A DNA stretch of 64,000 nucleotides from Archangium violaceum (GTDB lineage: Bacteria > Myxococcota > Myxococcia > Myxococcales > Myxococcaceae), in assembly GCF_016887565.1 (NCBI RefSeq), contig NZ_CP069396.1:2941001-3005000 (forward strand), read 5' to 3'. Below, piece after piece: positions 1 through 64,000 of this stretch; position 1 is the stretch's first letter; each line of letters starts with the position of its first letter. The translations under genes were made by a program, and so were the position numbers. The notes beneath the pieces are model-generated. The model did no database searches. It was not told the DNA's origin and worked only from the letters and a program-made list of their open reading frames with translations.

Positions 1-1
1 A

Positions 2-847
2 CACCTCTTCGACGCCGTGGCCTTCTGGGTGGAGCGCTTTGAGATCGACGGTCTCCGCCTCGATGCCGCGGACGCCATGGACCCTGTGTTCTTCGATGCC
101 CTCGCCACCTTCTGCGGGGGGCTGCCTCGGGAGCTCTGGCTGATGGGCGAGGTCATCCATGGCGACTACCGCGAGTGGGCCCGGCCCGGGAGGCTGCACT
201 CCACCACGGACTACTCGCTGTGGAAGGCGCTGTGGTCGAGTCACAACGACAAGAACTACTTCGAGCTGGCCCACGCCTTGAAACGGCAGGTCGGTCCGAG
301 CGGGATGTACGAACACCTGACGCTCTACACCTTCGCGGACAACCACGACGTGAACCGGGCGGCGAGCCTGCTGAAGGAGTCCCACCACCTCCCGCTGCTC
401 TACCTGCTGCTCTTCACGCTCCCCGGCGTGCCGTCCCTCTACTACGGCGGTGAATGGGGGCAGACCGGACGCAAGGAGGGAGGCGATGACCGGCCGCTCC
501 GGCCGGCCCTGCCCGAACCGCCAGGCCCGGCGAGCCCCCTGCGCGAGACGCTCACCCGTCTCATCACGCTGCGGCACCAGCAGGAGCTGCTGCGTCGCGG
601 GAGCTACCGCGAGCTGGTGGTCCGCTCCGAGCAACTGGCCTTCGCGCGGGTGGACGCGCGCGAGTCTCTCGTGGTGGCGGTGAACGCCGCTTCGGCACCC
701 GCGGAGATGGATGTGCCCATGACCGGGGCACCGGATGGCGAGTGGACCGACCTGCTGGAACCCGGGCGCCGGTTCCCGCTGCGCGGCGGGCGCCTCCTGC
801 TCGGGGCATTGCCCCCGGCGTGGGGCCGGGTGTTGCGCCGGGCGTGA
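2..847 (+). CDS. Alpha-amylase family glycoside hydrolase (GH13), 5' truncated by window edge
   Basis: This is the C-terminal 281 residues of a GH13 enzyme; the reading frame is open to the left edge, so the start lies outside the window. The fragment carries three conserved catalytic regions: GLRLDAAD with the nucleophile Asp near residue 21, LMGEVIHG with the acid/base Glu, and FADNHD with the transition-state Asp. YYGGEWGQTG and the later DRPLRP stretch resemble cyclomaltodextrinase/maltogenic amylases rather than trehalohydrolases. It should hydrolyse alpha-1,4 glucans or maltodextrins; exact specificity cannot be read. A small beta-sandwich domain follows the barrel. No signal peptide can be judged. 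Confidence 0.85.
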   Translation, partial: HLFDAVAFWVERFEIDGLRLDAADAMDPVFFDALATFCGGLPRELWLMGEVIHGDYREWARPGRLHSTTDYSLWKALWSSHNDKNYFELAHALKRQVGPSGMYEHLTLYTFADNHDVNRAASLLKESHHLPLLYLLLFTLPGVPSLYYGGEWGQTGRKEGGDDRPLRPALPEPPGPASPLRETLTRLITLRHQQELLRRGSYRELVVRSEQLAFARVDARESLVVAVNAASAPAEMDVPMTGAPDGEWTDLLEPGRRFPLRGGRLLLGALPPAWGRVLRRA

Positions 848-893
848 GCCCACCGGGAGCGGCAGTCGGCTTCATCTCCAGACAGTGGCCCCT

Positions 894-933
894 ACAGGAG
901 TCCCGCTCGCACATCCCGGAGCGGGACTCCTGT
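894..933 (+). terminator. Strong hairpin after the GH13 gene
   Basis: A perfect 15-bp inverted repeat (894-908 with 919-933, 10-nt loop) starts 46 bases past the GH13 stop, followed by a pyrimidine-rich tail (cttctcg). It separates the GH13 gene from the cellulase. The tail is not a long T-run, so efficiency is uncertain. Confidence 0.7.
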
Positions 934-1076
934 CTTCTCGCACTCAAAGAAAGACATTCCATGGACAGGCGTTGATGGTTCTGGCTGCCCATGTTAGGGA
1001 TCAGGACATCCCCAGGGGGGCGTGGGTCTTCCGTAACGATTCGGTGGACGTGTCTGTCATTCCGCTGGAGGACAAA

Positions 1077-2162
1077 GTGAAAAGGAATTCGTTTCTGGGT
1101 TTGTCGACGGAGCTGGCGTGGCTGCGGGGGCTGTGCGTGGCGGCGCTGCTGAGTGGGTGTGGTGCCCCGGAGGTCAACGTCGAGCCGGATGGGCACACGG
1201 AGACGGACAACCAGGGGCCCCAGACCCCGGGGAACGAGGAGCGGCCATCGGGGAACGACGAGGTCGATGTGGCTTCGCCCGTGGGTCTACACGGTCAGCT
1301 CAAGATCGTGGGCAACCAGCTCCAGGATCAATACGGAGCACAGGTCCAGCTCAAGGGCATGAGCCTCTTCTGGAGCCAGTGGGGCGGCGCCTTCTACAAC
1401 GCGTCCGCCGTCAACTCACTGGCGGATGGCTGGAAGGTCTCCGTCGTCCGCGCCGCCATGGGGGTGGAGAACGGGGGTTATCTCACCAACCCGGCGGCGG
1501 AGAAGGCAAGGGTAAAGACTGTCGTCGACGCGGCCATCGCCAAGGGCATCTATGTGATCATCGACTGGCATGATCACAACGCCACCCAGCACACCCAGCA
1601 GTCCAAGGCTTTCTTCACGGAGATGGCCAGGCTCTACGGGAACAAGCCCAACGTCATCTTCGAGATCTTCAACGAGCCGGACGGCGAGTCCTGGAGCGAG
1701 GTGAAGACCTACGCCCTGGAGATCATCGGCGCCATCCGCGCCACGGGTGCGAACAACGTGGTGGTGGTGGGCACGCCGACCTGGTCGCAGGACGTGAACG
1801 TGGCCGCCGATAGCCCGATCACCCAGTATTCCAACGTGGCCTACACCCTTCACTTCTACGCGGGCACGCACAAGCAGTCCCTGCGCGACAAGGCCACGTA
1901 TGCCCTGTCCAAGGGCATTGCCCTGTTCGTGACCGAGTTCGGCACCTGCGATGCGTCTGGGAATGGAGGGCTCGACCTCGCCGAGTCCCAGCGCTGGATG
2001 GATTTCCTGAACAACAACAAGCTGAGCTGGGCCAACTGGTCGCTCTTCGACAAGCCCGAGACCGCCTCGGCGCTCGTCCCGGGGTCGAGCACCACGGGCC
2101 CCTGGCCGGACTCGGCGTTGACCCAGTCGGGCGCCTTCGTGAAGCAGAAGCTGCTTCAGTAG
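1077..2162 (+). CDS. GH5 endoglucanase-type lipoprotein (cellulase)
   Basis: A 361-residue secreted glycosidase. The GTG start at 1077 is chosen because GGAG lies 6 bases upstream and a lipoprotein signal follows at once, with lipobox LLSGC putting the lipidated Cys at residue 28. An acidic Pro/Gly/Asn linker leads to a GH5 (cellulase A) barrel. IFEIFNEPDG gives the acid/base Glu (about residue 200) and FVTEFG gives the nucleophile Glu (about 287). It is predicted to cleave beta-1,4 glucan on the cell surface. The reading frame continues open upstream to 735 but that part has no signal features. A hairpin separates it from the GH13 gene. Confidence 0.93.
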   Translation: MKRNSFLGLSTELAWLRGLCVAALLSGCGAPEVNVEPDGHTETDNQGPQTPGNEERPSGNDEVDVASPVGLHGQLKIVGNQLQDQYGAQVQLKGMSLFWSQWGGAFYNASAVNSLADGWKVSVVRAAMGVENGGYLTNPAAEKARVKTVVDAAIAKGIYVIIDWHDHNATQHTQQSKAFFTEMARLYGNKPNVIFEIFNEPDGESWSEVKTYALEIIGAIRATGANNVVVVGTPTWSQDVNVAADSPITQYSNVAYTLHFYAGTHKQSLRDKATYALSKGIALFVTEFGTCDASGNGGLDLAESQRWMDFLNNNKLSWANWSLFDKPETASALVPGSSTTGPWPDSALTQSGAFVKQKLLQ

Positions 2163-2168
2163 CGTGGC

Positions 2169-2195
2169 ACTCCCGAGGAGGCTCTACTCGGGAGT
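2169..2195. terminator. Bidirectional hairpin between convergent genes
   Basis: ACTCCCGAG (2169-2177) and CTCGGGAGT (2187-2195) form a 9-bp stem just after the cellulase stop, overlapping the last codons of the convergent amidohydrolase. It could terminate transcription from both sides. Confidence 0.6.
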
Positions 2196-3584
2196 CACCC
2201 GCCCGCGCACCTGGACGCCTCGCCGCCAGACGGCGTGGATGCTCCGGGTGTTGCGGATGTCCTGGAGCGGATCGGAATCCAGCACCACCAGGTCCGCCAC
2301 CATCCCCGGTGAGATTGCTCCCTGGTCCTTCAATCCCAACAGCGCGGCCGAGTCGCGCGTCGCCACGCGCAGGGCCTGGGCCGGTGTCAGGCCGGCCTGG
2401 GTCATCAGCTCGAGCTCGCGGTGCTCGGCGAAGCCGGGAATGCGCTGGGGCAGGGCGCCCGAGTCGGTGCCGAAGCCGAGCTTCACGCCCGCCTGGTGCA
2501 GGGCGCGCAGGTTCTCCAGATTGAGCGCCACCGCCTTCCGCGCGTTCGCCGCGCCCGGGCTGGCGAGTGTCTCGCGCCGCCACTGGGGTGAATCGAAACG
2601 CTGTTGCAGGGCCGGACTCACCGCGGCGCGGAAGAAGGGCTCGTCCATCCAGGCGGGGTGCTCGGCGTAGATGTAGTTCGCCTCGTCCAGGTTGATGGTG
2701 GGGATGTACCAGACACCCCGCGCCTTCATGGCCTGGATGAAGGCGTCGTCCACCGGCCGATCTCGCACCCCGTGGGCGATCACATCGATTCCCGCCTCGA
2801 CCAATGCCTTGGCGTCTTCCAGGTCGTGGATGTGTGCGGCGGCCCGCAGGCCGTGGCGATGGGCCTCGTCGATCGCCGCGCGGTAGACCTCGGGGCTCAG
2901 CTTGGGCAGCCCGCCACTCATGCTGTCGACCCAGAGCTTCACCATGTCGACGCCTCGCGCGGCCATGTCACGCACCGCCTCGCGCGCGGCCTCGGCCGTT
3001 TCGGGACGCGCGACCTGGTCGTCCTCGAGGCCCATGCCTCGCGCCGGTGGCGCGCCCATCGGAGCGCCAATGCCGGGTCCGGCTCCATGGAGATCCGCGC
3101 CGCCGGTGTTGCGGATCATCTCCCGCCGCAGCGTGTAGAACAGGGGCGGGTTCAGGCCCAGCGAGTTGATGGTCGTCACCCCGTACTCGGCATACCGGGC
3201 CAACTGCCGGGAGATGTTCTCTCGGGTGTAGAAGCTCCGTCCCGTCTCCACGCCCGAGACGTTGCCGACGTGGGAGTGAGCGGAGATCAGCCCCGGGATG
3301 ATCGTCCTGCCGGAGTAGTCGATCACCTGCGCGTTGGCTGGAACCTGAAGCGAGCCACGAGGCCCCACGGCACGAATGCGCTCGCCTTCGAGCACCACCG
3401 TTGCCGGGCCACTCAGGGCCTCGCCGTCGAAGACACGGGCACCCTCCAGGACGACCACGGGGGGAGGCGTGGCCGGGGCCGGGGCATGGGCACAGCCAAC
3501 GACCGTGTGGAGGACGAGCACCGCGAGGGCACCCACCCGGATGGAGAGGCGAAGGGGTAGCGAAGAGGCGTCCGGTCGAACCAT
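2184..3584 (-). CDS. Amidohydrolase lipoprotein (imidazolonepropionase/prolidase-like)
   Basis: A 466-residue metal-dependent amidohydrolase. The start at 3584 (MVRPDASS) places a signal sequence ending in VVGC, so it is probably a lipoprotein. The TIM-barrel family pattern is clear: GRTIIPGLISAHSHVG with the HxH metal pair, VKLWVD with the likely bridging Lys, AAAHIHD and IAHGV histidines, and GTDSGALP with the last Asp. The C-terminus carries the usual PGMVADLVVLDSDP beta-sandwich return. These enzymes often cleave dipeptides or cyclic amides; the substrate cannot be assigned. It diverges from the acyltransferase with about 70 bases between starts. Confidence 0.88.
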   Translation of the reverse strand: MVRPDASSLPLRLSIRVGALAVLVLHTVVGCAHAPAPATPPPVVVLEGARVFDGEALSGPATVVLEGERIRAVGPRGSLQVPANAQVIDYSGRTIIPGLISAHSHVGNVSGVETGRSFYTRENISRQLARYAEYGVTTINSLGLNPPLFYTLRREMIRNTGGADLHGAGPGIGAPMGAPPARGMGLEDDQVARPETAEAAREAVRDMAARGVDMVKLWVDSMSGGLPKLSPEVYRAAIDEAHRHGLRAAAHIHDLEDAKALVEAGIDVIAHGVRDRPVDDAFIQAMKARGVWYIPTINLDEANYIYAEHPAWMDEPFFRAAVSPALQQRFDSPQWRRETLASPGAANARKAVALNLENLRALHQAGVKLGFGTDSGALPQRIPGFAEHRELELMTQAGLTPAQALRVATRDSAALLGLKDQGAISPGMVADLVVLDSDPLQDIRNTRSIHAVWRRGVQVRGRVTPE

Positions 3585-3652
3585 GCGGCCAGGATGTCCG
3601 CCTCGCACTCCTCGTGCAATGCGGGAGTCCTCGTCCGGTGTACACTGCGCGC

Positions 3653-4990
3653 GTGTTCTACAGCATCGTGCGTGCGGTCGTGGCCCTGGCGCTTCGGCTC
3701 TTCTACCGGGTGAAGGTGAACGCCCCTTCGGCCGAGCCCGAGGGCCCGGTCATGTTCGTGGGCAACCACCCCAATGGCCTCATCGACCCGGCGCTGGTCT
3801 TCATCCTCACGCGCCGTCACGTGACGTTCCTGGCCAAGGAGCCGCTCTTCCGGCTGCCCGTCATCGGCTGGCTGCTGAAGGGCCTGGGCGCACTGCCGGT
3901 GTATCGCAAGCAGGATGACCCCTCGCAGATGGGGAAGAACGAGGGGACGTTGGATGCCGCGCGCGGGGCGCTGGTGCAGGGGCGGGCCATCACCCTGTTC
4001 CCCGAGGGGAAGAGTCACTCGGAGCCCTCGCTGGCGGAGCTGAAGACGGGGGCGGCGCGCATCGCGCTCGGGGCGGCGAAGCAGGGGGCGCCGGTGCGCA
4101 TCGTGCCGGTGGGCCTCACGTACGCGGACAAGCACGTGTTCCACAGTGAGGTGCTCATCGAGATGGGCACGCCCATCGAGGTGCGGGACTTCCTCCCGGC
4201 GGACGCGGCGGGAGAGGTGGAGTCGGTGCGCAAGCTCACCGAGCGCATCGCCGGGGGGCTGAAGTCCGTCACGCTCAACCTGGAGCGGTGGGAGGATCTG
4301 CCGCTCATCCAGCTGTCCGAGCAGCTCTATGCGTTCCGGCAGAAGGAGAAGGTGGACCCCGAGCGGCTGAAGCACTGGGCGCGGGGGCTTCAGATCTTCC
4401 GCGCCGAGCAACCCGAGCGCTTCGAGTGGATGCGCGGGGTGCTGATGTCCTTCCAGAGGCGGTTGGCCCTGGTGCGGGGAGACCCCACGGACCTGACGCT
4501 GGAGTACCGGACGGGACCGGTGGCGCGTTTCGCGCTGAAGAACCTGGCGCTGCTCGTGTTCGGGCTGCCGCTGTTCCTCACGGGGCTCGTGCTGTTCTAC
4601 GTGCCGTACCTGCTGCCGAGGTGGGCGAGCCGGAAGGCAGAGTTGGACGTGCAGGCCACGGCGAAGTTCCTCACGGCGCTGGTGACGTCGCTGACGTGGT
4701 GGGCGGTGCTGACGGTGGGGGCGTGGCTGTGGCGCGGGCCGGCGCTGGGCGTGCCGGTGCTGCTGGGGGTGCCGCCGCTGGCGCTCTTCACCCTGTACTT
4801 CTCCGAGCGGTGGCAGGTGGTGCTGCGGGACGTGTCCGTGTTCTTCACGCTGGGGAGCCGGGTGCGGTTGAAGGCCCTGCTGCTCAACGAGGGGGAGCGC
4901 CTGGCGACCGAGGTGGAGCAACTGGCCGGGGAGTACCGGCCGCGTCTGGAGCAGCCCGTTGCGCCATTAGCTATGGTAGCAGGGCGGTGA
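3653..4990 (+). CDS. 1-acylglycerol-3-phosphate acyltransferase family membrane protein
   Basis: A 445-residue PlsC-type acyltransferase. FVGNHPNGLIDPAL is the HX4D catalytic motif (here NHxxxxxD), LPVYR follows, and ITLFPEGKSHSEP is the third (FPEG) motif. A C-terminal region of two to four hydrophobic helices (about residues 300-390) anchors it in the membrane, which is longer than plain PlsC. It should transfer acyl groups to a glycerolipid. GTG at 3653 is a plausible start; an in-frame GTG at 3638 is possible. No ribosome site is evident; a TACACT box lies 7 bases before 3653, so a leaderless mRNA is conceivable. Confidence 0.85.
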   Translation: MFYSIVRAVVALALRLFYRVKVNAPSAEPEGPVMFVGNHPNGLIDPALVFILTRRHVTFLAKEPLFRLPVIGWLLKGLGALPVYRKQDDPSQMGKNEGTLDAARGALVQGRAITLFPEGKSHSEPSLAELKTGAARIALGAAKQGAPVRIVPVGLTYADKHVFHSEVLIEMGTPIEVRDFLPADAAGEVESVRKLTERIAGGLKSVTLNLERWEDLPLIQLSEQLYAFRQKEKVDPERLKHWARGLQIFRAEQPERFEWMRGVLMSFQRRLALVRGDPTDLTLEYRTGPVARFALKNLALLVFGLPLFLTGLVLFYVPYLLPRWASRKAELDVQATAKFLTALVTSLTWWAVLTVGAWLWRGPALGVPVLLGVPPLALFTLYFSERWQVVLRDVSVFFTLGSRVRLKALLLNEGERLATEVEQLAGEYRPRLEQPVAPLAMVAGR

Positions 4991-5020
4991 GCCCTCGCCC
5001 TGGCGGGCACCGACCGCGAC

Positions 5021-7279
5021 ATGGACCCCGGCAACGACAAGTGGCCTGACTCGCTCCAGGCGCTCTACGAGCAGGTGGCTGGCGCCCTCCCCGAGGCGGT
5101 GCTGACCTCGCGTCCCCAGTGGGCGGAGCGGCTCGCCGAGTGGGTGCGCGCGGCCTCGCTGGACGAGCGCGAGACGGCGCAGGCGGCCGCCTGGTCCCGG
5201 TTGGACTCGGGCTCCCGGTCCCCCGGCGAGCTGCTGTTCCTGCTGGCCCACTGTGGCGAGCTGCTGTGGCCCTACTCGGAGCCGCCGAAGGAGCTGCTCC
5301 AGCGGTTGATCTCCCGGCAGGAGCAGCTCGTCCAGGCGCTCAAGGGCGGGGGCCAGGAAGAGGCCGTCGAGCCGCTCGTGCGCGAGGTGGATGCCGAGCT
5401 GTCCAAGGTCCTGACGCGCTATTTGAAGCGTCACCCCGAGGGGCTGGTGGACCTCGTGAGGGGCGTGCGCTGCACGTTCGACGGCAGGGTGCTGCGGTTC
5501 AACGAGACGGTGGAGCTGGACCTGAAGGTCCTCCTCGGCTCGGAGAGGCGCGCCATCGGGAGGCTCGACCAGCTGCGGGCGCTGCTGCCGCACCTGCGCG
5601 AGGGCCGCGACAAGCTGGTGGGGTTCATCCGGGAGCGGGCGGCGAAGATGCCCTGGCGCGAGTGCCGCGACCTGCTGGAGGAGAAGCTCTTCCAGCTGGT
5701 GGCCTCGCCCGAGGGGCGGAGTGAGCTGCGCGGCTTCCTGGGGTGCTACGCGAACGGGCGGCGCGAGACGCGCTGGTGCACGAGGGCGAGCCTGCTGCTC
5801 GCGGGGAATCTGGAAGGGGAAGGACCGCTGGCGGTGACCGAGAGCCTCTGTGAGCTGCTGGCGTACTTCGAGGCCCCCGTGGACGGCGTGCGAGGCGCGC
5901 TGCAGGCGCTGGTCGCCAGCATGCACGAGGACAAGGACCTGGAGCGGCACCGGCTGGTGGCGGACAAGTGCTGGGAGCGCGTGGAGCCCAAGGGCGAGCC
6001 GGGCCTGGCGCTCGTGCTGCTGTGGTTGGAGGAGAGCTTCTTCCGGGTGGCGCTGCGGCAGGGGGCGGCGGATGCCTTCGAGCGGCGGAACCGGGCCCGC
6101 GAGCGGGTGGGCGTGCTGCCGGTGGCGGAGACGCTGTACTGGCTGGCGGAGGAGTGCGCGGACCTGTGGCCGCGCGTGGGGTCGGAGCGCCGGCCTGGAG
6201 CGGACGAGCTGGCGGCCTGGCGGCAGGAGGTGACCCGGCGGCTCGCGAGGAAGCCGGTGCTGCGCAAGGCGGCGATCGAGTTCTTCCTGTGGTGCGCGCC
6301 GGACACGGCGGCCGCCGAGGCGGAGCTGGTGACGCTGTCGCTGGTGAAGACCTCCACGGATCGGCGGGTGCTGCGCCGTCTGGGCGAGCACCCTTCCACG
6401 CGCGTGCGGTTCCGTGTGCGAGCCATCAACGCCTGGCTCGCGGCCGGGCCTGAGGCGGCACCCGACCCGGAGACGCCCGCGACGCTGACGGGAGCCCTGC
6501 GGCACCTGAGGGCGGCGGGGACGGTGGGTCTTGGCGGGGGCCGGACGTGGCTGCGGGACAGGGACCTGGAGGAGCTGCTGCTGGGCGCGTTCAGCCGGGT
6601 GGAGCGGGACTTCTCCGCGCGCTACCCGGAGCACTTCCGGGAGGACGAAGCGCAGCTGGTCACGAGGCTGCTCGAGGACCTGAAGCGCGAGTTGGAGAGC
6701 ATCCGCTCGGACCTGTCGATCCTGCTCTCGCAGGGGCAGCCGGTGCCTCTGGAGCTGGACCTCCAGTACCGGAGGACGCGGGAGCCCGTGGAGGGAGAGC
6801 CGGCACCGGAGAACCCGAGACCGGCTGGAGTGGAGCTGGCCTTCGTGCTGAAGGTGGAGGTCGACTCCTTCCTCACGACGAAGCGGGCAGTGCTGGTGCA
6901 CACGAGGAAGCTGGAGCAGCGAGGGGCGGGGCAGTGGGCGCCGAACATCCGGCTCGCGCGGGAGCAGGTGGACGAGCTGCTCGGACAGAGCGAGTCCTCG
7001 TTCTGCCTGTTCCTGGTGCCGCCCTCGCTGCGAGCCGAGTGCTGGATGGTGCCCGCGCGGCTGGTGCGGGGCCTGATGGAAGCGCAGGACTCGCTCTCGA
7101 CCGTGTCACGGGAAGGTGTCCAGCGGGTGGCGCGCTCCCTGGCGCAGTGGATGACCTACGATCTGCTGGGACTGTGGACCGGAGACGACCGGCCCGCCAT
7201 GATGGAGCGCGCGGAGGGGCGCTCGGAGCGAGGCCCGGACTTCGTCGTGGAGGTCTCCATCCGCAAAGGGGGGCGGTAA
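5021..7279 (+). CDS. Large hypothetical protein, coupled to the following gene
   Basis: A 752-residue protein I do not recognise. It has no signal peptide or membrane helix, so it is probably cytoplasmic. It is rich in Leu, Arg and Glu and looks helical over the first 500 residues, with many charged amphipathic stretches. The last 170 residues look like a separate alpha/beta domain (pattern FVLKVEVDSFLTTKRAVLV, then an aromatic-rich FCLFLVPP strand and WMVPARLVRGL helix). That pattern recalls nuclease-like or effector-associated domains, but this is only an impression. The ATG at 5021 is the first plausible start. Its stop codon overlaps the ATG of the N-acetyltransferase (TAATG). Confidence 0.75.
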   Translation: MDPGNDKWPDSLQALYEQVAGALPEAVLTSRPQWAERLAEWVRAASLDERETAQAAAWSRLDSGSRSPGELLFLLAHCGELLWPYSEPPKELLQRLISRQEQLVQALKGGGQEEAVEPLVREVDAELSKVLTRYLKRHPEGLVDLVRGVRCTFDGRVLRFNETVELDLKVLLGSERRAIGRLDQLRALLPHLREGRDKLVGFIRERAAKMPWRECRDLLEEKLFQLVASPEGRSELRGFLGCYANGRRETRWCTRASLLLAGNLEGEGPLAVTESLCELLAYFEAPVDGVRGALQALVASMHEDKDLERHRLVADKCWERVEPKGEPGLALVLLWLEESFFRVALRQGAADAFERRNRARERVGVLPVAETLYWLAEECADLWPRVGSERRPGADELAAWRQEVTRRLARKPVLRKAAIEFFLWCAPDTAAAEAELVTLSLVKTSTDRRVLRRLGEHPSTRVRFRVRAINAWLAAGPEAAPDPETPATLTGALRHLRAAGTVGLGGGRTWLRDRDLEELLLGAFSRVERDFSARYPEHFREDEAQLVTRLLEDLKRELESIRSDLSILLSQGQPVPLELDLQYRRTREPVEGEPAPENPRPAGVELAFVLKVEVDSFLTTKRAVLVHTRKLEQRGAGQWAPNIRLAREQVDELLGQSESSFCLFLVPPSLRAECWMVPARLVRGLMEAQDSLSTVSREGVQRVARSLAQWMTYDLLGLWTGDDRPAMMERAEGRSERGPDFVVEVSIRKGGR

Positions 7280-8091
7280 TGGACATCGGTCTGTATCTTC
7301 AGCGGTTGGGGTACGAGGGGCCTCTGACGCCCACGCGGGAGACCTTGCGCGGGCTGCAGGTCAGGCACCTCGAGTCCGTTCCTTTCGAGAACCTCGATAT
7401 ATGGAGCCAACGTCCCATCGTCCTCGACGAAGCGGCCTTCTTCGACAAGGTCGTCCGGGGCCGTCGCGGCGGGTTCTGCTTCGAGCTGAATGGCCTGTTC
7501 GCGGTTCTCCTGCGCGCGCTCGGCTTCCAGGTGACGTACCTGTCCGGGCGGGTGTCTCAGGACGGGCGCCAGTGCTCCGGTCCCGAGTTCGATCACCTCG
7601 TCCTGGAGATCGCCCTGGACGATGGGCCGTGGCTCGTGGACGTGGGCTTCGGTGATGGCTTCGCGGAGCCGCTGCCCATCGCGCCCGGGCAGTGGACTTC
7701 GGGTGGACGGATATTCCGTCTGGAACTGAGCGGGGGCCTTTGGACGCTCTCCAGGGAAGAGCCGGACGGGACGTGGAAGCTCCTCTATGCGTTCTCACGC
7801 GTGCCGAGGCGGTTGGAGCAGTTCTCGGAGATGTGCCGGTACCACCAGACCTCGCCCGACTCGTTCTTCCTCAAGAACCGCATCTGCTCGCGCATGACCC
7901 CCACGGGGCGGGTGACCCTGATCGGAGATCGGCTCCTCTTCACGGAGGCGGGACAGCGCGTGGATCGGACACTCGACACGCACGAGCAAGTCGAGCAGGT
8001 CCTGCTCGAACATTTCGGAATTCCTCGCGGGTCCCTTGCTTCACCCAACGGGCCGCCAGGTCTCCCAGGTGGTCTTCAGTCCGCCCGTTGA
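7279..8091 (+). CDS. Arylamine N-acetyltransferase
   Basis: A 270-residue cytoplasmic NAT. The catalytic triad is intact: Cys67 in RRGGFCFELN, His106 in EFDHLVLE and Asp121 in WLVDVGFGD. VPFENLDI near residue 35 is another family signature. It moves an acetyl (or other acyl) group from CoA to aromatic amines or hydrazines, and related enzymes release amide-type natural products. The ATG overlaps the upstream stop by one base, with a GGGGGG run just before it, so translation is coupled to the unknown 752-residue protein. It converges with the flavin oxidoreductase 26 bases downstream. Confidence 0.93.
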   Translation: MDIGLYLQRLGYEGPLTPTRETLRGLQVRHLESVPFENLDIWSQRPIVLDEAAFFDKVVRGRRGGFCFELNGLFAVLLRALGFQVTYLSGRVSQDGRQCSGPEFDHLVLEIALDDGPWLVDVGFGDGFAEPLPIAPGQWTSGGRIFRLELSGGLWTLSREEPDGTWKLLYAFSRVPRRLEQFSEMCRYHQTSPDSFFLKNRICSRMTPTGRVTLIGDRLLFTEAGQRVDRTLDTHEQVEQVLLEHFGIPRGSLASPNGPPGLPGGLQSAR

Positions 8092-8117
8092 GTCCCGTGC
8101 TCGCCGATGCGCGCGCC

Positions 8118-10569
<2,452 letters not shown>

Positions 10570-10573
<4 letters not shown>

Positions 10574-11499
10574 GAACGGGTGGCTCCGAAGCGGTGCGCC
10601 AGCAGGCCCCAGCGCAGGCCTCGATCGCTCACGAGGCAGCGCTCGAGCCCGAGCGCACGCACGCCCTCGAGCAGGATGAGGGCTCCGGCGGGAATCACGT
10701 CCGCGCGCTTGGGCTGGAGGCCGGGCAGGGCCTGGCGCTCGGCCAGGGGCATCCGGCACAGCTTGTCCGCGAGGGCCTCCAGCTCGGCGCGCGAAAGGGT
10801 GCCGCCGTGCACGCGCGCGGAGTCATACGGGTCGATGGCGTGCTGGAGGGTGAAGAGCGTCGTCACCGTGCCGGCGATGCCCACCATTTGTGCGCCCGGA
10901 GGGCAGGGGGGCAGCGCGGAGAACGTCTCGCGCAGGTGCGACTCCACGCGGGCCCGGTCCTCGGCGGACAGCGGGTCCGTGCGCACGTAGCGCTCGGTCA
11001 TGCGCACCGAGCCCACGTCGAAGCTGTGCCGGAAGGCCACGCGGCCCTGCGCGTCACCGTAGATGAACTCGGTGGAGCCTCCGCCGATGTCCACCACCAC
11101 CAGCGGCCCGGCCGCGTCGCGCCCGAAGTCCGCGTACGCCGAGGTGAAGGACAGCTGCGCCTCCAGCTCGCCGGAGATGATGTCCACCGTCACCCCGGCG
11201 CGGTCCCTGGCCGCCGAGAGGAACTCGGCGCCGTTCTCCGCGTCGCGCGCCGCGCTGGTGGCGGACACGGCGATGGCCTCCGCGCCCAGGCGCCGCGCCT
11301 GGCTGGCGAAGTCGGACAGCACCTGGAGTGTGGTCTCCATGCCCTCGGGCGACAGGCGGCGGCTCTTGTCCACGCCGCGGCCCAGACGGGTGATCTCCGC
11401 GCGCTCCTCCACCGCTTGGAAGCGGCCATCGGGCAGGCGGTCGGCGACGAGCAGGAGGACCGAGTTGGTCCCCACGTCGATGGTGGCGTAACGAGGCAT
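10570..11499 (-). CDS. Ppx/GppA family exopolyphosphatase
   Basis: A 309-residue cytoplasmic phosphatase of the actin-like ATPase fold. ATIDVGTNSVLLLVAD at the N-terminus is the first phosphate loop, VVVDIGGGSTEF the second, and VGIAGTVTTL the third. It lacks the C-terminal HD-like domain of long Ppx/GppA enzymes, so it is the short form. It should hydrolyse polyphosphate and/or pppGpp, tying it to the stringent response. It is the first gene of a two-gene unit with the MFS transporter. Confidence 0.9.
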
Positions 11500-11567
11500 C
11501 CGCCGAGTCTACCCAGCGCGGCGGCGCCTCCAAAGCTTCCGCCAGCCGCTGGGACTCCGGGTACGGG

Positions 11568-13481
11568 TCACGGCCCCTTCATGGGCAACTCCAGGGTGAA
11601 CGTGGCCCCCTGGCCCGGACCCGGGCTGGTGCAGGTGAGCCGGCCCTTCATCTCCGTGGCGGTCAGGGCGCTCATGTGCAGCCCGAAGCCGTGGCCGGTC
11701 TTCTTGGTGGTGAAGCCCAGGGTGAACATGCGCGGGAGGTGCTCCGGAGCGATGCCCTGGCCGTTGTCCGCCACCTGGATGAGCAGGTTCTTGCCCTCGG
11801 GCGAGGGCTGGACGCGGATGGTGAGTCGCTTGTCCCGCTGCTCGCTCTCGAGCAGCGCGTGGCGGGCGTTGCTCAGCAGGTTGACGAGGATCTGCAGCAG
11901 CTTGTGCCGGTCGACGAGGATGGGAGCGAGCTGGGCATAGTCGCGCTCGATGGCGATGCCCAGCCGCTCGAAGGAGATGGCGTGCAGGCGCAGCGCCTCG
12001 TCGATGAGCTGGGGAATGGAGAGCTGCTCCTGGCTCCCGGCGACGCGCGCGTGCTTCTGCTGCATGCCGATGATGGACTTGATGTGCTCGACGCTCTGGC
12101 TCAAGGCGCGCACTTCCTGGCTCATGGCGTCGCGCTCCTCCTGCAACTGCTGGGACAGGGCGAAGAGGTAGGCGGGCAGCTTCTGCCCCTGGGGATCGGT
12201 GGTGAGGAAAGTGCCCAGCTCCGTGGTGTGCTCGCGCATCAGGCTGGTGGCCCTGGCCAGGCCGGCGACGTGCGACTTGCGCAACGTGTCGGCCAGCACT
12301 CCGGTGGAGACGTTGATGCTGTTGAGGGTGTTGCCCACGTTGTGGAGCACCCCGGTGGCGATCTCCGCCATGCCCGCCTGACGGGAGACATCCATCAGGG
12401 TGCGGTGCATCTCGCCCATGCGCGACTCGGCTTCCTTCCGGGCGGTGATGTCGCGGGAGACGATCGTCACGCCGGTGATCCGTCCACCCGCGCCGCGGAT
12501 GGGGCTGAGGCGGATGTCCAATACGTAGTGCCCGGCGCCCGCCTCGTACTCCTCTTCGAACCTCATGCGCTGACCGGAAAAGGCCTGGACGATGCGCTGC
12601 TCCCAGAGCCGGATGTTCTCCGGCGTCATGGGGATGGGCAGGGGCTGTCCCAGGACGAGCTCCTGGCCGTAGCGCTTGCGGTACATCTCCCGCAGGGCCG
12701 GGTTGGCGGTGAGCAGCCGCCCCTGCAGATCGATCGAGGACAGCATGTCGTCGGTGCTCTCGAAGACGCTGGACAGCTTGCCTTCATTGTCGCGCAGCTC
12801 ATCGAGCGTGCGCTCGAGCCTCTCCTGGGCCTCGTCCCTCTCGGTGCCGTTGAACGAGCTCAGCGCCCAGGCGCCCAGCAGGGCGAAGGAAGCGAAGAGG
12901 TGCATCGGCCAGTAGAACGGGTCCGGTGGCGAGACGCCCCCGCGGCTGACTTCCACATGGTGGAGCGGACGGAGGATCCCCAGTCCCAGGATGAGGAGGA
13001 GGGTGATGAACAGCCCTCGGCGAGGCCCGAGCAGGTACACCGAGAGCGCGGCCAGCATCATGTGCACGGCGTGCGTGCTGGCATAGGTCGTGCCGTCGAG
13101 GCTGAAGGCGCCGGCGATGAACGCCACCGACATGCCCAGGCACAGGAGCGTCGCGGGTGTTGTCAGAGAGGTGGCCCTGCGTGTCAGCGCCAGTGTTCCC
13201 AGATAGAGCAGCAGCGCCACCGAGCCAACGGAGGCGCTGGTCACCGAATGGGGGGCCGCCAGCAGGAACAGCAGGGTGAACGGGGCCATGATGCAGGCCG
13301 CTGCCATCATCACCCGGGAACGGGCGTGCACCAGGGGGGAGGTCCGCAGTTCCTCCGAGAGGAACGAGTCCAGTCGTGCCGCCAGCCACGAGGACAGCCC
13401 GCTGCGTACCCCACCACGCTTCTCGGGAGCGGCTCCTCCGGGAGCGCCCCGCGTTGCATCAGGGATGGGGTCTCTCGCCAT
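11568..13481 (-). CDS. Membrane PAS-domain sensor histidine kinase
   Basis: A 637-residue sensor kinase. Residues about 55-210 contain six hydrophobic helices, forming an integral membrane input domain; a PAS domain follows (about 235-345). The phospho-acceptor region is the unusual type IATGVLHNVGNTLNSINV, where HN replaces the HE of classical kinases. The ATPase domain has the N box NLLSNARHALL, the G1 box DNGQGI and the G2 box GHGFGLHMSA. No receiver domain is present and no response regulator lies next to it, so it is an orphan kinase, which is usual in myxobacteria. The signal is unknown. Confidence 0.92.
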   Translation of the reverse strand: MARDPIPDATRGAPGGAAPEKRGGVRSGLSSWLAARLDSFLSEELRTSPLVHARSRVMMAAACIMAPFTLLFLLAAPHSVTSASVGSVALLLYLGTLALTRRATSLTTPATLLCLGMSVAFIAGAFSLDGTTYASTHAVHMMLAALSVYLLGPRRGLFITLLLILGLGILRPLHHVEVSRGGVSPPDPFYWPMHLFASFALLGAWALSSFNGTERDEAQERLERTLDELRDNEGKLSSVFESTDDMLSSIDLQGRLLTANPALREMYRKRYGQELVLGQPLPIPMTPENIRLWEQRIVQAFSGQRMRFEEEYEAGAGHYVLDIRLSPIRGAGGRITGVTIVSRDITARKEAESRMGEMHRTLMDVSRQAGMAEIATGVLHNVGNTLNSINVSTGVLADTLRKSHVAGLARATSLMREHTTELGTFLTTDPQGQKLPAYLFALSQQLQEERDAMSQEVRALSQSVEHIKSIIGMQQKHARVAGSQEQLSIPQLIDEALRLHAISFERLGIAIERDYAQLAPILVDRHKLLQILVNLLSNARHALLESEQRDKRLTIRVQPSPEGKNLLIQVADNGQGIAPEHLPRMFTLGFTTKKTGHGFGLHMSALTATEMKGRLTCTSPGPGQGATFTLELPMKGP

Positions 13482-13592
13482 GTGGGGTGACCGCGCTCGC
13501 CAGGGGACGTTTGAGTGACAATCTTATCCCCCTGGGACCCTTGTGTTCCAATGGCACCCGGGCGCGGATGTGCGGCCCGAATCAGTGTCCGG

Positions 13593-14777
13593 TCAGCGCA
13601 GCAGCGTCACCAGGGCTTCGGCCAGCCGCTGGTACTCCGCCCGCGAGTTGTAGAGCTGGGCGGACACGCGCACGTGACGGTGGGGGGGCCGGGGCCAGGG
13701 GGTGATGGGCACCTCGATGCCGTGCTCGAAGAGGAGCCGGTCCTGGAGCGGATCCAACCCGAGCGCCGAGGGCTTTTCCGGGAAGCCGTCGGGCAGGGCC
13801 ACGGTGGCCATGGCGCCGACCAGCTCCTCGGGGCAGTGGGGGGCCACCCCGAGCCGCTGGCACAAGAAGGCGCGTGCCTCCAGCACCTTGGCCCGGTTGA
13901 AGGCCATCACCTCGGGCCAGCCGCCGGGTAGCATGCCGCCCATTACCTCCAGTGCCTTGGGTACGCAGAGGAAGGGGGTGGGGTCGTCCGTGCCGAGCCA
14001 GTCGAAGTCGAGGCGGAACCGCGAGCGGTCCTCGCGCCGCGAGTTGTACCCGTGGCTGATGACGACGGGGCGGATGCCCGGCTGGAGATCTCTCCGCACG
14101 TAGAGGAAGGCGGCCCCCTTGGGCGCGCACAGCCACTTGTGGCAGTTGCCCGTGTAGTACGCGACGCCCAGCTGGCGCAGGGAGAGGGGCACCTGCCCGG
14201 GCCCGTGGGCTCCGTCCACGAGCGTCTCCACGCCCCGCTCGCGCAGCGCGCGGATGAGCTCGGCGATGGGGAGCACCAGGGCCGTCTGGCTGGTGATGTG
14301 GTCGATGAGCAGCAGCCGGGTGCGCGCGGTGACGTGGGAGAGCACCGTGTCCACCACCGCCTGGGCCGAGCGCACGGGCCAGGGCAGCTTCGCCACCACC
14401 ACCTTCACGCCCCAGCGGCTGGCCACGAAGTCGAGCGCGTTCCTGGAGGCGTTGTACTCGTGGTCCGTGGTGAGCAGCTCGTCACCCGGGTCGAAGCGCA
14501 GCGACTTCAGCACGGTGTTGACGCCCGTGGTGGCGTTGTTGACGAAGGCCAGGTCGTCCGGGTCCGCGTCCAGGAAGCTCCCGAGCGCCGCGCGCGCCGC
14601 GTCGGACAGCGCCTCGAGCTCCCGGTGGAGGAAGCGCACCGGCTCGGCCTCCATGCGGGCTCGCAGCCGGGACTGCTCCTCCAGCACCGCCGTGGGGCAG
14701 GCACCGAAGGAGCCGTGGTTGAGGAAGGTCACCTCGGGATCGAGCGACCAGTGGGTGCGGAAGGGGGACGCGTCCAT
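13593..14777 (-). CDS. Class V PLP aminotransferase (isopenicillin-N epimerase-like)
   Basis: A 394-residue PLP enzyme. FLNHGSFGACP at the N-terminus, TLVDGAHGPGQ with the Asp/His pair contacting PLP, and YTGNCHKWLCAPKG containing the Schiff-base Lys are the signatures of the IPNS-epimerase/cysteine desulfurase-like group. It has no signal peptide. Reaction and substrate are open: epimerase, lyase or desulfurase. ATG 14777 is used; an in-frame GTG at 14801 lies inside the neighbouring palindromic repeat, which runs right up to this gene and may supply its 5' leader. Confidence 0.87.
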   Translation of the reverse strand: MDASPFRTHWSLDPEVTFLNHGSFGACPTAVLEEQSRLRARMEAEPVRFLHRELEALSDAARAALGSFLDADPDDLAFVNNATTGVNTVLKSLRFDPGDELLTTDHEYNASRNALDFVASRWGVKVVVAKLPWPVRSAQAVVDTVLSHVTARTRLLLIDHITSQTALVLPIAELIRALRERGVETLVDGAHGPGQVPLSLRQLGVAYYTGNCHKWLCAPKGAAFLYVRRDLQPGIRPVVISHGYNSRREDRSRFRLDFDWLGTDDPTPFLCVPKALEVMGGMLPGGWPEVMAFNRAKVLEARAFLCQRLGVAPHCPEELVGAMATVALPDGFPEKPSALGLDPLQDRLLFEHGIEVPITPWPRPPHRHVRVSAQLYNSRAEYQRLAEALVTLLR

Positions 14778-14794
14778 GGTGGGCGCAATGTAGA

Positions 14795-14832
14795 CCCTCA
14801 CCCCAGCCCTCTCCCAGAGGGAGAGGGAGGGG
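14795..14832 (+). repeat. REP-like palindrome, copy 1
   Basis: Core CCCTCACCCC-N2-CCCTCTCCC-N3-GGGAGAGGG, with a 9-bp CCTCTCCC/GGGAGAGG stem. It lies between the aminotransferase start and the end of the first cysteine-rich peptide gene. One of seven near-identical copies in the window. Confidence 0.85.
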
Positions 14833-14846
14833 CTTCCGCGTCCTTG

Positions 14847-15188
14847 CTACTTCAGGGTGGCCAGTGGCTCGGACTGGACGCAGGCCGGAATGCTGGTGCA
14901 ATTCCCGGCTCCGCGGCTCCAGCAGTCCTTACTTGTCGAACACTGCGAGCAGTCCACGGTGCAGAAGCCAGATACCGGGCCGATTCCGCTTCCCTGCTCC
15001 GACTTCTGCTCCGCGGAGGACTCCCGCGCTTCGTTCTGGGGTTCCTCCGCGACGCTGGCGGCGCGGCAGACGTTGGCCGGGGTTGCCTCGCGCTCACCGT
15101 CCGCCGCGGATGCGGCGGCCGGGAGCCACGCGGCAACCAATGCCATGGCGGACATACAGGAGACCACGAGCCTCGACGTCATCTTCAT
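14847..15188 (-). CDS. Small secreted seven-cysteine peptide, copy A
   Basis: A 113-residue exported protein. A 28-residue Sec signal ends in AAASA before ADGE. The mature part begins with an acidic, Glu/Gln/Ser-rich stretch and ends in a compact cysteine region with Cys at 41, 76, 80, 83, 89, 97 and 103 (CxxxCxxC, DCWSRGAGNC, IPxCVQ). The order suggests a disulfide-bonded extracellular miniprotein. AGGAG lies 5 bases before the ATG. I recognise no family. It is a tandem duplicate of the next gene: same length, no gaps, about 79% identity by eye. Confidence 0.8.
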   Translation of the reverse strand: MKMTSRLVVSCMSAMALVAAWLPAAASAADGEREATPANVCRAASVAEEPQNEARESSAEQKSEQGSGIGPVSGFCTVDCSQCSTSKDCWSRGAGNCTSIPACVQSEPLATLK

Positions 15189-15277
15189 GCCGACTCCTTC
15201 GCTGATGTGAAAGGGGGCGCAGCATGTTCGACGTTAGTTCAGGGCAAACCGCCGGAGCCAGCACGGTTTCCCCGATA

Positions 15278-15314
15278 CCCTCACCCCAGCCCTCTCCCAG
15301 AGGGAGAGGGAGGG
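15278..15314 (+). repeat. REP-like palindrome, copy 2
   Basis: Same core as copy 1, between the two cysteine-rich peptide genes. It is part of the duplicated unit together with the preceding AGCCAGCACGGTTTCC-type sequence. Confidence 0.85.
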
Positions 15315-15329
15315 ACTTCCGCGTCCTCG

Positions 15330-15671
15330 CTACTTCAGGGTGGCCAGCGGCTCGGACTGGACGCAGAGCGGAATGCTGGTGCAATTCCCGGCTCCGCGGC
15401 TCCAGCAGTCCTGGTTCGTCGAGCAACGCGAACAGTCCAGGTAGCAGTAGCCGGCCAGCAGGCCACTTCCGCTTCCCTGCTCCGTGCTTTGCTCGGCACG
15501 GGACTCCCGCGCTTCGTTCTGGGTGCCTTCCTCGACGTTGGCGACGCTGCAGACGTTGGCCGGGGTTGCATCGCGCTCACCGTCCGCCGCGGATGCGGCG
15601 GCCGGGAGCCACGCGGCAACGAATGCCATGGCGGACACGCAGGAGACCACGATCCTCGACGTCATCTTCAT
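15330..15671 (-). CDS. Small secreted seven-cysteine peptide, copy B
   Basis: The paralogue of copy A, also 113 residues with the same signal peptide and all seven mature cysteines at the same positions. Differences (about 24) concentrate in the acidic linker (42-50) and around the first cysteines (57-90), while the segment DCWSRGAGNCTSIP and the C-terminus VQSEPLATLK are unchanged. The start at 15671 is chosen by AGGAG and by equivalence to copy A; the open frame upstream is not conserved. The duplication unit is about 483 bp and includes promoter sequence and the palindrome. Confidence 0.8.
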   Translation of the reverse strand: MKMTSRIVVSCVSAMAFVAAWLPAAASAADGERDATPANVCSVANVEEGTQNEARESRAEQSTEQGSGSGLLAGYCYLDCSRCSTNQDCWSRGAGNCTSIPLCVQSEPLATLK

Positions 15672-15761
15672 GCCGACTCCTTCGCTGACTGGTGAAAGGG
15701 GGCGCAGCATGTTCGACGTTAGTGCAGGGTAAACCGTCGGAGCCAGCACGGTTTCCGAATA

Positions 15762-15796
15762 CCCTCACCCCAGCCCTCTCCCAGGGGGAGAGGGTG
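15762..15796 (+). repeat. REP-like palindrome, copy 3
   Basis: Third copy, with a GGGGGAGAGGG right arm, next to the tolB stop. The preceding bases match those before copy 2, showing that the palindrome and the peptide gene were duplicated together. Confidence 0.85.
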
Positions 15797-15806
15797 GGTG
15801 TTTGGC

Positions 15807-17093
15807 TCAGCGGCCCCAGTCGGGCGTGGTGAGCACCGACTTGTCCTGTCCGGGCAGCGCCACCTGGTTGTTGCCGTCCAGCGTCATCACGAACAGCCTC
15901 GACCCTCCGTTTCGCGTGGAGGTGAAGAGGACGAGGCGCCCGTTCGGCGAGAAGCTCGGCTCCTCGTTGTTCGCCTGGTCCTGCGTGAGGCGGGTGATCT
16001 TCCCGTTCTCCACGTTGACCGTGAAGAGATCGAACGCGTTGCGCTCGTCGCGCGCCGTGAAGGCGATCAGATCTCCCCGCGGCGACCAGTCCGGCGTCTG
16101 GTTGTAGTTGCCTTGGAAGGTGAGCCGCCTCACGCCCGAGCCGTCCGCGTTCATCACGTACACCTGCGGCGAGCCGCCCCGGTTGGACACGAAGGCCAGC
16201 CGCTTGCCGTCCGGTGACCACGCCGGGCTGGTGTTGATGCCGAAGCGCGTGTCGGTGAGCTGCTTCGCGTTGTCCCCATCCGCCTCGGCCACCCAGATCT
16301 GCGCGCTCTCCCCATCCGCCAGCGCGTAGGCGATGCGCTTGCCGTCCGGCGAGAAGGCGATGCCCGTGGCCATCTGCCCCTCGGACGTCTTGATGCGCAC
16401 CGTGTCGCCGTCCGGCTTCTGGATGTACAGGTCCGGCTTGCCCTGCTGGTACGAGGTGTAGCCCACCGACCCATCTGGCCCGAGCGTCGGCAGCAGGTTG
16501 ATGCCTCCGCGCGTCACCTGCTTCGCGTTGCGGCCATCCCAGTCCGCCACCCAGACGTCCCGGTTCGCTCCGCTCTTGCGCACGTAGGTGATGCGCGAGA
16601 GGAATGGGCTCGGCTCGCGCGTGTAGTGGCGGTAGATGGCGTCCGCGACCTTGTGGGCCAGCAGACTCGGCTGCGCGGCGGGCGCGCTCTGGGCCGTCTT
16701 GAACTCCTCGCGGCCGCTGCCCACGTTGAACACGCGCGCCTCGGCCTTCAGCTCGCCGCCGTCCTGGGCCAGCGAGTACTTCACCAGCGACTCGGCGCCC
16801 ACGTCCGCCCAGCGCGAGAAGTTGATGCTGCCCGCCACCATGCCCTCCTTCGGGTCCGCCAGGAAGCTGGCCCGGTCCAGTACCTGGAAGAGGCCGGAGG
16901 CGCGCAGGTCGTACATGAGCGCCTCGTCCACGTCCTGGGCGGGCCCCTTGCCCGTCTCGCCCTGCACCAGCGGCTGGGTGACGGCCAGGGGCAGGGGCCG
17001 GAAGTTGGCGCCGGAGATCTGAATGACGGGCGCCTGGGCAAGGGCCGCGAGCGGCAGGAGGACGAGCGAGAGGAGAAGGGCTTTCGCGTTCAC
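15807..17093 (-). CDS. tolB: Tol-Pal system beta-propeller protein TolB
   Basis: A 428-residue periplasmic protein. The signal peptide ends at LAALAQA. An N-terminal alpha/beta domain (about 22-160) is followed by a six-bladed propeller with repeated WSPDGKRLAF, FSPDGKRIAY, WSPRGDLIAF and FSPNGRLVLF motifs. TolB links Pal in the outer membrane to the TolQRA motor in constriction and envelope integrity. The GTG start overlaps the stop of the TonB/TolA-like gene by 4 bases. It is the last gene of the operon; no pal gene is visible next to it. Confidence 0.95.
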   Translation of the reverse strand: MNAKALLLSLVLLPLAALAQAPVIQISGANFRPLPLAVTQPLVQGETGKGPAQDVDEALMYDLRASGLFQVLDRASFLADPKEGMVAGSINFSRWADVGAESLVKYSLAQDGGELKAEARVFNVGSGREEFKTAQSAPAAQPSLLAHKVADAIYRHYTREPSPFLSRITYVRKSGANRDVWVADWDGRNAKQVTRGGINLLPTLGPDGSVGYTSYQQGKPDLYIQKPDGDTVRIKTSEGQMATGIAFSPDGKRIAYALADGESAQIWVAEADGDNAKQLTDTRFGINTSPAWSPDGKRLAFVSNRGGSPQVYVMNADGSGVRRLTFQGNYNQTPDWSPRGDLIAFTARDERNAFDLFTVNVENGKITRLTQDQANNEEPSFSPNGRLVLFTSTRNGGSRLFVMTLDGNNQVALPGQDKSVLTTPDWGR

Positions 17094-17866
17094 GGGCTGA
17101 ACTCCAGGTTGATGCCGTTCTTCTGCAGCGAGTCCCGCAGATGGTCGGGAGGAGGGGAGAAGGGAGAGGCCTTCTTCACCGCGGCCACCACGGCCGAGTC
17201 GAAGAGGCTGTTGCCACTGGCCTTGGCCAGCCGGACCTCGATGACCTCGCCGGTGCGGCTCAGGCGCATGAAGACCGCGGCCCTCAGGCGCATGCGCTCG
17301 TCCTCGGGGATGGTGTCCGCCACGTTGTAGTTGCGGGTCACCTGCGAGGAGAGCAGGCCGTAATAGCGCTCGCCCTCGGCGGTGGCGGAGTCGCCGTTCG
17401 GGTCGCCATCCTCGGCGCCCTCCGGATCCTCTTCCTGCTTCGAGGGCTTGGCGAGCTTGTCGAAGGCGCCGAAGAGCCGGTTGCGTCGGTCCTCGCCCTG
17501 GGTCTCGCCCTTCTGGGGCGCGGGCTTGGGGGCGGGCTCCGGCTTCATCCCGGGTACGGGCACGGCCACCTTGGCCGGCTCGGGCGCGGCGGGCGTGGGC
17601 GGGGCGGGGGACTCCACCTTCTTGGGTGGGGGCGGACGCGGCTGCTCCTTGCGGGGCAGCAGCTTCTCGTCACGCGGCTTGCCCAGGCGCACCAGCGTGG
17701 CGCGGATGGGCTTCTGGTCCAGCTGCACCCGGGGGCCCGAGAAGAAGGTGGCGTACAGCCCCACGGCCAGCAGCACCAACCCATGGGCCACGAGCGACAC
17801 GACGATGAAGTGTCCCAGGCGAGAGCGCCTCGGGACGAGCAGGCTGTACTGATTGGCCGGGTGCAT
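17090..17866 (-). CDS. TonB/TolA-type energy transducer
   Basis: A 258-residue protein anchored by one helix (about residues 20-42). A Pro/Lys-rich spacer (about 65-150) crosses the periplasm and a TonB C-terminal domain (about 165-258) has the pattern VFMRLSRTGEVIEVRLAKASGNSLFDSAVVAAVKKASPF. By position between tolR and tolB it should play the TolA role, coupling proton-motive force to TolB/Pal. The fold is closer to TonB than to E. coli TolA, which is common outside gamma-proteobacteria. The start lies 3 bases beyond the tolR stop. Confidence 0.88.
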   Translation of the reverse strand: MHPANQYSLLVPRRSRLGHFIVVSLVAHGLVLLAVGLYATFFSGPRVQLDQKPIRATLVRLGKPRDEKLLPRKEQPRPPPPKKVESPAPPTPAAPEPAKVAVPVPGMKPEPAPKPAPQKGETQGEDRRNRLFGAFDKLAKPSKQEEDPEGAEDGDPNGDSATAEGERYYGLLSSQVTRNYNVADTIPEDERMRLRAAVFMRLSRTGEVIEVRLAKASGNSLFDSAVVAAVKKASPFSPPPDHLRDSLQKNGINLEFSP

Positions 17867-17869
17867 GGG

Positions 17870-18325
17870 CTAGCGCCGCGCCTCCTTCTTGCCCTTGTTG
17901 GACGTCCGTCCCCCGGCCGCGGGGTCCGTGATCATCCCCACGTTGGTGATGCCGGCGCGCTGCGCGGCGGCCATGACGTCCACCACCACGCCGTAGGGCA
18001 CGTCCCGGTCCGCGTGCAGGTACAGCTCCTTGTCCGCCTGCGCCTTGGCGTTGCTGGCCAGCTTCTTCTCCAGCTCGTCCACCGGCACCTCGGCCTCGCC
18101 GATGTAGATGCGCCGCTGGGCGTCGATGGACAGCACCAGCTTCTTCTCGGCGGCCTCCACCGGGGCGGCCTTGGCCTCCGGCAGGTTCACCTTGACGCCC
18201 TGCTGGATGAGGGGCGCCGTCACCATGAAGATGATGAGCAGCACCAGCATCACGTCCACCATGGGCGTGACGTTGATCTCGCTCATGGTGACGCGGCCAC
18301 CTCCGCGATTGGAGCCCATGCCCAT
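17870..18325 (-). CDS. tolR: TolR/ExbD biopolymer transport protein
   Basis: A 151-residue inner-membrane protein. One N-terminal helix contains EINVTPMVDVMLVLLIIFMV, where the Asp is the proton-binding residue of the stator. A periplasmic domain follows (about 50-135). The C-terminus is basic (KGKKEARR). It pairs with TolQ to form the proton channel of the Tol motor. It lies 12 bases after tolQ in the same direction. Confidence 0.93.
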   Translation of the reverse strand: MGMGSNRGGGRVTMSEINVTPMVDVMLVLLIIFMVTAPLIQQGVKVNLPEAKAAPVEAAEKKLVLSIDAQRRIYIGEAEVPVDELEKKLASNAKAQADKELYLHADRDVPYGVVVDVMAAAQRAGITNVGMITDPAAGGRTSNKGKKEARR

Positions 18326-18337
18326 GGCGTGCGTCTC

Positions 18338-19048
18338 CTAGCGGAAGAAGTGCCGCTTGATGATGTTGAGGAAGTCCGCGGAGAAGTTGGCCATCTCCGT
18401 GTCGAACACCTTGATGCGGCTGATGAACGAGTTGTAGGCGACCACCGCGGGGATGGCCGCGAACAGGCCCGCCGCCGTGGCGAAGAGCGCGTTGCCCACC
18501 GGCGCCGCCACCGTCGCCAGCGTGGCGTTGCCCTGCTCGGCGATGGAGTTGAAGGCGTTCAGGATGCCGATGACCGTGCCGAACAGGCCCACGAACGGGG
18601 ACGCCGCGCCCACCGTGCCCAGGAAGGACACCCGGGCCTCCAGGTCGGTGAGCTGGGTGGTGGACGCCCGGTTGAGCGCCCGCTCCACGTTCTCGATACC
18701 GCCGAGCCGCTCGGCCATCGCTCCCTCGGCGCCTTCCTTGGTCTGGGCCAGCTTGCTCAGCTCCTCGTAGCCGGCGCAGAACACCTTGGAGAGGGGCGAG
18801 CCATCCAGCTTCTGGGCGTCCTGGTAGATGGCCTCCAGCCGGGAGGACTTCCAGAAGGTGTCCAGGAAGGCGAGGGACTGGGTCCGGGCGCGCGACAGCT
18901 GGGTGTGCTTGAGTGCGATGAGCGCCCAGGACGCCACCGAGACGACCATCAGCAGGCCCAGCACGCCCAGCTCCAGGAAGGAGGCGTCACGGAGGATCTG
19001 CAGGTAGTTCATGGCGCCGAGCGCCAGGGGGAAACGGGGCATCAACAT
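18338..19048 (-). CDS. tolQ: TolQ/ExbB proton channel protein
   Basis: A 236-residue membrane protein with three transmembrane segments. ASWALIALK ends helix 1, and GAASPFVGLFGTVIGILNAF plus TAAGLFAAIPAVVAYN are the conserved channel helices. It is the first gene of the tolQ-tolR-tonB-tolB operon. Three in-frame ATGs are possible (19048, 19042, 19012); none has a strong ribosome site, and 19012 (MNYLQ) gives a length of 224 and aligns best with E. coli TolQ. The frame stays open far upstream (to 20371) but that part is an antisense shadow of the lipoprotein gene. Confidence 0.92.
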   Translation of the reverse strand: MLMPRFPLALGAMNYLQILRDASFLELGVLGLLMVVSVASWALIALKHTQLSRARTQSLAFLDTFWKSSRLEAIYQDAQKLDGSPLSKVFCAGYEELSKLAQTKEGAEGAMAERLGGIENVERALNRASTTQLTDLEARVSFLGTVGAASPFVGLFGTVIGILNAFNSIAEQGNATLATVAAPVGNALFATAAGLFAAIPAVVAYNSFISRIKVFDTEMANFSADFLNIIKRHFFR

Positions 19049-19228
19049 GGGGGTCTGGCCGTAACACCTGGGTGGGGGGTGGTCAAACAAACCCGGAGGG
19101 GGCGGGGGGGTTGTCTGGCTGCTGACGCAGAGGATTGAATAATTCCCGAGAGAGGGCGTCCGAGGGTCTGTGTGACGGGCCGCATGCCTGTCCCCCCTAC
19201 CCCGAACCCACCCTCTCGAGGGCTTCCC

Positions 19229-20281
19229 ATGAACGCCAGACTCCTCGCGGCATTCCTCTGTCTCACCATGGCCAGCACGGGCTGCATCATCGTCGACCAT
19301 GACGATGACACCTGCTGCAACGTCCCCAACGGCCAGCCGGGTGACGTCACCTTCCTGTGGACCTTCGCCAGCGAGGGCGCGGGCCGGTGCGCGGATACGC
19401 CGGACGTCAGGAGGATCCGCATCTCCATCCCCGGCGAGACGCTCCTCAACGGCGGCATCTACGCCTGCAACACCGCGGGAGTGGACGGCATCGTCCTGCA
19501 CGACTTCGTGCCCGGCAACTACAGCTACACCCTCGAGGCCCTCAGCTACACCGACCAGGTCCTCTACCGGTCCGGTGGCACCTTCTCGGTGAACGGGGAC
19601 GTGCGGGTGAGCACCACCCTCACGCCGAACGGCAGCCCGGGCTCCTTCGCGTACATCTCCTGGTCCTTCGAGGGCAACACCTCCAGCCCGAACCCCTCCT
19701 GCTACCAGGCCGGCGTGACGCACGTGGATGCGCGCATCGACAACGGCGAGTGGGCGCGCTTCTCGTGCGCCGAAGGGACGGGCAGCGCGCAGGTCCAGTC
19801 GCCCTTCCTGGCGCCCGGCCAGCACACCATCGAGCTCGTCGGCGTGCGTGTCACCAGCGCGGGTGAGGAGCCCTTCTACCACCGCACGAGCACGCTGACG
19901 ACGCAGGCCGGCAGCCCCATCTCGGTCTCGTACGGCCTCAACGCGGTGGGTGGCCTGTCGCTGCGCTGGGAGCTCATCGACGGCTCCATCTCCAAGACCT
20001 GCGCCCAGTCGGGCGTCACGCAGGTGACGATCCACCTCTACGACGAGACGCGGAAGCAGTACGTCTACGGTGACGCCGGTGACGTGCACCCCTGCAACGG
20101 CGCCCCCATCATCTACAACTTCCTGCGGCCCGGGTACTACACGGTCATCATGGATGGCACGGGTCCGGGGGGCGTCTTCTACACCAACCGGTACAACAGC
20201 CCTCCCTCGCGCCCGGTGACGGCCTTCGTGCAGGAGACGGAAGGCGACGCCTACACCCTCTTCCTGCCGCGTCGGAACTAG
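19229..20281 (+). CDS. Lipoprotein with three repeated beta-type modules
   Basis: A 350-residue lipoprotein; the signal ends in the lipobox MASTGC. The mature part shows three copies of a module of roughly 100 residues, each starting with a strand of type VTFLWTF / AYISWSF / LSLRWEL, followed by a Cys and a GVxxVxxxI-type strand (DVRRIRISI, GVTHVDARI, GVTQVTIHL), then PGxY(S/T). This suggests three Ig-like or fibronectin-like domains with paired cysteines. No enzyme motif is seen. It is a myxobacterial-type surface lipoprotein of unknown role. A strong terminator follows. Confidence 0.8.
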   Translation: MNARLLAAFLCLTMASTGCIIVDHDDDTCCNVPNGQPGDVTFLWTFASEGAGRCADTPDVRRIRISIPGETLLNGGIYACNTAGVDGIVLHDFVPGNYSYTLEALSYTDQVLYRSGGTFSVNGDVRVSTTLTPNGSPGSFAYISWSFEGNTSSPNPSCYQAGVTHVDARIDNGEWARFSCAEGTGSAQVQSPFLAPGQHTIELVGVRVTSAGEEPFYHRTSTLTTQAGSPISVSYGLNAVGGLSLRWELIDGSISKTCAQSGVTQVTIHLYDETRKQYVYGDAGDVHPCNGAPIIYNFLRPGYYTVIMDGTGPGGVFYTNRYNSPPSRPVTAFVQETEGDAYTLFLPRRN

Positions 20282-20306
20282 TCTTCGGGCAGCTCGCCTG
20301 CCTTCC

Positions 20307-20344
20307 GGAGGGCCGGGGCATCCGCCTCGGCCCTCCTTGCTTTT
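20307..20344 (+). terminator. Rho-independent terminator after the lipoprotein gene
   Basis: GGAGGGCCG (20307-20315) pairs with CGGCCCTCC (20328-20336), extendable to about 13 bp with one G-T pair and a 4-nt loop, followed directly by ttgctttt. Confidence 0.85.
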
Positions 20345-20391
20345 CGGGCGGGCACCTGGCGTTGGCATCAAACGTGATAGGGAGGCCGGGT

Positions 20392-21210
20392 ATGCGGCAG
20401 AACAGCCACGGTCCCATCGGGGTCTTCGATTCGGGCGTCGGAGGGCTCACCGTCCTCAAGGCGCTGATGTCCCACCTCCCACATGAGAGCACGTTGTATC
20501 TGGGTGACACCGCGCGGGTGCCCTACGGCACGAAGTCCGGCGAGGTGGTGACGCGCTACTCGCTGAAGAACGCGGGTTTCCTGCTGGAGCGCGGCATCAA
20601 GCTGCTGGTGGTGGCGTGCAACACGGCCTCGGCGGTGGCGCTGCCGGCGCTGTCGGCGGCGCTGCCGGTACCGGTGGTGGGGGTGATTGCCCCGGGTGCG
20701 AGGGCGGCGCTGCGGCGCACGCGCGGGGGCGGGGTGGGCGTCATCGGGACGCCGGGCACCATCCGCTCCGGGGCCTACCAGCGCGAGCTGGAGGCAGCGG
20801 CGGGGTCCGAGGGGGTGAGGGTGAAGGCCAGGGCCTGCCCGCTCTTCGTGCCGCTGGCGGAGGAGGGGTGGCTGGGGGGCGACGTGCCCCGGCTGGTGGC
20901 GCGCGAGTACCTGGCGGACTTCGCCCGGAGCGGGGTGGACACCCTGGTGCTGGGCTGCACCCACTACCCGCTGCTCAAGGACGTCATCGCCGAGGCCGTG
21001 GGGCCACAGGTGTCGCTGGTGGACTCGGCCGAGGCCACCGCCGAGATGGTGGCGGCGCTGCTCGAGGAGCAGGGGCTGCTGGCGGCGGCGGGGGATCCGC
21101 CCGTGCACCATTACTTCGTCACGGACGTGCCGGAGCGCTTCGTGGAGGTAGGGGCGCGCTTCCTGGGACGTCCCATCCACTCCGCAGAGCAGGTGGACCT
21201 GTCCTTCTGA
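20392..21210 (+). CDS. murI: Glutamate racemase
   Basis: A 272-residue enzyme supplying D-glutamate for peptidoglycan. IGVFDSGVGGLTV is the N-terminal signature with the first Asp/Ser; the two catalytic cysteines lie in VVACNTASA and LVLGCTHYPLL. YLGDTARVPYG is also typical. ATG at 20392 is preceded by GGGAGG 7 bases away, deciding against the more upstream ATG at 20362. It is a single cytoplasmic gene, convergent with carF. Confidence 0.96.
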   Translation: MRQNSHGPIGVFDSGVGGLTVLKALMSHLPHESTLYLGDTARVPYGTKSGEVVTRYSLKNAGFLLERGIKLLVVACNTASAVALPALSAALPVPVVGVIAPGARAALRRTRGGGVGVIGTPGTIRSGAYQRELEAAAGSEGVRVKARACPLFVPLAEEGWLGGDVPRLVAREYLADFARSGVDTLVLGCTHYPLLKDVIAEAVGPQVSLVDSAEATAEMVAALLEEQGLLAAAGDPPVHHYFVTDVPERFVEVGARFLGRPIHSAEQVDLSF

Positions 21211-21253
21211 AGAAGGGGGGCTCGACAGGCGGGCCCCCCGAATCCGCCGCGCG

Positions 21254-22105
21254 TCAGGACGGCCGCGCGGAAGACACCGGCTTGGGCTCCTCGGCCGTGG
21301 TGGCCTCGAGGAGCTCCTTGGCGGCCTGGACGACCGGGGGCTCGGCGCTGGCGGTGGCCTCGAAGAGCTCCAGGGCCGCCTCCGTGCCGATGTCGTCCTT
21401 GCGGGGGATGAGACCCGTGGCCCAGGTGATGAGGCGCTCCATGGCGGGGAAGAAGCCGATCATCGCCAGCGGCTTGTTCATCCAGCCCACGGTGATGCAG
21501 TAGTACTTGTTGTAGGGCGCCGTGTGGTGGATCTGGTGGTGGGCCGGCGGCAGGATGAGGTGCACGCGCTGCAGGAAGCCGATGAGCGCGGGCGGCTCGT
21601 CCATGTGCGACCACTTGTGGAACTGGTTGGTCGCCATCACCCAGAAGATCATCGCCCCGAGGAAGGTGGAGACGAACACCCAGCCCGGGCTGGAGTGGGG
21701 GAGCACCACCGCGAGGATGGCCACGGGGATGGAGACCAGGCAGTTGTTGCCGTTGGTCTCCGCGAAGTCGTGGCGGGTGATGGCCTTCTCGTCCACGTGG
21801 TGCTCACGGAAGGGCCGGATGAAGGCCTTGCCCAGCACCGGCATCTCGGTGGAGCCCCAGGTGTCGCCCATCCAATGGACGACGCCCGAGACGAAGTCGG
21901 CCGCCAGGTAGCCCAGCAGCACGGCGCAGAGCACCAGCCAGGGGCCCGTGTGGGCGCCGCTCCACAGCCGCCAGACGAGAGCGGACTCCAGGCCCACGAA
22001 GGTGACGATGCTGGCGATGTCCATGGCTCGGATGGCGGGCGAGTAGCCCTGGGCCAACGCCTTGGCGTCCTGCTGGCGCAGCTGGTTCTTGAGCTCGTTC
22101 TTCAT
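21254..22105 (-). CDS. carF: CarF/TMEM189-type plasmanylethanolamine desaturase
   Basis: A 283-residue membrane protein, the length of Myxococcus CarF (about 281). Histidine clusters match the family: FVSGVVHWMGDTWGS, RPFREHHVDE, ITRHDF, NQFHKWSHMD and PPAHHQIHH. Two to four hydrophobic helices surround them. The family makes the vinyl-ether bond of plasmalogens; in Myxococcus xanthus CarF is needed for the singlet-oxygen response that induces carotenoids. The C-terminal 50 residues are an acidic Ala/Glu tail that varies in the family. No carotenoid gene lies next to it, so the link to light response is from family knowledge only. Confidence 0.9.
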   Translation of the reverse strand: MKNELKNQLRQQDAKALAQGYSPAIRAMDIASIVTFVGLESALVWRLWSGAHTGPWLVLCAVLLGYLAADFVSGVVHWMGDTWGSTEMPVLGKAFIRPFREHHVDEKAITRHDFAETNGNNCLVSIPVAILAVVLPHSSPGWVFVSTFLGAMIFWVMATNQFHKWSHMDEPPALIGFLQRVHLILPPAHHQIHHTAPYNKYYCITVGWMNKPLAMIGFFPAMERLITWATGLIPRKDDIGTEAALELFEATASAEPPVVQAAKELLEATTAEEPKPVSSARPS

Positions 22106-22320
22106 CGTCGATTCCCGTCGCGGTTGGTTGGCTCCGGCGGCTGCCTTTCCCCCCGGTGGCGCGCGCAGTGTACCCGCAGTGGGATTTTCGACGAAGTCAT
22201 CTGGTGGACCATCCAGGTGCCCGGCCTTCCAGCTGGGCGGCCAGCAGGCATTCAGTCAGGTCCGGCTGACGCGTTCCTTGTCTCGCCCATCCCCCGCTGG
22301 TACGTTCCGCGCACTCGGGC

Positions 22321-22884
22321 ATGGCGAAAACCTTCGAAAAAGCCGTCACAGGCTTCAACCACAACATCAAGTACAAGGGGAAGGTCTACCACGTCCAGAC
22401 CGAGGACTCGGGCGTCAACAACCCCCACATCATCACCCATTTGTTCGTGGGCGGTAACATCCTCGCGTCGAAGAAGACGTCGTACGCCGACATCCTCAAC
22501 GCGGAGAACCTCGCCGAGGTCGTGCGTGAGTTGATGGAGGAGCAGCACAAGGAGATGCTGCGCAATCTCATCAACGGCGTGTACGACGGCTTCGACACGA
22601 CGGGGGTACGCCACTACCAGCCGGGCCAGCTCGGCTCGGCCGAGGACGCCGCCGCCACGCGGATGCAGCCGGGCCAGGTGCCGCCGGTCAGCAAGCCCGC
22701 CGCCCCCGTCGTGCCTCCCGCCGCCTACGTCCCTCCGGAGATCGCCGCCGCGCGCGCCCTGAAGGTCGCGCCGAAGATCAACGAGGTGGGGGTGGAGACG
22801 CTCTTCGGAGAGGATCTCATCTCCGAGAAGAGCCTGGACGAGGTCATCCTCAGCTACCTGGCGGGCGAGGACAACAACCAGTAG
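22321..22884 (+). CDS. Conserved hypothetical protein upstream of ftsE
   Basis: A 187-residue soluble protein I cannot name. The N-terminal 80 residues are ordered, with YKGKVYHVQTEDSG and HLFVGGNILASKKTSY suggesting a small beta-rich fold. A Pro/Ala-rich linker (about 110-145) is followed by a short acidic C-terminal segment (LISEKSLDEVILSYL). It has no signal peptide. It sits 48 bases before ftsE in the same direction and may be co-transcribed with the division genes. ATG at 22321 has no obvious ribosome site. Confidence 0.75.
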   Translation: MAKTFEKAVTGFNHNIKYKGKVYHVQTEDSGVNNPHIITHLFVGGNILASKKTSYADILNAENLAEVVRELMEEQHKEMLRNLINGVYDGFDTTGVRHYQPGQLGSAEDAAATRMQPGQVPPVSKPAAPVVPPAAYVPPEIAAARALKVAPKINEVGVETLFGEDLISEKSLDEVILSYLAGEDNNQ

Positions 22885-22932
22885 TCCCGGACTTCGGTGG
22901 CCGTGCGTTTGCCCTCCGTGAGTCCGGGGGAC

Positions 22933-23643
22933 ATGATCGCCCCGCCGATGATCCAGATGTTCCACGTCTACAAGGCGTATCCCGGGGACCCACCGGTCCT
23001 CTCGGACATCAACCTCCACGTGCAGAAGGGCGAGTTCGTCTTCCTCACCGGGCCCTCGGGCGCGGGGAAGACGACGCTGATGAAGCTCATCTTCTGCGCG
23101 GAGAAAGCCACCAAGGGGCAGGTGCTCGTGGGCGGGCGCAACATCGCGCGCATCCGCGAGTCCGCCATCCCCTACCTGCGGCGCAACATCGGCGTGGTGT
23201 TCCAGGACTTCAAGCTCCTGCCGCACCGGACGGTGGCCGACAACGTGGCCTTCGCCCTGGACGTGCTGGGCGTGCCCCGGGCCCAGGCGCGCGAGCGCGT
23301 GGAGCGGATGCTCAAGCTGGTGGGCCTGCGGCACAAGGCGGACTCCATGCCGCTGAAGCTCTCCGGTGGTGAGCAGCAGCGCGTGGTCATCGCCCGGGCG
23401 CTCGTGAACGATCCCACCATCCTCCTGGCCGACGAGCCCACGGGCAACCTGGATCCGGCGCTCACGCTGGAGATCATGGACCTGCTGATGGACGTGAACG
23501 TGCGGGGCACCACGGTGATGGTGGCCACGCACGACACGAGCCTCATCACCCGCTACCAGAAGCGCACGCTGCGGCTGGAGGGGGGCTTCATCGTGTCGGA
23601 CGAGGACGGTGTGAAGGCCGCCCGGAGGATGGCGGCGGGATGA
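22933..23643 (+). CDS. ftsE: Cell division ATP-binding protein FtsE
   Basis: A 236-residue ABC ATPase. Walker [10 protein letters not shown], the FtsE-typical FQDFKLLP Q-loop, signature LSGGEQQR and Walker [13 protein letters not shown] are all intact. It partners FtsX at the septum, using ATP to drive FtsX and so the periplasmic amidase activator. ATG at 22933 is preceded by GGGGG; an upstream GTG at 22897 would add 12 residues. Its stop overlaps the ftsX start (ATGA). Confidence 0.95.
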
Positions 23644-24542
23644 GCGCGCTGGCGAAGGCGGCCTACTTCTGGCGCTCGGCGGCCTCGGGCCTGCGGCACG
23701 CGCCGTTCGTCCACTTCATCGCGGTCATCACCATCGCCATCGCCCTCTTCTCCGCGGGGCTGGCCCAGGCCCTGGGGCGGATGGTGGAGGGGCTCATCGG
23801 CTCGCTGGGTGGCGAGGTGCAGGTGACGGTGTACCTGTCCCCCGAGCTGGACGAGGAGGGGGCCACGGTGCTGCGCGAGCGCATGGAGGCCACCAGTGGA
23901 GGCCGGGCCACGCTGGTTCCGCCCCAGGCCGCGCTCGAGCGGCTGAGCCGTGAGCTGGGCGACCTGGGCGAGGCGCTGGCGCAGATGCCGGAGAACCCGC
24001 TGCCGCCCTCGCTGGAGCTGGAGGTTCCCCAGGAGCGGCGCACCCCTGGGGCGCTGAAGGCGCTGGCGCAGGAGCTGCGCACGCTGCCCGGCGTCACCGG
24101 CGTGGACTACGGCGAGGAGGCGGTGGAGCGGCTCTCGGCCATCTCGAAGGCGCTGCGCTATGGCGGGTGGGTGGCCTTCGCGGTGGTGCTGCTGGCCACG
24201 GTGGTCATCGTGTCCGCGACGCTGCAGCTCGCCATCTACGCGCGGCGCGGGGAGATCGAAATCCAGAAGCTGGTGGGCGCGACGGATCGCTTCGTCAAGG
24301 CGCCCTTCCTCATCGAGGGCCTGCTGCAGGGGCTGCTCGGGGCCATGGTGGCGCTGGCGGGACTGCTCACCTTCGACCGGCTGGTGGGACCGGGGCTGGC
24401 CTCGCTCTTCTCCTTCCTGGTGGGGTCCGGCGGCATGGTGGCGCTGCTGGAGCCGCGCACGGCGCTGGAGCTGCTGGCGGCCGGCTGTGGACTGGGACTG
24501 GGTGGCAGCTTCATCGCGGTGGGGCGCTTCCTGCGCGTATGA
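23640..24542 (+). CDS. ftsX: Cell division protein FtsX
   Basis: A 300-residue membrane protein with four transmembrane helices: one near residue 30, then three between about 175 and 298. The periplasmic loop (about 50-165) carries EVQVTVYLSPELDEEG and the C-terminal part RRGEIEIQKLVGATDRFVKAPFLIEGLLQG, a strong FtsX signature. It transmits FtsE ATP cycles to a periplasmic hydrolase activator. It overlaps ftsE by 4 bases and the next gene by 4 bases (ATGA). Confidence 0.94.
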   Translation: MSALAKAAYFWRSAASGLRHAPFVHFIAVITIAIALFSAGLAQALGRMVEGLIGSLGGEVQVTVYLSPELDEEGATVLRERMEATSGGRATLVPPQAALERLSRELGDLGEALAQMPENPLPPSLELEVPQERRTPGALKALAQELRTLPGVTGVDYGEEAVERLSAISKALRYGGWVAFAVVLLATVVIVSATLQLAIYARRGEIEIQKLVGATDRFVKAPFLIEGLLQGLLGAMVALAGLLTFDRLVGPGLASLFSFLVGSGGMVALLEPRTALELLAAGCGLGLGGSFIAVGRFLRV

Positions 24543-25675
24543 GCCGGCTCGTCCTCCTCTCGCTGCTGCTGTGGGGTGCGGCGGCCCTCGCGCAGGACGA
24601 GTCGGCCGCGGCGGACGAGGAGTCCCAGAGGGGAGCGGTGCGCGAGAAGCTGGCCACGCAGCGGGCGGCGCTCGCGCTCATCGAGTCCCGCAAGGTGTCC
24701 GCGCTGGACGTGTTGGAGATGGTGGAGCAGCGGGCGGCCACCAGCTCGCAGCGGGTGAAGACGCTGGAGCGGGACGTGGCCGTCTTCCGCAGGCGGCTGG
24801 CCGTGGCCGAGCACGAGGACGCGGTGACGCAGGAGATGCTGCGCGCGCAGATGCGCCGGCTCTCTCCCCGGCTGTGGGGGATGTACCGGCTGATGCGGCG
24901 CCGGCCGCTGGAGGTGCTGCTGAGCGCGAAGGACTTCTCCGCCATGGTGTGGCGCTCGCGCGCGCTGCGGGCGACGCTGGAGGAGGACCTGAAGCTGCTG
25001 CGCACGGTGCAGCGGGTGGCGCGGTTGAGGCGGCAGGCGGCGGCCGAGCTGCGCCGGTTGCAGGGCTCGCTGGACGTGCGGCTGGGCTTCCTCCGGGAGC
25101 AGGCGGCGCTGGCGAGGGCGCAGCAGGAGGCGCTGGAGGAGGTGGTGGGCGCCATCAAGGGCGAGGCCGAGCTGGCGCGGCGCATGGTGCGCGAGCTGGA
25201 GCTGGCGGACGCGGACCTGACCCGCGTCATCCAGGAGATGAACGAGGGGCCGGCCGCCTCCGGCTTCGGGGCACTCAAGGGCAAGCTGCCGTTTCCCACT
25301 CCGGGCACCATCGAGGTGGGCTTCGGCAAGGTGGTGAACCCGCGCTTCAACACCGTCACCGTGCAGAAGGGCGTGGACATCCGCGCCGCCTCGGGGACGC
25401 CCGTGAAGGCGGTGGCCGAGGGCACTGTGGCCTACGCGGGGTGGATGCGTGGCTATGGCAACCTGCTCATCCTGGACCATGGCGGTGGCTACCACTCGCT
25501 GATGGCGCACCTGGGCACGGTGGTCCCGCAGGTGGGGGCCCGGGTGGTCGCGGGCGACGTGGTGGGCGAGGTGGGGGATACGGGCTCCCTCAAGGGCGCC
25601 TACCTCTATTTCGAGATCCGCCGGGCCGGACAGGCCGTGGATCCCGCCCCCTGGCTGTCCTCGGCGCGCCAGTGA
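24539..25675 (+). CDS. EnvC-like LytM-domain murein hydrolase activator
   Basis: A 378-residue periplasmic protein. The signal peptide ends at AALAQ. A long coiled coil (about 25-245, rich in Arg/Glu/Leu heptads) precedes a LytM/M23 domain (about 260-370). In that domain the metal ligands are degenerate: QKGVDI lacks the first His and the final HxH is replaced by LYF in YLYFEIRR, as in EnvC. It should therefore activate an amidase rather than cut murein itself. It is translated directly after ftsX (ATGA overlap), the expected partner. Confidence 0.9.
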   Translation: MSRLVLLSLLLWGAAALAQDESAAADEESQRGAVREKLATQRAALALIESRKVSALDVLEMVEQRAATSSQRVKTLERDVAVFRRRLAVAEHEDAVTQEMLRAQMRRLSPRLWGMYRLMRRRPLEVLLSAKDFSAMVWRSRALRATLEEDLKLLRTVQRVARLRRQAAAELRRLQGSLDVRLGFLREQAALARAQQEALEEVVGAIKGEAELARRMVRELELADADLTRVIQEMNEGPAASGFGALKGKLPFPTPGTIEVGFGKVVNPRFNTVTVQKGVDIRAASGTPVKAVAEGTVAYAGWMRGYGNLLILDHGGGYHSLMAHLGTVVPQVGARVVAGDVVGEVGDTGSLKGAYLYFEIRRAGQAVDPAPWLSSARQ

Positions 25676-25721
25676 AGTGACCACGAAGTCATTGGACGGA
25701 TTCCGAGGACCCGTGTGTGTC

Positions 25722-25755
25722 CCCTCTCCCTCTGGGAGAGGGCTAGGGTGAGGGT
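25722..25755 (-). repeat. REP-like palindrome, copy 4 (reverse orientation)
   Basis: CCCTCTCCC-TCT-GGGAGAGGGCTAGGGTGAGGG, i.e. the inverse of copy 1, 47 bases after the EnvC-like gene. It faces copy 5. Confidence 0.85.
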
Positions 25756-25825
25756 CTTCCGCCTGGATCGTGTGGCTGCGTGGATGCCACGATGTAAGTC
25801 GGGGCGAGGAAAACGCGGGTGAAGA

Positions 25826-25860
25826 CCCTCACCCCCCGCCCTCTCCCAGAGGGAGAGGGA
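25826..25860 (+). repeat. REP-like palindrome, copy 5
   Basis: Forward copy that forms an inverted pair with copy 4, about 70 bases apart; the flanking GGGTCTTC/GAAGACCC also match, so a large cruciform or hairpin is possible. The rest of the 240-base gap (25676-25918) holds nothing else recognisable apart from the promoter region of the next gene. Confidence 0.85.
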
Positions 25861-25918
25861 GCATGCGCAACACGACTATCTCCACGAACTTCGTGGACTC
25901 TCCACTAGAACGAGGCGC

Positions 25919-26968
25919 ATGACCGCGACTTCCACTCGTTCCCCCATCCGGGCGGGGCTGATCGGCTACGGCCTGTCCGGTGCGCAGTTCCACGCGCCGC
26001 TGCTCGCCGCGGAGCCCGCCTTCACCCTGGCCGCCGTCGCCTCCCGCCGAGTCCAGGAGGTGACTCGCGACTGGCCCGGCGTGCGCGTGCTCTCCCAGGA
26101 CGAGCTGCTGGCGGACCCGGCGCTGGAGCTGATCATCATCGCCTCGCCCAACGACACGCACGGGGCGCTGGCGGAGCGGGCACTCCTGGCGGGCAAGCAC
26201 GTGGTGGTGGAGAAGCCCTTCACGTTGGACTCGGCCGAGGCCCTGCGCCTGGACGCGCTGGCCCGCGAGCGCGGCCTGTGTCTGACCGTCTTCCACAACC
26301 GGCGTTGGGATGGCGACTTCCTGACCGTGCGCCAGTTGATGGAGCAGGGACGCCTCGGCCGGTTGTTCAGCTTCGAGAGCCACTTCGATCGTTTCCGGCC
26401 CCAGGTGAAGCAGCGCTGGAAGGAGGATGACGTCCCCGGTGGCGGCACGCTGTGGGACCTGGGTGCCCACCTGATCGATCAGACCCTGCAGCTGTTCGGC
26501 CTGCCCGAGTCCGTCAGCGCCGACCTCGGCCGGCAGCGCTCGGGAGCGCGGGCCACGGACTGGTTCCACCTGGTGCTGCGCTATGGCGAGCTGCGCGTCC
26601 TGCTGCACTCGGGCTCGGTGGTGCACGACCCCTGGCCGCGCTTCGTGTTGCAGGGCGAGGCGGACGCCTGGAGCAAGTACGGGCTCGACCCGCAGGAGGA
26701 GCAGCTCAAGGCGGGGCTGAGGCCGGGCTCGGCGGGGTGGGGCCTCGAACCGGCGGAGCGGTACGGCCGGCTGGGTCGCGGGGGAACCGTGCCCACCCTC
26801 CCGGGCGATTACGGACACTTCTACCGTCAGCTGGCCCGGGCCATCGCTGGCGAGGGGCCGGTGCCGGTCACGGCGGAGAGCGCGGGCCAGGTCATTCGGG
26901 TCATCGAGGCGGCGGTGCGCAGCGACGTGGAGGGGCGGCGCATCACGCTCGGGGGCTCGCCGGGGTAG
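25919..26968 (+). CDS. Gfo/Idh/MocA family oxidoreductase
   Basis: A 349-residue NAD(P)-dependent dehydrogenase. The Rossmann start RAGLIGYGLSGAQFHAPLL and KHVVVEKPFTLD, with the catalytic EKP Lys, are typical of the YdgJ/scyllo-inositol dehydrogenase branch. The C-terminal alpha/beta domain holds WDLGAHLIDQTLQLFG with the His that completes the active site. It has no signal peptide. The substrate is probably a sugar or inositol but cannot be fixed. It is a single gene. Confidence 0.9.
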   Translation: MTATSTRSPIRAGLIGYGLSGAQFHAPLLAAEPAFTLAAVASRRVQEVTRDWPGVRVLSQDELLADPALELIIIASPNDTHGALAERALLAGKHVVVEKPFTLDSAEALRLDALARERGLCLTVFHNRRWDGDFLTVRQLMEQGRLGRLFSFESHFDRFRPQVKQRWKEDDVPGGGTLWDLGAHLIDQTLQLFGLPESVSADLGRQRSGARATDWFHLVLRYGELRVLLHSGSVVHDPWPRFVLQGEADAWSKYGLDPQEEQLKAGLRPGSAGWGLEPAERYGRLGRGGTVPTLPGDYGHFYRQLARAIAGEGPVPVTAESAGQVIRVIEAAVRSDVEGRRITLGGSPG

Positions 26969-27080
26969 GGGGCGCCCTCCGTTCACGATTCGCCAGGGGA
27001 GCTGTCCTGGACCCGGCGCCCTGGCGGGTGGGCGAGCATTGGATGATGCGGTGCGGCATGAGGGCGGTTAGTTTCCGCCC

Positions 27081-27941
27081 GTGGATCTCATCTCAGGACT
27101 ACAGGAAGTCACCCGGCGCATGCTGGTGGCGCGCGGAGTTCGGTCGGACATGGTGGAAGTGGGCGGACAGCGCCTCCACCACTACGAGCTGAAGGGGAGC
27201 GGCAAGGGGCCGACGATCGTCCTGGTGCACGGGCTGGGCGGGACGGCCAACGGCTTCGCGCGCGTCTTCTTCGGACTGGCGAAGCGCTTCGAGCGGGTGC
27301 TGGCGGTGGACCTGCCGGGGCACGGCTTCTCGCCGGAGTACTGCCTGGGGCCCACGTGCGTGCGAGGACAGTACGGCATGCTGGTGGAGTACCTCCGGAA
27401 GGTGGTGGGGGGGCCGTCGTTCGTGGTGGGCAACTCGCTGGGCGGGGCCATGTCGGTGCAGCTGGCGGCGGAGCACCCGGAGCTGGTGCGCGCGCTGGGG
27501 CTGGTGGCGCCAGCGGGAGCGGACGTGGGCCACGAGCTCATCCGCGAGGTGCTGGAGTCCATGGACGTGCGCACCGCCGAGCAGTCGCGCGCGCTCACCA
27601 AGCGGCTCTTCCACCGCCCGCCGTGGGTGATGATGCTGTTCGCGGACATGCTGCGCGGCATCTACTCCACACCCGCGGTGCGGGCCCTGAGCGCGGACGC
27701 GCTGGCCACGGGCGAGTACCTCAAACCCGAGGTGCTCAAGGGGCTCCCCATGCCCGTGCTGTTCGTGTGGGGTGGGAGTGAGAAATTGCTGCCCCACCAA
27801 AGCCTGGATTTCTTCCGCTCGCACCTGCCGGCGCACGCGAGGGTCCGGGTGGTGGAGCGTTTCGGCCACATTCCGCAAGTGGAGCGGCCAGACGAGCTGG
27901 TGTCGGAGCTGATCCAGTTCGCCGACGCCACGGGGCTGTAG
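27081..27941 (+). CDS. Alpha/beta hydrolase
   Basis: A 286-residue alpha/beta hydrolase. VLVHGLGGTANGF gives the oxyanion-hole HG, VVGNSLGGAMS the nucleophile Ser, and VERFGHIPQVERP the catalytic His; the acidic residue is probably near FVWGGSEKLLP. The GTG start at 27081 is the first in frame. It has no signal peptide. Family members include esterases, haloalkane dehalogenases and meta-cleavage hydrolases, so specificity is open. Confidence 0.87.
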   Translation: MDLISGLQEVTRRMLVARGVRSDMVEVGGQRLHHYELKGSGKGPTIVLVHGLGGTANGFARVFFGLAKRFERVLAVDLPGHGFSPEYCLGPTCVRGQYGMLVEYLRKVVGGPSFVVGNSLGGAMSVQLAAEHPELVRALGLVAPAGADVGHELIREVLESMDVRTAEQSRALTKRLFHRPPWVMMLFADMLRGIYSTPAVRALSADALATGEYLKPEVLKGLPMPVLFVWGGSEKLLPHQSLDFFRSHLPAHARVRVVERFGHIPQVERPDELVSELIQFADATGL

Positions 27942-27979
27942 AGGGTCCGAGCGCGGGCCGGGTGCTAGAGTCCTGGCCC

Positions 27980-29335
27980 ATGCGCTCCCTGCACTCCTGG
28001 CGCGCGGCGCTCGCCGCGGGCCTGCTGTTCCTGGCTCCCGCGGCGCGGGCCGAAGGACGCGAGTCCTCCACCGACTCCACCAATACCGCCACGTACGAGC
28101 AGCTCGAGGTGTTCGCCCGGGTGCTCTCGTACGTGGAGAACAACTACGTGGAGCCGGTGGACGGCAAGAAGCTGATGCACGGGGCCATCCGGGGGATGCT
28201 GGAGACGTTGGATCCGCACACCCTGTACATGCCGCCCGAGGTCTTCAAGGAGATGAAGATCGACACCTCGGGCGAGTTCGGAGGGTTGGGCATCGACGTG
28301 GCGCGCAAGGGAGACGCCATCGTGGTGGTGGCGCCGATCGACGACGCGCCGGCGGCGCGCGCGGGAATCCGGGCGGGGGATGAGCTCGTCGCGATCGACG
28401 GCGAGAGCACGCAGGGGATGGACCTGGCGGACGTGCTGCAGCGGATGAGGGGCCCGGCGGGGAAGCGGGTGTTGATGACGATCATGCGCGAGGGCTTCAG
28501 CGCGCCGCGCGAGCTGGCCATCATCCGGGACCACGTGCGCATCATCTCGGTGGAGGGGGCGCTGTACGGGGGCATCGCGCACCTGAAGGTGAAGAACTTC
28601 CAGGACCGCACGGCGCAGTACCTGCGCAAGGAGCTGGAGCGGCTGCGAGGGCTGAACGGGGGCAAGCCGTTGCGTGGGGTGGTGTTGGACCTGCGCAACA
28701 ACCCGGGAGGGCTGCTGGACCAGGCGGTGGCGGTGAGCGACCTGTGGCTGCCGGGGAACCTGACGATCGTGAGCACGCGGGGGCGCAACGGGGCGGGAGG
28801 GAGCGAGGAGCGGAGCAAGGATCGGGACACGGAGCCGAACTATCCGCTGGTGGTGCTGGTGAACGCGGGGAGCGCGTCGGCGTCGGAGATCGTGGCGGGG
28901 GCGTTGCAGGACCACGGACGCGCGACGATCCTGGGCACGCAGACCTTCGGGAAGGGGAGCGTGCAGACGGTGATCGAGCTGGAGGATGGCTCGGGGCTGA
29001 AGCTGACGATCGCGCGCTACTACACGCCGAAGGGGCGGAGCATCCAGGAGAAGGGAATCACCCCGGACTACCAGGTGCCGGAGAAGCCGGGAGGGAAGGG
29101 GGAGAAGGACCAGCCGAGGGAAAAGGACCTGGAGAGGCACTTCAAGGCGGAGCCGGCGGTGGTGAGCGAGCCCGTGGGGACACCGAAGCCGAAGGGGCTG
29201 CCCGAGATGAAGGAGTGGGACGTGGCGACGAAACTGGCGGACCACCAGTTGAAGATGGCGCTGACGTACCTGAACGGGTTGGCGAACAGCGGAGCACAGG
29301 CACCCGCGAAGGCGAGCAGCACCGAGACCCGCTGA
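27980..29335 (+). CDS. C-terminal processing peptidase (S41, CtpA-type)
   Basis: A 451-residue periplasmic Ser protease. The signal peptide ends around PAARA. A PDZ domain (about 95-180, FGGLGIDVARKGDAIVV) precedes the S41 catalytic domain with LDLRNNPGGLLDQAV, nucleophile in AGSASASEIVAGAL and the Lys in TFGKGSVQ, so the Ser-Lys dyad is intact. A charged Lys/Glu/Pro-rich C-terminal tail (about 370-450) extends beyond the usual domain. It would trim or degrade envelope proteins. ATG 27980 fits the signal peptide better than the upstream start at 27962. Confidence 0.93.
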   Translation: MRSLHSWRAALAAGLLFLAPAARAEGRESSTDSTNTATYEQLEVFARVLSYVENNYVEPVDGKKLMHGAIRGMLETLDPHTLYMPPEVFKEMKIDTSGEFGGLGIDVARKGDAIVVVAPIDDAPAARAGIRAGDELVAIDGESTQGMDLADVLQRMRGPAGKRVLMTIMREGFSAPRELAIIRDHVRIISVEGALYGGIAHLKVKNFQDRTAQYLRKELERLRGLNGGKPLRGVVLDLRNNPGGLLDQAVAVSDLWLPGNLTIVSTRGRNGAGGSEERSKDRDTEPNYPLVVLVNAGSASASEIVAGALQDHGRATILGTQTFGKGSVQTVIELEDGSGLKLTIARYYTPKGRSIQEKGITPDYQVPEKPGGKGEKDQPREKDLERHFKAEPAVVSEPVGTPKPKGLPEMKEWDVATKLADHQLKMALTYLNGLANSGAQAPAKASSTETR

Positions 29336-29346
29336 TTCCCCCATCT

Positions 29347-29381
29347 CCCCTCTCCCTCTGGGAGAGGGACGGGGTGAGGGT
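29347..29381 (-). repeat. REP-like palindrome, copy 6 (reverse orientation)
   Basis: CCCTCTCCC-TCT-GGGAGAGGGACGGGGTGAGGG, 11 bases after the S41 protease stop and before the LysR gene. Confidence 0.85.
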
Positions 29382-29430
29382 ATGCACATCCCAGGTTGAA
29401 CCCGTGAAGAACCCATAGGTCCCGCTCTCC

Positions 29431-30387
29431 GTGTCCCCAACGCCCCCACTACTCGATGACATGCTCGTGTTCGCCGAGGTGGTGAGTGCGGGAGGCATCA
29501 CCGCGGCAGCCACGAGACTGGGGCTGCGCAAGTCCACGGTGAGCCGGCGCCTCTCAGCGCTGGAGGAGCGCCTGGGCACGAGGCTGCTGGAGCGCAACAC
29601 GAGACGACTGAGACTCACCGAATCAGGGCGCGAGTACCACGCGCACTGTGCGCGGCTCGTGGCCGAGGCGCGCGAGGTGAACCGGGCGTTGAGCGACTCA
29701 CGAGGCACGCCGAGGGGCACGCTGCGAGTGGCCACGTTCTCGCTGTTGGGCGAGCTGCTCGCGCCGGTCATCGCGGAGTTCCTGCTGCGGCATCCACAGG
29801 TTCGCGTGGAAGTCTCACTGGCGCAGGCGCACGTGGACCTGGTGGCCGAGGAGTACGACCTGTCGCTGCGCACCGGGCCGCTCACGGACTCATCCCTGGT
29901 GGCGCGTCGGCTGGGTCACGTGCGTACCGGCTACTACGCGAGCCCGGCCTACCTCAGCCGGAGGGGCACCCCCCGGTCGCCGGACGAGCTCGCGGAGCAC
30001 GAGTGCGTGCTGGTGGCGGAGCCGGGCACGGACGAGGTGTGGTTCTTCTCGGGCCCGCGCGGAGCGAGGACGGTGCCAGTGCACGGCCGGTTGCAGGTGC
30101 CCAGCGTGCGCGCGGGCCACGCGGCGGCACGTGCGGGGCTCGGCCTGGTGCGCCTGCCCACCGTGCTCGTCGCGGACGACGTGCGTGCCGGCGTACTCAT
30201 CCCCGTGCTGGAGGAGGTGTCTCCGCCGGGCCTGCCCATCTTCGCGGTCTTTCCCAGCAGCAGGCAGCTTCCCCCCAAGGTGCGAGCCTTCCTGGAGATG
30301 CTCGCCCAGCGCAGCGCCGCGCTGCCCTGGGAGGAGAACGCGGTGCCTCCAGCGGCGCCAGGGCGCACCGAGCGGCGCAGCCGCTGA
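29431..30387 (+). CDS. LysR-family transcriptional regulator
   Basis: A 318-residue regulator. The N-terminal winged helix-turn-helix spans about residues 8-66 (AEVVSAGGITAAATRLGLRKSTVSRRLSALEERLG is the classic pattern), followed by a LysR substrate-binding domain of the CrgA-like group. The GTG start at 29431 is the only plausible one. The C-terminus is Arg-rich. Target genes are not evident; neither neighbour diverges from it, so it is an orphan. Confidence 0.9.
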   Translation: MSPTPPLLDDMLVFAEVVSAGGITAAATRLGLRKSTVSRRLSALEERLGTRLLERNTRRLRLTESGREYHAHCARLVAEAREVNRALSDSRGTPRGTLRVATFSLLGELLAPVIAEFLLRHPQVRVEVSLAQAHVDLVAEEYDLSLRTGPLTDSSLVARRLGHVRTGYYASPAYLSRRGTPRSPDELAEHECVLVAEPGTDEVWFFSGPRGARTVPVHGRLQVPSVRAGHAAARAGLGLVRLPTVLVADDVRAGVLIPVLEEVSPPGLPIFAVFPSSRQLPPKVRAFLEMLAQRSAALPWEENAVPPAAPGRTERRSR

Positions 30388-30525
30388 ATGGGGCTCTTCG
30401 CGGAACAATCCATTGCGTCCCGGGCTCTCGTCCGCCCGAGGTGCCGCCGTTAAGTCTTGCCATGTGAGGTCGGGCGGCGGCCATGGAGGCCGCTCCCCCG
30501 CGCTCCAGGAGACGAGGAGAACACC

Positions 30526-30852
30526 ATGGCAAAGGACATCATCCACTTGAATGACTCGGACTTCCGCCGCGAGGTGCTGGAGGCGGAGGAGCCGGTGCTG
30601 GTCGACTTCACGGCGGGCTGGTGCGCACCGTGCCGGGCCATCTCACCGACGGTGGATGCGCTCGCCTCCGAGTACAAGGGGCGCGTGAAGGTGGCGAAGC
30701 TCGACATCGATGACAACCAGGCGACGGCGCAGCAGTACGGCATCCGCTCGGTGCCCACCCTGCTCTTCTTCAAGCAGGGCAAGGTGGTGGGGCAGATTGT
30801 CGGGGCGGTGCCGCGAGCGCGCCTGGAGAACGCGTTCCAACAGGTGCTCTGA
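30526..30852 (+). CDS. trxA: Thioredoxin
   Basis: A 108-residue thioredoxin with the redox motif in AGWCAPCRA and the cis-Pro in SVPTLLFFK. ATG 30526 is preceded by GAGGAGA. It keeps cytoplasmic disulfides reduced and feeds peroxiredoxins and ribonucleotide reductase. A strong terminator hairpin follows. Confidence 0.96.
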   Translation: MAKDIIHLNDSDFRREVLEAEEPVLVDFTAGWCAPCRAISPTVDALASEYKGRVKVAKLDIDDNQATAQQYGIRSVPTLLFFKQGKVVGQIVGAVPRARLENAFQQVL

Positions 30853-30860
30853 GCTGTGGG

Positions 30861-30899
30861 AGGATGGGGGCCTCTTTCTTCCACTGAGGCCCCCATCCT
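30861..30899 (+). terminator. 14-bp hairpin between thioredoxin and the M24 peptidase gene
   Basis: AGGATGGGGGCCTC (30861-30874) pairs perfectly with GAGGCCCCCATCCT (30886-30899), loop TTTCTTCCACT. It ends one base before the ATG at 30901 and includes the only purine-rich sequence, so it may both terminate trxA and shield the next start. Confidence 0.8.
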
Positions 30900-30900
30900 G

Positions 30901-32217
30901 ATGCGCCGTGCCCTGCTGTCGGCCCTCCTTCTTCTGACGACCCTTCCCGCGAACGCCGCCGAGCCACCGCCGCAACGGGCCTGGCCACGAATCCGCAAGG
31001 CCCGCATCCAGCAGTTGCTCCCGGCCGCGATGGAGCGGGCGCAGGTGGACGCCTGGGTGGTGCTGTGCCGGGAGAACGCCAATGATCCACTGGCCGCGCA
31101 CATCGGCTGTGAGAACGCGGGCTCCCCGGCCGCGTTCCTCTTCCTGAAGCAGAAGGAGGGGGTGCGCTCCATCGCGCTGTCTCCCTCGGGAGAGGCCCGG
31201 GCGCTCCAGGACGTGGGCACCCACGACGAGGTGATCTCCCTGGAGCGGGGCGTGGAACTCTACACCCGGGTCGCGGCGCGGCTGTCCGAGGCGAAGCCGC
31301 GGCGCATCGCGGTGAACTCCTCGCGCAAGTTGGCGGTGGCGGACGGGCTGTCGGCCACGCAGCGTGAGCGGCTGGTGGAGGCACTGCCCGCCGCGCTGCG
31401 CGGCCGCCTCATTTCGTCCGAGGAGCTCGTCTTCGAGTGGCTGTCGGTGAAGCTGCCCGAGGAGGTGGAGATCATGCGCCGGGCCGCCGCGCTGACGGCC
31501 TCGCTCCAGGATGAGGCCTACCGCACGGTGGTGCCGGGGAAGACGCGGGACTCGGACGTGGCGCGCTTCCTCAAGAAGCGCATGGCGGAGCTGGGCGTGG
31601 GGGACGGCTGGCAGCCGGACCAGAACCCCAACGTGAACTCCGGCCCGGACCGGGGCCACTCGCACGCCACGGACCGGGTCATCCAACCGGGCGACTTCAT
31701 CCAGACGGACTTCGGCATCCAGGTGGAGGGCATGTGGGTGACGGACATCCAGCGCTTCGCCTACGTGCTCGCTCCGGGCGAGACGCGGCCTCCGAAGGAG
31801 GCCCTGGAGAAGTGGGAGAAGTCCAAGAAGGGGAGCCGGGTAGCGCTCGCGGCGCTGAAGCCGGGAGTGCGTGGCTACGACGTGGACAAGGCCCAGCGGG
31901 ACTGGATGCGCGAGGTGGGCTCGGAGCCGGTGCCCTGGGGGACGGGACACCCGGTGGGCTACTGGGCGCACGACGTGGGCCCGGCGCTCTCGGGGGCGCA
32001 GACGGGCAAGCCGCCCGAGGGGTGGGCCACGAGGACCATCCGTCCCGGGCAGGTCTTCGCCTTCGATGGCTTCTTCGCCTGGAAGCTCGCGACTCCCGGC
32101 GAGACGAAGACGCTCTCCGTCGAGGAGATGGCGGTGGTGACGGAGAAGGGCGCGGAGTACCTCATCCCGCCGCAGGAGGAGCTCCTCCTCATCGCCTCGC
32201 CGGCCCCGGCCAGGTAG
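30901..32217 (+). CDS. M24 metallopeptidase (Xaa-Pro aminopeptidase-like), secreted
   Basis: A 438-residue protein with a signal peptide ending around ANAAEP. The creatinase-like N-domain (about 25-180) precedes the pita-bread domain. Metal ligands are IQTDFGI and VTDIQRF Asp, GHPVGYWAHD His and SVEEMAVVT Glu; the position of the fourth ligand reads FAFDGFF, so Asp replaces the usual Glu. This could still bind metal, or activity may differ. It is exported, which is unusual for PepP but known for prolidase-like enzymes. The start is fixed by the signal peptide even though no ribosome site precedes it. Confidence 0.83.
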   Translation: MRRALLSALLLLTTLPANAAEPPPQRAWPRIRKARIQQLLPAAMERAQVDAWVVLCRENANDPLAAHIGCENAGSPAAFLFLKQKEGVRSIALSPSGEARALQDVGTHDEVISLERGVELYTRVAARLSEAKPRRIAVNSSRKLAVADGLSATQRERLVEALPAALRGRLISSEELVFEWLSVKLPEEVEIMRRAAALTASLQDEAYRTVVPGKTRDSDVARFLKKRMAELGVGDGWQPDQNPNVNSGPDRGHSHATDRVIQPGDFIQTDFGIQVEGMWVTDIQRFAYVLAPGETRPPKEALEKWEKSKKGSRVALAALKPGVRGYDVDKAQRDWMREVGSEPVPWGTGHPVGYWAHDVGPALSGAQTGKPPEGWATRTIRPGQVFAFDGFFAWKLATPGETKTLSVEEMAVVTEKGAEYLIPPQEELLLIASPAPAR

Positions 32218-32235
32218 GCCGAGCGCCGAGGCGGA

Positions 32236-33024
32236 CTACCGGGGCACGACGCGAATCTGGAACAACTTCGGCCAGCGCTTCCCGGTGACGAGGAGCCGGT
32301 CGTTGGCCGCGTCGTAGGCGATGCCGTTCAGCACGTCCTCGTTTCCGCTCTGGTCCTCCGGCCGGAGGAGCCCCGTGAGGTCGATCCACCCGGTCACGTG
32401 TCCCGTGGCCGGGTCGATCCGGGCGATGACGTCGCGCTTCCACACGTTCGCGTAGACCTCGCCGTTCACGTATTCCAGCTCATTGAGTTGCCAGACCTCG
32501 GCACTCCCGTCGGTGACCGTGACGGTGCGCCGCACCTGGAACGTGGCGGGGTCGAGGAAGCGCAGTGTGCTGGTGCCGTCGCTCAGGATGAGGGAGCTGC
32601 CGTCGTCGGTGAGCCCCCAGCCATCGGTGGAGTAGCTGAACCGCCCCACCTCCTGGAACGTCTCGGCGTCGTAGATGAAGCCCACGTGCGACTGCCAGGT
32701 GAGCTGGTAGAGCCTGCCGCCGAGGAGCGCGAGCCCCTCACCGAAATGCTCCCACGCCAGCGCGTGGCCCCGCAGGACGCGCCCCGTCTCGAGCTCCACC
32801 TCGCGGACCTCGGACTCTCCATGGATGCCCGTGCTCTCGTACAGTCGGCCCTCCCGGTAGACGAGCCCCTGTGTGAAGGCCTCGGGGTCGTGTGGCCAGC
32901 TGTGAACGACCTGGAACCCGGAGGTCGGCGCGTGCCTCGAGGTGATGCGCTCGCCACTGCAGGCCAGAGCGGTGAGCGGGAGGAGAAAGCAGAGTCGCGC
33001 GAGCACGGTGGGTCGGGTCGTCAC
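32236..33024 (-). CDS. Glutaminyl-peptide cyclotransferase (plant/bacterial type), lipoprotein
   Basis: A 262-residue protein with a lipobox LTALAC. The rest is a five-bladed beta-propeller of the bacterial/plant glutaminyl cyclase type: FTQGLVYREGRLYESTG, GEGLALLGGRLYQLTW, GWGLTDDGSSLILSDG, LNELEYVNGEVYANVW and LNGIAYD. It forms pyroglutamate at the N-terminus of peptides with Gln. GTG 33024 is the start. It is probably periplasmic or surface-exposed and converges with the M24 peptidase gene (18 bases), so the two peptide-modifying genes may be functionally linked. Confidence 0.88.
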   Translation of the reverse strand: MTTRPTVLARLCFLLPLTALACSGERITSRHAPTSGFQVVHSWPHDPEAFTQGLVYREGRLYESTGIHGESEVREVELETGRVLRGHALAWEHFGEGLALLGGRLYQLTWQSHVGFIYDAETFQEVGRFSYSTDGWGLTDDGSSLILSDGTSTLRFLDPATFQVRRTVTVTDGSAEVWQLNELEYVNGEVYANVWKRDVIARIDPATGHVTGWIDLTGLLRPEDQSGNEDVLNGIAYDAANDRLLVTGKRWPKLFQIRVVPR

Positions 33025-33143
33025 GAGGAGGGGCTCCTGGAGGAGGAGGGTTGATTAACACCCGCTCGCGCCCGGTCGCGAGGGGGCGCTGTCAGGTCCA
33101 GGCCGCTCGTTCGTCCCTCGCGGCGGACCAGCGGGGAGCCTGC

Positions 33144-33863
33144 ATGCGTGAGGACATGTTCAAGGTCATCGTCGAGCGGCCTCGGATGCGAATTCCGAAG
33201 CGGAATGGGAGCCACTACCCGCGAGGCCGTTTGAAGAGGACCCGGGGCGATCTCGAGGAAGCCCCGAAGCGCGAGGCGATGGGGCGTGGCTACGCCTACA
33301 AGTGCTTCAACGAGAACCTGGCTCCGCTCCGGCGTTTCCTTCACTCGCGCGTTGGCCGTCCGTGGAATGACGTGTATTCGGAGATCTGCGCGCACGTCTC
33401 CCTCGACAGCGCCATCAAGAAGCACATCCTCGAGCATCTCGAGGACTTCGTGGTGCGGCAGGTCCAGGAGATCGACGGCAGGATCTACAAGGTGGGACCC
33501 TACGGCAGACCGATCGAGCTCGAGTCGGGCTCCAGATGGGACCGCCTGTACGTCTGCCCGCGTACGGGGCTGCTCCGGGCCTACGAGCGCGAGCCCTGGG
33601 AAGCGAAGTTCCCGGGCCGTGCGCTCGACGAGTGGCACGACGTCCGGAAGATCGACGGCGGCTGGTGCCTCGTGCGGTTCGCCCCCGTGCCGTCCTCCTT
33701 CGAGGAGCGGCAATCCGCGTATGACGTCGTCCTGAGGAAACACGTCTACCGCGCGACTGGCCGGAATGGGGCGCTCAAGACCACCTGGGGGCGACAGGAT
33801 CGCTACGCCTGCATGATGCGCCGGCTCGGTGAGCGGGAGTACCAGCGCCTGCTGGGCGGGTGA
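33144..33863 (+). CDS. Conserved hypothetical protein
   Basis: A 239-residue basic protein I do not recognise. It is rich in Arg and aromatic residues, with conserved-looking stretches RPWNDVYSEICAHV, HILEHLEDFVV and LYVCPRTGLL. It has no signal peptide or membrane helix. The ATG at 33144 is preceded by GGGAG and is preferred over the earlier ATG at 33051. It lies between a divergent cyclotransferase gene and a convergent lactate dehydrogenase. No function can be given. Confidence 0.75.
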   Translation: MREDMFKVIVERPRMRIPKRNGSHYPRGRLKRTRGDLEEAPKREAMGRGYAYKCFNENLAPLRRFLHSRVGRPWNDVYSEICAHVSLDSAIKKHILEHLEDFVVRQVQEIDGRIYKVGPYGRPIELESGSRWDRLYVCPRTGLLRAYEREPWEAKFPGRALDEWHDVRKIDGGWCLVRFAPVPSSFEERQSAYDVVLRKHVYRATGRNGALKTTWGRQDRYACMMRRLGEREYQRLLGG

Positions 33864-33866
33864 GCT

Positions 33867-34817
33867 TCAGAACCCCAGGGTGCGGATGGCGTTGCGGATG
33901 GTATCCGCGCTCCGGCGCAGGCTCTCCCGCTCCGACTCGTTCATGGGGATCTCCAGCGTCGTCTCCACGCCCGAGCGGTTGACGATGCTCGGCACGCTCA
34001 TGCACACGTCGCTGATGCCGAGGTACCCGTCCAACCGGGAGCTCACGGAGAGCACCCGCTGCTCGTCGTACAGCACCGCCTCCAATATCTGCGCGGTGGC
34101 CAGCCCGATGGCGTAGTTGGTGGCGCCCTTGCCTCGGATGATCTGGTACGCGGCATTGCGCACGTTGTCGAAGATGTGGGTGCGGTCCTGCTCCGTCAGC
34201 TTCGCGTGTCCCGGGGCCGTCCACTGGAGCAGCGGCACGCCGCCCACCGTGGCCGAGCTCCACAGCGGAAGCTCGGAATCCCCGTGCTCGCCGGCGATGA
34301 AGGCATGCACGTTCTGCACCGCCACGTTCAGGTGGCGCGCGAGCAGGAAGCGGAAGCGCGAGGAGTCCAGCACGGTGCCGCTGCCGAAGACCCGCTTCGA
34401 CGGCAGGCCGCTCAGCTTCTGCACCACGTACGTCAGCACATCCACCGGGTTGGTCACCACGAGCAGCAGCGCGTTGGGGGCCACGGTCAGCAGCTTCGGC
34501 ACGAGCGTGCGGCACAGCTCCACGTTCGCGCCCGCCAGCTCCATCCGGGTCTGACCGGGCTTCTGCTTGGCCCCCGCGGTGATGACCACCACGTCGGCTC
34601 CCGCGCACACGCCGATGTCGTCCGACCCCTCCAGCGTGGCCATGGGCACGAATTGGAGCCCATGGTTCAGGTCCAGCACCTCCGCGTTCACCTTGTCCCG
34701 GCTGATGTCGTAGAGGGCGATCTGCTTGGCCACGCCCCGGATCATGCTGGCATAGGCGATGGTGGCCCCCACCGCGCCGGCCCCGACGATTGCGATCTTG
34801 CTCACACGCTCAGGCAT
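33867..34817 (-). CDS. ldh: L-lactate dehydrogenase
   Basis: A 316-residue NAD-dependent dehydrogenase. The Rossmann motif is IAIVGAGAVGATIAY; substrate loop ITAGAKQKPGQTRMEL has Gln at the position that separates lactate (Gln) from malate (Arg) dehydrogenases. VTNPVDVL and IAGEHGDSELPLWS carry the catalytic Asn and His. Start at 34817 (MPERVSKIA). It converts pyruvate and lactate. It is the same direction as the ThrRS gene upstream but separated from it by a hairpin. Confidence 0.92.
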   Translation of the reverse strand: MPERVSKIAIVGAGAVGATIAYASMIRGVAKQIALYDISRDKVNAEVLDLNHGLQFVPMATLEGSDDIGVCAGADVVVITAGAKQKPGQTRMELAGANVELCRTLVPKLLTVAPNALLLVVTNPVDVLTYVVQKLSGLPSKRVFGSGTVLDSSRFRFLLARHLNVAVQNVHAFIAGEHGDSELPLWSSATVGGVPLLQWTAPGHAKLTEQDRTHIFDNVRNAAYQIIRGKGATNYAIGLATAQILEAVLYDEQRVLSVSSRLDGYLGISDVCMSVPSIVNRSGVETTLEIPMNESERESLRRSADTIRNAIRTLGF

Positions 34818-34911
34818 AGGCGGCGCAGCCAACCACACCCGCACGTCGGGGCTCCAGACTCATTCGCGTTCCCGTCAAGCCGCGAACGTGGTGGACGAGG
34901 AGGGGGACCAC

Positions 34912-34965
34912 GGTGGAGGCGCCGTGACACGCCCGACACGACACGGGCGCCTGGGCGCCTCCACC
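34912..34965 (-). terminator. 12-bp inverted repeat between the ThrRS and ldh genes
   Basis: GGTGGAGGCGCC (34912-34923) and GGCGCCTCCACC (34954-34965), 30-base loop, 8 bases past the ThrRS stop. There is no T-run, so termination is plausible but not certain. Confidence 0.55.
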
Positions 34966-34973
34966 GTTTCCAC

Positions 34974-36179
34974 TCACGCAGCGGCCGCCGGCCGGCACTC
35001 GGCGACGAGCGCCGCCACCGCCTCGTCCCAGGGCAGATCGCGCTGCTCCCCGTCCCGCCGCCGCAGCCGGACGGCGTTCTTCTCCACCTCGCGGTTGCCC
35101 ACCACCACCAGCCACGGCGCACCGGCCTGGTGCGAGTCGACGATCTTCCGTGACAGCGACTCCCCGCGGGCATCCACGCTCGCGCGGCAGCCCACCTCGC
35201 GCAGCTTCGCGGCGAAGCGCTCGGCGTAGCCCGCGGCCGCTTCACCCACGGACGCCACGATGACCTGCTCCGGCGCGAGCCACGCGGGCAGGGCGCCCCC
35301 GTGGTGCTCCAGCAGCATGCCCATGAAGCGCTCCAGGCTCCCGAGGATCGCGCGGTGGAGCATCATCGGCCGGCGCTTCTGTCCCGAGGCGTCCACGTAG
35401 TGGAGGTCGAACCGCTCCGGCAGCACCAGGTCCAGCTGGATCGTCCCGCACTGCCAGCTGCGGCCGAGCCGGTCCTTCAGGACGAACTCCAGCTTGGGCG
35501 CGTAGAAGGCTCCCTGGCCGGGCTGCATGACGCACTCGAGCCCCGCCTGTTTCGCGGACTCGAGCAGGAGCGACTCCGCGACGTCCCACATCTCGTCGCT
35601 TCCGGCGCGCTGGGCGGGACGGCTGGAGAAGGCCACCTCCACGTCCTCGAAGCCGAAGTCGGCGTAGAAGGCGTGGAGCGAGCGGCAGAAGCGGGAGACC
35701 TCCTCGCGCATCTGCTCCTCGGCACAGAAGACGTGGCCATCATCCTGCGTGAACTGGCGCAGGCGGAACAGGCCGTGGAGCGCTCCTCCGGGCTCGTTGC
35801 GGTGCACGAGCCCGAACTCGCCCAGCTTCACGGGCAGGTCGCGGTAGCTGGGGGACATGCGTTGGACGAGCTGGATGTGGCCCGGGCAGTTCACCGGCTT
35901 GACCGCCGAGTGCCGCCCTCCGTCCTCGACGAGCAGGAACATGTTCTCGCGGAAGTTGTCCCAGTGGCCGCTGCGCTCCCAGATGGGCTGGGCGAGGATT
36001 TGCGGCGTCCTCACCTCGAGGAAGCCATCGCGTTGCATCTGCTGCCGGACGCGGTTCTCGATGAGGCGGTACAGCAGGTAGCCGCGCGGGTGCCAGAAGA
36101 CCATGCCGGGCGCCTCCTCCTGCAGGTGGAAGAGGTCCAGGCGCTGGCCGAGGGAACGATGATCGTGTGCTTCGAGCAT
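34974..36179 (-). CDS. thrS: Short threonyl-tRNA synthetase lacking the TGS and editing domains
   Basis: A 401-residue class II synthetase; full ThrRS has about 640. It starts directly at the catalytic domain and ends with an anticodon-binding domain. Zn ligands Cys98 (KPVNCPGH), His149 (FTQDDGHVFC) and His275 (LHRAILGSLERF) are present, as are motif 2 Arg127 (VHRNEPGG) and motif 3. It charges tRNA-Thr but should not clear Ser-tRNA-Thr because the N2 editing domain is missing. It is probably a stress or starvation paralogue of a normal thrS elsewhere. A Thr-rich leader peptide lies 107 bases upstream. Confidence 0.9.
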   Translation of the reverse strand: MLEAHDHRSLGQRLDLFHLQEEAPGMVFWHPRGYLLYRLIENRVRQQMQRDGFLEVRTPQILAQPIWERSGHWDNFRENMFLLVEDGGRHSAVKPVNCPGHIQLVQRMSPSYRDLPVKLGEFGLVHRNEPGGALHGLFRLRQFTQDDGHVFCAEEQMREEVSRFCRSLHAFYADFGFEDVEVAFSSRPAQRAGSDEMWDVAESLLLESAKQAGLECVMQPGQGAFYAPKLEFVLKDRLGRSWQCGTIQLDLVLPERFDLHYVDASGQKRRPMMLHRAILGSLERFMGMLLEHHGGALPAWLAPEQVIVASVGEAAAGYAERFAAKLREVGCRASVDARGESLSRKIVDSHQAGAPWLVVVGNREVEKNAVRLRRRDGEQRDLPWDEAVAALVAECRPAAAA

Positions 36180-36197
36180 TTCAGACTCCGAATCGGG

Positions 36198-36273
36198 AAA
36201 AGAGGCCTTCCGGTCGGAGCACTGAGCGCTTGCACGGACGCCCCGGCCGGACAGGCGGGGCAGGGAACCGTGC
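36198..36273 (-). promoter_or_regulatory. Candidate Thr attenuator (alternative hairpins plus T-run) before the short ThrRS
   Basis: Reading the minus strand after the leader stop: a double stem GCACGG/CCGTGC (36273-36268 with 36237-36232) enclosing GCCCCG/CGGGGC (36261-36256 with 36245-36240); and a possible competing stem CCTGTCCGG (36255-36247) with CCGGAAGG (36213-36206), followed by CCTC then TTTT at 36201-36198. The first part of the double stem can also pair with leader codons (36299-36294 with 36274-36269). Structures are by eye. Confidence 0.55.
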
Positions 36274-36286
36274 GTTCGTCAGCTCA

Positions 36287-36364
36287 TCACGCGCGCACGA
36301 ATCCACTCCCGCCGAAGAGAGTGGCGGTGGTGGTCGTGGTGGTGATGGCGGAAACGAAGCTCAC
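36287..36364 (-). CDS. Threonine-rich leader peptide (putative attenuator peptide)
   Basis: A 25-codon reading frame too short for normal gene calling: GTG start at 36364, TGA at 36287-36289. After Ile at codon 7 come six consecutive Thr codons (codons 8-13; five ACC, one ACG), then Ala, and one more Thr (ACT). This resembles the thrL leader of enterobacteria. It lies 107 bases before the ThrRS start in the same direction. A good -35 is upstream, but no ribosome site, so a leaderless or near-leaderless message is likely; TTG at 36373 is an in-frame alternative. Confidence 0.7.
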   Translation of the reverse strand: MSFVSAITTTTTTATLFGGSGFVRA

Positions 36365-36371
36365 GTCAAGC

Positions 36372-36400
36372 AAGGTGCGTGCGCGCGCATTTTTTGTCAA
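36372..36400 (-). promoter_or_regulatory. Promoter of the leader/ThrRS unit
   Basis: TTGACA at 36400-36395 is a perfect -35. With a 17-base spacer the -10 reads CACCTT (36377-36372), a weak match. Transcription would begin about at the leader GTG (36364). The promoter follows directly after the hairpin that ends the ankyrin gene. Confidence 0.5.
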
Positions 36401-36419
36401 GCCGGGTTCCGGCGACTGT

Positions 36420-36450
36420 CCGGCCGCCGTGCGGTGTGCGCGGCGGCCGG
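36420..36450 (-). terminator. Hairpin after the ankyrin gene
   Basis: CCGGCCGCCG (36420-36429) pairs with CGGCGGCCGG (36441-36450), 11-base loop, 13 bases past the ankyrin stop. It would insulate the Thr leader from the catalase/ankyrin transcript. Confidence 0.65.
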
Positions 36451-36463
36451 TGTGAGGCTTTTG

Positions 36464-37015
36464 TCAGGAGGCCCGCTGCTCGCGCGTCCCTCGCAACTTC
36501 TCGAGCCGTTCCGCGGTGCCACGGGCCCCCATGGCCCGGGCGTAATCGAGCGCCGTGCGCCCGTCGGTATCCTTGCGCTCCGGCTCCGCGCCATACGCGA
36601 CCAGCAGCTCGAGCACGTCCTTGCGGTCGAACATCGCCGCGAACATGAGGGCCGTCTTGCCGTCCGGCCCCGTGCCGTCGACGCGAGTGCCATGGTCCAG
36701 CAGGAGCCGCGCGATGGCGAGGTTGCCCTTGAAGGCGGCACCGGCCAGCGGCGTCTGCCCGCGATCGTTGAGCCGCTCCGAGTCGGCCCCGTGCTTCAGG
36801 AGCACACGGGTGGTCTCCTCGTGGCCGAGGTAGCTCGAGAGCATCAGCAGGGTGTCGCCCCGCTCGTTGGTGAGGTTGGCGGGCAGCCCCGCTTCGAGGA
36901 GCCTCCCCAGGTGGGCCGTCTCCCCGGCCCTCGCGTGCTGGAAGGCCGTGCGCGCCAGCTCCAACACCTCGTTGTCCGTCACCATCGGTTGCGAATCAGG
37001 GGTCTGTGCCTTCAT
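36464..37015 (-). CDS. Ankyrin repeat protein next to catalase
   Basis: A 183-residue protein with four to five ankyrin repeats (NERGDTLLMLSSYLGHEETTRVLLKHGA, NDRGQTPLAGAAFKGN, GPDGKTALMFAAMFDR, DTDGRTALDYARAMG). No signal peptide. It follows the catalase gene by 35 bases in the same direction. In Pseudomonas aeruginosa an ankyrin protein, AnkB, is encoded beside katB and is needed for full catalase activity; a similar helper role is likely here by analogy. Confidence 0.88.
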   Translation of the reverse strand: MKAQTPDSQPMVTDNEVLELARTAFQHARAGETAHLGRLLEAGLPANLTNERGDTLLMLSSYLGHEETTRVLLKHGADSERLNDRGQTPLAGAAFKGNLAIARLLLDHGTRVDGTGPDGKTALMFAAMFDRKDVLELLVAYGAEPERKDTDGRTALDYARAMGARGTAERLEKLRGTREQRAS

Positions 37016-37050
37016 GGGAAAGTCCTCGAGAGTGGGGAAGGGGAGTGGAC

Positions 37051-38523
37051 TCAGCGCGAGCGGCGGCGCTCGTGGACGGCCTTCGCGATGCGCGAGCCGT
37101 ACTCCTCGTCGGCGTTGCGGAAGTGGGCGATGCTGCGCGCGATGATGTCCTCGCGGCTCACCTGCGAGAGGCTGCCCGCGATGTTCGTCACCAGCCGCTC
37201 GCGCTCCGCCTCGCTCATCACCCGGTACAGGGCACCGGCCTGCACGAAGTCGTTGTCCTCGGCGTGCCGCACGGAGACGTAGGTGCCGGTGGCTCCACTG
37301 AGGGACACACCGAGGCCCGTGTCCTCGTTCGTCTGCGCGGGGCCGTCGAAGCTGTTCGGCTCGTAGTTCCTGCTGCGCCCGCCGTTGCCGTCGAAGCTCA
37401 TGGCGCCGTCACGGCCGTAGTTGCGCGCGCCGCCCGCCACGCCCCTGGGCGAGTTCACCGGCAGCCGGGTGTGGTTGATGCCGAGCCGGTAACGGTGCGC
37501 GTCGCCGTAGGCGAAGAGGCGCGCCTGGAGCATGCGGTCCGGCGAGGGGCCGATGCCCGGCACGAAGTTGGACGGGTCGAGCGCCGCCTGCTCCACGTCG
37601 GCGAAGTAGTTGTCCGGGGCCCGGTTGAGCACCAGCTGGCCCACCTCGATGAGGGGGTAGTCCTTGTAGGGCCACACCTTGGTGAGGTCGAAGGGGTTGA
37701 AGCGGTAGGTGGGGGCGTCGGCCTCCGGCATGACCTGCACCTTGAGCGTCCACGAGGGGAAGTCGCCGCGCTCGAGCGCCGCGTAGAGGTCGCGCTGGTG
37801 GTACTGCGGATCCCTCCCGCCGATGGTCGCGGCCTCCTCGGAGGAGAGCGTGCGGATGCCCTGGTTCGTCTTGAAGTGGAACTTCACCCAGAAGCGCTCG
37901 CCCTGGGCGTTCACCCACTGGAAGGTGTGCGAGCCGAAGCCATCCATGTGCCGCAGCGTCGCGGGGATGCCGCGGTCACCGAAGAGCCAGGTGAACTGGT
38001 GCGTGGCCTCGGGCGAGTGCGAGAAGAAGTCCCACTGGTTGTCGGGCTCCTGGCAGTTGGTGAACGGGTCGTACTTCTGCGAGTGGATGAAGTCCGGGAA
38101 CTTGATGCCGTCGCGCAGGAAGAAGACGGGGGTGTTGTTGCCCACCAGGTCCCAGTTGCCGTCCTCGGTGTAGAAGCGGACCGCGAAGCCGCGCGGGTCG
38201 CGAGCGGTGTCGGGGGCACCCTTGGAGCCGGCCACGGTGGAGAAGCGCAGGAAGGCCTCGGTGCGCTTGCCCTTGGCGTTGAAGAGCTTCATGCGCGTGA
38301 AGCGCGAGATGTCGGGGTTGGTCACCTCGAAGTAGCCGTAGGCGCCCGAGCCCACCGCGTGCACCACGCGCTCCGGGATGCGCTCGCGGTTGAAGCGGGC
38401 GAGCTTCTCCAGCAGGTGGTGGTCCTGCAGCAGCACCGGCCCCGTGGCTCCGGCGGTCTGCGAGTGCTGGTTGTTGGCGACGGGGGCGCCGGCCTCGGTG
38501 GTCAGATGGGGACGGTTGGACAC
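37051..38523 (-). CDS. Monofunctional haem catalase
   Basis: A 490-residue small-subunit catalase. Distal His lies in [16 protein letters not shown], the Asn in [11 protein letters not shown], and the proximal Tyr in [14 protein letters not shown]. It destroys hydrogen peroxide in the cytoplasm. GTG 38523 ([12 protein letters not shown]) is chosen since AGGAG lies about 9 bases upstream; the open frame extends further up but runs into the divergent oxyR promoter. It is divergent from oxyR with an OxyR-type site between them. Confidence 0.94.
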
Positions 38524-38598
38524 GCGAGCTCTCTCCTGGGGTGGCGTCACTGCGTTCGTGACAGGGAGAAAAGTAGAGAGCTCGCGCTGAGTTGCCCA

Positions 38599-38635
38599 AG
38601 ACATCGTTCCGATGGGATTGATAGGCTGGGGCTAT
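38599..38635 (+). promoter_or_regulatory. OxyR-type operator in the catalase-oxyR intergenic region
   Basis: ATAG at 38621, seven bases, CTAT at 38632-38635 is an exact half of the OxyR consensus ATAG-N7-CTAT-N7-ATAG-N7-CTAT. Going upstream, the register continues with CGAT at 38610-38613 and AGAC at 38599-38602, which are weak matches. It lies 16 bases before the oxyR ATG. Confidence 0.6.
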
Positions 38636-38650
38636 CGGTTCTCCAGACCC

Positions 38651-39580
38651 ATGCCCTCCATCAACGACATCTCCCTGAGGCAGTTGGAGTATGTGGTCGC
38701 CGTCGCCGACCTGCTCGGTTTCCGGCGGGCGGCCGAGCACTGTCACGTCTCCCAGCCCGCCTTGAGTGCGCAGATCCAGCAGCTCGAGGACGTGTTGGGG
38801 GTGAAGCTCTTCGAGCGGGACAAGCGCCGGGTGATGCTGACCGCGGCCGGGGAGGACCTGGTGGCGAGAGCGCGCCGGGTGCTCACCGAGGCCGGAGACA
38901 TCCTGTCCGCGGCGGCCCGTTTGTCCGACCCCTTCGCGGGCAGTCTGCACCTGGGCGTCATTCCCACCATCGCGCCCTATGTGTTGCCCGAGGTGGTGCC
39001 CGCCCTGACGAAGCAGTACCCCCGGCTCCAGCTCCGGCTGCGCGAGGAGAAGACGGAGCTGCTCGTGAAGGCGCTGGGAGAGGGGCGGCTGGACGCGGCG
39101 TTGCTGGCGCTCGAAGCCGACCTGGGTGACCTGGAGCACGCCGTCATCGCGGAGGATCCGTTCGTCGTCGCCGCACCCCCGGGGCACGCGCTGGCGAAGA
39201 AGAAGCAGGTGCAGCTCCGGGACCTGGACGAGGAGGATGTGCTCCTGCTGGAGGACGGCCACTGCTTCCGGGGACAGGCGCTCGCCCTGTGCACGCGGGT
39301 GGGGGCTCGCGAGGTGGACTTCCGCGCCACCAGCCTCACCACGCTGGCGCAGATGGTGATGTCGGGGGACAGCGGCATCACGCTGCTGCCCTCGCTCTCG
39401 GTGCCCATCGAGAACCGGCTGGGCCAGCTCGTGGTGCGTCCCTTCTCGGACCCGGTGCCGAGCCGCACCCTCGTCCTCGTCTGGAGGCCGGGCTACCCCC
39501 GGGCCGATGCGCTCCGGGAGCTCGCGGGCACGCTCCGTTCCGTGTGGCCCGGGCTCAAGAGTCCGGCGAAGCGCTCCTGA
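38651..39580 (+). CDS. oxyR: Hydrogen peroxide-sensing regulator OxyR
   Basis: A 309-residue LysR-type regulator. The DNA-binding helix-turn-helix is at about residues 18-50. The redox cysteines are both present: LLLEDGHCFRGQALALC gives Cys205 and Cys214, nine apart as C199 and C208 in E. coli OxyR. H2O2 should form this disulfide and activate catalase. It starts at 38651; the open frame upstream covers the operator and is not coding. It converges with gspC. Confidence 0.95.
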   Translation: MPSINDISLRQLEYVVAVADLLGFRRAAEHCHVSQPALSAQIQQLEDVLGVKLFERDKRRVMLTAAGEDLVARARRVLTEAGDILSAAARLSDPFAGSLHLGVIPTIAPYVLPEVVPALTKQYPRLQLRLREEKTELLVKALGEGRLDAALLALEADLGDLEHAVIAEDPFVVAAPPGHALAKKKQVQLRDLDEEDVLLLEDGHCFRGQALALCTRVGAREVDFRATSLTTLAQMVMSGDSGITLLPSLSVPIENRLGQLVVRPFSDPVPSRTLVLVWRPGYPRADALRELAGTLRSVWPGLKSPAKRS

Positions 39581-39582
39581 CC

Positions 39583-40464
39583 CTAACGCATCGAGTAGGT
39601 GTAGCGGATGGGTTGTCCGTTGCGTTCCACTTCCAGCTCGATGCGCGAGGCATCGCGCAGTTGGTTGAAGGCCTCGAGTCCCTGCTCCACGCCCTCGAGT
39701 GAGAGCCCGTTGATGCGCCGCAGCGTGTCCCCGTTCTGGAGGCCCAGCCGGACGTAGAGCGAGCCGGGCCGGATGGAGAACATCTTGAATCCTTGCGGCT
39801 TGCCGTCCCTGAATACGGGGGCGATGCGCGCTTGCATCAGCACGTCGCTGGGGTTGGCGAGCAGGGTGTCCACCTCCTGGCGTGACAGCTCGTAGACCTG
39901 TGGGCCCACCTGCCGGATGTCAATGCCGGACGCCGCGTCCGCCTGGGCCGGAGGACTGGAGACACGCGGTTCCTTGCTCTCGGCGCCCTTTCCGGAGCCG
40001 GCGCCGATGTACTCCAGCCGCCCCGCGTTCAGGATGAGCACCCGCGTGCGCTCGATGGCGATCACCTCCGCTCCGAGGACCTCCCCGCCCGTCCACACCG
40101 AGCGCGTGCGGCGCGCGGGTCCCTCGTACACGGACGCGAGCGAGATGGCCGGAGGGGATGCCGTCATCGTTCCCAGCAGCTTCAGCTCCAGCACGGTCGG
40201 CACGGGCTCGTCTCCCGGGCCCGCGGAGATGACCTGCTCGCGCAGCTTGTCTGGCAGGCCTGTGTACCGGGCGAGCGACGCCAGGGCGAGCGGGGTGGGC
40301 ATCTCCTCCTTCTTCGGCGGGGCTGGTGCCTTCTGCTCGAAGGAGGGGAATGGCAGGAGCCATGCCTCCACCACCGTGTTCACGGCGTGCGCGGCCGTCA
40401 GGCCCAGGCAGGCCGCGCAGAGCAGGGTGAGTGCGCGGAACGAGGGGCGGACGAGGGTGGACAT
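39583..40464 (-). CDS. gspC: Type II secretion protein GspC
   Basis: A 293-residue inner-membrane protein. An N-terminal membrane helix (about 10-30) is followed by a Pro-rich linker, the HR domain (about 88-155: LKLLGTMTAS, SVYEG, TGGEVLGAEVIAIERTRVLIL) and a C-terminal PDZ domain (about 205-293: FKMFSIRPGSLYVRLGLQNGDTLRRINGLSLEGVE). It connects the GspD secretin to the inner-membrane platform. No other gsp gene is near, so this gspC is separated from the rest of the system. Its stop lies 3 bases from the oxyR stop. Confidence 0.9.
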   Translation of the reverse strand: MSTLVRPSFRALTLLCAACLGLTAAHAVNTVVEAWLLPFPSFEQKAPAPPKKEEMPTPLALASLARYTGLPDKLREQVISAGPGDEPVPTVLELKLLGTMTASPPAISLASVYEGPARRTRSVWTGGEVLGAEVIAIERTRVLILNAGRLEYIGAGSGKGAESKEPRVSSPPAQADAASGIDIRQVGPQVYELSRQEVDTLLANPSDVLMQARIAPVFRDGKPQGFKMFSIRPGSLYVRLGLQNGDTLRRINGLSLEGVEQGLEAFNQLRDASRIELEVERNGQPIRYTYSMR

Positions 40465-40654
40465 CGGATGCCTCCTGTGAGGTGTCGTGGATGTCCGCTT
40501 CCCTGAGCAAGGCCGGGACCAACGGCCGCTCCATGGGTCTCTTCAGAGGGAAGGCGGGCTCTGTCCACCGCTTGGACCGCGCCCATGGCACGACAAGCTG
40601 TCAGATGTGTCTCGCGAGGCGTGACAGCGCGTCCCCATCCGCTAGCCTCTCCGG

Positions 40655-41503
40655 ATGCTCACCGAGGTCAGCGCGGGTCCCTATACGGTTCGAGGCATTT
40701 CGGTCGGAGGCGTCTACACCTCGCTCCAGGTGCCGGAGCTCGGCGTGGTGCTCGATGCCGGTGTCCCCATCCGCTCCTTCGCCGGGACGGATCGCATCTT
40801 CTTGAGCCATGGTCACTCCGACCACGCCAGCGCGCTCGGCTCGTTGCTCGGCATCCGCACCCTCATCGGCAAGGCGCCTCCTCAGGTGTTCCTGCCCGCG
40901 GAGATCGAAGCCCCCGTTCGCGAGGCCCTCGCCGTCCAGGGCCGGCTTCATCGCACCGAGACCCACGTCGAGACGGTCCCGATGCGCCCGGGTGATACGC
41001 ACCACCTGGGTCATGGGCTGTGGGTGCGCGCTTTTCGCACGCACCACACCGTGCCCTCCCTCTGCTACCAGTTCCTCCGCCGCGTCTCGAAGCTCAGGCC
41101 CGAGCACCAGTCCCTTCCTCCCCAGGAGATCGCTCGCAGGCGCAAGGCGGGTGAGGACCTCTTCGATGAGGTCGATCATCTTGAGCTGGCCTATGCCACC
41201 GATACGCTCTCGCGTGTGCTGGAGACCGCTCCCTCCCTGCTCGACAGCCGCGTGCTGATTCTCGAGTGCACCTTCATCGACTCGAAGCGCACCGTCCAGG
41301 ATGCTCAGGAGCGCTCTCACATCCATCTCGATGAGATCTTCGCGCGGGCAGAGCTCTTCCAGAACGAGGCCCTGGTGTTGATGCACTTCAGTCAGGCCTA
41401 TTCCCCCGAGGAGGTGCACTCCACCCTCCAGGCCCGTGTCCCCGAGCGGCTTCGCGACCGGCTCCGTGTCTTCGCTCCTGCTTCGGGTCGCTGGTTCGGG
41501 TGA
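40655..41503 (+). CDS. Metallo-beta-lactamase fold protein, RNase Z-like
   Basis: A 282-residue MBL protein. FLSHGHSDHASALG has the HxHxDH motif, AYATDT an Asp ligand, LECTFID and LMHFSQAYSPEEV the C-terminal His motif (variant of HFS.RY). The overall pattern resembles the short plant-type tRNase Z/arylsulfatase-like group. It may process tRNA 3' ends or cleave another phosphodiester. ATG 40655 diverges from gspC with 190 bases between them; nothing specific was recognised there beyond presumed promoters. Confidence 0.82.
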   Translation: MLTEVSAGPYTVRGISVGGVYTSLQVPELGVVLDAGVPIRSFAGTDRIFLSHGHSDHASALGSLLGIRTLIGKAPPQVFLPAEIEAPVREALAVQGRLHRTETHVETVPMRPGDTHHLGHGLWVRAFRTHHTVPSLCYQFLRRVSKLRPEHQSLPPQEIARRRKAGEDLFDEVDHLELAYATDTLSRVLETAPSLLDSRVLILECTFIDSKRTVQDAQERSHIHLDEIFARAELFQNEALVLMHFSQAYSPEEVHSTLQARVPERLRDRLRVFAPASGRWFG

Positions 41504-41528
41504 CGGGGTGGGGAATACCGGCGTGAAT

Positions 41529-41565
41529 ACCCTCACCCCGTCCCTCTCCCAGAGGGAGAGGGGTT
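41529..41565 (+). repeat. REP-like palindrome, copy 7
   Basis: CCCTCACCCCGTCCCTCTCCC-AGA-GGGAGAGGGG, 25 bases after the RNase Z-like gene. Confidence 0.85.
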
Positions 41566-41619
41566 GGGGGCGCGGCGCGGCCACAGGGCCACGGCGTGGT
41601 TTGGTGGACACGCTCGCTC

Positions 41620-41635
41620 CGTGTGGGCCCACACG
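41620..41635. repeat. 16-bp perfect palindrome
   Basis: CGTGTGGGCCCACACG lies between the RNase Z-like gene and ddl. It could be a regulator site or simply a short hairpin; nothing else marks it. Confidence 0.5.
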
Positions 41636-41765
41636 CTCCTTGTCTCGATGTGCTGGAATGACGGGGCTCTGGCGTCGGCCGGTGGGCAGGATTCCACCTC
41701 GACTGCATCTCCCCGGGTTGGCATCGCGTGTGCTCTAGCCCCCTGACAAGGAGGAATCCAAAGTC

Positions 41766-42740
41766 ATGGGCAAGCGCGTCGGTGTTCTGATGGGCGGTTG
41801 GGGTGAGGAGCGGGAGATTTCGTTGAAGACCGGTGAGGCCGTGGTGGCGGCCCTCGAGTCCCGGGGCCACTCGGTCAGCCGCATCTTCGCCGGCCCCGGC
41901 CTGGACCGCGCCCTTCGTTCCGCCGAGCTCGATGTCGCCTTCCTCGCCCTCCACGGCCGCATGGGTGAGGACGGCAAGGTGCAGGGTCTGCTGGAGCTGA
42001 TGGGCCTGCCCTATACGGGCTCGGGCGTGCTCGCCTCCGCGCTCGCCATGAACAAGCCCATGGCCAAGAAGCTCTTCCGGCTCCACAACCTCCCCACGCC
42101 CCAGGGCTACCGCGTGGGCCGCGCCGATGCCTCGCGCGCCCTCGAGCTCCACGGCGACCTGGGTTTTCCCTGCGTGGTGAAGCCCGCTTGCGGCGGCTCG
42201 TCGGTGGGCCTCTCCGTGGTGCGTCAGCCCGAGGCGCTCGCCTCCGCCGTGGCCCTGGCCTGCCGCTTCGGTGGCGAGGCCCTCGTGGAGCGCATGGCTC
42301 GCGGCCGCGAGGTGACGGTCGGCATCCTCGATGAGGAGGTGCTCGGCACCTGCGAGATCGCCACCCCGCGCGAGGGCTTCGATTACGACGCCAAGTACAA
42401 GGGCGGCTCGCGCTACTTCCTCCCCGCGCGCCTGTCTCCCACTCGCCTGGCCAACGTGGAGTCCCTCGCGCTCGCCGCCTACCGCGCCCTGGGCTGCCGC
42501 GGCTACGGCCGGGTGGATCTCATCTGCTCGGAGGATGAGAACGACGTCATCCTCGAGGTGAACACCCTCCCGGGTCTCACCCCCGTCAGCCTGCTGCCGA
42601 AAATCGCCGCCGAGCGCGGACTCGACTTCCCCGCGCTGGTGGAGCGCATCCTCGTTCTCGCTTCCCGAGACGAGGTGGACGTGGCCGAGGCTCCCCTCCA
42701 GGTCCCCGCGCCCGCCGTGGTCCAGCGCGTGGCCGGCTGA
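41766..42740 (+). CDS. ddl: D-alanine--D-alanine ligase
   Basis: A 324-residue ATP-grasp enzyme for cell-wall precursor synthesis. HGRMGEDGKVQGLLELMGLPYTGSGV, VVKPACGGSSVGLS (ATP loop), EGFDYDAKYKGG with the active-site Tyr, and ILEVNTLPGLTPVSLLP with Mg ligands are all typical. The Tyr-containing loop suggests D-Ala-D-Ala rather than D-Ala-D-lactate. It is preceded by the AAGGAGG-type site. It is the second envelope gene here after gspC. Confidence 0.94.
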   Translation: MGKRVGVLMGGWGEEREISLKTGEAVVAALESRGHSVSRIFAGPGLDRALRSAELDVAFLALHGRMGEDGKVQGLLELMGLPYTGSGVLASALAMNKPMAKKLFRLHNLPTPQGYRVGRADASRALELHGDLGFPCVVKPACGGSSVGLSVVRQPEALASAVALACRFGGEALVERMARGREVTVGILDEEVLGTCEIATPREGFDYDAKYKGGSRYFLPARLSPTRLANVESLALAAYRALGCRGYGRVDLICSEDENDVILEVNTLPGLTPVSLLPKIAAERGLDFPALVERILVLASRDEVDVAEAPLQVPAPAVVQRVAG

Positions 42741-42825
42741 GGCGCGAAGGCGTGAAAGGCGTTGAGAGGTCGCGGGGTTGCGTGCCCCGCCAGGCTCCAC
42801 TGCACGTCCCGGTCCGGGTATCTAT

Positions 42826-42854
42826 TTGACAGTCACTTGACGCGTCCCTATTGT
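42826..42854 (+). promoter_or_regulatory. Sigma-70-type promoter of the glycosyltransferase gene
   Basis: TTGACA (42826-42831), exactly 17 bases, TATTGT (42849-42854). It is the best consensus promoter in the window and gives a 5' leader of about 160 bases before the ATG at 43023. Confidence 0.75.
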
Positions 42855-42868
42855 CCGGCGCTCGTTAC

Positions 42869-43008
42869 TGCCCGGAATAGACAAAACCTTGTTATTCCGG
42901 GCACATACGAGGCGGGGGGGCTCCGCTGAACCGGATGCGGCGGTCGGCGAGGGTCGGTCTTTCATCTCCGCCGAGCAGGGTAAAGACCGCGGCGACTTCA
43001 TCCGCGGT
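42869..43008 (+). promoter_or_regulatory. Structured 5' leader with competing hairpins
   Basis: Right after the promoter, TGCCCGGAATA (42869-42879) and TATTCCGGGCA (42893-42903) form an 11-bp stem that extends with ACAA/TTGT. Further on, CGGTCTTT (42955-42962) can pair with AAAGACCG (42982-42989), and ACCGCGG (42986-42992) with CCGCGGT (43002-43008). The last two overlap and so exclude each other. They end 14 bases before the start codon. The pattern suggests a leader-based switch but matches no riboswitch I know. Confidence 0.5.
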
Positions 43009-43022
43009 AGGGGCCAGGTCAG

Positions 43023-44540
43023 ATGACCACCGTCGAAATCCTTTTCTTGGGCGTGTATTTCAGCGTCCTCTGTGTGCTGGCGGTCTACGGATCGCACCGC
43101 TACCGGATGGCGTTCCTGTACTACCGCCACAAGTTCAAGCTGCCCACGCCCAAGGGCGTGCTGCCGGCGCTGCCGCGGGTCACCATCCAGCTGCCCATCT
43201 TCAACGAGATGTACGTGGTCGAGCGCCTGGTGGAGTCGGTGTGCCGCATCGACTACCCGCGCGAGCTGCTGGAGATCCAGGTCCTGGATGACTCCACGGA
43301 CGAGACGTGCGGAATCGCCCGCGCGTGCGTGGAGCGCCACCGGCAGCAGGGCCACGACATCGTCTACATCCACCGCCAGAACCGCCAGGGCTTCAAGGCG
43401 GGCGCGCTGGAGAACGGCCTGCTGACGGCCAAGGGCGAGTTCGTCGCGGTGTTCGACGCGGACTTCGTGCCCAGCCCCGACTTCCTGCTGCGCACGGTGC
43501 CCTTCTTCGCCGACTCCAAGGTGGGCATGGTGCAGGTGCGCTGGGGCCACCTCAACCGCGAGTTCTCCATCCTCACCCAGGCCCAGAGCATCTTCCTCGA
43601 CGGCCACTTCATCATCGAGCACACCGCGCGCAACCGCTCGGGCTGCTTCTTCAACTTCAACGGCACGGCCGGCATCTGGCGGCGCGTCACCATCTCCGAC
43701 GCGGGCGGCTGGCAGCACGACACGCTCACCGAGGACCTGGACCTGAGCTACCGCGCCCAGGTGAAGGGCTGGCAGTTCATCTTCCTGCCCGAGGTCATCT
43801 CCCCGGCCGAGGTGCCCGTGGAGATGAACGCCTTCAAGAGCCAGCAGCACCGCTGGGCCAAGGGCTCCATCCAGACGGCGCGCAAGCTGCTGCCGATGAT
43901 TCTCAAGAGCGACCTGCCCTTCGCCGTCAAGCGCGAGGCCTTCTTCCACCTCACCAACAACATGGCCTACCTGTTGATGGTGGTGCTCAGCGCCCTCATG
44001 CCGCTGTCCATGGTGGTGCGCTTCCAGCACGGCCTCTACGGCACGCTCTTCCTGGACCTGCCCTTCTTCCTGAGCGCCACCGCCAGCGTCTGCGCCTTCT
44101 ACGTGGCCGCCCAGCGCGAGCGCGGTGCCAAGGGCTGGGAGCGCTTCAAGTACCTGCCCTTCCTGATGAGCCTGGGCATCGGTCTGGCCATCAACAACGC
44201 CCGCGCGGTGCTCGAGGCCCTGCTGGGCCAGCAGTCCGGCTTCACCCGCACCCCGAAGACCGGCGCCGAGGGCAAGAAGGTCGCCGCCGTGAAGAAGAGC
44301 TACCGCGGTGACAAGACGCTCATGCCCATCATCGAGCTGTCCTTCGCGCTCTACTTCGCCGGCGCCCTGTGGTTCGCCATCGAGAAGCGCATCTACACCT
44401 CGGTGCCCTTCATCATGCTGTTCCTGGGGGGCTTCCTGTACGTGGGCATGTCCAGCCTCCTGCAGGGCCGTCTGAAGTTCAGCGAGTCCGCTCCCGCCCC
44501 CGTGAAGGTGGCCGAGGAGCAGACCCGCCGCGCCGCCTAG
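43023..44540 (+). CDS. Membrane glycosyltransferase family 2 (cellulose/mannan synthase-like)
   Basis: A 505-residue processive GT2 enzyme. An N-terminal helix precedes the catalytic domain: VLDDSTDET (first Asp), VFDADFVPS (DxD), TLTEDLDLSYR (TED) and QQHRWAKG (Q-x-x-RW), the complete D,D,D,QxxRW set. Four or five C-terminal helices follow (about 320-480). Similarity is to CslA-type beta-mannan/glucomannan synthases. The product is an exported or cell-surface polysaccharide, unknown here. ATG 43023 follows AGGTCAG. Confidence 0.9.
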   Translation: MTTVEILFLGVYFSVLCVLAVYGSHRYRMAFLYYRHKFKLPTPKGVLPALPRVTIQLPIFNEMYVVERLVESVCRIDYPRELLEIQVLDDSTDETCGIARACVERHRQQGHDIVYIHRQNRQGFKAGALENGLLTAKGEFVAVFDADFVPSPDFLLRTVPFFADSKVGMVQVRWGHLNREFSILTQAQSIFLDGHFIIEHTARNRSGCFFNFNGTAGIWRRVTISDAGGWQHDTLTEDLDLSYRAQVKGWQFIFLPEVISPAEVPVEMNAFKSQQHRWAKGSIQTARKLLPMILKSDLPFAVKREAFFHLTNNMAYLLMVVLSALMPLSMVVRFQHGLYGTLFLDLPFFLSATASVCAFYVAAQRERGAKGWERFKYLPFLMSLGIGLAINNARAVLEALLGQQSGFTRTPKTGAEGKKVAAVKKSYRGDKTLMPIIELSFALYFAGALWFAIEKRIYTSVPFIMLFLGGFLYVGMSSLLQGRLKFSESAPAPVKVAEEQTRRAA

Positions 44541-44544
44541 GCGC

Positions 44545-45069
44545 TCAGCCCGCGTCGGACGCGCCCGCGTCCGGCGCTCCCCTCACCAGCCGTTGTTCCT
44601 TCCACTGGGGATTGGGGCCCGTGGGCGCCGGGCGGCAGTTCTCGTCGATCGACGTCGCCGCCACCGAGCGCAGGGTCAGGCCTTTGTCGTCGCAGGCCGT
44701 CGCCTCGGTGGGGAAGCGCACCGGGCACGCTGTGCCCGAGGGGGTGAACGTCGTCGACCGGGTCTCCCCCACGAAGCCGTCCGGCGTGCGTTGCAGCACG
44801 ATGTTCACCGTCGTCCCCGCGTCCCCCGGCCCCTCCAGGCCCTCGCGTGCGCGCGCCACCCCCAGCGTCAGCGTGCCGCCGTCGTCCTCGCCGAAGTAGA
44901 GGAACGCGGGGTTCTCCGCGTGGTGGTACTCGCCCGTCTGGTTCTTCTCGCACCCTGGGGGCACATGTATGGGCGCGGGGGTGTTGGGGAGGGAGGGGGT
45001 CCGGGCCGGACAGGCCGTGAGGGTGGCGGCGAGGCCACCGGCTGCGATCCAGGCAATCTTTCGTGACAT
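44545..45069 (-). CDS. Hypothetical lipoprotein
   Basis: A 174-residue lipoprotein: signal with lipobox LTAC. The mature part has three further cysteines (GCEKNQT, GTACPVRF, ATACDDKG) and ENCRPA, probably disulfide paired, and ends in an Asp/Ala/Gly tail. No family is recognised. It converges with the glycosyltransferase gene and diverges from the PEGA-domain gene. Confidence 0.78.
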   Translation of the reverse strand: MSRKIAWIAAGGLAATLTACPARTPSLPNTPAPIHVPPGCEKNQTGEYHHAENPAFLYFGEDDGGTLTLGVARAREGLEGPGDAGTTVNIVLQRTPDGFVGETRSTTFTPSGTACPVRFPTEATACDDKGLTLRSVAATSIDENCRPAPTGPNPQWKEQRLVRGAPDAGASDAG

Positions 45070-45152
45070 GGGAGGCGATCTTCCCCCAATGGGCTCCCCG
45101 GGTGGACTCCTGTTTGACCCATCCCCCGCGACTCTTTAACCTTTGGACCCTC

Positions 45153-46118
45153 ATGGTCCTGCGTCGCGCCTTCCTGATCGCGTTGGTCCTCAGCTTCGCC
45201 GCCCCTCCTGCCTTCGCGCAGGACTTGAGCGATGATCTCGCTCCATTGGCGCCCCTCCAGCCCTCGAAGGGCAAGGGCAAGGCCAAGAAGACCCGGCCGC
45301 CCAAGGCCACGAAGGCCCCGAAGAAGGGCGCGAAGTCGCAGCCGGTCGCGGAACCGGCGCCGGCTCCCGTCCAGGACTCGGAGATCCTCGCGCCCCTCAT
45401 CCGCAAGACCGAGCTGGCCGTGAAGATGACCGGCGTCGTCCGGGGCGCGCGCCTGTTCATCGACGACAAGGAGATTGGCTCCATTCCCAAGGGTCCCATC
45501 GAGGTGACCCCCGGCGAGCACACCGTCGCCGTGCGCCGCGGCGGCTACCGCGACTTCTCCCGCCGTGTCACCGCCAAGGAGGGCGAGCTCACCGAGGTGA
45601 GCGTGATGCTCGAGGCCGTGACGGGCTTCGTCTCCGTGAAGGCGGACGTCGAGGGCGCCCGCGTCCTCATCGACGGCGAGGACAAGGGCGCGGCGCCGCT
45701 CGAGGGCGTCATGCTCTCGGCGGGCTCGCATGAGATCGTCGTCCAGCGCGACGGCTACCGCCCCGAGACGCAGCGCATCGCCGTGCGCGCCGGCAAGGAG
45801 TACAACGTCGACGTCAACCTGCGTCCGCTCGTCGCCGCCGACGAGCCGCGCAACCCGGTCCTCACGCCGGGCCCCACCGAGACCTCGCCGCTCACCCAGG
45901 AGGTGCCGGAGGTCTCCACCGACACGCCGCTCACCAAGCGCTGGTACTTCTGGGCCGGCGTGGGCGCCGTGGTCATCGGCGCCACCGTGGGCACCCTGGT
46001 CGCCACTCAGCCCAAGCCGCTGGATCCGAACACGGTCTGCCTCCCCGCGGCCTCTTGCGACGCCGTCATCAACGGTCCCTCCGGTGCCAGTGCCGGCGGA
46101 GGCCTGGTGCGGTTCTGA
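45153..46118 (+). CDS. PEGA-domain envelope protein
   Basis: A 321-residue protein. The signal peptide ends at AFAQD. A Lys/Pro-rich spacer (about 40-80) leads to two PEGA domains in tandem (GVVRGARLFIDDKEIGSIPKGPIEVTPGEH and ADVEGARVLIDGEDKGAAPLEGVMLSAGSH). A hydrophobic helix (WYFWAGVGAVVIGATVGTLVA) near residue 275-295 is followed by a short Cys-containing tail. PEGA proteins of this layout are common in myxobacteria and usually bind cell-envelope partners. Start 45153 is fixed by the signal peptide. Confidence 0.85.
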   Translation: MVLRRAFLIALVLSFAAPPAFAQDLSDDLAPLAPLQPSKGKGKAKKTRPPKATKAPKKGAKSQPVAEPAPAPVQDSEILAPLIRKTELAVKMTGVVRGARLFIDDKEIGSIPKGPIEVTPGEHTVAVRRGGYRDFSRRVTAKEGELTEVSVMLEAVTGFVSVKADVEGARVLIDGEDKGAAPLEGVMLSAGSHEIVVQRDGYRPETQRIAVRAGKEYNVDVNLRPLVAADEPRNPVLTPGPTETSPLTQEVPEVSTDTPLTKRWYFWAGVGAVVIGATVGTLVATQPKPLDPNTVCLPAASCDAVINGPSGASAGGGLVRF

Positions 46119-46128
46119 GCCGCCGGGG

Positions 46129-46713
46129 TCACTGGCCCCGCAGGTCGTCTTCCTGGCGCGCGCCTCCGGGTTCGAGCACCAGGAAGACATCCGTCACCCG
46201 GCCCACGCCCGAGTAGTCCAGCACCGTCGCGCGCACCTGGAAGGGCCCGCTCTCCGGCAGCTGGGTGGTGAGGTCCACCTGGCCCGGCTCGAAGTGGAAG
46301 GAGCGGGGGCCCACGCTGTCCACCACCTCGCGGCCCATGTGCACGTTCTCGGTGAAGCCCACCGCGCTCCGGTTGAGCACCTTGCCCGAGGCATCCACCA
46401 CCTCGAGGAGGATGAAGTTGTCCACCTCGAAGCCCTTGGTGCCCTCCGCGTCGCCGTAGAGCCGGGCCCGCGCCCCGGACAGTTGCAGCACGGGGGTCTC
46501 CCCGGTGGCCACGACCCGAGGCGTCCGCTCGAAGTCGCGCGTGTCGATCTCCACGTCCTCGCGCTTCACAGTGAGCGCGGAAGTTTCCCGCTCCTCCGTC
46601 TCCTTCAGCAGCGGGTAGGGCCGGGACGGCCCCGAGGGTGGGGGCGCGAGCTGCTTCACGCAGGACAGCGAGGCGGCGGCCACGGTGGCAAGGGCGAGCG
46701 TTCGAAGGGTCAT
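46129..46713 (-). CDS. Hypothetical lipoprotein
   Basis: A 194-residue lipoprotein; the signal ends in lipobox SLSC. The mature region is beta-rich, with EVDNFILLEVVDASGKVLN and PFQVRATVLDYSGVGRVTDVFLVLE suggesting an Ig-like fold. No enzyme motifs. The start at 46713 (MTLRTLA) lies only 18 bases from the start of the divergent M1 peptidase gene; ATG 46725 is an alternative. The reading frame stays open far upstream only as a shadow of the M1 gene. Confidence 0.78.
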   Translation of the reverse strand: MTLRTLALATVAAASLSCVKQLAPPPSGPSRPYPLLKETEERETSALTVKREDVEIDTRDFERTPRVVATGETPVLQLSGARARLYGDAEGTKGFEVDNFILLEVVDASGKVLNRSAVGFTENVHMGREVVDSVGPRSFHFEPGQVDLTTQLPESGPFQVRATVLDYSGVGRVTDVFLVLEPGGARQEDDLRGQ

Positions 46714-46731
46714 CGCCAGTAACATACCCCC

Positions 46732-48498
46732 ATGCTCGCTTCCCTGCGCCGCTGGCCGCTGCTCGCCCTGCTGCTCGTTCCCGGGGTCGCTCCCGCCGGA
46801 GACTTCGTCCCCCCCGAGGTGCAGTTCTCCCTGCAGCACCTCCGGTCCGAGGAGAAGGCCCGCGCCGCGCAGGCGCTCGGGCCCCTGGAGGAGTTGCCGC
46901 GCTACCAGGTGCAGCTGGAGTTGGATCCGCTGAAGCGGCGGGTGACGGGCCACCTGCGGGTGGAGCTGCGCGTGCGCAACCGCCCCATGGAGGGCGTCTA
47001 CCTGCGCGTCACGCCCAACGCCTTCGACCCCCGGGTGACGCTCTCGGAGGTGAAGGCGAACGGGCAGCCCGCGAAGCCCCGGCACCTCGAGGACAACAGC
47101 CTCTACCACGTGCCGCTGGCCACTCCCGTCGCCCCGGGCGGCTCGGTGGTGGTGGAGCTCGACCTGGAGGCCCAGGTGCCTCGCGCGAGCCCCAGCGCCA
47201 ACTCGCTGCTGGGCGCGCTCGGCGCCTCGGGTGGGGAAGGGGACTATGGCGCCTTCTCCGCGGCGGATGACTTCATGAGCCTGGTGGGCGTGGTGCCGCT
47301 GGTGCCCCCCCAGGACGCGAGTGGTGAGCCCTGGACCGGGCCCTCGGGCGTCGGCGACCTGGCGCTGTACGACCCCTCGAACGTGCTCGCCAACGTCATC
47401 GTCCCGGCGGGCTGGAAGGTGCACGTCACGGGCGTCCCCATGGGCGAGGTGCCCCAGCGCGACGGCCGCGTGCGCTTCAGCTTCGCCGCGGGCGCGGTGC
47501 GCGACTTCCCCGTGTTCGCCTCGCGCGGCTACCAGAGCCTCACCACGACGGTGAAGGGCGTCACCGTGGAGAGCCACTTCGCCACCCGCGACGCCGCGGT
47601 GGGCAAGCGCGTGCTGCAGTACGCCACGGACTCCCTCACGGAGATGGAGCGGCGCCTGGGGCCCCTGCCGTTCAAGTACTTCCGCGTGGTGGAGGCCCCG
47701 CTGTCGGGCGGCGCCGGAGGCATGGAGTTCCCCGGCCTCGTCACCGTGGGCACGTCGCTCTACCGCGGCGTGGCGGATCCCAACAGCGCCCTCGAGGGCA
47801 TGCCGGGCATGGAGCAGATGCAGCAGCTCCTCCAGGCCATGGGCGGGGACACCGCGCCGCTCGCGCAGCTCGGCAAGACGCTGGAGCGCACGCTCGAGTT
47901 CACCGTGGCCCACGAGGTGGCGCACCAGTACTTCGCGGGGCTGGTGGGCTCGGACCCCATCCACTCGCCGGTGGTGGACGAGTCGCTCGCCCAGTACACG
48001 GCGCTGCTCTACATGGAGTGGAAGTACGGGCGCGAGCTGGCCGAGCAGATGCGGCAGGAGGCGCTCGTCTCGGCCTACCACATGCTCCGGCTCTCGGGCG
48101 GCAAGGACGCCCCGGCGGACCGGCCCACCTTCGACTTCCAGGACTCGCTGCAGTACGGAGCGATCGTGTACGGCAAGGCGCCACTGCTGCACCACGCCTC
48201 GCGCAAGCTCATCGGGGACGAGGCCTTCTTCAAGGGCCTGCGCTCCTACGTGGACACCTACCGCTTCAAGTGGACGTGCACCGACTGCCTCACCCGGGAG
48301 CTGGCCAAGGCGAGCCCTCCGCACGCCAAGGAGCTCGAGCGCCTGCGCGTGCGCTGGTGGAAGGAGACCCACGGCGACGAGGATCTCGGCAAGCCCAACA
48401 TGGGCGCCCTGCTGGGCGCCGGGGCGGATGGCAAGGCGTTGGATCCGGAGACGCAGAAGCTCATGGAGGAGCTGCTGCCGGGCCTGCTGGGCGAGTAG
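46732..48498 (+). CDS. M1-family aminopeptidase-like zinc protein, secreted
   Basis: A 588-residue exported metallopeptidase. Signal peptide ends at APAGD. An N-terminal beta domain (LPRYQVQLELDPLKRRVTGHLRVEL) precedes the gluzincin core: GGMEFPG (GAMEN-like), TVAHEVAHQYF (HEXXH) and the third ligand Glu in VVDESLAQYTALLY, followed by a helical C-terminal domain. This is the M1 arrangement, although short and without the large C-terminal domain of PepN. It probably digests peptides in the periplasm or outside. The start is 18 bases from the divergent lipoprotein. Confidence 0.87.
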   Translation: MLASLRRWPLLALLLVPGVAPAGDFVPPEVQFSLQHLRSEEKARAAQALGPLEELPRYQVQLELDPLKRRVTGHLRVELRVRNRPMEGVYLRVTPNAFDPRVTLSEVKANGQPAKPRHLEDNSLYHVPLATPVAPGGSVVVELDLEAQVPRASPSANSLLGALGASGGEGDYGAFSAADDFMSLVGVVPLVPPQDASGEPWTGPSGVGDLALYDPSNVLANVIVPAGWKVHVTGVPMGEVPQRDGRVRFSFAAGAVRDFPVFASRGYQSLTTTVKGVTVESHFATRDAAVGKRVLQYATDSLTEMERRLGPLPFKYFRVVEAPLSGGAGGMEFPGLVTVGTSLYRGVADPNSALEGMPGMEQMQQLLQAMGGDTAPLAQLGKTLERTLEFTVAHEVAHQYFAGLVGSDPIHSPVVDESLAQYTALLYMEWKYGRELAEQMRQEALVSAYHMLRLSGGKDAPADRPTFDFQDSLQYGAIVYGKAPLLHHASRKLIGDEAFFKGLRSYVDTYRFKWTCTDCLTRELAKASPPHAKELERLRVRWWKETHGDEDLGKPNMGALLGAGADGKALDPETQKLMEELLPGLLGE

Positions 48499-48504
48499 GC
48501 CCGC

Positions 48505-50103
48505 CTAGTCGAACAGCGCCTGGACGAACTCGCGGGGCTCGAAGCGGCGCAGGTCGGCGACCTTCTCGCCGACGCCCACCCACACCACGGGGAGCTTCAG
48601 CTCGTCGCAGATGCCGATGATGACGCCGCCCTTGGCGGTGCCATCCAGCTTCGTGAGCGCGATGGCGGTGACGCCCACCGCCTCGTGGAACTGCTTGGCC
48701 TGCTGGATGGCGTTCTGCCCGTTGGTGGAGTCCAGCACCAGCAGCACCTCGTGGGGAGCCCCGGGAAGCGCTTTGTCGATGACGCGCTTCACCTTCTTGA
48801 GCTCGTCCATCAGGTTCACCTTGGTGTGGAGCCGGCCCGCCGTGTCCGCGATGACCACGTCGGCGCCCGAGTCCTTCGCCTTCTTGATGGCCTCGAAGAT
48901 GACCGAGCTGGGGTCGGCGCCCTCGGCGCCCTTCACCAGCTCCGCCTTGGCGCGGTCCGCCCAGACGTCGAGCTGCTCGGTGGCGGCGGCGCGGAAGGTG
49001 TCGCCCGCGGCCAGCACCACCTTCTTGCCCTGGCTGGTGAGTTTCGCCGCCAGCTTGCCGATGGTGGTCGTCTTGCCCGCGCCGTTGACGCCCACCACCA
49101 TCACCACGTGCGGCGGGCCTCCGCCCTCCAGCGTGCGCGGCACCGGCAGGTCCACGATGCGCGTCACCTCCTCGCGGATGAGTCCCTTGATGCGGTCGGC
49201 GTCGCTCAGCTCGTTGCGCTTGAGCTTGTCGCGCGCCACCTCCACCAGGCTGGACGCGGTGCGCACGCCGATGTCCGCGGTGAAGAGGATCTCCTCCATC
49301 TCCGCCAGGATGGACTCGTCCACCTTGCGGTTCGAGCCGAAGAGGCCGTTGAGCCGCGCCATGAAGCCCTGGCTGCGCGTCTTGTCCAGGCCCTGCGCCA
49401 GCGTCCGGCCGGCCTCGGCTTCGACCTTGGCGCGCGCCGCCGCCTCCTCGGCGCGACGGGCCTCCTCGGCGGCCGCCGCCTCGCGGGCTTTCTGCTCGGC
49501 CACGAGGCGCTCGGCCTCCTCGCGCTCGCGCTTGCGCCGCTCCCTCGCCTCGTCCTCGGCGGCCTTCTTCGCGCGGTACTCGGCGCGCTTCTCCTCCTCC
49601 TCGCGCTCCTTGAGGGCTCGGGCCTCGGCCTCCAGCCGGGCGCGCTCGGTGGCGTCCGTGGCCGTCTTCGCGGCGCGGGTGGCCTCCTCGCGCTGGCGGG
49701 CGAGCGACTCGGCGCGGGCGTGGATCTCCTCCGCCTCACGGCGCCTGGCGAGCTCCGCCTCGGTGGGCGGCAGCTCCACGCGCAGCTCGGGCCGTTCCTC
49801 GGGGAGGGCGGGCTTCTCCTTCGTGGGAGGGACGGCCGGCGGCTTGCCGGGCAGCTCGGGGCGGCGCTTGAAGAAGAGCTTGCGCGCCGCGGCCACCATC
49901 AACGCCGCGAGCAGCACCAGCGCGGTGACGCCGATGATCTGCCCATAGGGGCCACCGGCCTCGGGGGCCGACGGAGGCGTGCCCGTCTCCGGTACCCCGG
50001 GCTGCGTCGGCTGCTGGGGCGGAGGCGTGGGCTGCGGCGAGGGCGCCTGCGCGAGGACGAAGGGGAGGGCGGTGGGCGTCTTCATGGCGCGCACCGCATA
50101 CAT
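48505..50103 (-). CDS. ftsY: Signal recognition particle receptor FtsY with N-terminal membrane helix
   Basis: A 532-residue SRP receptor. A Pro/Gln-rich N-terminus is followed by a membrane helix (about 54-74) and a long charged Glu/Arg/Ala coiled coil (about 100-235), then the NG GTPase domain with GVNGAGKTTT, DTFRAAATEQL, DTAGRLHTK and TKLDGTAKGG. It docks ribosome-SRP complexes at the membrane. ATG 50103 has GGAGG 7 bases upstream and is preferred over 50085. Classical FtsY has no true membrane helix, so anchoring by a helix is a notable variant. Confidence 0.93.
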   Translation of the reverse strand: MYAVRAMKTPTALPFVLAQAPSPQPTPPPQQPTQPGVPETGTPPSAPEAGGPYGQIIGVTALVLLAALMVAAARKLFFKRRPELPGKPPAVPPTKEKPALPEERPELRVELPPTEAELARRREAEEIHARAESLARQREEATRAAKTATDATERARLEAEARALKEREEEEKRAEYRAKKAAEDEARERRKREREEAERLVAEQKAREAAAAEEARRAEEAAARAKVEAEAGRTLAQGLDKTRSQGFMARLNGLFGSNRKVDESILAEMEEILFTADIGVRTASSLVEVARDKLKRNELSDADRIKGLIREEVTRIVDLPVPRTLEGGGPPHVVMVVGVNGAGKTTTIGKLAAKLTSQGKKVVLAAGDTFRAAATEQLDVWADRAKAELVKGAEGADPSSVIFEAIKKAKDSGADVVIADTAGRLHTKVNLMDELKKVKRVIDKALPGAPHEVLLVLDSTNGQNAIQQAKQFHEAVGVTAIALTKLDGTAKGGVIIGICDELKLPVVWVGVGEKVADLRRFEPREFVQALFD

Positions 50104-50250
50104 CAAGATGCCTCCGGGCGTCCCACCCATCTTCAGAGCGACGCCACGCCGCGAACACGTCGCGGCGGGAGCAGGATGGCGGCCTGGCGTCCCCGAGGGG
50201 CCACGGGCCGGTGGATGCCGTGCCAGGAAGCCGGTAGAACCGGGGACGCC

Positions 50251-50808
50251 ATGCGCCGGTCCACGCTCCTCGCCCTCCTCGTCCCCGCGTCCCTCCTCAG
50301 CGCCTGCATCGTCGAGGCGCCCGGTGGTTCCAATCCCAATGAGCGGCGCCAGGCCGTCGTGACCCAGGTGCCTCCGCTCTCGGTCAAGAACGGCGCCAAC
50401 TTCGAGGACAAGGTGGAACTGGTGGGCGCCACCGTGCAGCCGGGCCGCATCGCTCCCGGCGATGCCGCCCGCGTCACCGTCTACTTCAAGGTGCTCAAGC
50501 CCCTGGAGGAGGACTACCTGATCTTCGTCCACGTCGAGGACGCCGAGGGCCGTATGGAGCGCCTCAACGCCGACCACAAGCCGGCCGGGGGTCTCTACCC
50601 CACCACGCAATGGAAGCCCGGCGAGACGGTGAAGGACGAGTTCAGCATCCTGCTCCCGTCCGGAGCCTCCTCCCGCGCCCTCAACCTGTGGATGGGCTTC
50701 TGGCACCCGGAGACGGACGCGCGCCTGCAGCTCAAGAACCCGGACGCGGTGCGCAATGACGGGCGCAGCCGCATCCTGCTCGTGCAGGTGCCCGTGGAGC
50801 AGCGGTAG
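50251..50808 (+). CDS. Hypothetical lipoprotein
   Basis: A 185-residue lipoprotein (lipobox LLSAC). The mature part is a single beta-sandwich-like domain with VTVYFKVLKPLEEDYLIFVHVEDAEGRME and LNLWMGFWHPETDARLQLKN, a pattern seen in many family-of-unknown-function domains with a PEGA or carbohydrate-binding look. No catalytic residues seen. It lies between divergent ftsY and the 3' end of the RNase P RNA. Confidence 0.75.
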   Translation: MRRSTLLALLVPASLLSACIVEAPGGSNPNERRQAVVTQVPPLSVKNGANFEDKVELVGATVQPGRIAPGDAARVTVYFKVLKPLEEDYLIFVHVEDAEGRMERLNADHKPAGGLYPTTQWKPGETVKDEFSILLPSGASSRALNLWMGFWHPETDARLQLKNPDAVRNDGRSRILLVQVPVEQR

Positions 50809-50816
50809 GCACAGGG

Positions 50817-51217
<401 letters not shown>

Positions 51218-51223
51218 CCATGC

Positions 51224-51253
51224 CTCATACAACGGACGGGGGGCCGAGGTCAC
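51224..51253 (-). promoter_or_regulatory. Promoter of RNase P RNA
   Basis: -10 TATGAG (51229-51224) with +1 about 51217, at the 5' P1 arm; a -35 of GTGACC (51253-51248) is 18 bases upstream. Confidence 0.5.
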
Positions 51254-51273
51254 TCCGGACGAAGCGCCGGGGT

Positions 51274-51882
51274 TCACATCCGCTCATCGATGGCCCGGTT
51301 GCTCATCTCGTCGGCCGCCTTGTTCTTCTCGCGCGGCACATGGACGAGCTTCACCCGGGGGAATTCCTTGAGCAGCCCGGCCGCTTCCTCGTAGAGCGGG
51401 CGGAGGGTGGGGCTCTTCACCTGGTAGCGCCCCTGGAGCTGGCGGATGAGCAGCTCGCTGTCGGCCAGGACCTCGAGCTCCTGCACGCCCAGGCTCCGGG
51501 CATGCTTCAGGCCCAGCAGCAGCCCCATGTACTCGGCGTAGTTGTTCGTCTGGATGCCGAGGAACTTGCCGAGCCGGGCCACCACCCGTCCCTCGGCGTC
51601 CATCAGCACCGCGCCGGCACCCGCGGGTCCAGGGTTGCCCCGAGCCGCCCCGTCCGAGAAGAGCCGCATGCGCGCGGGCGTCTCCGCGTGTCTCGCGGGT
51701 TCTTCGGCGGGAGGGGGCGCGGGGACCGGCTTGGGCGTGGCGGGGGCGAGCCGCTCGGCGGCGCTCTCCAGCAGACGCCCCACGTCCTCACGGGTGAGGC
51801 CCGGGAAGGCCCGCACCGTCCCCGTGAGCGGCTCCTCACGCGCGATGTGGCGGAGGATGTCGACGAGGTTCGGCGGGGCCAT
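51274..51882 (-). CDS. rnhA: Ribonuclease HI with N-terminal extension
   Basis: A 202-residue RNase HI. The first 70 residues are an extra region (VDILRHIAREEP...) ending in a Pro/Ala linker. The catalytic domain shows LFSDGAARGNPG (Asp), NNYAEYMGLLLGL (Glu), LADSELLIRQL (Asp) and KAADEMSN (Asp), all four acidic ligands. It removes RNA from RNA/DNA hybrids. It lies 11 bases downstream of the coiled-coil zinc-ribbon gene in the same direction. Confidence 0.92.
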   Translation of the reverse strand: MAPPNLVDILRHIAREEPLTGTVRAFPGLTREDVGRLLESAAERLAPATPKPVPAPPPAEEPARHAETPARMRLFSDGAARGNPGPAGAGAVLMDAEGRVVARLGKFLGIQTNNYAEYMGLLLGLKHARSLGVQELEVLADSELLIRQLQGRYQVKSPTLRPLYEEAAGLLKEFPRVKLVHVPREKNKAADEMSNRAIDERM

Positions 51883-51893
51883 GTCTCGCGGGA

Positions 51894-52634
51894 CTACTTC
51901 GCCGCCGGTGTTTCGAGCGCCTCGACGGCGTAGATGATGCGGTTGCAGGACGGGCACACGTCCGTCCCCAACGACACGCGCAGCTGGTTGTAGAGCTGCG
52001 GCGGCACGTTCATGTTGCAGCCCTGGCAGGTGCCGGCCACCACGCCCACCATCGCCGGCAGCTTCTTCTTGCGCACCGTCTCGTAGCGGCGCAGCAGGGT
52101 GGCGTCCACGGCGGCGGCCACCTGGGTGCGCTTGCCCTCCAGTGCCTTCACCTGGCCCTCGGCCTGGCTCTGCTTGCCCCTCAGCTCCGTCATCCGGCTG
52201 GTGAGCTGCTCCTGGCGCGTGGCGAACTCCGCCTCCTTCGCCTTCACCGCCTCGCGCGCCGCCGCGAGCGTCTTGGACATCTCCACCAGCTCGTCGGACA
52301 TCGTCTGGTTGGCCTTCTTGGCGATGTCGATCTCCCGGGCCAGGGCGGAGTACTCGCGGGTGGAGCGCTGCTCGGCCAGCCGCGCCTCCCACTTCTTCAC
52401 CTTGTCCTTCTCGTCCGCCATGTTCTGCTCGAGCGCCGTCTTCTGCCGCTCGATGTCGGCCACCCGGTTGCGTTCCGCCTCGATGGCGCTGCGCGCGGCA
52501 CCCAGGTCCCGCTCCAGTTCCGCCAACTGCCGGGGATGCACGTCCGCGGCCTTCCGGAGCGAGGCGACCTCGAGGTCCACCTTCTGCAGCTCCGCCAGCG
52601 CCTTCAGTTTCTCCCGCAAATTCGCTGCCTCCAA
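51894..52634 (-). CDS. Coiled-coil protein with C-terminal C4 zinc ribbon
   Basis: A 246-residue cytoplasmic protein of the C4-type zinc-ribbon family. A long coiled coil (about 5-180) is followed by a zinc ribbon with CQGCN and CPSCN. Related proteins in several bacteria are suspected to act in RNA or translation processes but the role is unclear. It precedes the RNase HI gene, probably one operon. The start is ATG 52634. Confidence 0.88.
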   Translation of the reverse strand: MEAANLREKLKALAELQKVDLEVASLRKAADVHPRQLAELERDLGAARSAIEAERNRVADIERQKTALEQNMADEKDKVKKWEARLAEQRSTREYSALAREIDIAKKANQTMSDELVEMSKTLAAAREAVKAKEAEFATRQEQLTSRMTELRGKQSQAEGQVKALEGKRTQVAAAVDATLLRRYETVRKKKLPAMVGVVAGTCQGCNMNVPPQLYNQLRVSLGTDVCPSCNRIIYAVEALETPAAK

Positions 52635-52779
52635 TGGGGGCCCTACCGCGGAGCCCGCGCCCTTCTACCAACAAGGATTTGCACGGTCCAACGTCCAAAT
52701 GGGCCCAGTGTCATCCCTCGCAATGCGGACGGGCAGGCGAAGTTTGAAATACCGCCACGGTCCAAGTTAGACGGGCACC

Positions 52780-53604
52780 GTGCGCCGTACCGTCCTCCTC
52801 CCGCTCGTCCTCTCGCTCCTCGCCCTGCCTCCGGGCTGCCAGCAGGTCGCCTGTACGCCCACCACCTCCCAGGTACCCAGCGGCGCCTCGAGCGCCCGCC
52901 CGTCCCCCGCTCCTCCTGGCATCATCGAGGGGCGCATCCTCCTGTCCGGCCCCCTGCCGGCACTCGCACCCCTGCCCACCAGCCCGTCCGTCGCCGCCCT
53001 CTGTGGGACGACGATGCCAGACCGATCCCTCGTCGTGGACCCGCACGGCGCCCTGTCCTACGTCGTGGTGGCGCTCGCCGATGGCACCGTGGGGCCGGAG
53101 CCGGACCCCGACGCCCCGCCAGCCCTCCTGGACCAGAGACGGTGCGCCTTCGAGCCGCCGGTGCTCGCCGCCCGCGCGGGCACCTCGCTGGAGGTGCGCA
53201 ACCGGGATGCCCTCCTGCACAACGTCAACGTCCTGGCCGGCTCGCAGCAGCCCATCCTCAACGTGGCCCTGCCCCTCGAGGGCTCCCGTGTGCGCCGGCC
53301 GTTGCCCACCGCGCCCGGCATCCTCCAGGTGCGGTGCGACCTCCACCCGTGGATGAGCGCCGCCGTGCGCACCTTCGAGCACCCCTGGTTCACCACCACC
53401 GACGCCTCCGGCCACTTCCGCCTGGAGGTGCCCGCGGGGACCCACTCCGTCATCCTCTGGCACCCCCGCCTGCCGGGGGTCTCCCGCACCGTGTCCGTGC
53501 GCGCCGGGCAGGCCGTCCGCCTGGATTACACCTGGGCCGTGGGGGAGGTGCGCGGCCTGTCCGCCCCAGACGCCTCTTCCCTCCTGGAGGCCCGTCAGCC
53601 CTGA
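52780..53604 (+). CDS. Plastocyanin-like lipoprotein with carboxypeptidase-type domain
   Basis: A 274-residue lipoprotein (lipobox LPPGC; a nearby second Cys at VAC). After an Ala/Pro linker, a cupredoxin-like region has VRNRDALLHNVNV and VRCDLHPWMSAAV. This gives His, then Cys-x2-His-x2-Met, the order of type I copper ligands. A carboxypeptidase-regulatory-like domain (about 200-260, GHFRLEVPAGTHSVILWHPRLPG) follows. It may bind copper and act in electron transfer, or be an envelope protein with a degenerate site. GTG 52780 starts it. Confidence 0.8.
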   Translation: MRRTVLLPLVLSLLALPPGCQQVACTPTTSQVPSGASSARPSPAPPGIIEGRILLSGPLPALAPLPTSPSVAALCGTTMPDRSLVVDPHGALSYVVVALADGTVGPEPDPDAPPALLDQRRCAFEPPVLAARAGTSLEVRNRDALLHNVNVLAGSQQPILNVALPLEGSRVRRPLPTAPGILQVRCDLHPWMSAAVRTFEHPWFTTTDASGHFRLEVPAGTHSVILWHPRLPGVSRTVSVRAGQAVRLDYTWAVGEVRGLSAPDASSLLEARQP

Positions 53605-53711
53605 GGCCGGGTCTCGTTCTCTCACCCCGAAAGTGGGAGCCTGGATGAAAAGTTGCGGTCTGGGTGGAAAATTTGCTACAGGTTGTGCCCATGGAAAGAG
53701 GGGGACGACCC

Positions 53712-53876
53712 ATGCAGCCGAAGAAGCGACCCAGCACGCGGGGAGGGATGAGCCCCCCGGCGTTGGACAAGGGCCAGGGCCCCCGGCGTCCGGTGGGCAT
53801 GCAGGCCATGGGCACGCTGGGCTACGAGCAACTGCGCCGCGCGCTCCTGCTGCTGGGCGGAGCGGCGGGTCGCTGA
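53712..53876 (+). CDS. Small hypothetical protein
   Basis: A 54-residue basic protein (MQPKKRPSTRGG) with a Gly/Pro/Arg-rich first half and a helical Leu-rich end (LGYEQLRRALLLLGGAAG). GGGGG precedes the ATG at 53712. In-frame starts at 53664 and 53691 would lengthen it. No family is seen; coding is likely but not certain. Confidence 0.5.
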   Translation: MQPKKRPSTRGGMSPPALDKGQGPRRPVGMQAMGTLGYEQLRRALLLLGGAAGR

Positions 53877-53884
53877 AAGCGCCG

Positions 53885-53914
53885 AGGGGGCGCCGCCGTC
53901 CGGCGGAGCCCCCT
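53885..53914. terminator. Hairpin between convergent small genes
   Basis: AGGGGGC and CCGCC pair with GGCGG and GCCCCCT around the loop GTCC (one-base bulges). It lies between the stops of the 54-residue protein and the FYDLN protein. Confidence 0.6.
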
Positions 53915-53925
53915 GGGTTCGGGGT

Positions 53926-54216
53926 TCAGATCTCCTCGTCCTCCTCGCCGGGGATCTCGGCCTCCTCCTCGCTGAACTCGCCCAGCTCCTCGTCGGCTTC
54001 CTCGGCCTCGGCCTCGGCTTCGGGCTCGATGGGCTCGATGACCTTGGGAATGGAGGACAGGCGGCTGCGCCGTCCCTCGGAGGGTGGCTTGAGCGCCGGG
54101 CTCTCCCGCTGATCCGCGCCGCACTTCGGGCACAGGGGGTCCGGCTTCTTCATATCGTAGAACTTCGTGGAGCACTTGAAGCAGACGTACTTTGTCCCGA
54201 GGTCCTTCGCGGGCAT
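53926..54216 (-). CDS. FYDLN-acid family zinc-ribbon protein
   Basis: A 96-residue protein. The N-terminal part has YVCFKCSTKFYDMKKPDPLCPKCGADQ, a zinc ribbon with the family motif FYDxxK, and the last 35 residues are almost all Glu/Asp/Ala. This is the pattern of the FYDLN-acid family, found in proteobacteria, whose role is unknown. It diverges from the AgmX-like gene. Confidence 0.88.
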   Translation of the reverse strand: MPAKDLGTKYVCFKCSTKFYDMKKPDPLCPKCGADQRESPALKPPSEGRRSRLSSIPKVIEPIEPEAEAEAEEADEELGEFSEEEAEIPGEEDEEI

Positions 54217-54360
54217 GCGCCACCTTCTGTGTCAAGAGGGTAGGGGGAGGCGGCTCTTAGTTGGGCCGGCAGGCGGAGTCAACCCGATGGTTTGCACTCC
54301 ATCGCCAGGGCGCTAGCATTCCGGCCGCTCGCCTTGTGTGCGCGCGCGGGAACAGCCCCC

Positions 54361-56040
54361 TTGAACTTCTCCTGCAACAAGTGTCAGCGGCGGTACTCCA
54401 TCACGGACGACAAGGTCCGAGGAAAGACCGTCAAGGTCCGCTGTAAGAACTGCCAGAACGTCATCTCGGTGGAGGGCCCGCCCGCGGAGGCGGAGGAGAG
54501 CACGCGCGTCGTGTCCCTGGCGGACGTGGAGCGTCTGCGGGAGCAGGATCGCTCGCTCGCCCAGGAGGAGGCCGCGGCCTCCTCGGCCGTCGTGTCCTCC
54601 GCGCCCGCCGGGGTGTCCTGGGAGGACGAGCCCACGCGGACCATGCCCCTGCGCGACACCCGCTCGCCCTGGTTCGTGATGGTGAAGAGCAAGCAGGAGG
54701 GTCCGCTCGACGAGGGGGCCCTGCACGAGCTGGTGGCCGCGGGCTCCATCTCCGCGCGCAGCTACTTCTGGCAGCAGGGCATGCCGGACTGGAAGCGGGG
54801 CCAGGACATCCCCGAGCTGGCCGACCTCTTCGCGCCCGCGGCCCCGCCGCCCGCGCCTCCGCCCGCTCCGGCGCGCCCCCTGCCGCCCCCGGTGATGGTG
54901 GCGGAGCCCGAGGCGATACCGGAGCAATCCGCCACCTCGTGGCAGCCCGAGCCGCCCGCGCCCTCGCAGACGACGTGGCAGCCCAAGCCCGAGCCCCGCT
55001 CGGCGCGCAAGGCCGCCCCCGCGCCCCAGGAGGAGGACTCCACCCCGTGGATGCCCGAGCCCGAGCCCGGTGCCGAGCCGGCCTCCGCGGGTGGCAACGA
55101 CGCCAACGCGGCGCCCCTGGGTGAGCTGTTCTCCGACCTGGACCTGCCCCAGTCCGAGCAGCAGGACGAGGCGGGCCTGGAGGGGATGGGCGGGTTCGAG
55201 GGAGGGCGGCAGGAGGATCCGCTCGCCTCGCTGGGCAAGGAGCCGGAGAAGCCGCGCGCGAAGGCGGAGAACACCCAGTACTTCGTGAAGAAGGCGGGGG
55301 TGGACCGGCGCAACCCGCCCTGGAAGATCGCCCTCTTCGTCTTCCTGCTGCTGGCGGTGCCGGTGGGCCTGCTGTACGCGCTGACCGAGCTGCAGGTGGT
55401 GCCCCTGCGCGTCACCCGCGTGGACGCGCGGGGCAACGCGGTGGAGCAGCCCGTGTCCGTCTTCTCGGCCGAGGGCATGGGCGAGCTGAGGGACCTCATG
55501 CTCGGCCGCACCAAACCGCCTCCGCCGCCTCCTCCGGCGCCCGCGCCCGCGCAGAAGCCCGAGCCCAAGGCGGCGCGTCCCAGCGAGCCGAAGCCGGAGG
55601 AGCCCCAGGAAGAGGCCGCCGTCCAGCCCGACGGTGAGGAGCTGAAGGACGTGGCCGCCCTCTACGCCGAGGGTGAGAAGAAGGACGTGGCCCCCGAGGT
55701 GCGCGAGGACACCGAGGTGGCCGCCGCGGACTCGTCCGAGCAGGGCGGCCCGCCCCAGGAGGAGATCGCCCGCGTGGTGGCGCAGTCGCAGTCCGCCTTC
55801 AAGTCCTGCATCGAGCAGGCGCTGCGCAAGAACCCGCGGCTGCGCGACGGCAAGCTGCTGCTCACCGCCACGGTGAGCAAGTCCGGCACGGTGAAGAAGG
55901 TGTCGTTCGACCGCAAGGACATCGACGGCTCGCCCATGGGCGACTGCATCAAGGTCCGGGCCAGGCGCATGGTGTTCCCCGCCTTCGCGGGAGATGACGT
56001 CGAGGTCGAGATTCCGCTCGTCCTCACGAAGTCCATGTAG
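54361..56040 (+). CDS. AgmX/GltJ-like protein: zinc ribbon, GYF, membrane helix, TonB-type domain
   Basis: A 559-residue protein with an N-terminal MJ0042-type zinc ribbon (Cys5, Cys8, Cys28, Cys31), a GYF domain (about 104-153; WFVMVKSKQEGPLDE), a long Pro/Glu/Gln linker, one membrane helix (about 322-345) and a periplasmic C-terminal TonB/AgmX domain (about 460-559). This is the layout of GltJ (AgmX) of the Myxococcus gliding machinery, whose zinc and GYF parts bind the motility regulators. TTG 54361 is preferred since MNFSCNKC matches the family start; ATG 54292 is also in frame. It may be a paralogue rather than the motility protein itself. Confidence 0.82.
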   Translation: MNFSCNKCQRRYSITDDKVRGKTVKVRCKNCQNVISVEGPPAEAEESTRVVSLADVERLREQDRSLAQEEAAASSAVVSSAPAGVSWEDEPTRTMPLRDTRSPWFVMVKSKQEGPLDEGALHELVAAGSISARSYFWQQGMPDWKRGQDIPELADLFAPAAPPPAPPPAPARPLPPPVMVAEPEAIPEQSATSWQPEPPAPSQTTWQPKPEPRSARKAAPAPQEEDSTPWMPEPEPGAEPASAGGNDANAAPLGELFSDLDLPQSEQQDEAGLEGMGGFEGGRQEDPLASLGKEPEKPRAKAENTQYFVKKAGVDRRNPPWKIALFVFLLLAVPVGLLYALTELQVVPLRVTRVDARGNAVEQPVSVFSAEGMGELRDLMLGRTKPPPPPPPAPAPAQKPEPKAARPSEPKPEEPQEEAAVQPDGEELKDVAALYAEGEKKDVAPEVREDTEVAAADSSEQGGPPQEEIARVVAQSQSAFKSCIEQALRKNPRLRDGKLLLTATVSKSGTVKKVSFDRKDIDGSPMGDCIKVRARRMVFPAFAGDDVEVEIPLVLTKSM

Positions 56041-56059
56041 CCGCGCGAGGAGGCTGGAC

Positions 56060-57253
56060 GTGGACGCCGCGCCTCCTCGTCCGGGCCGCCTGCCGCGCAC
56101 CGTGGTGGTGCTCGGCGTGGTGAGCCTGCTCACGGACGTCAGCAGCGACATGATCTTCCCGCTGCTGCCGGCCTTCCTCGCCGCGAGGTTGCCGGCGGCG
56201 CCCCTGCTGCTCGGGACGATGGAGGGGCTGGCGGACCTGGTCTCCTCCCTCCTCAAGTACCAGTCCGGGGTGTGGGCGGACCGGGCCCGGCGCCTCAAGC
56301 CCCTGGTGTTGTTCGGCTATGGCCTGTCCAGCCTGATGCGCCCGTTGATGGCCTTCGTCACCGCACCCTGGCACCCCATCGCCATTCGCGCGTTGGACCG
56401 GGTGGGCAAGGGCGTGCGCTCCAGCCCGCGTGACGCGCTCATCGCCAACTCCGTGGACGTGGGCTCGCGCGGCCGGGCCTTTGGTTTCCACCGGGGCATG
56501 GACCACGCGGGCGCCGCCGTGGGTTCACTCGCCGCCCTGTTGCTGGTGGCCGTGGGCCTGCGCGTGGAGCAGGTGTTCTTCGTCGCGGCGGTGCCGGGGC
56601 TGCTCGGGGTGCTGGCCCTGCTGCTCGTGCGCGAGCCCGAGCGCCCGGTCCTCCACGCATCGGCCCCGGGCGCCACCCGCGCGCTCGCCCCGGTGCCCCG
56701 GCGGCTCGCGTACTACCTCGTGCCCGTCACCCTCTTCGGCGTGGCCAACTCGACGGATGCCTTCCTCCTGCTGAAGCTGACCGAGGAGGGCGCGAAGCCC
56801 GAGTTCCTGCCCCTGGCGTGGCTGCTGCTTCAGGCGGTGAAGTCGGCCGTGTCCTTCCCAGCGGGCCGGCTCGCGGATCGGCTCGGGGCCTCGAGGCTCG
56901 TGCTCACGGGCTGGTCCCTCTATGCGCTGAGCTACCTGGCGCTGGCATGGGCCCGGGGGGTGACGCTCACGATGAGCGTCATTGCCATCTACGGGCTGTA
57001 CCACGCGATGGCGGAGGGGGCGGAGAAGTCGCTGCTCACCGCGCTGGTTCCGGCGGAGGCCCGGGGGCGCGCCTTCGGCCTGTACAACGGCCTGTCCGGG
57101 GGCGCATCGCTCGCCGCGGGGCTGCTCTTCGGCGCGCTGTGGACGAAGCTGGGGAGCACCACCGCCTTCGTCACCGCGGGGGCGCTCGCCGGGCTGAGCG
57201 CGGTGCTGCTCGTGGTGCTGCTGCCGCGCGCGCGTCCTCCCGAGATGGCCTGA
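56060..57253 (+). CDS. MFS transporter (YajR/Fsr-like)
   Basis: A 397-residue transporter with about 12 helices. SLLTDVSSDMIFPLLPAF opens helix 1 and VGKGVRSSPRDALIANSV plus the later GRLADRLGASRLVL loops are typical of the MFS group that includes putative efflux proteins. GTG 56060 has GAGGAGG 6 bases upstream and replaces the earlier in-frame ATG at 55994, which would overlap the AgmX-like gene. Substrate unknown. It may be co-transcribed with the preceding gene (20 bases apart). Confidence 0.85.
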   Translation: MDAAPPRPGRLPRTVVVLGVVSLLTDVSSDMIFPLLPAFLAARLPAAPLLLGTMEGLADLVSSLLKYQSGVWADRARRLKPLVLFGYGLSSLMRPLMAFVTAPWHPIAIRALDRVGKGVRSSPRDALIANSVDVGSRGRAFGFHRGMDHAGAAVGSLAALLLVAVGLRVEQVFFVAAVPGLLGVLALLLVREPERPVLHASAPGATRALAPVPRRLAYYLVPVTLFGVANSTDAFLLLKLTEEGAKPEFLPLAWLLLQAVKSAVSFPAGRLADRLGASRLVLTGWSLYALSYLALAWARGVTLTMSVIAIYGLYHAMAEGAEKSLLTALVPAEARGRAFGLYNGLSGGASLAAGLLFGALWTKLGSTTAFVTAGALAGLSAVLLVVLLPRARPPEMA

Positions 57254-57272
57254 GCACACGCACCGCTGAGGC

Positions 57273-58121
57273 TCACCGTGAGCCGCGCACGACCTCCGTG
57301 GGCGTCACCCCGAGCACGCGCCGCATGCACCGCGCCAGGTGGCTCTGGTGCGAGAAGCCTGCTTCGAGCGCTACCTCCCCCACGGACAGCCCGCCCCGTT
57401 GCAGCAGCGTCCTGGCGCGCTCCACCCGGCGCTGCACGACGTACTCGTGCACCGGCAGCCCCGTCGAGCGCTTGAACAGCGTCTTCAGGTGCGACGCGCT
57501 GACACCGGCGACCACGGCCAGCCGGGCCAGGGAGAGGTTCTGGTCCAGGTGGTCCTCGATGTACTCCGTCACGCGGCGCAGCTGCGGCTTCGACAGCCCG
57601 CGCCCGTGCCCGAGCGGCGCCGGGTAGTGGCCCAGCAGGTGGACCGACAGCGCCAGGCCCAGGCTCTCCGCGTAGAGCAGCCCGCCCGGATGGCCGGCTC
57701 GGCGGTCCGCTTCGAGCGCCCAGGCGATGTGCTCGATCTGCGGGTCCCTGAACTGGTGCCGAGGCTCCAGCCCCGCGCGGTCGGGGTCCAGCCCCATGTC
57801 CTCCGCGGCGCGCCTCAGGAGTGACGGGGAGAGCCGCACGACGACCGCGGCGCTCGCATCCTCGTGCTCCCATGAGTCCGAGGCGCCGGCCGGGATGAGG
57901 TCCACGTCCCCATGCGTGTAGACGAAGCGGTGCAAGTGGCACGCTCCCCGGACGGGCGGACCGGCGTGGACCTTGAGGCGGTGGTCGGGCAGCGACTCCA
58001 GCGTCATCAACCCGGGCGCGGCCGTCTGGAGGTCCACCCGCAGACCGATCCGGGGACGTGGCACGCCGCCGGGTGATGTGAAGGTGCCGCTGAAGTCCAC
58101 CGCCTGCTTCTGCCTGTCCAT
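57273..58121 (-). CDS. AraC-family transcriptional regulator
   Basis: A 282-residue regulator. The C-terminal 100 residues hold two helix-turn-helix motifs: [29 protein letters not shown] and [30 protein letters not shown], the AraC signature. The N-terminal part is a beta-barrel-like sensing region. It diverges from the SDR/reductase pair, with a 21-bp-spaced direct repeat between, so it is probably the local activator. Confidence 0.93.
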
Positions 58122-58199
58122 GCCTGCTCCTCCACACCCGTGGCCACCCCCGCCACGCCGCCCGCCCGGAACATAGCGCCGGGAGCCCGTCTTCGCCGC

Positions 58200-58232
58200 C
58201 GTCCGAACGTGCTCTCCGCGCGTCCGAACGTG
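58200..58232 (+). promoter_or_regulatory. AraC-type operator: two direct 12-bp repeats 21 bp apart
   Basis: CGTCCGAACGTG occurs at 58200-58211 and 58221-58232. The 21-bp period, two helical turns, is the layout used by AraC-family dimers. A -10 TATTCA (58258-58263) lies downstream and the -35 position reads a non-consensus CGACCG, which fits a promoter needing an activator. The SDR gene starts at 58289. Confidence 0.65.
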
Positions 58233-58288
58233 TGCGACCGCGAGGGGTCCTCCTCCCTATTCATTGCCGCGTCACCAAGGAGAAGTCC

Positions 58289-59050
58289 ATGGGCAGGTAC
58301 GCAGGCAAGAAGGCAGTCGTCACTGGCGGGACGATGGGAATGGGACTGGCCACCGTGAAGGCGCTCCTCGACGGCGGCGCCGAGGTGCTCCTCACGGGAA
58401 GGAATGAGAAGAACCTCGAGGTGGCGCGGCGCGAGCTCGGGCCCCGGGCGCACGTGGTGCGCTCGGACACGGCGAGCCTGGCCGACATCGACGCGCTGGC
58501 CCGGACGGTGGAGGAGAAGCTGGGCCGAGTGGATTTCGTGTTCATCAACGCCGGCTTCGCGCGGCTGGACCTGTTCGAGCACGTCACCGAGGCCGTGTAC
58601 GACCAGACGTTCGACATCAACACCAAGGGCGCCTATTTCACGGCGCAGCGGCTGGCTCCGCTCGTCCGGGAGGGCGGCTCGTTCGTCTTCACCACCTCCG
58701 TCGCCAACGTGACGGGTGTGCCCGGCATGAGCGTCTACTCGGGCTCCAAGGCGGCGCTCCGGTCGTTCGCCCAGGGGCTCGCCGCGGAGTTGCTGCCAAA
58801 GGGCATCCGGGTGAACGCGGTGAGCCCCGGCTTCATCAAGACGCCGACGATGGGCGTGGATGGCGCGTCCCCGGAGGCGCTGGCGGCCTTCGAGAAGGAG
58901 GGGAATGAGACCACGCCCATGCGGCGCATCGGCACGCCCGAGGAGGTGGCCCGCGCGGCGCTGTTCCTCGCCTTCGAGGCGACCTTCACCACGGGGGCGG
59001 AGTTGCCCGTGGATGGAGGGCTCACCCAGGTCGCCCGGCCGCATCCGTAG
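58289..59050 (+). CDS. Short-chain dehydrogenase/reductase (SDR)
   Basis: A 253-residue SDR with [14 protein letters not shown] (NAD(P) loop), [10 protein letters not shown] (NAG-like), and the catalytic Ser/Tyr/Lys in [23 protein letters not shown]. Typical classical SDR C-terminal [10 protein letters not shown] and [15 protein letters not shown] lies 10 bases before ATG 58289. Substrate unknown. It is followed by the imine-reductase-like gene after 26 bases, and both face the AraC regulator. Confidence 0.92.
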
Positions 59051-59076
59051 GACTTCACATCATGAGGAGCGACAAA

Positions 59077-59955
59077 ATGAAGAAGCCAGCCATCGCGGTG
59101 CTGGGCGTGGGGCGCATGGGCGCCGCGCTCGTGAGTGCCTTTCTGAAGCAGGGGTACGGTGTCGACATCTGGAATCGCACGCGGGCGAAGTGCGAGCCCC
59201 TGGCCGCCCAGGGGGCCCGTATCGCGGCGACGGTGCGGGACGCGGTGGCGGCCGCGGACATCGTCGTGGTGAACGTGAATGACTACGGCACGAGCGACGG
59301 GCTGCTCCGGCCGGACGAGGTGACGCGGGCGCTGCGCGGGAAGCTGCTGGTGCAACTGACGTCCGGCTCACCGGACCAGGCGCGGGAGCAGGCCGCGTGG
59401 GCCCGGCAGCACGACGTCCGGTACCTGGATGGGGCCATCATGGCGACGCCGAACCTCATCGGGCAGCCGGGGTGCACCGTGTTGTACTCGGGCCCCGCCG
59501 AACTGTTCGAGCTGTGCAAGCCCGTGCTCCTCGCGCTCGGAGGCAATGCTCAGTACGTGGGCAGCGACGTGGGGCGGGCCTCCGCGCTGGACAGCGCGCT
59601 GCTCGTCTACATGTGGGGCGCGCTGTTCGGTACGCTCCAGGGCGTGGCCGTCTGTGAGGCGGAGCAGGTGCCGCTGGAGACCTTCGTGGGGTACGTGAAG
59701 GCCCTCACCCCCGTGGTGGAAGGCGCGGTGACGGATGTGCTGACGCGTGTGCAGCAGGGTCGCTTCGGCAGCGATGCGACGACGCTCGCGACGCTCGAAA
59801 TCCACCACGGGGCGTTGCGGCACCTGCTGGAGCTGTGCAGGGAGCGCGGCCTGCACCGCGAGGTGCCGGAGGCCTTCGACCGGCTCTTCCAGAAGGCCGT
59901 CCAGGCGGGACACGGGCAGGACGACTTCGCCGTGCTGACCCGGTTCATGCGCTGA
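59077..59955 (+). CDS. NADPH-dependent reductase of the 6PGDH/imine-reductase type
   Basis: A 292-residue beta-hydroxyacid dehydrogenase-fold enzyme. The Rossmann motif IAVLGVGRMGAAL, NDYGTSDGLL and DGAIMATPNLIGQPGCTVLYSGP follow the pattern of bacterial imine reductases. It has a C-terminal helical dimerisation domain. AGGAG is 7 bases before ATG 59077, so ATG 59062 is less likely. It should reduce an imine or keto substrate with NADPH and, with the SDR, form a small inducible pathway of unknown substrate. Confidence 0.85.
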   Translation: MKKPAIAVLGVGRMGAALVSAFLKQGYGVDIWNRTRAKCEPLAAQGARIAATVRDAVAAADIVVVNVNDYGTSDGLLRPDEVTRALRGKLLVQLTSGSPDQAREQAAWARQHDVRYLDGAIMATPNLIGQPGCTVLYSGPAELFELCKPVLLALGGNAQYVGSDVGRASALDSALLVYMWGALFGTLQGVAVCEAEQVPLETFVGYVKALTPVVEGAVTDVLTRVQQGRFGSDATTLATLEIHHGALRHLLELCRERGLHREVPEAFDRLFQKAVQAGHGQDDFAVLTRFMR

Positions 59956-60002
59956 GCGGGCACGGCGTGGGTAGGTCGCTGGCGCGGTGAGAGCCTCCGT
60001 GG

Positions 60003-60038
60003 GGCAGAGCGCCGTGTTGCGTGACACGGCGCCCTGCC
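60003..60038 (+). terminator. Strong hairpin after the imine-reductase-like gene
   Basis: GGCAG-A-GCGCCGTGT (60003-60017) pairs with ACACGGCGC-C-CTGCC (60024-60038) around TGCGTG: 14 pairs with one mismatch. The rest of the gap up to 60151 holds nothing recognisable. Confidence 0.7.
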
Positions 60039-60151
60039 AGGGACATCAATGGCTCAGGATGAGGGGTTCATCCGGCAGCGGAGGGGGCGTCCCAGCGGGC
60101 AAGGTGGGGATGTAGGCCCAGTCGTCCCGCAGCACCCACCGAGGCCCCGGG

Positions 60152-60391
60152 CTACAGGTCGAAATTCCCGGGCGGTGGCGTCTTCTTCTTCATGGCGCGC
60201 TCGCGGGCCCGGCGCACCTGGGCGCGCAGGCGCTCGGTGGCGGCCGGGTCCACCTTCAGCGTGTCCAGGTCCAACACATCGCCCTCACGGGCCTCGGGCG
60301 GCAGCTCCTCGCGCGGGCGCGTCACCTCTCGCCCGTCCACGATGAGCACGGCGAGCTCGTCCTCGAATCGGTCCACGGTGGCCTTGGGCAT
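60152..60391 (-). CDS. DUF3006 family small protein
   Basis: A 79-residue protein: MPKATVDRFEDELAVLIVDG at the N-terminus and a REELPPEAREGDVLDLD core, both typical of the DUF3006 family, which are small beta-barrel-like proteins found next to ComEC-like MBL hydrolases. The C-terminus is basic. It follows the two MBL genes by 18 bases in the same direction and so is probably part of the same unit. Confidence 0.87.
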   Translation of the reverse strand: MPKATVDRFEDELAVLIVDGREVTRPREELPPEAREGDVLDLDTLKVDPAATERLRAQVRRARERAMKKKTPPPGNFDL

Positions 60392-60409
60392 GGCGCGGGG
60401 AGTCCCTCC

Positions 60410-61768
60410 TCAGGGCTTGCAGTCCCTGGCTGGCTCGTAGTGCTGGGCGATGGCCTCGTCCCGGTTGGGGAAGGAGATGAGATTCTTCTCCTTGATGCGT
60501 TTGGCGGAGCGGCATTCCGGCAGGTGGAAGAGCTTGCTGTTGCGGCTGGCGACGTACTGGGTCTTCCCGCTCCTCTTCATCGGGGCGGGGCGCTCGTTCC
60601 GGACCACCTTCGGGGCCGGCGTGGGCCCATCGTCCAGGCTGATGTCCACGTTGCCCTGGCTCCTGGCGGGCGCCACGGCCGTGCGCGACGCCTCGGCCTC
60701 CTTGCCCTTCGTCACCGCCGCGGGAAGGGCGACCTGCCCCGACGTGGGCTTCAGGGCCGCCAGTGCGGGCTGCGTGGCCGGCGCGGAGTCGCCGAGCCCC
60801 GCGAAGACCTCGCTGGTGCCCGCCGGCGTGCCCGCGGGATGCCGTTGCGTGGTGAGGGTGAAGCGCTGGCCGTCGCTGATGGCGTGCACCTCTCCATCCC
60901 GGTCGGTGCGGAAGACGCGGATCTTCTGCACCACCATGCGATCCAACACCGCCTTCGCCGGATTGCCCCGTGGGTTCACCCCCGAGGAGATGATGGCCGC
61001 TCCGGGGTGCACCGCGTCGAGGAAGGGCGCGCTGGAGGCCGCGCCGTCGCCATGGGCCCCCACCTTCAGCAGCGTGGCGCGCAGCGGGGCCTTGCGCTCG
61101 AGCAGGTGGCTCTCGGTCCGCTCCCGTGCATCGCCGGTCAGCAGCACGGCGGTGTCCTTGTAGGTGAGCCGCAGGACGATGGAGTTGAGCTCCTGGGCGG
61201 AGTCCCCCACGAGCAGCGGCTCGGTGGGCGCGCGCGGCCAGAGGACGGTCAGCTCCGTGTCACCCCCGAGTGGCAGGCGCAGGGGCTCGTCGGCCGAGGA
61301 CGGGGAGGGCGAGAAGACCTCCACCCCGTTGCCCGCGAGCGAGGTGAGCAGTGCGTCGTAGTTCGAGAGGGTGTTGGGCAACTGGGGCTCGAGCAGCTTG
61401 CGCGCCCCCACCGCGCCCACGGCCGCCGCCAGCCCGCTGTAGTGGTCCGGGTGCGGATGGGTGAGGACGACCAGGTCCAGCTTGTCGGTGAGCAGCTCGG
61501 GCAGCCGGTTGGCCAGGTGCGTGCCGGCGGTGGCGGGGCCGGCGTCGACGAGCACCGTGCGCCCGGTGGGCGAGACGATGAGGGTGGCGTCTCCCTGGCC
61601 CACGTCGAAAAAGTAGACGTGCAGCTTCCCGTCGGCGGGCCTGCCGAAGTAGCGCCGGGCCAGGGTGGGCGAGGGCTTCTGTCCGTCGGCGGGGGCGGGC
61701 TGCTGCTCGCAGGCGCTCGCGAGCAGCACTCCGAGCAGGACGGCCAGGGTACGGACGTGTCGGCTCAT
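60410..61768 (-). CDS. ComEC/Rec2-like MBL lipoprotein with C-terminal metal-binding domain, paralogue 2
   Basis: A 452-residue lipoprotein (lipobox LASAC). The MBL domain starts YFFDVGQGDATLI and has LTHPHPDHYSG; the later site reads KVGAHGDG, with only one His of the usual HHG pair, so the metal site may differ. After a Pro/Ala linker the last 45 residues form an Ada-like metal domain with FHLPECRSAKRI and RDCKP. Start ATG 61768 overlaps the upstream stop (ATGA). Function unknown; the fold fits an extracellular nuclease or hydrolase. Confidence 0.86.
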   Translation of the reverse strand: MSRHVRTLAVLLGVLLASACEQQPAPADGQKPSPTLARRYFGRPADGKLHVYFFDVGQGDATLIVSPTGRTVLVDAGPATAGTHLANRLPELLTDKLDLVVLTHPHPDHYSGLAAAVGAVGARKLLEPQLPNTLSNYDALLTSLAGNGVEVFSPSPSSADEPLRLPLGGDTELTVLWPRAPTEPLLVGDSAQELNSIVLRLTYKDTAVLLTGDARERTESHLLERKAPLRATLLKVGAHGDGAASSAPFLDAVHPGAAIISSGVNPRGNPAKAVLDRMVVQKIRVFRTDRDGEVHAISDGQRFTLTTQRHPAGTPAGTSEVFAGLGDSAPATQPALAALKPTSGQVALPAAVTKGKEAEASRTAVAPARSQGNVDISLDDGPTPAPKVVRNERPAPMKRSGKTQYVASRNSKLFHLPECRSAKRIKEKNLISFPNRDEAIAQHYEPARDCKP

Positions 61769-62976
61769 GGGTCGCAATCCTCGGCGGCGCGGCGCTCACG
61801 CAGGGCTTCTTCCCGGGTCGGGTACACCGTGCGCTCCTTCGTCTTCGCGCGTTTGAGCGTGGAGCAGTCCTCGCGGTGGAACACCTTGCTGCCCTTGAGG
61901 CTCACGTAGCCCGGTCCCGAGCCCCGGGCCGAGGCCGCGACCGTGGTCGTGCCGCCCTCCGGGAGCGTGCCCCGGGCGGGGACCACCTTGGGGGCCACCC
62001 TGTTCGCGCGCGAGGCACCCGTGGGCATGGGGCCGGTGGCGACGGGGCCCTCCACCCGGCCGGTGACGACGGTGGGCGAGGCCTTCCCCTTGCTCGGGGT
62101 GAGGGTGACGGTGGCGCCGTTGCTCACCGCGACCACCTCGCCCTGGAGGTCCGTGCGGAAGATGTGCGCGCCCACGGCGCCGAGCCGCTGGAGGGCCTCG
62201 TCCGTGGGATGCCCGTAGTCGTTGCCCGCGCCGCAGGAGATGATGGCCGCCTGGGGCTTCACCGCCGCGAGGAAGGGCGCGGTGGACGAGTAGCGTCCTC
62301 CGTGGTGCGCCACCTTCATCACCGTGGAGGTGAAGTCGATGGGCTTGCCCAGCAGGTGCTCCTCCGTCTCCGGCTCCGCGTCTCCCACGAAGAGGAACGC
62401 CGTCTTCCCGTACGTCAGCTTGGCGACGATGGAGTTGGCGTTGACGTCCGAGCGCGTGCGGGTGAGGAACGCCTCCTGCGGCATGCGCGGCGAGAGGATG
62501 GTGAGCGTCACGCCCTCGCCCAGGCCGATGGTGAGGAGCGTCTCGGGCGCGCTGGGGTTGGGCGTGGGCGTCATCACCTGGCCCACCTTCCTGCCCACCA
62601 CGTCCAGCAGCTTGCGGTAGGCCTCGCTCGGGTGGTCGAAGCCCGGGTCCATGTAGCGCCTGGCGCCCACCGCCTGGATGACCTTGGCCAGGCCTCCCAG
62701 GTGGTCCAGGTGGGGGTGGGTGAGGATGACCATGTCCAGCGGCCCCGGGACGAGCTCGCGCACGCGGGCCACCAGCCTGTCGTCGGACTCGGGCGTGCCG
62801 CCGTCGATGAGGACCGTCTTTCCGGTGGGCGAGACGATGAGCGTCGAGTCCCCCTGGCCCACGTCGAAGAAGTAGACGGTGAGGGACCCGGGTCGAGGCG
62901 CGGAGGTGGTGGCCGCCAGGCCCGGCAGGGCGCCGAGCAGGACGACGAGAGCGAGGAGGAGCCTCACGAAGGCCAT
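61765..62976 (-). CDS. ComEC/Rec2-like MBL protein with C-terminal metal-binding domain, paralogue 1
   Basis: A 403-residue exported protein; the signal ends around GLAATTS. YFFDVGQGDSTLIVSPTGKTVLIDGG, LTHPHLDHLGG, VGDAEPETE and KVAHHGGRYSS give all the expected MBL metal ligands, as in the nuclease-like domain of the competence protein ComEC. It ends in an Ada-type metal domain (FHREDCSTLKRAK, AEDCDP). It starts at 62976; a longer frame goes up to 63081. It is a tandem paralogue of the next gene and diverges from deoC. Confidence 0.88.
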   Translation of the reverse strand: MAFVRLLLALVVLLGALPGLAATTSAPRPGSLTVYFFDVGQGDSTLIVSPTGKTVLIDGGTPESDDRLVARVRELVPGPLDMVILTHPHLDHLGGLAKVIQAVGARRYMDPGFDHPSEAYRKLLDVVGRKVGQVMTPTPNPSAPETLLTIGLGEGVTLTILSPRMPQEAFLTRTRSDVNANSIVAKLTYGKTAFLFVGDAEPETEEHLLGKPIDFTSTVMKVAHHGGRYSSTAPFLAAVKPQAAIISCGAGNDYGHPTDEALQRLGAVGAHIFRTDLQGEVVAVSNGATVTLTPSKGKASPTVVTGRVEGPVATGPMPTGASRANRVAPKVVPARGTLPEGGTTTVAASARGSGPGYVSLKGSKVFHREDCSTLKRAKTKERTVYPTREEALRERRAAEDCDP

Positions 62977-63079
62977 GGTGGGCGGGACTCTACCCCATGG
63001 GGAGGACATCCGTTGCGTGACCTGCACGTGGCCGTCTCGGTGCTTCCCGAGCGGCTCGGACTGGGTTAGACCGCGCCCC

Positions 63080-63892
63080 ATGGCCGAGGCTCAAGACATC
63101 CAGCGTCTCGTCGAGGAGATCGCCGACCACGTCCGCCGCAACCCGCCAGCTTCCCAGGCGGGCAGGCAGGGGCAGGGGGCTCCATCCGTCCGCACCGCCC
63201 GCGTCGCGCCCGAGTCCATCCGGAGCAACGCCGACCTGGCGCCGTACATCGACCACACGCTCCTCAAGCCCGAGGCCACCCGCGAGGACGTGGCCCGGGT
63301 GGCGCGCGAGGCGGCGGAGCACGGCTTCGCCACGGTGTGCGTGAACTCGTCCCACGTGGCCACGGTGGCGGGCATCCTGGCCGGCTCGCGCTCGGTGCCC
63401 ATCGCCGTGGTGGGCTTCCCCCTGGGCGCGGCCCTCTCGAGCGCCAAGGCCTTCGAGGCCCGCGAGGCCATCGCCGCCGGGGCCCGGGAAATCGACATGG
63501 TCGTCCACGTCGGCGCGCTCAAGGCCCGCGACTACACGCTCGTGCTGGAGGACATCTCCCAGGTGGTGGAGGCCAGCCGGCCCTATCCGGTGAAGGTCAT
63601 CCTCGAGACGAGCCTGCTCTCACGGGACGAGAAGATCGCCGCCTGTGTGTTGTCCAAGGCGGCGGGCGCGGCGTTCGTGAAGACGTCCACGGGCTTTGGC
63701 TCCGGTGGGGCCACCGTGGAGGACGTGGCGCTCATGCGCCAGGTGGTGGGCGAGGACGTGGGGGTGAAGGCCTCCGGCGGCATCCGTTCGGCGGAGGACG
63801 CCCTGAAGATGATTCAGGCGGGGGCCAACCGCCTGGGAGCCTCGGCGTCCGTGGCCATCGTGTCGGGCGAGAGGTCCACCGCGAAGTACTAG
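63080..63892 (+). CDS. deoC: Deoxyribose-phosphate aldolase
   Basis: A 270-residue class I aldolase. LAPYIDHTLLKPEATRED is the N-terminal signature; EIDMVVHVG, FVKTSTGFGSGGA (Schiff-base Lys) and GVKASGGIRSAEDAL are the active-site regions. It cleaves deoxyribose-5-phosphate for nucleoside salvage. It has an N-terminal extension of about 50 residues (Gln/Arg-rich) beyond the usual length. ATG 63080 is chosen; the frame stays open upstream. Confidence 0.95.
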   Translation: MAEAQDIQRLVEEIADHVRRNPPASQAGRQGQGAPSVRTARVAPESIRSNADLAPYIDHTLLKPEATREDVARVAREAAEHGFATVCVNSSHVATVAGILAGSRSVPIAVVGFPLGAALSSAKAFEAREAIAAGAREIDMVVHVGALKARDYTLVLEDISQVVEASRPYPVKVILETSLLSRDEKIAACVLSKAAGAAFVKTSTGFGSGGATVEDVALMRQVVGEDVGVKASGGIRSAEDALKMIQAGANRLGASASVAIVSGERSTAKY

Positions 63893-63912
63893 CCACCGGG
63901 TGGAGAGGGCTC

Positions 63913-64000
63913 GTGACCGAGGCACAGCGCGAGAAGTTCAAGCAGAAGCTGCTGGCGCTCCACGCGGAGCTGACGGGCAAGGCGCCAGCGAAGATCGAAC
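63913..64000 (+). CDS. Start of a gene cut by the window end, possibly TraR/DksA-like
   Basis: A GTG start at 63913 opens a frame of 29 residues that runs to the edge. The sequence TEAQREKFKQKLLALHAEL is a typical amphipathic helix opening of DksA/TraR-type RNA-polymerase regulators, but too little is present to be sure. It is 20 bases after deoC. Confidence 0.4.
   Translation, partial: MTEAQREKFKQKLLALHAELTGKAPAKIE

Follow-up and report, generated by a model that had tools for sequence, protein, structure and literature searches.

In enterobacteria, thrL of the thr operon and pheM of pheST are attenuators, and pheM controls a synthetase. The second, inducible threonyl-tRNA synthetase (ThrRS) of B. 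subtilis, encoded by thrZ, is under T-box control. Vecchione and Sello (2010, cited in PMC4787780) are said to have described an auxiliary TrpRS gene of Streptomyces coelicolor that is under ribosome-mediated transcriptional attenuation. In bacilli, histidine leader peptides precede the hisZ/hisS paralogues (PMC2965389). The second ThrRS of Anabaena (thrS2, or T2) is editing-impaired, keeps its editing domain, and is repressed by Zur (PMC4787780). Leaderless leader peptides are also known, for example that of S. meliloti trpL (PMC7298713).

The window considered here, the whole stretch of 64,000 nucleotides that was analysed, comes from an Archangium-type myxobacterium genome of 13.2 Mb. On its minus strand, a short ORF rich in Thr codons precedes a gene for a short ThrRS (Table 1). 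From its sequence and that of its homologues, the element probably acts as a ribosome-mediated attenuator through which the supply of charged tRNA-Thr governs translation of this auxiliary, editing-less ThrRS. A search of open-access papers, which leaves most subscription journals outside its coverage, found no description of the element.

Table 1. Features of the Thr leader and the short ThrRS gene, in window coordinates.
Feature	Coordinates	Strand	Remarks
Promoter	36372..36400	-	-35 TTGACA 36400-36395, 17-nt spacer, -10 CACCTT 36377-36372; conserved spacing
Predicted transcription start	36364 (or within ~2 nt)	-	7 nt past the -10 hexamer; predicted from promoter geometry
Leader ORF	36287..36364	-	GTG start, 25 codons, translation VSFVSAITTTTTTATLFGGSGFVRA, then stop
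Segment A	36320..36343	-	control codons (Thr x6, Ala, Thr)
Segment B	36293..36313	-	GGCGGG...CGUGCG; pairs with A or C
Segment C	36254..36274	-	CGCACGG...GCCCCGCC; pairs with B or D
Segment D	36232..36251	-	UCCGGCCGGGGC...CCGUGC; pairs with C or E
Segment E	36209..36220	-	GCUCCGACCGGA, anti-Shine-Dalgarno; pairs with D or F
Segment F	36186..36191	-	UCGGAG, Shine-Dalgarno of the ThrRS gene; pairs with E
Short ThrRS	34974..36179	-	401 aa, catalytic and anticodon-binding domains only

Threonine leader and its promoter

The Thr codons of the window's leader are ACC ACC ACG ACC ACC ACC, with Ile before and Ala-Thr after, as the sequence-only reading had stated and as is seen in the translation. The stop codon that it placed straight after Ala-Thr lies further on, as ten codons (LFGGSGFVRA) intervene. 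Its gap of 107 bases between the leader stop and the ThrRS gene agrees with the coordinates (ATG at 36179), and the TTGACA that it reported upstream of the leader is present. It had also held that the run of Thr codons is hard to attribute to chance. A start codon and four Thr codons at this spacing from TTGAC are found at a single site in the 13.2-Mb genome, that of the window's leader (the reversed pattern, used as a control, matched twice); a stronger argument comes from conservation in relatives. The Thr leader before the short ThrRS gene is real and lies far beyond chance.

A short ThrRS was found in 39/116 related genomes, and a Thr-rich leader was located at the matching place in all 44 upstream regions examined. 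All 28 genomes outside the set used for model building likewise have both the short ThrRS and the leader, giving 72/72 homologues in total with the run of cognate codons in a short upstream ORF that characterises ribosome-mediated leader-peptide attenuators. The frame and the hairpins, on whose conservation upstream of the same ThrRS the sequence-only reading had staked its proposal, are kept in every examined relative that has this enzyme.

A covariance model built from the region downstream of the Thr codons, which thus lie outside the model, detected exactly one copy of the element in each of 67/145 genomes of the order, and a separate protein search found the short ThrRS in the same 67 genomes. 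The element is therefore restricted to this gene. A search of the window's own genome for further copies gave chance-level matches only. When leaders carrying a run of Phe or His codons were sought there at this promoter spacing, one Phe match and, apart from the thrS leader, one His match turned up, neither of them convincing. No relative of the element was found in the viral contigs searched. The genes around the ThrRS gene (ankyrin protein, catalase, malate/lactate dehydrogenase) are common to the closest relatives only, and the leader stays with the ThrRS gene. In the window, the regions 36464-38604 (minus) and 38612-39580 (plus) show an ankyrin-repeat protein downstream of a catalase, and a divergent LysR regulator.

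In a genome from another family of the same phylum, the frame VRRAPHGATTTTTVKSGAVVVCAR with its stop codon, read directly, follows TTGACA at a nearly equal distance. Two genomes (G051 and G057) encode more divergent short ThrRSs, with ~40% identity to the full-length query region, preceded by Thr-rich leaders of different sequence, MGSLFATTTCTTPRTGPCTAA and MASRCATTTCTTPHLGPRTAA; the covariance model does not detect these two leaders, and TTGACA was not noticed upstream of them. They lie ~165 bases before the ThrRS start and carry GGGCCC-type inverted repeats at the positions of segments B, C and D (L151 and L152). Like architecture in leaders of unlike sequence suggests strong or repeated selection.

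The two halves of the ORF are conserved in different ways. In the leader tracts, Thr is encoded by ACC (208), ACG (92) and ACT (54), and between close leaders synonymous changes make up 90/156 single-base codon differences in the Thr tract, the pairs compared being not independent. Of 72 leaders, 46 have the GGCGG motif that follows the tract in frame 0 and 26 have it in frame 2, the latter count wrongly including two leaders that have no GGCGG motif. As GGCGG is read in two frames, that half of the ORF is conserved as RNA, and the first half as codons. This pattern bears on the idea that the small peptide itself acts in trans, with the RNA structure secondary, for which S. meliloti peTrpL is a precedent (PMC7298713). 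Of the peptide, nothing but the start and the Thr tract is conserved, and its C-terminal half occurs in two frames and varies between species, which makes a function in trans very unlikely.

The distance from TTGAC to the leader start codon is exactly 36 nt in 37/44 homologues and 35-39 nt in the others. In these 44 homologues the -10 element, mostly CAYCTT or similar, is separated from the -35 hexamer by 17 nt and from the start codon by 7 nt. A generic promoter scan of 35900-36600 did not call the leader promoter because the -10 hexamer (CACCTT) is weak, and the case for a promoter rests on the conserved spacing. With the geometry TTGACA-N17-CAYCTT-N7-start codon, the transcript would begin at the start codon of the leader and not downstream of it, and the leader mRNA is thus predicted to be leaderless.

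The short ThrRS and its full-length paralogue

In the short ThrRS, Pfam recognises the class II catalytic core and the anticodon-binding domain and nothing else, and solved full-length ThrRSs align to it only from about their residue 240 onward. Hence, neither the TGS domain nor the editing domain is present in the short ThrRS. Its zinc ligands, C98, H149 and H275, are invariant in the alignment of 56/56 short ThrRSs of relatives. Matches to the short ThrRS in four genomes (G003, G004, G040 and G047) were reported with one internal stop codon.

A full-length ThrRS, of which the short enzyme is a paralogue, is encoded elsewhere in the same genome. A tRNA gene with its promoter lies ahead of the full-length gene (L002 541-770), upstream of which no Thr leader was found. 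In the family sample, 56/58 genomes have the full-length gene, and the short gene, where present, is a second copy. The short ThrRS would be made only when charged tRNA-Thr is scarce, as a backup or inhibitor-tolerant enzyme, and it perhaps relies on the full-length enzyme for editing.

RNA segments and the predicted switch

Six segments of the leader RNA (A-F) give five mutually exclusive helices, A:B, B:C, C:D, D:E and E:F. The leader region folds better than 200/200 shuffles (z -4.15), in keeping with the strong stems claimed between leader and gene. Single-sequence folding favours A:B, C:D and E:F, and the RNAalifold consensus of 38 sequences is B:C, which is kept in nearly all of them.

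Covariation, which the sequence-only reading had named as the support to look for, is seen in two of the helices. In C:D, GCACGG:CCGUGC is replaced by GCGCGGA:UCCGCGC in one genus, and in E:F, CUCCGA:UCGGAG is replaced by CUCCGU:ACGGAG and CCGUGU:ACACGG. A partner-swap test on 15 representatives, uncorrected for phylogeny, gave P=0.0006 for C:D and, with the same sample and likewise uncorrected, P=0.0015 for E:F. The values for B:C (0.086) and D:E (0.57) come from helices too invariant for an informative test. B:C exceeds shuffles with a mean z of -2.3. The D:E helix, which takes in the anti-Shine-Dalgarno, is ~11 bp long and in most species has a single mismatch; its mean z of -2.3 is post hoc, since its arm was redefined to include UCCGGC after a first version, with the arm from CGGGGC, had failed against shuffles (mean z 0) and was discarded.

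The leader stop codon lies between segments B and C in 72/72 sequences. Hence, a ribosome at the stop codon would cover B and leave the C motif free. In the nascent RNA of the window, folded as far as E, a ribosome stalled short of B gave values of 0.99 for B:C and 1.00 for D:E, and a ribosome at the stop codon gave 0.99 for C:D and 0.01 for D:E. The corresponding medians over 64 sequences were 0.66 (B:C) and 0.98 (D:E) for the stalled ribosome, and 0.92 (C:D) and 0.01 (D:E) for the ribosome at the stop.

Full-length folding at equilibrium gave a weaker picture. With B:C forced, D:E rises in 48/64 sequences, and E:F falls in 35/64 and rises in 7; in the window, E:F is still at 0.92, with the Shine-Dalgarno closed. 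When 30 coding bases were added, no net effect on exposure of the Shine-Dalgarno was seen across the 64 sequences, which counts against a switch. The model therefore holds only if the choice falls while the RNA is still being transcribed, as it does in classical attenuators. Exclusive helices set by the position of the ribosome, with the stop codon placed so that the second segment is covered, are thus indicated by prediction and covariation, and less strongly by equilibrium folding.

The proposed mechanism is as follows. With transcription beginning at the leader start codon, a ribosome could load on the 5' end once it has emerged. At low levels of charged tRNA-Thr, the ribosome would stall on the Thr codons of A with A:B melted; B:C would then form and D:E follow, so that the anti-Shine-Dalgarno is occupied, F is free and the ThrRS is ON. 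When Thr-tRNA is ample, the ribosome would reach the stop codon and cover B, leading to C:D and leaving E free for F (OFF). If no ribosome loads, A:B would form and the ThrRS would also be OFF.

The output of the switch can be read in two ways. The sequence-only reading had proposed attenuation as in thrL and had taken a TTTT run as part of the attenuator. Of this, the Thr leader with ribosome-mediated attenuation is supported, as the leader and hairpins are conserved, and the terminator output is not. A terminator scan of the minus strand over 35900-36600 found no terminator-like site, and relatives do not keep the T run, having TCTTTC, TCTCCC or TTTCAC in its place. An intrinsic terminator was rejected as the output on these two grounds. 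The intrinsic terminator that precedes the gene in transcription attenuators of the thrL/trpL type was thus not found here. The last helix, E:F, pairs with the Shine-Dalgarno, covaries, and has in D:E an alternative in which the anti-Shine-Dalgarno is predicted to find another partner, an arrangement that fits Shine-Dalgarno-sequestering (translational) attenuators.

A transcriptional output from the same Thr-codon sensor, in which C:D or a later hairpin terminates or Rho stops the untranslated leader, is the usual one for amino-acid leader peptides, and the A-D layout matches the classical 1-2-3-4 attenuator exactly. Besides the missing terminator-like site, it is opposed by the lack of a conserved U run after either C:D or D:E; D:E acting as a terminator would turn the gene off under starvation, and the covarying helix over the Shine-Dalgarno would be left unexplained. 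We regard such an output as unlikely, though Rho-dependent termination may still play a part. Since the last helix, which covaries, shuts off the Shine-Dalgarno, and no terminator was found, translational control is the best reading of the sequences and is favoured over the terminator model.

The Rfam search gave no match to the Thr operon leader, T-box or any other family for the element, at the gathering score across the window and with no relevant hit at E up to 10 in the leader region. Elsewhere in the window, RNase P RNA of bacterial class A is located at 50823-51214 on the minus strand (Rfam RF00010, 305 bits). T-box elements do control synthetases, including that encoded by B. subtilis thrZ, but the conserved Thr codons and translation frame, together with the lack of an Rfam match, leave a T-box or other known riboswitch class with hardly any probability. 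Autoregulation, in which ThrRS binds an operator resembling tRNA-Thr within the leader of its own gene, is known for the E. coli enzyme (thrS; PMC2965389), and here too a structured 5' region adjoins the Shine-Dalgarno. Such an operator would leave unexplained why the Thr codons lie in frame, why the promoter-to-start spacing is fixed and where the stop codon is placed, and no tRNA-like Rfam match was found; it is therefore a highly improbable explanation.

Ribosome-mediated attenuation is well supported by the sequences, and the element appears to work like leader-peptide attenuators in each feature compared at this level except the intrinsic terminator. A fuller account, which we hold tentatively and a little short of even chance, is that of a six-segment RNA relay: stalling on a leaderless Thr peptide would free a Shine-Dalgarno ~140 nt downstream, in a device dedicated to an editing-less backup ThrRS, so that myxobacteria would produce a less accurate enzyme if the main ThrRS or threonine fails, and perhaps gain tolerance to natural ThrRS inhibitors of competitors.

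Meaning and comparison with known systems

If this reading is true, a synthetase in Myxococcota is under leader-peptide control in which the leader is predicted to be leaderless and the output is translational instead of through a terminator, and the known ways in which bacteria sense uncharged tRNA would be extended. A condition-specific role is hinted at for an editing-less second ThrRS across Myxococcaceae. It can be tested directly whether threonine stress makes these predators induce a ThrRS that is error-prone or tolerates inhibitors.

The transcript of S. meliloti trpL starts with the leader start codon (PMC7298713), as is predicted here; that system serves Trp biosynthesis by transcription attenuation, and its 5' end is known rather than predicted. 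The bacillar hisZ/hisS genes share with the myxobacterial locus a cognate-codon leader peptide before a duplicated synthetase gene, but they concern His in Firmicutes and were found via Rho-independent terminators, of which the myxobacterial leader has none. A run of cognate codons and alternative hairpins are also found in thrL and pheM, which differ in having an intrinsic terminator and a leader with its own ribosome-binding site and which, judging from Rfam, have no sequence relation to the myxobacterial element. B. subtilis thrZ and Anabaena thrS2 are, as here, second ThrRS genes kept for special conditions, whereas their control is by T-box and Zur, respectively, and thrS2 keeps its editing domain. 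In the auxiliary TrpRS of S. coelicolor, as at this locus, a leader peptide reportedly makes a second synthetase gene respond to the amino acid that its enzyme uses; that case involves Trp, Actinobacteria and a transcriptional output, whereas the present one involves Thr, Myxococcota and a probable output at the Shine-Dalgarno.
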